Shown here piece by piece: positions 1 through 16,212 of a stretch of DNA of 16,212 nt; positions within the stretch are counted from its first letter, which is position 1, and each line of letters opens with the position of its first letter. The position numbers were made by a program, and so were the translations under genes. Source of the stretch: Nitrospinota bacterium (GTDB lineage: Bacteria; Nitrospinota; Nitrospinia; JACRGO01); NCBI GenBank assembly GCA_016212295.1, contig JACRGO010000098.1, positions 1-16,212 of the forward strand, in the 5' to 3' direction. The notes beneath the pieces were generated by a model that saw nothing but the letters and a program-made list of their open reading frames with translations, was not told the DNA's origin and did not search any database.

Positions 1-102
1 CACTGGAGCTCTGTCTCTGAATGACGGTTTTACTTGATTATCCTTTTTTGACACGATATTCTACTCCCATTCAATAGGCATTCATGAAGACGTCACCTTT
101 CG

Positions 103-136
103 CCAGTAGTAAGTGTTGCGTTAGCTACTGGCTAAC
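103..136. repeat. Small overlapping inverted repeats in the leader region
   Basis: CCAGTAG at 103-109 can pair with CTACTGG at 125-131. The same stretch also offers GTTAGC (120-125) pairing with GCTAAC (131-136) around a five-base loop. The two foldings are mutually exclusive. A T-rich run follows (around 142-171), so this could be the terminator of a gene lying left of the window or a leader structure. The stems are short and the T-run is interrupted, so the assignment is weak. Confidence 0.25.
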
Positions 137-201
137 GGGAACCTTTTCTTTTGGACTTGATTTTTTTTTTCGCCAAGAATTTTGAGGCTTGTTAATTTAA
201 T

Positions 202-273
202 TAGTCATTGGTCAGTAGTCATTAGTTCATTGTTGTGTTTTCCTTTTTACAAATGACCAATGACCATTGACTA
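202..273. repeat. Imperfect inverted repeat upstream of the oxidase operon
   Basis: The arms lie at 202-223 and 252-273. They are 22 bases each with 19 matching positions, separated by a 28-base AT-rich loop. Each arm is itself built of iterated TGACCA / TGGTCA-type units. The right arm ends 24 bases before the ATG of the bd-like oxidase gene, so a hairpin would form in the 5' leader of the operon mRNA or act as paired operator sites. It could equally be a dispersed intergenic repeat, since iterated ATGACCAATGAC-like sequences occur in many bacterial intergenic regions. In the rest of 1-297 I see no convincing gene and no convincing promoter. Confidence 0.45.
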
Positions 274-297
274 TTAATTGACCTGGGAGAAAAATAA

Positions 298-2139
298 ATG
301 GGATTTTTCAACACATTGTTAAAAAATAAGATTTGGCTCCTTATCGCGTTAGCCCTTTCCGTGTGGACAATAGGGCAGACGGGGTTCGGGGGCGGTTTTT
401 TCCCGCCGGATTCGAGTTATGCCAATGAAGCGGCCGCCCCTGCCGGAGGTGGAGAGGCCGGAGCAGCGGTGAAAGAGGAATCTCCTTATCCTCCCGCGCC
501 TAAACTGGCGGAAAAAGATTATCCCCGGCACGGCGGCTTCAACAGCCGCGTGGCTGTATGGATCGTGGCCCAGCTCCATCTGTACTTCGCGGCCTTCGTC
601 CTTGGCGTGCCCATCTTCGTTCTTATAATTGAATTGATCGGCTTCCTGGGAGGCGACGAGCGGTACGACAAGATGGCCTATGAATTCATAAAGATCGCGA
701 TGACCGCCTTCTCCCTCACCGCCAGTTTCGGAGGGGTCCTAGCCTTCATGCTCATTGCCTTTTACCCGGATTTTTTCAAATACATGGCCGGCATCTTCGG
801 CGACGTCATGATCATTTACGCCATCCTGTTCTTCGGGGAGAGTTTCTGTCTCTATGTTTACTACTATGGATGGAGTTCCATGAACGACGGCGGCAACATG
901 AAATGGGTGCATCTGACCATAGGACTGATGTTGAATGTGTTCGGCATGACCCTGATGGTGCTGTCCAATTCCTGGGCCACCTTCATGATGGCCCCTTCCG
1001 GCATCTCCGAGACCGGCGTTTTTCAAGGGAATGTTTGGGCTTGCATAAGGGGGGCTCTGTGGAATCCGGTTAATCTCCACCGTTTCATTGCGAATATCGC
1101 ATACGGCGGTTCCATAGTAGGCGCATACGCGGCCTATAAGTTCATCAGCTCCAAATCCAAGGAAGAAAAGGCCCATTACGACTGGATGGGGTACACGGCG
1201 AATTTCATCAGCATCTTCGGGCTTCTGCCCCTTCCATTCGCGGGCTACTGGCTGACGAAGGAAGTTTACTCCTATAGCCAGCAGATGGGGATCACCCTCA
1301 TGGGCGGGGTCTTCGCATGGCTTTTTATTATCCAGGCGGTGTTGATCGGCGCGATATTTCTTTCCTGCAACTACTATCTGTGGTGCGGCATGGGCCGGTC
1401 GGAAGGGGCGAAACGCTTTGTCCCGTATGTTAAATATATCGCCGGGGTGGTGGTGACATGCTTCCTGATTTGGTTCACGCCGCATACGCTTGTGATGACG
1501 TCCAAGGAAATCAATTTCATAGGAGGCACTCATCATCCGGTCCTTGGTTTTCTTGGGGTCATGTCAGCAAAGAACACGGCTGTCAACATCATGATCCTGG
1601 CCACCTTTCTTAGTTTTTCGCTTTACAAGAGAAGCAATATCGAACCCACCGTGTCCTGGGCGCCTTTGGGTAACGGGCTCGTAATGGCGCTTTTCGTTGC
1701 CGGGGCCGCGAACATTATCTGGCTGGGCGTCTACGGCTATCTGATTCCGGCCAGCGTCAGGATCGGCCTCTCTGTTCCGCAGGTCTGCACCACCCTAGTG
1801 GTCATAGTGACCTGTTCGCTCATAGAGGCGTTCATGTTTAAAAATTCCAGGACCATAGGCGAGATGGAATGGGGTAAAATGCCGGTCAGGAGCCAATACT
1901 CTCTCTTTATTCTGGCGGTTTCATTTACTTGGCTGATGGGGCTTATGGGCTATTGCCGCTCCGCCATCCGCCAGCATTGGCATGTGTATACTGTTTTCAG
2001 GGACCAGTCGGAGGGCGCTTTTACCCCGACGCTTGGGTACGCCGCGAATATGGTCACTACTACCGTGGTCATCTTTATGGCCTTGGTGATATTCATTTTC
2101 TGGTTAAGCAGCTTCGCCTCTAAAAAGGCCGCTCACTAA
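298..2139 (+). CDS. Cytochrome bd-like oxidase, subunit I-type membrane protein
   Basis: A 613-residue multi-pass membrane protein (about 13-14 hydrophobic segments) related to CydA, the heme-bearing quinol oxidase subunit. By motif alignment, H94 in QLHLYF matches the heme b595 ligand H19 of E. coli CydA. H261 in NLHRFIA matches the b558 ligand H186, and M330 or M335 is a candidate for M393. E181 in FFGESF matches E107, but I see no counterpart of E99. The canonical GRQPW box is replaced by a degenerate IRQHWHVY. An extra N-terminal helix (about 12-30) and an Ala/Gly/Pro-rich linker (about 42-75) precede the usual first helix. H396 and the pair H412-H413 lie in a membrane-proximal segment. 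GGGAG at 285-289 supports the start. It heads a four-gene operon with c-type cytochromes, and no CydB follows. Bd-like oxidases of this kind are known from Nitrospira. Whether it reduces oxygen or reacts with quinol is inference. Confidence 0.85.
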   Translation: MGFFNTLLKNKIWLLIALALSVWTIGQTGFGGGFFPPDSSYANEAAAPAGGGEAGAAVKEESPYPPAPKLAEKDYPRHGGFNSRVAVWIVAQLHLYFAAFVLGVPIFVLIIELIGFLGGDERYDKMAYEFIKIAMTAFSLTASFGGVLAFMLIAFYPDFFKYMAGIFGDVMIIYAILFFGESFCLYVYYYGWSSMNDGGNMKWVHLTIGLMLNVFGMTLMVLSNSWATFMMAPSGISETGVFQGNVWACIRGALWNPVNLHRFIANIAYGGSIVGAYAAYKFISSKSKEEKAHYDWMGYTANFISIFGLLPLPFAGYWLTKEVYSYSQQMGITLMGGVFAWLFIIQAVLIGAIFLSCNYYLWCGMGRSEGAKRFVPYVKYIAGVVVTCFLIWFTPHTLVMTSKEINFIGGTHHPVLGFLGVMSAKNTAVNIMILATFLSFSLYKRSNIEPTVSWAPLGNGLVMALFVAGAANIIWLGVYGYLIPASVRIGLSVPQVCTTLVVIVTCSLIEAFMFKNSRTIGEMEWGKMPVRSQYSLFILAVSFTWLMGLMGYCRSAIRQHWHVYTVFRDQSEGAFTPTLGYAANMVTTTVVIFMALVIFIFWLSSFASKKAAH

Positions 2140-2149
2140 GGAGGAATGC

Positions 2150-2992
2150 ATGGTTAATTTCCTTAAAATAATCGTTTTCAGCTTGGTTCTCATGTTCTGT
2201 TATTCCGGCTTCGCGAATTACGCCATTCCGGTTATGATTCCGGAACCGCCGCCAAAGGAGGCTGTGATCTCCGGGGAAATGTCCATGGAGGATTTTATCG
2301 CCTTGGGAGGTTCCATTTTCAACGGGAAAGGCACTTGCACCCTGTGCCACAATCCGGTTGGCGGCAGGGCGCCCCTGCTTGAAGGGGTCGGGGCAAGGGC
2401 CGCTGAAAGAATTAAAGACGCGCGTTACAAAGGCAAGGCAACCAATGGCGGAGAATATATACATGAATCCATGGTTAACCCTTCGGCCTTTGTTGTCAGC
2501 GGTTTCGGCAAACCTGGCACAAACGACACCGTAAGCCCAATGCCGGATATCAGCAAGGGATCCATTGGACTTAATGAAGGTGAACTGAATGCGGTAATAG
2601 CGTACTTGCAATCTTCCTCAGGCGTGGAGGTCACGGTATCCATTCCCAAGGGAGGAGAGGCAGCGGCATCCAAGGGCAAAGAGGCGCCGGCCGCTCTTTC
2701 GAGCGCGGCAACCGCTGAAGAGGCCATTAAAAAACACGGATGCGGAATGTGCCACAAGGTTCTGGCCGAGGAAGGCGAAATGGGGCCGTCCTTGAAGGAG
2801 ATAGGGAAGGTGGCCCAGTCCAGGGTAAAGGGTATGTCCGCGGATGACTATATCCGAAAGTCCATCCTGAAGCCCAATGATTTCGTGGCGCCGGGATTTG
2901 ATCCAGACATGATGCCGGGGGATTTCGGCGAGAAGATGACAGCCAAGGAATTGGAAATGATTGTGTCCTTTTTGAAGGAATCAAAGGGGTAA
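2150..2992 (+). CDS. Diheme c-type cytochrome, membrane-anchored or secreted
   Basis: A 280-residue protein with an N-terminal hydrophobic segment (about 5-22) that acts as signal or anchor, so the rest is periplasmic. Two heme c attachment motifs are present, CTLCH at 63-67 and CGMCH at 198-202. Each is followed by a likely methionine ligand in an MP context (M131 and M254/M255). The two halves (about 45-162 and 188-280) share the order heme motif, YI..S....P..FV..GF, MP, EL...I..L, which points to an internal duplication of one cytochrome c domain. The gene starts 10 bases after the oxidase stop. Its Shine-Dalgarno AAGGAGG (2138-2144) overlaps that stop codon, indicating translational coupling. 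The likely role is electron transfer to or from the bd-like subunit. The exact partner is inferred. Confidence 0.88.
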   Translation: MVNFLKIIVFSLVLMFCYSGFANYAIPVMIPEPPPKEAVISGEMSMEDFIALGGSIFNGKGTCTLCHNPVGGRAPLLEGVGARAAERIKDARYKGKATNGGEYIHESMVNPSAFVVSGFGKPGTNDTVSPMPDISKGSIGLNEGELNAVIAYLQSSSGVEVTVSIPKGGEAAASKGKEAPAALSSAATAEEAIKKHGCGMCHKVLAEEGEMGPSLKEIGKVAQSRVKGMSADDYIRKSILKPNDFVAPGFDPDMMPGDFGEKMTAKELEMIVSFLKESKG

Positions 2993-3047
2993 GGCTGACG
3001 CGAAAATGGCGTTTTTAAAGAGCGTTGACTATAAGGAGACCTAAAGT

Positions 3048-3809
3048 ATGAAACTCATTCAAGCCGTAATTGCCATATTGGCGGGATATACGATTCTCTC
3101 GTACGGCATCCCCTATCTCGGAAGCATGCTGCATCACGGCACATGGCCCGTGGTCCCTGTCAGCCTGATGAAGATTTACATGTTCTTCGTGGTGATGGGG
3201 GTCCTGGCGGCCATGACTTTCGACGAGGAGACAAAGGAGGGTCTCATGGCCCCCATACGCTCCGTTTACGGAAAGCCTTCAATGGGACCGGTAAGGCTGG
3301 CGGTTATTTTGCTGGTGGCCGTTGCCGGAGCCGGGATAACTTACCAGAGCATTAAGCCGTCATTTGAGGCGCCTGTTGAGCTCAGGTCCATTCACCCCGC
3401 TCCTCCATCCACCATCAACGTTTTCAAGAAGAGTTTTAATCTTTTGACGCTGACTAACCCCTACAGGGAAGACAAGGAACACTTCGCGGAAAACGTGAAG
3501 CAGGGAGGGGTTGTTTATTTCAAGAATTGTTTTTACTGCCATGGCGACAAACTGGACGGCAAGGGCCATTATTACAATGGATTTTTCCCCTTGCCAGCGA
3601 ATTTCCAGGACGTAGGGACTATAGCGCAACTTCAGGAATCTTTCCTTTTCTGGAGAATTTCCACCGGCGGACCAGGCTTGCCCAAGGAAGGCGCGCCCTG
3701 GCTTTCCGCCATGCCGATCTGGCAGCATTTTCTTTCCGAGGAAGAGGTTTGGAAGGTTATTCTCTTTCTTTATGATTACACGGGCCGATCGCCAAGGACT
3801 TTTGAATAG
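3048..3809 (+). CDS. Membrane-anchored monoheme cytochrome c
   Basis: A 253-residue protein with three predicted transmembrane helices (about 4-22, 38-58 and 80-101) followed by a C-terminal cytochrome c domain. The single heme motif is CFYCH at 161-165, and M222 in SAMPIW is the likely distal ligand. The C-terminus (EEEVWKVILFLYDY) has the closing helix typical of class I cytochromes c. The leader before the start contains AAGGAG about 8-10 bases from the ATG. The gene lies 55 bases after the diheme cytochrome and 12 before the NxrC-like gene. It would place a periplasmic heme c on a membrane platform beside the bd-like core. I do not recognise a named family for the membrane half. Confidence 0.85.
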   Translation: MKLIQAVIAILAGYTILSYGIPYLGSMLHHGTWPVVPVSLMKIYMFFVVMGVLAAMTFDEETKEGLMAPIRSVYGKPSMGPVRLAVILLVAVAGAGITYQSIKPSFEAPVELRSIHPAPPSTINVFKKSFNLLTLTNPYREDKEHFAENVKQGGVVYFKNCFYCHGDKLDGKGHYYNGFFPLPANFQDVGTIAQLQESFLFWRISTGGPGLPKEGAPWLSAMPIWQHFLSEEEVWKVILFLYDYTGRSPRTFE

Positions 3810-3821
3810 GGGAATCTAAAA

Positions 3822-5342
3822 ATGAAAAAACTGATATTTCTTTTTATTCCGGCCCTTTGCCTTGCTTATCTTCCATCAGTTGTTCATGGGGCCGCCGGGA
3901 ACGCCGAAAACGGCAAAAAGGTTTATGAGAAGCGTTGCTGGTGGTGCCACGGCGAAAAGGGCGAAGGGAACGGTCCGGCCGCGGCCTTTGTGAATCCGCC
4001 GCCGCGGAGCTTTGCCGACGCGGTCTACAAATTTAAAACCACCCAGGTGGACAATTTGCCCACCGATGATGACCTCTTCCGGATGATCTCAAACGGGATG
4101 CCCGGCACTTCCATGCCGGCGTGGGCGGACATGCTGAATGAAGCCGAGCGGTGGGACGTAATTGCCCACATCAAGAAACTTGGCCAGGGCGCGTTTGAAG
4201 AATCCAAGTTCGATCCAGTTGACTACAGTGGCGAGGTCGCTTCCTCGCCTGACAGCATCGCCAAGGGCAAGGAAATCTTTCAGAAGAAAGCGGGCTGTAA
4301 TGAATGCCACGGTGAAGAAGGACGCGGCGACGGGATAAAGGCCATGAAGGACGATATTTTCGGGAAGCGGGTATGGCCCAGGAACCTGACCCAGCAATGG
4401 ACCTTCCGGGCTGGCTCCACCCCAAAAGATATTTATGCAAGGGTGACCACAGGCATTCCCGGCACCCCCATGCCTTCCTTCACCAAGGGGAATAAGACAT
4501 TGACAAATGAAGAGCGGTGGCATGTGGCAAATTACGCGGCCTCTCTCGGCGATGCGCGGAAAATGCTGAAAGAAGGAGAAAAGGTTGTAAAGGCGGTTTT
4601 CGCGGGCCAGTTTCCCACGGAAATCAACGACCCCAAATGGAATGCGGTTGAGGGCCGGGTCCTTCCCCTTATACCCCAAATCATCGCTCAGGAGCGCTTC
4701 TTTACTCCCACCAACACAACGGTCCTGGTGAAATCCGTTTTCGATAAAAACAAAATCGCCTTCCTGCTTGAGTGGGACGACCGCACAGGCAGTGTTGCCG
4801 GGGACGAAGCGGTGGAAAAGTTGAGCGAGGGCGGGGAGTTGAATCCGGACGCAATAGGCATTCAATTGCCTCAGACCATTCCGACCTCCATGCAAAAGCC
4901 GTATTTCGGGCATGGCGACAAGGAAATGGGAGTCAACATGCTCTATTGGAACGCTGGTTCCAAGGACAAAAAGGACAAGGCCGCTATTTATGACGCGGGC
5001 GGGGTTGGCAATAAGACCGAACGCCCGTCCGATAAATCCGGTTTTACGGCCACCAGCCAATACGAAAAAGGGGTTTGGAAGGTCATGATGGTGAGAGACC
5101 TTAAAACCTCCGAGAAAACCGACCTCCAGTTTGAAGAGGGGAAATTCATCCCGCTGGCCCTGGCGAATTGGGACGGCTCGAATCTGGAAAAAGGCAGCAA
5201 GCACACCATAACCACGTGGTACTGGCTGCTTCTGGAGCCCGCTGTTGGAAACGAGATATACACCTATCCTGGCGCCGTGGCATTCATATTGGTGATTGCC
5301 CAGTTTCTTTTCGCCAGGTCGCAAAGAAGGAATTTTTCTTAA
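3822..5342 (+). CDS. Diheme cytochrome c fused to an ethylbenzene-dehydrogenase gamma-like heme b domain (NxrC-like)
   Basis: A 506-residue exported protein with a signal peptide (about 1-24), two cytochrome c domains, an EB_dh-type domain (about 250-475) and a C-terminal transmembrane helix (about 484-500) ending in RSQRR. The heme c motifs are CWWCH (39-43) and CNECH (159-163), each with a downstream GTSMP or GTPMP segment supplying a methionine ligand. The EB_dh domain binds heme b in ethylbenzene dehydrogenase and in gamma subunits such as NxrC and DdhC. Here IGIQLP and the segment M369-W376 match conserved parts of that family. Known gamma subunits carry electrons for a molybdopterin alpha/beta pair, but no such pair is in this window. 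AGGGGA (3808-3813) serves as ribosome binding site and overlaps the previous stop. This is the last gene before the terminator. Confidence 0.85.
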   Translation: MKKLIFLFIPALCLAYLPSVVHGAAGNAENGKKVYEKRCWWCHGEKGEGNGPAAAFVNPPPRSFADAVYKFKTTQVDNLPTDDDLFRMISNGMPGTSMPAWADMLNEAERWDVIAHIKKLGQGAFEESKFDPVDYSGEVASSPDSIAKGKEIFQKKAGCNECHGEEGRGDGIKAMKDDIFGKRVWPRNLTQQWTFRAGSTPKDIYARVTTGIPGTPMPSFTKGNKTLTNEERWHVANYAASLGDARKMLKEGEKVVKAVFAGQFPTEINDPKWNAVEGRVLPLIPQIIAQERFFTPTNTTVLVKSVFDKNKIAFLLEWDDRTGSVAGDEAVEKLSEGGELNPDAIGIQLPQTIPTSMQKPYFGHGDKEMGVNMLYWNAGSKDKKDKAAIYDAGGVGNKTERPSDKSGFTATSQYEKGVWKVMMVRDLKTSEKTDLQFEEGKFIPLALANWDGSNLEKGSKHTITTWYWLLLEPAVGNEIYTYPGAVAFILVIAQFLFARSQRRNFS

Positions 5343-5381
5343 AGGCATTTGAAAGACAAATTTAATCAAGCATTTTAAAAG

Positions 5382-5416
5382 AGCCCATCCCGGATTTCCG
5401 GAATGGGCTTTTTTTT
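5382..5416 (+). terminator. Rho-independent terminator of the respiratory operon
   Basis: A 13-base stem, AGCCCATCCCGGA (5382-5394) with TCCGGAATGGGCT (5397-5409), has one imperfect pair and a two-base loop. It runs directly into an eight-T tract (5409-5416). It lies 40 bases after the NxrC-like stop and points the same way, so it ends the four-gene transcript and isolates the repeat-protein gene. Confidence 0.93.
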
Positions 5417-5428
5417 CGTCAATTTTTC

Positions 5429-5434
5429 TTGACA
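5429..5434 (+). promoter_or_regulatory. Possible -35 element for the repeat-protein gene
   Basis: A perfect TTGACA lies just after the terminator and 30 bases before the repeat-protein ATG. The matching -10 position (5452-5457, GAAACT) is poor, and the leader would be very short. This is only a candidate. Confidence 0.2.
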
Positions 5435-5463
5435 TAAATAGCCAAAAATGAGAAACTTTTTTC

Positions 5464-6249
5464 ATGGATATAAAAGAGTCCCTGCGCAATTTGCTTCAAG
5501 AAGTAGTAATGCCGGATCTCAGCCGGATCAAGGAAGAAAATGGCAAGATACTTGTCATGCTTGAGCTGACCAATAAAAGGCTGGATGACGTGAGCGTCCA
5601 TTTGGCCGACCAAAGCCGGCGGATTGATGCTGTCAGGTCTGACTTGGCCGGTAAAATTGATGAAACAAACAAGCGGATTGATGAAATCAGAGTTGAATTG
5701 ACAGGCAAGATTGATGAAACGAACAAACGTATTGATGAAGTCAGAATTGAATTGACGGGTAAGATTGATGAAGTCAGAATTGAATTGACGGGTAAGATTG
5801 ATGAGGTCAGATCTGAATTGGCTGGCCGGATTGATGAGGTCAGATCTGAATTGACTGGCCGGATTGATGAGGTCAGATCTGAATTGACGGGTAAGATTGA
5901 TGAGGTCAGATCTGAATTGACGGGTAAGATTGATGAGGTCAGATCTGAATTGACGGGCCGGATTGATGAGGTCATATCTGAATTGACTGGCCGGATTGAT
6001 GAGGTCAAATCTGAATTGACTGGCCGGATTGATGAGATCAGATCTGAATTGACGGGCCGGATTGATGGGACAAACGCGCGTTTGGACGAAATCCACCGTG
6101 ATTTAGCCAATCGCCTTGAAGGCAACAACGATAGGATAGATCGTTTTTTTGAGACCAGCGCTTCCAAGAAGGAACTCGATGCCATTGAGGGCCGAATCAA
6201 GCGCCTCGAGACCGATTTTAATTTCCTGCGGCAAAAAGTGGCTGCATGA
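5464..6249 (+). CDS. Hendecad-repeat coiled-coil protein of unknown function
   Basis: A 261-residue hydrophilic protein without signal peptide or membrane segment. Residues 1-53 are unique sequence. Residues 54-206 consist of 11-residue units of the form IDEVRSELTGK/R, with occasional 7-residue units (IDETNKR at 65-71 and 83-89, IDGTNAR at 200-206). Ten 11-mers run without interruption from 90 to 199. Residues 207-261 form a conventional heptad-like coiled coil (around RIKRLETDFNFLRQK). The mixed 11/7 periodicity predicts a long, nearly straight or slightly right-handed coiled coil. Only a weak Shine-Dalgarno (GAGAAA, 5450-5455) precedes the ATG. It sits alone between a terminator and a gene-poor region. 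The repeats resemble those of apolipoprotein-like or DUF1640/CCDC90-like proteins, but I cannot assign a function. Confidence 0.82.
   Translation: MDIKESLRNLLQEVVMPDLSRIKEENGKILVMLELTNKRLDDVSVHLADQSRRIDAVRSDLAGKIDETNKRIDEIRVELTGKIDETNKRIDEVRIELTGKIDEVRIELTGKIDEVRSELAGRIDEVRSELTGRIDEVRSELTGKIDEVRSELTGKIDEVRSELTGRIDEVISELTGRIDEVKSELTGRIDEIRSELTGRIDGTNARLDEIHRDLANRLEGNNDRIDRFFETSASKKELDAIEGRIKRLETDFNFLRQKVAA
5731..6060 (+). repeat. Tandem array of ten 33-bp units inside the coiled-coil gene
   Basis: Ten head-to-tail 33-base units begin with ATTGATGA and contain GTCAGATCTGAATTGAC or close variants. Several neighbouring units are nearly identical at the DNA level, differing mainly at the AAG/CGG codon that ends each unit. 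Because 33 is a multiple of three, gain or loss of units keeps the reading frame. Two further single units lie upstream (5623-5655 and 5677-5709), separated by 21-base units. Confidence 0.95.
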
Positions 6250-6357
6250 GCCGGGAATAGGAGCGTATCGTCATTTGGGCGGACCAAAAAATCAGGGGCC
6301 AGGAGCCAGAATATGCAATTTTTTGGCTATTCGGCTGGATGAGCGAGTGGCGCATGC

Positions 6358-6483
6358 CTACTTATTCTTTGCATCTTCCATCATATCAAAGAATTCCATT
6401 TTAACTTCTTTAACCTCATCTGTCAGGCCGGATAAATCATTGCCGCTGACTTCAAGAATATATTTACATTTTTCCCTTGGCAT
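6358..6483 (-). CDS. Small protein of 41 residues, unknown function
   Basis: The ATG is at 6483 and the stop TAG at 6358-6360. The product begins MPREKCKYILEVSGNDL and ends in an acidic amphipathic helix (EVKEVKMEFFDMMEDAKNK). The start is preceded by GGAGAGGAGG, an unusually good Shine-Dalgarno, seven bases upstream. No alternative start exists before the upstream in-frame stop. The first part of the frame overlaps the end of a receiver-domain fragment in another frame. I do not recognise the family. The sequence reads like real protein rather than random frame, but its size leaves doubt. Confidence 0.45.
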   Translation of the reverse strand: MPREKCKYILEVSGNDLSGLTDEVKEVKMEFFDMMEDAKNK

Positions 6484-6596
6484 GTAAGGGCCTCCTCTCC
6501 GCTTGAGGCCTCGAATATCTCGGCCCCTTCGCTCTCAAGGTCGCGCCTTATAAGCTTTCGATGCACCCCGCTGTCGTCAACAATTAAAATTTTCAT
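6423..6596 (-). pseudogene. Truncated response-regulator receiver domain
   Basis: From ATG at 6596, the first 37 residues match the start of a CheY-like receiver: MKILIVDDS at 1-9 with the acidic pair D7-D8, then helix 1 (VHRKLIRRDLESEG) and EASSGEEAL. The frame then runs out of family character and stops after 57 residues. The phosphoacceptor aspartate, the conserved threonine and the lysine are all missing. The non-homologous tail overlaps the 41-residue small frame. This is best read as the remnant of a deleted response-regulator gene. A short functional protein is less likely. Confidence 0.6.
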
Positions 6597-6744
6597 AGCC
6601 AATCACCACCAAGCCAGGAGTTGCGTTTGAACTTAGCCGGAAATTTCGCTTTCACGCAGAGCTTCAAGGAAAATCCGTTTTCACCCGTCCTTATCATGCC
6701 CAAGTCCAATCAGGGCGAGGATAAAAATATCATTTACTCACTGT

Positions 6745-6816
6745 TTACGGCCTGTTTAAATACTTATCAACCTCTTCTATAAAGGCCCTTGCATGTAGAA
6801 ACCTCCGTTTTATGAT
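6745..6816 (-). pseudogene. Short protein-like fragment, possible gene debris
   Basis: An open stretch of 23 codons ends at TAA 6745-6747 and reads RRFLHARAFIEEVDKYLNRP near its end. It looks like an amphipathic protein C-terminus but has no usable start codon. It lies downstream of the other small frame on the same strand. Chance cannot be excluded. Confidence 0.2.
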
Positions 6817-6828
6817 TTATTACCGAAA

Positions 6829-6954
6829 TTATCCGAAATTTCCTTTTCCCATAGAAGGTCGCATGTTGTCCGCCAGTTTTTTTATATCTTCCGCCGTAGC
6901 TTCACATCTAGTGCCTTCAAATATTTTTTCTGCGATACTTAAGTAATCTTTCAT
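6829..6954 (-). CDS. Small open frame of 41 residues, possibly a gene remnant
   Basis: ATG at 6954, stop TAA at 6829-6831. The product begins MKDYLSIAEKIFEGTRCEAT and continues AEDIKKLADNMRPSMGKGNFG. Its composition is protein-like, with two amphipathic helical segments. No Shine-Dalgarno precedes the ATG. The frame stays open for 16 more codons upstream (reading LRCLNRRADSHVPH), which suggests the tail of a longer decayed gene. Family unknown. Confidence 0.35.
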   Translation of the reverse strand: MKDYLSIAEKIFEGTRCEATAEDIKKLADNMRPSMGKGNFG

Positions 6955-7117
6955 ATGTGGTACATGGCTATCAGCGCGTCTATTCAAGCATCTCAGGTCA
7001 TCTTATTTTGTTGACCGCGTAGCCACTGGGTAGTTTTACACACTCTAACTACTGCATATAGTATCTACTTGAGTTAACCCGATACCCCAGATAATACAAA
7101 TATAAGAGATTTTAAAA
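6955..7117. other. Intergenic stretch downstream of rpe
   Basis: An AT-rich sequence between the rpe stop and the small-frame debris. Apart from the 16-codon upstream extension of the neighbouring frame (to 7003), I see no gene, RNA, clear terminator or repeat here. Confidence 0.4.
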
Positions 7118-7765
7118 TTATTTCCCCCTTAATTTTACAATGGTGTCGCCATAGTCCTTGCTGTTAAAAATTTCCGAGCCGGCCACCAGAATATCCGCTC
7201 CGGCCTTGATTATTGAAGCGGCGTTTTCCTTCTTCACCCCGCCGTCGATCTCGATCTCAAGGGGCGAATTCATTGCCCCGGCCATTTCCCTCAATTTCCG
7301 GATTTTGGGCAGAGTGGACTCAATGAAGCTCTGCCCCCCAAACCCCGGATTGACCGACATCAAAAGCACCAAGTCTATCTCTGACAGGATGAATTCCAGT
7401 CCGGCCAGCGAAGTGGCGGGGTTAAGGACCACGCCTGGACGAGCCCCAACGTTTTTTATGAGTTGGACAGTCCGGTGCAGGTGGCGGCACGCCTCAACAT
7501 GCACGGTGATGACGTCCGCCCCGGCCTCCCGGAACTCCTTTATATAGCCATCCGGGTTTTCTATCATCAGGTGGACGTCCAACGGCAGGCCGGTGCATTT
7601 TCTGGCCGCCTTGACCACCAGGGGGCCAATTGTTATATTGGGTACAAAGTGTCCGTCCATTACATCCACATGGATCCAGTCGGCGCCTCCCTCTTCAACG
7701 GCCTTGATTTCCTTGCCAAGCATCGAATAATCAGCGGAGAGGATCGATGGGGCTATCTTTATCAT
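7118..7765 (-). CDS. rpe: Ribulose-phosphate 3-epimerase
   Basis: A 215-residue cytoplasmic TIM-barrel enzyme that interconverts D-ribulose 5-phosphate and D-xylulose 5-phosphate in the pentose phosphate or Calvin pathway. The metal-site residues are all visible: H32 and D34 in HVDVMDG, H65 in DVHLM, and D174 in EIDGG, with D34 and D174 as the acid/base pair. MSVNPGFGGQ (136-145) forms the substrate loop, and GS near the end of the barrel belongs to the phosphate site. The length is normal. GGAGG (7773-7777, minus strand) lies seven bases before the ATG. It is divergent from lysS, with a 155-base shared spacer. Confidence 0.96.
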   Translation of the reverse strand: MIKIAPSILSADYSMLGKEIKAVEEGGADWIHVDVMDGHFVPNITIGPLVVKAARKCTGLPLDVHLMIENPDGYIKEFREAGADVITVHVEACRHLHRTVQLIKNVGARPGVVLNPATSLAGLEFILSEIDLVLLMSVNPGFGGQSFIESTLPKIRKLREMAGAMNSPLEIEIDGGVKKENAASIIKAGADILVAGSEIFNSKDYGDTIVKLRGK

Positions 7766-7855
7766 GAAAAAACCTCCGTTAAGAAAGCATTTGATATTTT
7801 AAAAAATAATTTAACCGCTGCTTGTTTTACAATACGAATCCCATGATATCTAATT

Positions 7856-7861
7856 TATAAT
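7856..7861 (+). promoter_or_regulatory. Possible -10 element for lysS
   Basis: An exact TATAAT occurs 59 bases before the lysS start, in the divergent rpe/lysS spacer. No good -35 lies at 16-18 bases; TTTACA at 7826-7831 is too far. The match is in AT-rich DNA, so confidence is low. Confidence 0.3.
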
Positions 7862-7920
7862 ATCGAAACAAATCCGAAACTAAAAAATAAATTTACCATT
7901 CGTATGCTTAAGGAGAAAAA

Positions 7921-9402
7921 ATGCCGTTTCATAAGGAGTTACTGGAAAAGAGAGAAAACTTAATAAAAAGCGGGATCAACCCATACCCGTATTCCTTCGA
8001 GCAATCCTGCCCCATAAAAAAAATACGCGCGGAGGAGGCTGGTTTCCTTGACAAGCAAGTTTCCATCCCCGGCAGGATTGTGGCGCAAAGAATACAGGGG
8101 AAGGCGTCCTTCGTGGACATCGAGGACTTCGACGACCATATACAGGTTTATTTCAAGAAGGACCATGTGGGTGAGGCAGGCTGGAATATTGTCATGCAAC
8201 TGGACCTTGGGGACATCATCGGGGTCAGGGGAAAGGTGTTCAGGACCAGGACCAATGAATTGACCATTTCAGCGGAAGAGATCCAAATTCTGGCCAAGAC
8301 CACGGTCCAGGTCCCCATCAGCAAAAAGACCGAGGACAAGGTCTTCTACCAGCTCGCTGACCCGGAAATAAAATACCGTGAGAGGTATATTCACTGGATA
8401 ACCGAGCCGCAGGCAAGGCAGAAACTGGTGACGCGGGCCAGGATTATTTCAGAAACCAGAAAATTCATGGAGTCCAACGGCTTTCTGGAGGTCACCACCC
8501 CGACCCTGGAGATGATTTACGGCGGGGCCGAGGCCACGCCATTCGAGACCAACGTCAAGGCCCTGAGCAACCAAAAGGTCTTTCTCCGAATATCGCCGGA
8601 ATTGTCATTGAAGAGGTTCATCGTGGGTGGCTTCCCAAAGGTGTTCACCATCTGCCAGAACTTCCGTAACGAGGGAATAGACCGGAGCCACAATCCCGAA
8701 TTCACCATGATGGAATGGTACGAGGCGTACACGGATTATGAATTCCAGATGAAGCGGTTCGAGGAATTGGTCTTCACCGTGTCGGTTAACACCACCGGCT
8801 CGGGGAAAATAACCTATCAGGGCAGGGAAATCGACCTCACCCCTCCCTGGAGGCGGCTTACCATGGTTGACGCGATAAAGGAGTTCAACGGCATTGAGGT
8901 GGAGTCCATGCCGGAGGAGGAGATCAAGGACTTTGCCAGGAAAAGGGAGATAGATATACAGGAGCCTTTCAACCTGGGGCTGGCGATAGATGAGATATTC
9001 AAGGCCACGTGCGAGGACAAGCTCATACAGCCCACCTTCATCATGGACCATCCGATGGAGACCTCTCCCCTGACCAAGGCGAAGCGTGGAAAGCCGGGCT
9101 TTATCGAGCGGTTCGAGCCCTTCATAGTTGGAATGGAAATGGGGAACGCTTACTCGGAACTGACCGATCCGGTGGAACAGCACGAACGCCTTTGCAGGCA
9201 GAGGCAGGCAGGCCAGTCCCAAAAGGGCGAGTCCGGGCATCCCGTGAATCCCATGGACATGGATTTTGTTAAAGCCATTGGATGCGGAATGCCTCCCACT
9301 GGCGGCGTTGGCCTGGGCATTGACCGTCTGGTGATGCTATTGACCGATTCCCACTCCATTCGAGAGATCATAGCCTTTCCTTTGATGAAACCCAAGCAAT
9401 AA
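7921..9402 (+). CDS. lysS: Lysyl-tRNA synthetase, class II
   Basis: A 493-residue cytoplasmic enzyme that charges tRNA-Lys with lysine using ATP. An N-terminal OB-fold anticodon-binding domain (about 45-135, from SIPGRIVAQRIQGKASFVDI) is followed by the class II catalytic core. Motif 2 is FRNEG (248-252) with HNPEFTMMEWYEAY after it. Motif 3 is GLGIDR (464-469). The lysine pocket segment EMGNAYSELTDP and PPTGGVGLGIDRL are class II LysRS signatures. The full anticodon domain separates it from the shorter GenX/EpmA paralogues. AAGGAG (7910-7915) supports the start. It is a single-gene unit on the plus strand facing the minus-strand UroD-family gene. Confidence 0.97.
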   Translation: MPFHKELLEKRENLIKSGINPYPYSFEQSCPIKKIRAEEAGFLDKQVSIPGRIVAQRIQGKASFVDIEDFDDHIQVYFKKDHVGEAGWNIVMQLDLGDIIGVRGKVFRTRTNELTISAEEIQILAKTTVQVPISKKTEDKVFYQLADPEIKYRERYIHWITEPQARQKLVTRARIISETRKFMESNGFLEVTTPTLEMIYGGAEATPFETNVKALSNQKVFLRISPELSLKRFIVGGFPKVFTICQNFRNEGIDRSHNPEFTMMEWYEAYTDYEFQMKRFEELVFTVSVNTTGSGKITYQGREIDLTPPWRRLTMVDAIKEFNGIEVESMPEEEIKDFARKREIDIQEPFNLGLAIDEIFKATCEDKLIQPTFIMDHPMETSPLTKAKRGKPGFIERFEPFIVGMEMGNAYSELTDPVEQHERLCRQRQAGQSQKGESGHPVNPMDMDFVKAIGCGMPPTGGVGLGIDRLVMLLTDSHSIREIIAFPLMKPKQ

Positions 9403-9428
9403 TTGAAGATATTTAAAATTTTTTTATT

Positions 9429-9447
9429 AACCGCTGAGACGCAGAGG
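9429..9447. repeat. Short dispersed-type intergenic sequence
   Basis: The stretch AACCGCTGAGACGCAGAGG, between the convergent lysS and UroD-family genes, resembles a common intergenic motif seen in many unrelated bacterial genomes. No clear bidirectional terminator is visible in 9403-9516, only a weak AT-only hairpin near 9504-9517. Confidence 0.25.
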
Positions 9448-9516
9448 AAAACTGTTTAATCCATGCATTGCTAATAATTTAATAGTATAGGAATTTCCAT
9501 TCAGATAAAATATTTT

Positions 9517-10494
9517 TTATCGCAGCGCGTTTAAATTCCCGTCCGGGGTCTCCACTGAAACGGTGCAGCCCGCCCCGAGGATGAATTTCAGGCCCTCCGT
9601 CTCCTTCAAAACGCACGCCCTCTCTTGCTTCACGTCCTCCGGCGGGCCGGAGAGTATGCTTCCCCTGTGGGCCATCCCGCCTATCAAGAGTTTATCGGTC
9701 TTGGCCGCAGCCTCCCTTAAGCCGGGGTTGGTTTTGTCCGCTGAGTCCCAATTGAAGCCATGCACCGGATAATCAAGAAAGGAAAAAAGCCTGTTGTTGG
9801 ACTTGCATACGTGAAGGACGTTGAACTCCCCGGCCCTGGCTTCTTCCAGAACCGCCAAATCAAAGGGCCGCGCCACCTCTCCATATTCCGCGTCATTGAT
9901 TAAATCGGCTGTTCCCCAATCCTTGATCGCGAAAAAAATCCCGTCCACCAACCGTTCCTTCAACATGGCGCGCACGTATTTCAAAAAGGTCTCGGTGATG
10001 GCCTCAAGCCCGTTCTTCAGCTTCGGCCAGTGGTACTGGTAATGCGGGATGAGGTCCTTCGGGGACCCAAGGAGATCGGACGCGATGGAAAAGGGATGAA
10101 AGACCGTCTGTATAACGCAAAGGCCATCGCCGAATTCCTTCCTGATCATTCTCAGGGCCTTGAGCTGCCCGGCCAGAGCCTCTTGCGACAAGGACACTGA
10201 TTTCACCTTGAGCCAATCAAGGGGGCCTTGGATGGGGGACCCTATACGCTCCTGGTTTTTCAAGGGGTCCGTGCTCATCTTGTATTTCGCGCCGAAGGTT
10301 TCGGCGTGGTAGCAGGCCCTGGGATTGACCTTCATGAAATCCCAATCGTGCTTTTTTTGAAAGTCGACCATGGCCCTTGCCAGGCCTTCGGGCGTGGTCT
10401 CAAGATCATAAAAATGCCGCCAGACGGATACGGGCGTTCTGTGGGGTTTTTCCCCTTTGACAATATTTAAAATAAATTCCTTTTTGTTTTCCAT
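9517..10494 (-). CDS. Uroporphyrinogen decarboxylase (URO-D) family protein
   Basis: A 325-residue soluble protein with the URO-D fold (PF01208-like). It starts ENKKEFILNIVKGEKPHRTPV, then shows DFMKVNPR (about 52-59). It ends with the family features LIGGMAHRGSILSG and GAGCTVSVETPDGNLNAL. True HemE decarboxylates uroporphyrinogen III in heme synthesis. This protein lacks the HemE N-terminal RQAGR signature with its substrate-binding arginines, so it is more likely a divergent paralogue such as those linked to methyl transfer or demethylation. The substrate is unknown. It is the last gene of the minus-strand cluster, 15 bases after miaA, and the Shine-Dalgarno is weak. Heme-related function is tempting beside the cytochrome operon but is not shown. 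Confidence 0.8.
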   Translation of the reverse strand: MENKKEFILNIVKGEKPHRTPVSVWRHFYDLETTPEGLARAMVDFQKKHDWDFMKVNPRACYHAETFGAKYKMSTDPLKNQERIGSPIQGPLDWLKVKSVSLSQEALAGQLKALRMIRKEFGDGLCVIQTVFHPFSIASDLLGSPKDLIPHYQYHWPKLKNGLEAITETFLKYVRAMLKERLVDGIFFAIKDWGTADLINDAEYGEVARPFDLAVLEEARAGEFNVLHVCKSNNRLFSFLDYPVHGFNWDSADKTNPGLREAAAKTDKLLIGGMAHRGSILSGPPEDVKQERACVLKETEGLKFILGAGCTVSVETPDGNLNALR

Positions 10495-10509
10495 GTAGCG
10501 GCCTATTTT

Positions 10510-11475
10510 TTAACTCGCGCCCATTCGTGTAAATTCGCGGCTATAGTCAACGCAATCCATGATTTTCCTAAGAACGGCTTCCGGCTGGTCTCCGTCCTCA
10601 ATGGAGACCCACCGTGCCCCCTCCATTTTCCTGAACCATGTCAATTGCCGCTTGGCGTAATGCCGGGTCTCCTTCTTTATGGAGTCCACCATTGCCGCAT
10701 AATCATTCCCGCCATCCAGATAGCCGAGGACCTGTTTGTATCCCAATCCCATGAAAGGTTTTAATTCCCTGGAATAACCCCGGTCCAGAAGACTCCGGAC
10801 CTCTTCCACCAGCCCCCTTTCCAGCATGGAATCCACCCGGGCCTCGATCCTGGAGTAAATATATCTCCTTGGAGCGGTTAGAATTATAAGGGAAACCGCG
10901 AACTCCGAGGGTCCTTTGTTCTTACGGTCTTGCTCATGGAATTCGGACAAAGGTTTTCCTGTGGCTTTGAATACCTCCAGCGCCCTTTCGATCCGTACCC
11001 GGTCCCTTGGGCTGATAGCGGCGGCTGAGGCGGGATCAATCTCCGCCAGTTCCCCGTGCAGCTTTTCCACGCCCTTTTGCTTCATTTCCGACCGGAGTTC
11101 ACGCCGAAGCCCTGGACTGGGCGCGGCGGCGCATTCCAGGCCGTGGGTAAGGGACTTTATATAGAGCCCTGTCCCGCCCACCACCACCGGAGTCCTCCCT
11201 TCCCCGTGCAGGCGGCGAATGATTTTGCCCGCGTCCTCCCTGAAAAGGCTTGCGTTGTATTCTTCCACGGGATCGAGGACGTCGATCAGGTGATGGGCGA
11301 CTTTCTTCCTTAACTCCAGGGAAGGTTTGGCGGAACCGATATCGAAATGCCGGTACACCTGCATGGAGTCGGCGGAGATTACCTCGCCGCCCGATCTTTC
11401 CGCAAGGGCGGCCCCGAAGTCGCTTTTTCCTATTCCCGTGGGCCCGGCGAGGATAATCAAAGGCGGAAGGGGCAT
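10510..11475 (-). CDS. miaA: tRNA dimethylallyltransferase
   Basis: A 321-residue cytoplasmic enzyme that transfers a dimethylallyl group to N6 of A37 in tRNAs reading UNN codons. The P-loop GPTGIGKS (11-18), DSMQVYRHFDIGSAKP, GGTGLYIKSL, RVRIERALEV, GLGYKQ and the C-terminal RHYAKRQLTWFRK are all diagnostic of MiaA. The length is normal. The ATG at 11475 has no good Shine-Dalgarno. Translation may depend on coupling to the upstream zinc-ribbon gene, whose stop is 47 bases before. In many bacteria miaA neighbours mutL or hfq; that context is absent here. Confidence 0.96.
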   Translation of the reverse strand: MPLPPLIILAGPTGIGKSDFGAALAERSGGEVISADSMQVYRHFDIGSAKPSLELRKKVAHHLIDVLDPVEEYNASLFREDAGKIIRRLHGEGRTPVVVGGTGLYIKSLTHGLECAAAPSPGLRRELRSEMKQKGVEKLHGELAEIDPASAAAISPRDRVRIERALEVFKATGKPLSEFHEQDRKNKGPSEFAVSLIILTAPRRYIYSRIEARVDSMLERGLVEEVRSLLDRGYSRELKPFMGLGYKQVLGYLDGGNDYAAMVDSIKKETRHYAKRQLTWFRKMEGARWVSIEDGDQPEAVLRKIMDCVDYSREFTRMGAS

Positions 11476-11522
11476 ATATTTTAAGGGCCAAATCCAAAAA
11501 CCTTGGCTATCAAACCGTGGGT

Positions 11523-11825
11523 TTATTCTTCTTCGTCTTCCTCGACTATGAGGGGGGTGCTGTCTCCGATATCGCCTTCCAAATCCTCGGACTCCATTTC
11601 AATCAGAAGGGCTTCCTCAGTGCCGTCCCCTAAATCGATTTTTTCTTCAACATCAACTTGTGGTTTTTCCTCTTCATAGCTCCGGAAGCTCTTCTTTTCT
11701 TTTTTCTTCGGACGCTTGGCCTGGTCCGCCTCACATATAGGGCAAATAGCCTCAGGTTTTCCAAGATCATAAAACTTGGCCGCGCAATTGAAACAAACAT
11801 ATTTGGCGCCGTAATCCTTTCTCAT
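11523..11825 (-). CDS. TIGR02300-like zinc-ribbon acidic protein
   Basis: A protein of about 100 residues with an N-terminal zinc ribbon (CFNC near the start, then [14 protein letters not shown]), a short Lys-rich linker (KRPKKKEKK) and a strongly acidic tail ending EEDEEE. The arrangement AKxxCxxCxxKFYDL...CPxC matches the uncharacterised TIGR02300 family. I chose the ATG at 11825. AAGGAG (11832-11837, minus strand) lies six bases before it but directly abuts the other in-frame ATG at 11831, which would leave no spacer. The product therefore begins [11 protein letters not shown]. It sits between the sigma-54 regulator (35 bases from the farther ATG) and miaA. Function unknown; the four cysteines suggest a metal-bound fold. 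Confidence 0.82.
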
Positions 11826-11831
11826 AAACAT

Positions 11832-11837
11832 CTCCTT
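11832..11837 (-). promoter_or_regulatory. Ribosome binding site that decides the start of the zinc-ribbon gene
   Basis: AAGGAG on the minus strand touches the upstream ATG (11831-11829) with no spacer, but leaves six bases before the second in-frame ATG (11825-11823). The second is therefore the likely initiation codon. Confidence 0.7.
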
Positions 11838-11866
11838 TTCATTGATTAATTTTGTGATAGTCCATA

Positions 11867-13303
11867 TTATAACTTTTTTATGCCCAATTCATCCATTTTT
11901 CTCTTCAGGGTGTTTCGATTTATACCCAACCAATCGGCGGCCTTAACCTGGTTCCAGTCGCACCTGTGAAGCAGGGAGGAGATAAGTTTCTTCTCGGTTT
12001 GTCGTATAACGGTTTGGTACAAAGCTCCTTTATTGTCCCTGGACAATAATTCTTCCATTTGTTTTTCGGATGGAAAACCGTCTTCACATTCCCTGGGACC
12101 CTCTGTTTCCAAGGTGGATTCCCTGAGATGGCCGGGAAGATGTTCCGGGAAAATGGTGTCTTGGGAGGAAAGAGCCAGGCATTGTTTGATCGTGTTTTCC
12201 AGTTGGCGGATATTTCCGGGCCATTGGGAGTTGGATAGAATTTGAAGGGCCTCCTGGGAGATCATCTTCGGGCCGCTCCTCATTTCCCCTCCGGATTTTT
12301 GAAGAAAATATTCCACGAGCCGCGGGATGTCCTCTTTTCTTTCCCTAAGGGGGGGCAGCTCCATGTAAATCACGTTGAGCCGATGGTATAGGTCATCGCG
12401 AAACCTCTTCTCCTTGATGGCAGCTTTCAGGTCCTGGTTGGTCGCGGCTATGATCCTTGCGTCCGATCTCAAGGTCTCCTTTCCCCCTATCCGGTGGTAT
12501 TCCTTTTCCTGCAAGACCCGCAGAATTTTCGCCTGCACTCCTATGTCCATATCGCCTATTTCATCCAGAAAAAGGGTCCCTTTCTCAGCCAACTCGAATT
12601 TTCCCTTTTTCAATTCAACAGCGCCGGTAAAGGCCCCTTTTTCGTGTCCGAAGAGCTCACTTTCCAAAAGTTCCTTGGGAATGGCGGCGCAATTGACGGC
12701 GATGAATGGAAAAACCACCCTGGGAGAATTATAGTGCAAGGCCCGCGCTACCAGTTCCTTTCCAGTGCCGCTCTCACCGCGAATCAAAACGGTCAAATCC
12801 GTGGGCGCGGCCTTACCTATTATTTTAAAAATCTCCTGGATTTTCCGGCTTTTCCCGATTATTTCCCCGACTTCAAAACGCTCCTTAAGCTCTCTCTCAT
12901 AGGTCCGCATCTTTCCGCGAAGGTCCGCCTCGTTTCCCGCCCTTTCCACCAGAAGAAAAATCTCTTCCAGGTCAATGGGCTTGGAAAGGTAATCGTAGGC
13001 CCCCCTGCGCATGGCTTCAATGGCGTTCCTCATGGTGTTTTCCGCGGTCATTATCACAACCACAAGGCTCGGATCGATCTTTTTCAGCTTTTCAAGAGTT
13101 TCAAGCCCGGACGATTCCGGCATGATGATATCCATGAAGACCATCAAATATTGGTTTTGAGACACCAAACGAAGGGCCTCTCTTCCGTCTTCCACAAGGT
13201 CGACCTGGTATCCCTTGGACTCCAACGCCCTTTGAAAGACCATTTGAAGGGTCTCGTCGTCTTCAACAACCAGGATTTTCTCTTTCTTTATTTCTTTTTT
13301 CAT
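11867..13303 (-). CDS. Sigma-54-dependent response regulator, NtrC family
   Basis: A 478-residue transcription activator with three domains. The receiver (about 8-125) has acidic residues E14, D15 and D16, phosphoacceptor D58 in FMDIIMP and K108 in SKP, so it should be phosphorylatable. The AAA+ domain (about 147-380) has Walker A GESGTGK (176-182), the sigma-54-contacting GAFTGA loop (223-228) and Walker B LFLDE (244-248). A Fis-type helix-turn-helix closes the protein ([20 protein letters not shown]). It should open sigma-54 promoters when phosphorylated. No histidine kinase is adjacent, so the partner is unknown. It starts nine bases after the PBP1A stop, without a strong Shine-Dalgarno, which suggests translational coupling. 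It cannot be assigned to NtrC proper from sequence alone. Confidence 0.93.
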
Positions 13304-13312
13304 CAGCTATTG

Positions 13313-15781
13313 TCACAGAGGGGAACTGGAATTTGGAAAATCCTCTTTTTTATCTTCCGCGGGAGCGTATTGCACCGGGGCCGAATTTCCGAGGAAGCAT
13401 TCAAAAAGGTAGGGTTTTCCAAAATTGGCCAGCAGTCCGCTCTTTGGGTCTATTTTCTTGAAAATAATATTAGGCGGGACAGGAAAGTCGTGGACAGGTT
13501 TGTCCTTTTCAACTGTTTCCATAAAATCTAGCCATATTGGAGAGGCCGCGCGGGCCCCTGTTTCGAGCTTGCCCAGCGGCTTATTGTCATCCTTGCCGAC
13601 CCACACGCCGGTGGCTATTTCCGTGGTGAAGCCCATGAACCAGGCGTCAATGTAATTATTAGTGGTGCCGGTTTTGCCTGCCACCGGCCTGCCCAGGGAG
13701 GAAACGGTTTTTCCGGTCCCTTCCTCAATCACGCTTTTCAAAATACTAACCATTGAATACGCGATTTCAGGGGAAATGACCTGGCTCCCTTGGGGCCTGC
13801 GCTCCTCGACAATGTCTCCGTCCCGGTTTTTTATATACCGGACGCCGTATGGCTCCATCCTGAGGCCGCCATTCGCGAAGGCGCTGTAAACGGAAATCAG
13901 CTCCCACAAAGTCAAGCCGGAGGACCCAAGCGCCAGGGAAAGGTCCGCCTCCAGCGGGCTGTCTATGCCCAGTCTCTTGGCCATTGCCACCACATCCTGA
14001 ACGCCGATGTCCTTGAGCACCTTAATGGTGACGAGGTTTCTTGAATGCGCGACGGCTTCGCGTATCCTTGTGGGACCATAAAATTTTTCCTCGAAATTTT
14101 CCGGTTTCCACTTGAATTTTTGAACTTCCGTTTCGTTATATATAACCGGGGAATCCAGGACAATGGTGGCGGGCGTATACCCCTTTTCCAGGGCGGTTGT
14201 GTAAATAATCGGCTTGAAGGCGGAACCCGGCTGTCTCGTCGCCTGAGTGGCTCGATTGAATTGGCTCTTTTTATAATCGTATCCGCCCACCATGGCCTTT
14301 ATCTGGCCCGTTGGCGGGTCCAGCGCCAGCAAGGCCCCTTGCACTTCAGGCTCCTGCTCAAGGGCCAAACGCAGCCTGTCGCTTCCGCCCTTCTCCTTGG
14401 GAAGGACCCTTACCTCTATAATGTCCCCCGCCTTCAGGACCCCCAAAGGATTACTTATCTTGGCGTACAATCCGTCCGTGTTCGGATTGGGCTTCCTGGC
14501 CCAATCCATGTCCTTCAAGGCGATCTCGCCGGAAATAAAACCAAGGGAAACCTGCGCCTTGTCCGGTTTGACCTCAGTGACCGACCCAACCAGTATTTTT
14601 CCTGGGACCAGGGAATTATCCTCGCCGCTTTTTTCCTGCTCCCAAGGGAAAGGGACCACTTGGCCGACGGAGTAAGTCCCGTTTTCGTATCCAGCCGGGC
14701 GGTTAGGCGAACCGGCCCTGATGATGGGTCCCCTGAAGCCGTAACGTTTGTCATCCGTTCGCAGCCCCTGGAATAAGGCCATCTGCGCTTTTTTCTGGTA
14801 CTCTTGGTTGAGGGTTGTATAGACATGAAATCCGCTGCGGTAGAGTTTTGTGCTTCCGTATTTATCCTCAATATAGCGGCGGACATATTCAATGAAATAA
14901 GGGGCCTGGTTTTGCCTGAAGCTCTCCCTGTCGCCCAGGTTAAAGGGTCTCAAGGCCGCTTCCTGGGCCTCCTTTTCGCTTATGAAGTTGTTTGCCGCAA
15001 GGCGCCGCAAGGCGTGGTTCCTGCGATTCATCGCTCTTTCCGGATTGAGGTACGGAGAGTAATTCCTGGGCGCCCTGGGCAAGGAGGCGATGAGGGCCAT
15101 TTCGGAGATATCCAGTTCATTGATATGCTTCCCGAAATATGTTTGGGCCGCCGCCTCCACCCCATAAGCCCCGTGGCCATAATAAATTTGATTCAGGTAG
15201 ATCTCCAGGATTTCGTTCTTGGTGAAGTTCCTTTCGATGCTTATGGCCAGAATAGCTTCGCGTATTTTTCTTTCGATATTTCTTTCTGGAGAGAGAAACA
15301 TCGTCTTCGCCAACTGCTGAGTGATCGTGCTGCCCCCTTCCACCACGTGTCCGGCTAGAAAATTCTTGATCCCGGCCCGGATGATGCCCAGGTAGTCGAT
15401 TCCGCCGTGGCTGAAAAAGTTGGAATCCTCCACTGCTATGCTGGCCTGGATCATCATCGCGGGCATTTCATCGATAGGAACAAGGATGCGCCTTTCGATG
15501 TAAAATTCCCCGATTTTTTCGTCCTTGTCGGAATATATGAAGGTGGGGAGACTAGGCTTATAGTCCTTAAGCTCCCTGACGTCCGGCAGGCCCTCTGAAT
15601 ACTTTTTGTAAATAAAATAACCCGCGGAAATCCCGACTATACCCCCCAGAAAAAAAAGCAGGAGGAACGCCTTGAGCAGGAAGCGAAGGAATTTCCTCTT
15701 TTTTTTCTTTACAGGAGGCTTCGGCTTTTTCGCTGCTTCCTTCGGAGACCCGGAAGAATCGGAAGAATTTGTGTTGTTCAT
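13313..15781 (-). CDS. mrcA: Penicillin-binding protein 1A, bifunctional transglycosylase/transpeptidase
   Basis: An 822-residue inner-membrane enzyme that polymerises lipid II and cross-links peptidoglycan in the periplasm. A Lys-rich cytoplasmic tail (1-30) and one transmembrane helix (about 32-55) are followed by the GT51 transglycosylase domain. That domain has catalytic E118 in VEDSNFFSHGG, then GGSTITQQLAKT and a YLNQIYYGHGAYGVEAAA segment. An OB-like insert (about 320-470) precedes the transpeptidase domain, which has S520-K523 (PGSAFKP), S580-R581-N582 and K703-T-G (KTGTTNNY). These motifs and the length fit class A PBP1A. An in-frame TAG just upstream fixes the ATG at 15781. No Shine-Dalgarno is visible. 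It is the first gene of the minus-strand cluster. Confidence 0.95.
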   Translation of the reverse strand: MNNTNSSDSSGSPKEAAKKPKPPVKKKKRKFLRFLLKAFLLLFFLGGIVGISAGYFIYKKYSEGLPDVRELKDYKPSLPTFIYSDKDEKIGEFYIERRILVPIDEMPAMMIQASIAVEDSNFFSHGGIDYLGIIRAGIKNFLAGHVVEGGSTITQQLAKTMFLSPERNIERKIREAILAISIERNFTKNEILEIYLNQIYYGHGAYGVEAAAQTYFGKHINELDISEMALIASLPRAPRNYSPYLNPERAMNRRNHALRRLAANNFISEKEAQEAALRPFNLGDRESFRQNQAPYFIEYVRRYIEDKYGSTKLYRSGFHVYTTLNQEYQKKAQMALFQGLRTDDKRYGFRGPIIRAGSPNRPAGYENGTYSVGQVVPFPWEQEKSGEDNSLVPGKILVGSVTEVKPDKAQVSLGFISGEIALKDMDWARKPNPNTDGLYAKISNPLGVLKAGDIIEVRVLPKEKGGSDRLRLALEQEPEVQGALLALDPPTGQIKAMVGGYDYKKSQFNRATQATRQPGSAFKPIIYTTALEKGYTPATIVLDSPVIYNETEVQKFKWKPENFEEKFYGPTRIREAVAHSRNLVTIKVLKDIGVQDVVAMAKRLGIDSPLEADLSLALGSSGLTLWELISVYSAFANGGLRMEPYGVRYIKNRDGDIVEERRPQGSQVISPEIAYSMVSILKSVIEEGTGKTVSSLGRPVAGKTGTTNNYIDAWFMGFTTEIATGVWVGKDDNKPLGKLETGARAASPIWLDFMETVEKDKPVHDFPVPPNIIFKKIDPKSGLLANFGKPYLFECFLGNSAPVQYAPAEDKKEDFPNSSSPL

Positions 15782-15804
15782 TTTTTTAGTGAACTAAAAT
15801 CAAA

Positions 15805-15810
15805 AATATA
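15805..15810 (-). promoter_or_regulatory. Possible -10 element upstream of the PBP1A cluster
   Basis: TATATT on the minus strand lies 24 bases before the PBP1A ATG. No good -35 is seen at the right distance. Placement ahead of the first gene of the cluster is the main support. Confidence 0.22.
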
Positions 15811-15865
15811 CCACAGGGCACAGTAGCTCTTATTTTAAACTTAGTGAGCCTTCATGTCTTAGCGC

Positions 15866-15910
15866 CTTTGTGGCTATTATTTTTTCGCCACAAGACACAA
15901 AGCCACAAGG
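15866..15910. repeat. CACAAAG-type intergenic inverted repeat
   Basis: CTTTGTGGC (15866-15874) can pair with GCCACAAG (15887-15894), and a second GCCACAAGG follows at 15902-15910. This type of sequence (variants of CTTTGTGTCTTGTGGC) recurs in intergenic DNA of many bacteria. It probably has no coding role. It lies upstream of the PBP1A cluster. Confidence 0.4.
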
Positions 15911-15964
15911 AAACACAAAGAGCTATAATTTAACGCCCTTCGGGCGGGCTTTAAAGAATTGACA

Positions 15965-16039
15965 TCCCCTAACCCCCTTTTTTAAGGGGGAATATCTAAA
16001 AAATTCCCCCCTGGCAAGGGGGGATCAAGGGGGGTGTGC
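15965..16039. repeat. G/C-run dispersed repeat element with nested hairpins
   Basis: Runs of five to six C and G form nested palindromes. CCCCCTT and AAGGGGG surround a four-base loop at 15973-15990. CCCCCC (16006-16011) faces GGGGGG (16018-16023). The outer arms are CCCC (15966-15969) and GGGGGG (16029-16034). The overall pattern, CCCCTAACCCCC ... TTCCCCCC.TGGCAAGGGGGGATCAAGGGGGG, is a widespread intergenic repeat type of Gram-negative and environmental genomes, possibly a MITE or REP-like element. A small CGCCC-TTC-GGGCG hairpin (15934-15946) precedes it. Confidence 0.65.
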
Positions 16040-16089
16040 CTCAATATCTATTTGATTTTAAAAGATTTTAAATCCCGCGCGCTACCGGC

Positions 16090-16212
16090 TATTGCAACAC
16101 TTGTAGATAGAAAAAGCCACGCGAGGTAAGCTACGTTCTTCGTATTGTGCCACAACACAAGGAGAACGACATGGCTTACACACGCGTGACCAAAGAAGAA
16201 CGCAATCTCATG
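16090..16212 (+). mobile_element. Left end of a putative IS30-family insertion sequence, cut by the window edge
   Basis: TATTGCAACACTTGTAGATAG, beginning about 16090, resembles the TGCAACA-containing terminal repeats common in IS30-family elements. It is followed at a typical distance by a start codon whose product looks like an IS30 transposase. The exact left boundary and the right end cannot be seen here. It abuts the G/C-run repeat, which may have been the insertion region. Confidence 0.45.
16171..16212 (+). CDS. Start of a putative IS30-family transposase (partial)
   Basis: Only the first 14 codons are present, reading MAYTRVTKEERNLM. IS30-family transposases typically begin with M-Y-T/L-T-x-E-E/D-R followed by a helix-turn-helix, and this fits. 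AAGGAG (16159-16164) lies six bases before the ATG. The rest lies beyond the window, so the DDE domain cannot be checked. Another protein with a similar N-terminus is possible. Confidence 0.45.
   Translation, partial: MAYTRVTKEERNLM

Follow-up and report, generated by a model that had tools for sequence, protein, structure and literature searches.

Gene clusters that encode a bd-like oxidase, c-type cytochromes and an alternative NxrC have been described (PMC3578206, PMC6606698, PMC8026999). In the bd-like oxidases of such clusters the residues of the quinol loop are absent or replaced (PMC3578206), and Gln and Phe replacements have been published for the Nitrospinae protein (PMC8026999). The CydA-like proteins of Nitrospinota have mostly been assigned to the OR-N group, whose members are believed to use cytochrome c (PMC10839748). 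A cytochrome bd-like protein with cytochrome partners is also found in the TO_2 complex of Ca. Manganitrophaceae (PMC9040806), which differs from the locus described here in having two MrpD-like subunits where our operon has none. We analyzed a 16,212-nucleotide stretch of a Nitrospinota genome (assembly GCA_016212295.1, contig JACRGO010000098.1), below called the window, and found that four of its genes, P1 to P4, correspond to the cluster, probably of the OR-N group, that has been published for Nitrospina, Nitrospira and anammox bacteria. The initial annotation of this DNA had stated that bd-like proteins are known in nitrite oxidizers, as the clusters published for Nitrospina and Nitrospira bear out. 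The window shares with the published cluster (bd-like_3 and alt_NxrC_2 in Nitrospira) a bd-like protein in which the quinol loop is replaced, c-type cytochromes, an alternative NxrC that has a heme-b domain, a membrane helix and two motifs for heme c, and the four-gene order of complete Nitrospinia genomes. It differs in that its P1 carries His412 and His560 where the Nitrospinia proteins have Gln and Phe, a feature of the branch and not of the family as a whole, and in that its genome holds NxrAB on other contigs and yielded no second CydA-like gene.

The four genes lie on the forward strand with 10, 55 and 12 bases between them, the very spacing that the initial annotation gave. P1 (positions 298 to 2139, 613 amino acids) was identified as a bd-like (probably OR-N group) CydA-type membrane protein from a PF01654 match and an AF2 model. 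It is followed by P2 (2150 to 2992, 280 amino acids), a membrane-anchored diheme cytochrome c, and P3 (3048 to 3809, 253 amino acids), a membrane protein with a C-terminal monoheme cytochrome c, both recognized from their CxxCH motifs and hydrophobicity, and by P4 (3822 to 5342, 506 amino acids), an alternative NxrC that combines a diheme cytochrome c, a heme-b (EB_dh) domain and a C-terminal membrane helix. The strong terminator proposed earlier was recovered as a stable intrinsic hairpin at positions 5377 to 5414 of the same strand (-23.6 kcal/mol, z = -4.9, with none of 200 shuffled sequences equally stable), although a simple pattern scan made no call there. P1 to P4 are one conserved respiratory operon, and the four proteins probably belong to one complex. 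The first base of the window is also the first base of its contig, so the sequence 5' of that base is outside our view; just 5' of P1, positions 204 to 264 form an imperfect inverted repeat with arms that are 88% complementary. Beyond the terminator, positions 5464 to 6249 encode a 261-amino-acid coiled-coil-like protein with about ten 33-nucleotide direct repeats.

The five c-type hemes and the heme b domain predicted by the initial annotation were all accounted for by five CxxCH motifs and an NxrC-like domain. In an alignment of 76 sequences, P2 showed two heme c motifs, CTLCH63 and CGMCH198, and one N-terminal hydrophobic segment. P3 has a single motif, CFYCH161, an invariant M222 and three hydrophobic segments, and P4 carries CWWCH39 and CNECH159. 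Profile searches with P4 matched two cytochrome c domains and EB_dh (E = 4e-18), the NxrC-like heme-b domain covering residues 273 to 461 (positions 4638 to 5204), and hydrophobicity placed the membrane anchor at residues 479 to 497 (positions 5256 to 5312). P4 also matched Kuenenia NxrC (7b04_C, E = 9e-6) and the heme-b subunit model TIGR03477, in the latter case with a hit (E = 5e-24) that does not reach that model's cut-off.

P1 is predicted to have about 13 to 14 membrane helices, and it matched the Cyt_bd_oxida_I profile (PF01654) in its first half only (residues 83 to 326, positions 544 to 1275, E = 7e-19). An AF2 model of moderate confidence (pLDDT 65, pTM 0.66) aligned with E. coli CydA (6rx4_A) over 350 residues within the span 72 to 613, which is nearly the whole length of the protein, with a Z score of 32.1. 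The model also resembled ACIII and NrfD-like membrane subunits (Z of 19 to 21) and PsrC (Z of 15), all below the CydA match, and the NrfD resemblance may be one that holds for every CydA. Soluble and receptor folds low in the structure list were set aside, because for helical bundles such matches are close to noise. In E. coli CydA, we take H19 to be a heme ligand and E445 to be the ligand of heme b595. The residues opposite E. coli H19 and E107, H94 (codon 577 to 579) and E181 (codon 838 to 840) of P1, were invariant in 78 of 78 relatives and in 19 of 19 paralogues as well. The position of E. coli E99 was Tyr in all P1 relatives, that of E445 was not Glu in P1 in either alignment, and the quinol-loop residues K252 and E257 had no counterpart in the P1 alignments; the hhalign alignment of P1 with CydA was made in local mode with a low mact setting, and its C-terminal half is of low confidence. 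The fold match and the two invariant residues support the CydA-type core that had been claimed, without a recognizable quinol site. Relative to canonical CydAB, the CydA fold and the H19 and E107 positions are therefore shared, whereas here no CydB was found, the quinol-loop residues are missing and five hemes c are added.

Two further positions separate the window P1 from its Nitrospinia counterparts. At position 412 (H412-H413, codons 1531 to 1536) the window has His, the Nitrospinia proteins have Gln and 46 of 78 relatives have Tyr, and because of this variation the residue probably does not bind a metal; the adjacent His413 is invariant. A complete heme-copper-like metal site in P1 was discounted on this variation among His, Tyr and Gln, which makes a ligand role for H412 unlikely. 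Position 560, in the RQHWH motif opposite E. coli GRQPW (Q559-H560-W561-H562, codons 1972 to 1983), is His in the window and in 78 of 78 closer relatives and Phe in Nitrospinia. Since Gln412 and Phe560 of Nitrospinia P1 agree with the published statement (PMC8026999), we infer that the Nitrospinia protein is the published orthologue and that the reported Gln and Phe would be the residues at these two aligned positions. A phylogenetic tree joined the window P1 to the P1 clade of Nitrospinia with a support of 0.99, followed outward by the tandem paralogues, a cytochrome-fused clade and other CydA-like proteins. At two Nitrospinota loci (L162, 2864 to 11258, and L166, 634 to 6735) the CydA-like protein carries a fused cytochrome c domain and is encoded together with relatives of P3 and P4 and with antiporter-like (Proton_antipo_M) subunits, a make-up similar to that of TO_2.

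One scan of a genome collection returned 299 loci with a P1 relative. The best 80 of these (58 to 82% identity) came from Nitrospinota, Nitrospirota, Gallionella/Ferrigenium, Mariprofundus, Acidiferrobacteraceae, and alpha-, gamma- and 'delta'-proteobacterial genomes, among others. The order P1-P2-P3-P4 on one strand was kept in 56 of the 57 loci in which 4.2 kb or more of sequence follows P1, in several phyla; 52 of these were called by script, and four of the five exceptions were judged complete from tblastn coordinates. Complete Nitrospinia genomes keep the order at about 53, 33, 44 and 30% identity for P1, P2, P3 and P4, the three Nitrospinia-type genomes that were inspected (G009, G047 and G025) have the identical arrangement, and within Nitrospinota a P1 relative was present in 70 of 77 genomes and in 30 of 31 of those of high quality. 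This conservation rules out a chance operon and supports the single operon, and probably single complex, of the initial annotation, which had named a lack of conservation as the counterevidence. Its view of an uncommon gene set, in contrast, has to be given up, as the module is widespread across phyla and an equivalent has been in print since 2013 (PMC3578206). One genome, G001 (L161, 4211 to 11216), is rearranged, with P4-like, P2-like, P3-like and P4-like genes upstream of P1 and not after it. In about 22 loci there is another CydA-like gene, a paralogue of P1, and in most of these it belongs to an additional four-gene set, P1'-P2'-P3'-P4', which is encoded close by in the same direction; P1' is about 720 amino acids long and 38 to 49% identical. 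This set lies upstream in L026, L036, L039-L041, L046-L048, L050, L054, L057, L060, L061, L064, L071, L075, L079 and L080, and downstream in L063, where the contig stops within P3'.

The window genome is 90.5% complete, which makes absences from it provisional. At that completeness no CydB (PF02322) and no CydA-family gene other than P1 were detected, and the positive controls for the CydB profile were found, so a canonical CydAB with an overlooked CydB was rejected. The operon itself contains neither NxrA nor NxrB, and two NxrABC-like sets are present on other contigs (C105 and C235), one NxrA matching that of Kuenenia over nearly its full length (E = 4e-253). The earlier claim that CydB and NxrA/B are missing thus stands for CydB and, locally, for NxrA/B, but not for the genome as a whole, in which the search for nxrAB that the initial annotation had suggested succeeded. 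Six COX1-family genes were also above the cut-off.

We compared these results with 49 other module-bearing genomes. In 48 of them NxrA gave no match at E <= 1e-40, and the sole match was an 828-amino-acid relative with 31% identity. In 23 of the 49, including Ferrigenium and Mariprofundus, no CydA-family gene besides P1 was detected; these 23 are mostly draft metagenome-assembled genomes for which completeness was not given. CydB was absent from all 23 in the search that recovered its controls, and a cydB operon that includes a P1-type subunit, also named by the initial annotation as counterevidence, did not occur in either the window genome or these. Each of the 23 gave some match to the COX1 family, to which nitric oxide reductases belong as well. 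The occurrence of the module without detected NxrA, often with P1 as the sole CydA-like gene detected and without CydB, is new here, as is the retention in the window P1 of the two histidines that Nitrospinia have lost. The OR-N CydAA' O2 reductases are reportedly (Murali, 2021) proposed to need two CydA-like subunits. Our operon resembles them in its CydA superfamily membership, its lack of a quinol site, its cytochrome c neighbors and the grouping of P1 with Nitrospinia P1, and differs in that P1 stands alone in the window genome and in 23 of 49 others; without CydB in these, an obligate CydAA' pair is unlikely, and it is disfavored to the extent that mostly draft genomes allow. One Nitrospinia genome, G047, is a single contig, 97% complete, in which neither a COX1-family heme-copper oxidase nor CydB was found and whose CydA-like genes are that of the P1 module and one other. 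This agrees with the report of two Nitrospinae without any canonical heme-copper oxidase (PMC8026999).

The best explanation of these data, and one to which we would give about an even chance from the sequences, is that P1 to P4 form an OR-N (bd-like) membrane cytochrome c:O2 reductase. Electrons in the periplasm, supplied by a soluble cytochrome c or by NXR in the window organism, would enter through the diheme-c/heme-b subunit P4; P2 and P3, which are anchored cytochromes, would relay them to hemes in P1, and O2 would be reduced there. We infer both this order and O2 as the acceptor. P1 has no counterpart of the quinol-loop residues, so quinol is unlikely to be the donor; the five hemes c agree with a cytochrome in that role. 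The oxidase reading is favored by the CydA fold and its kept H19 and E107 positions, by the almost constant company of P2 to P4, and by G047, in which, on the other side, the second CydA-like protein could be the oxidase. Against it are the Tyr at the E99 position, the lack of Glu at the E445 position, and the reported presence of the cluster in the strictly anaerobic anammox bacteria (PMC3578206). The window genome and the 23 P1-only genomes carry heme-copper-family genes, and P1 is therefore not the sole oxidase candidate there.

Those anammox bacteria and those additional heme-copper-family genes speak for reverse electron transport, in which the proton-motive force would push high-potential electrons from cytochrome c (or NXR) onto quinone to serve CO2 fixation. 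This has been proposed for the Nitrospira moscoviensis cluster, the genes of which are among the 40 most transcribed (PMC6606698), and for Nitrospina (PMC3578206). It would also suit the resemblance of the P1 model to the quinone-handling ACIII/NrfD subunits and the sister proteins of two Nitrospinota genomes, with their cytochrome c fusion and antiporter-like (Mrp/Nuo) subunits. However, the NrfD resemblance is weaker than the CydA match and may be general to CydA, P1 has no recognizable quinol site, the operon has no Rieske or cytochrome b partner, and G047 would be left with no detected heme-copper oxidase or CydB, so that we regard reverse transport as possible and somewhat doubtful. Cytochrome c coupling and reverse electron flow, both put forward in the initial annotation, are thus still the two leading options.

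The NxrC-like fusion in P4 and the NxrABC sets elsewhere in the window genome could instead mean that P1 to P4 are an NXR-specific membrane anchor and electron acceptor. On a groundwater Nitrospinota contig (L169, 1 to 7241, the contig of L067), NxrA/NxrB-like, TorD-like, cytochrome c and NxrC-like genes are directly upstream of P1-P2-P3, with a 415-amino-acid protein that has no Pfam match between that operon and the module. The lack of an NxrA match in 48 of 49 module-bearing genomes, and the P1-only Ferrigenium and Mariprofundus, make such an anchor quite improbable and disfavor it as a general role. A reductase that receives electrons from periplasmic cytochromes and serves to protect the cell from O2 or NO, without conserving energy, would be compatible with heme-copper-family genes in the same genome and would parallel roles known for canonical bd oxidases (PMC10839748). 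The high transcription in normally growing Nitrospira (PMC6606698), the large and costly heme relay and the near universality of P1 in Nitrospinota all speak against it, and we consider it very improbable.

Genes that could modify heme often lie near the module. Of the 29 loci that have long flanking sequences, 18 have a gene nearby for an AhbD/NirJ-like radical-SAM protein that carries a PCP_red domain, 20 for a Usp-PCP_red protein and 14 for a protoporphyrinogen-oxidase-like (HemY-like) protein; L019, L025, L026 and L068 are among the loci with such neighbors. The radical-SAM protein, like P1, was present in 30 of 31 high-quality Nitrospinota genomes. In the window genome its gene is unlinked (L122, 6305 to 7588) and stands beside a diheme cytochrome gene. 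A literature search found no report of an association of Usp, protochlorophyllide-reductase and radical-SAM proteins. We consider it rather improbable that these linked enzymes supply the module with a specially modified heme.

The cluster is a main candidate for the terminal electron step in several nitrifiers, where it has been discussed around nitrite oxidation. Since the module is present in many iron oxidizers and in other genomes without a detected nitrite enzyme, its function probably extends beyond the oxidation of nitrite. Its occurrence in iron oxidizers and others in which NXR was not detected, often with neither CydB nor another CydA-like gene, sets the module apart from nitrite chemistry, and a simpler organism might therefore serve for its study.
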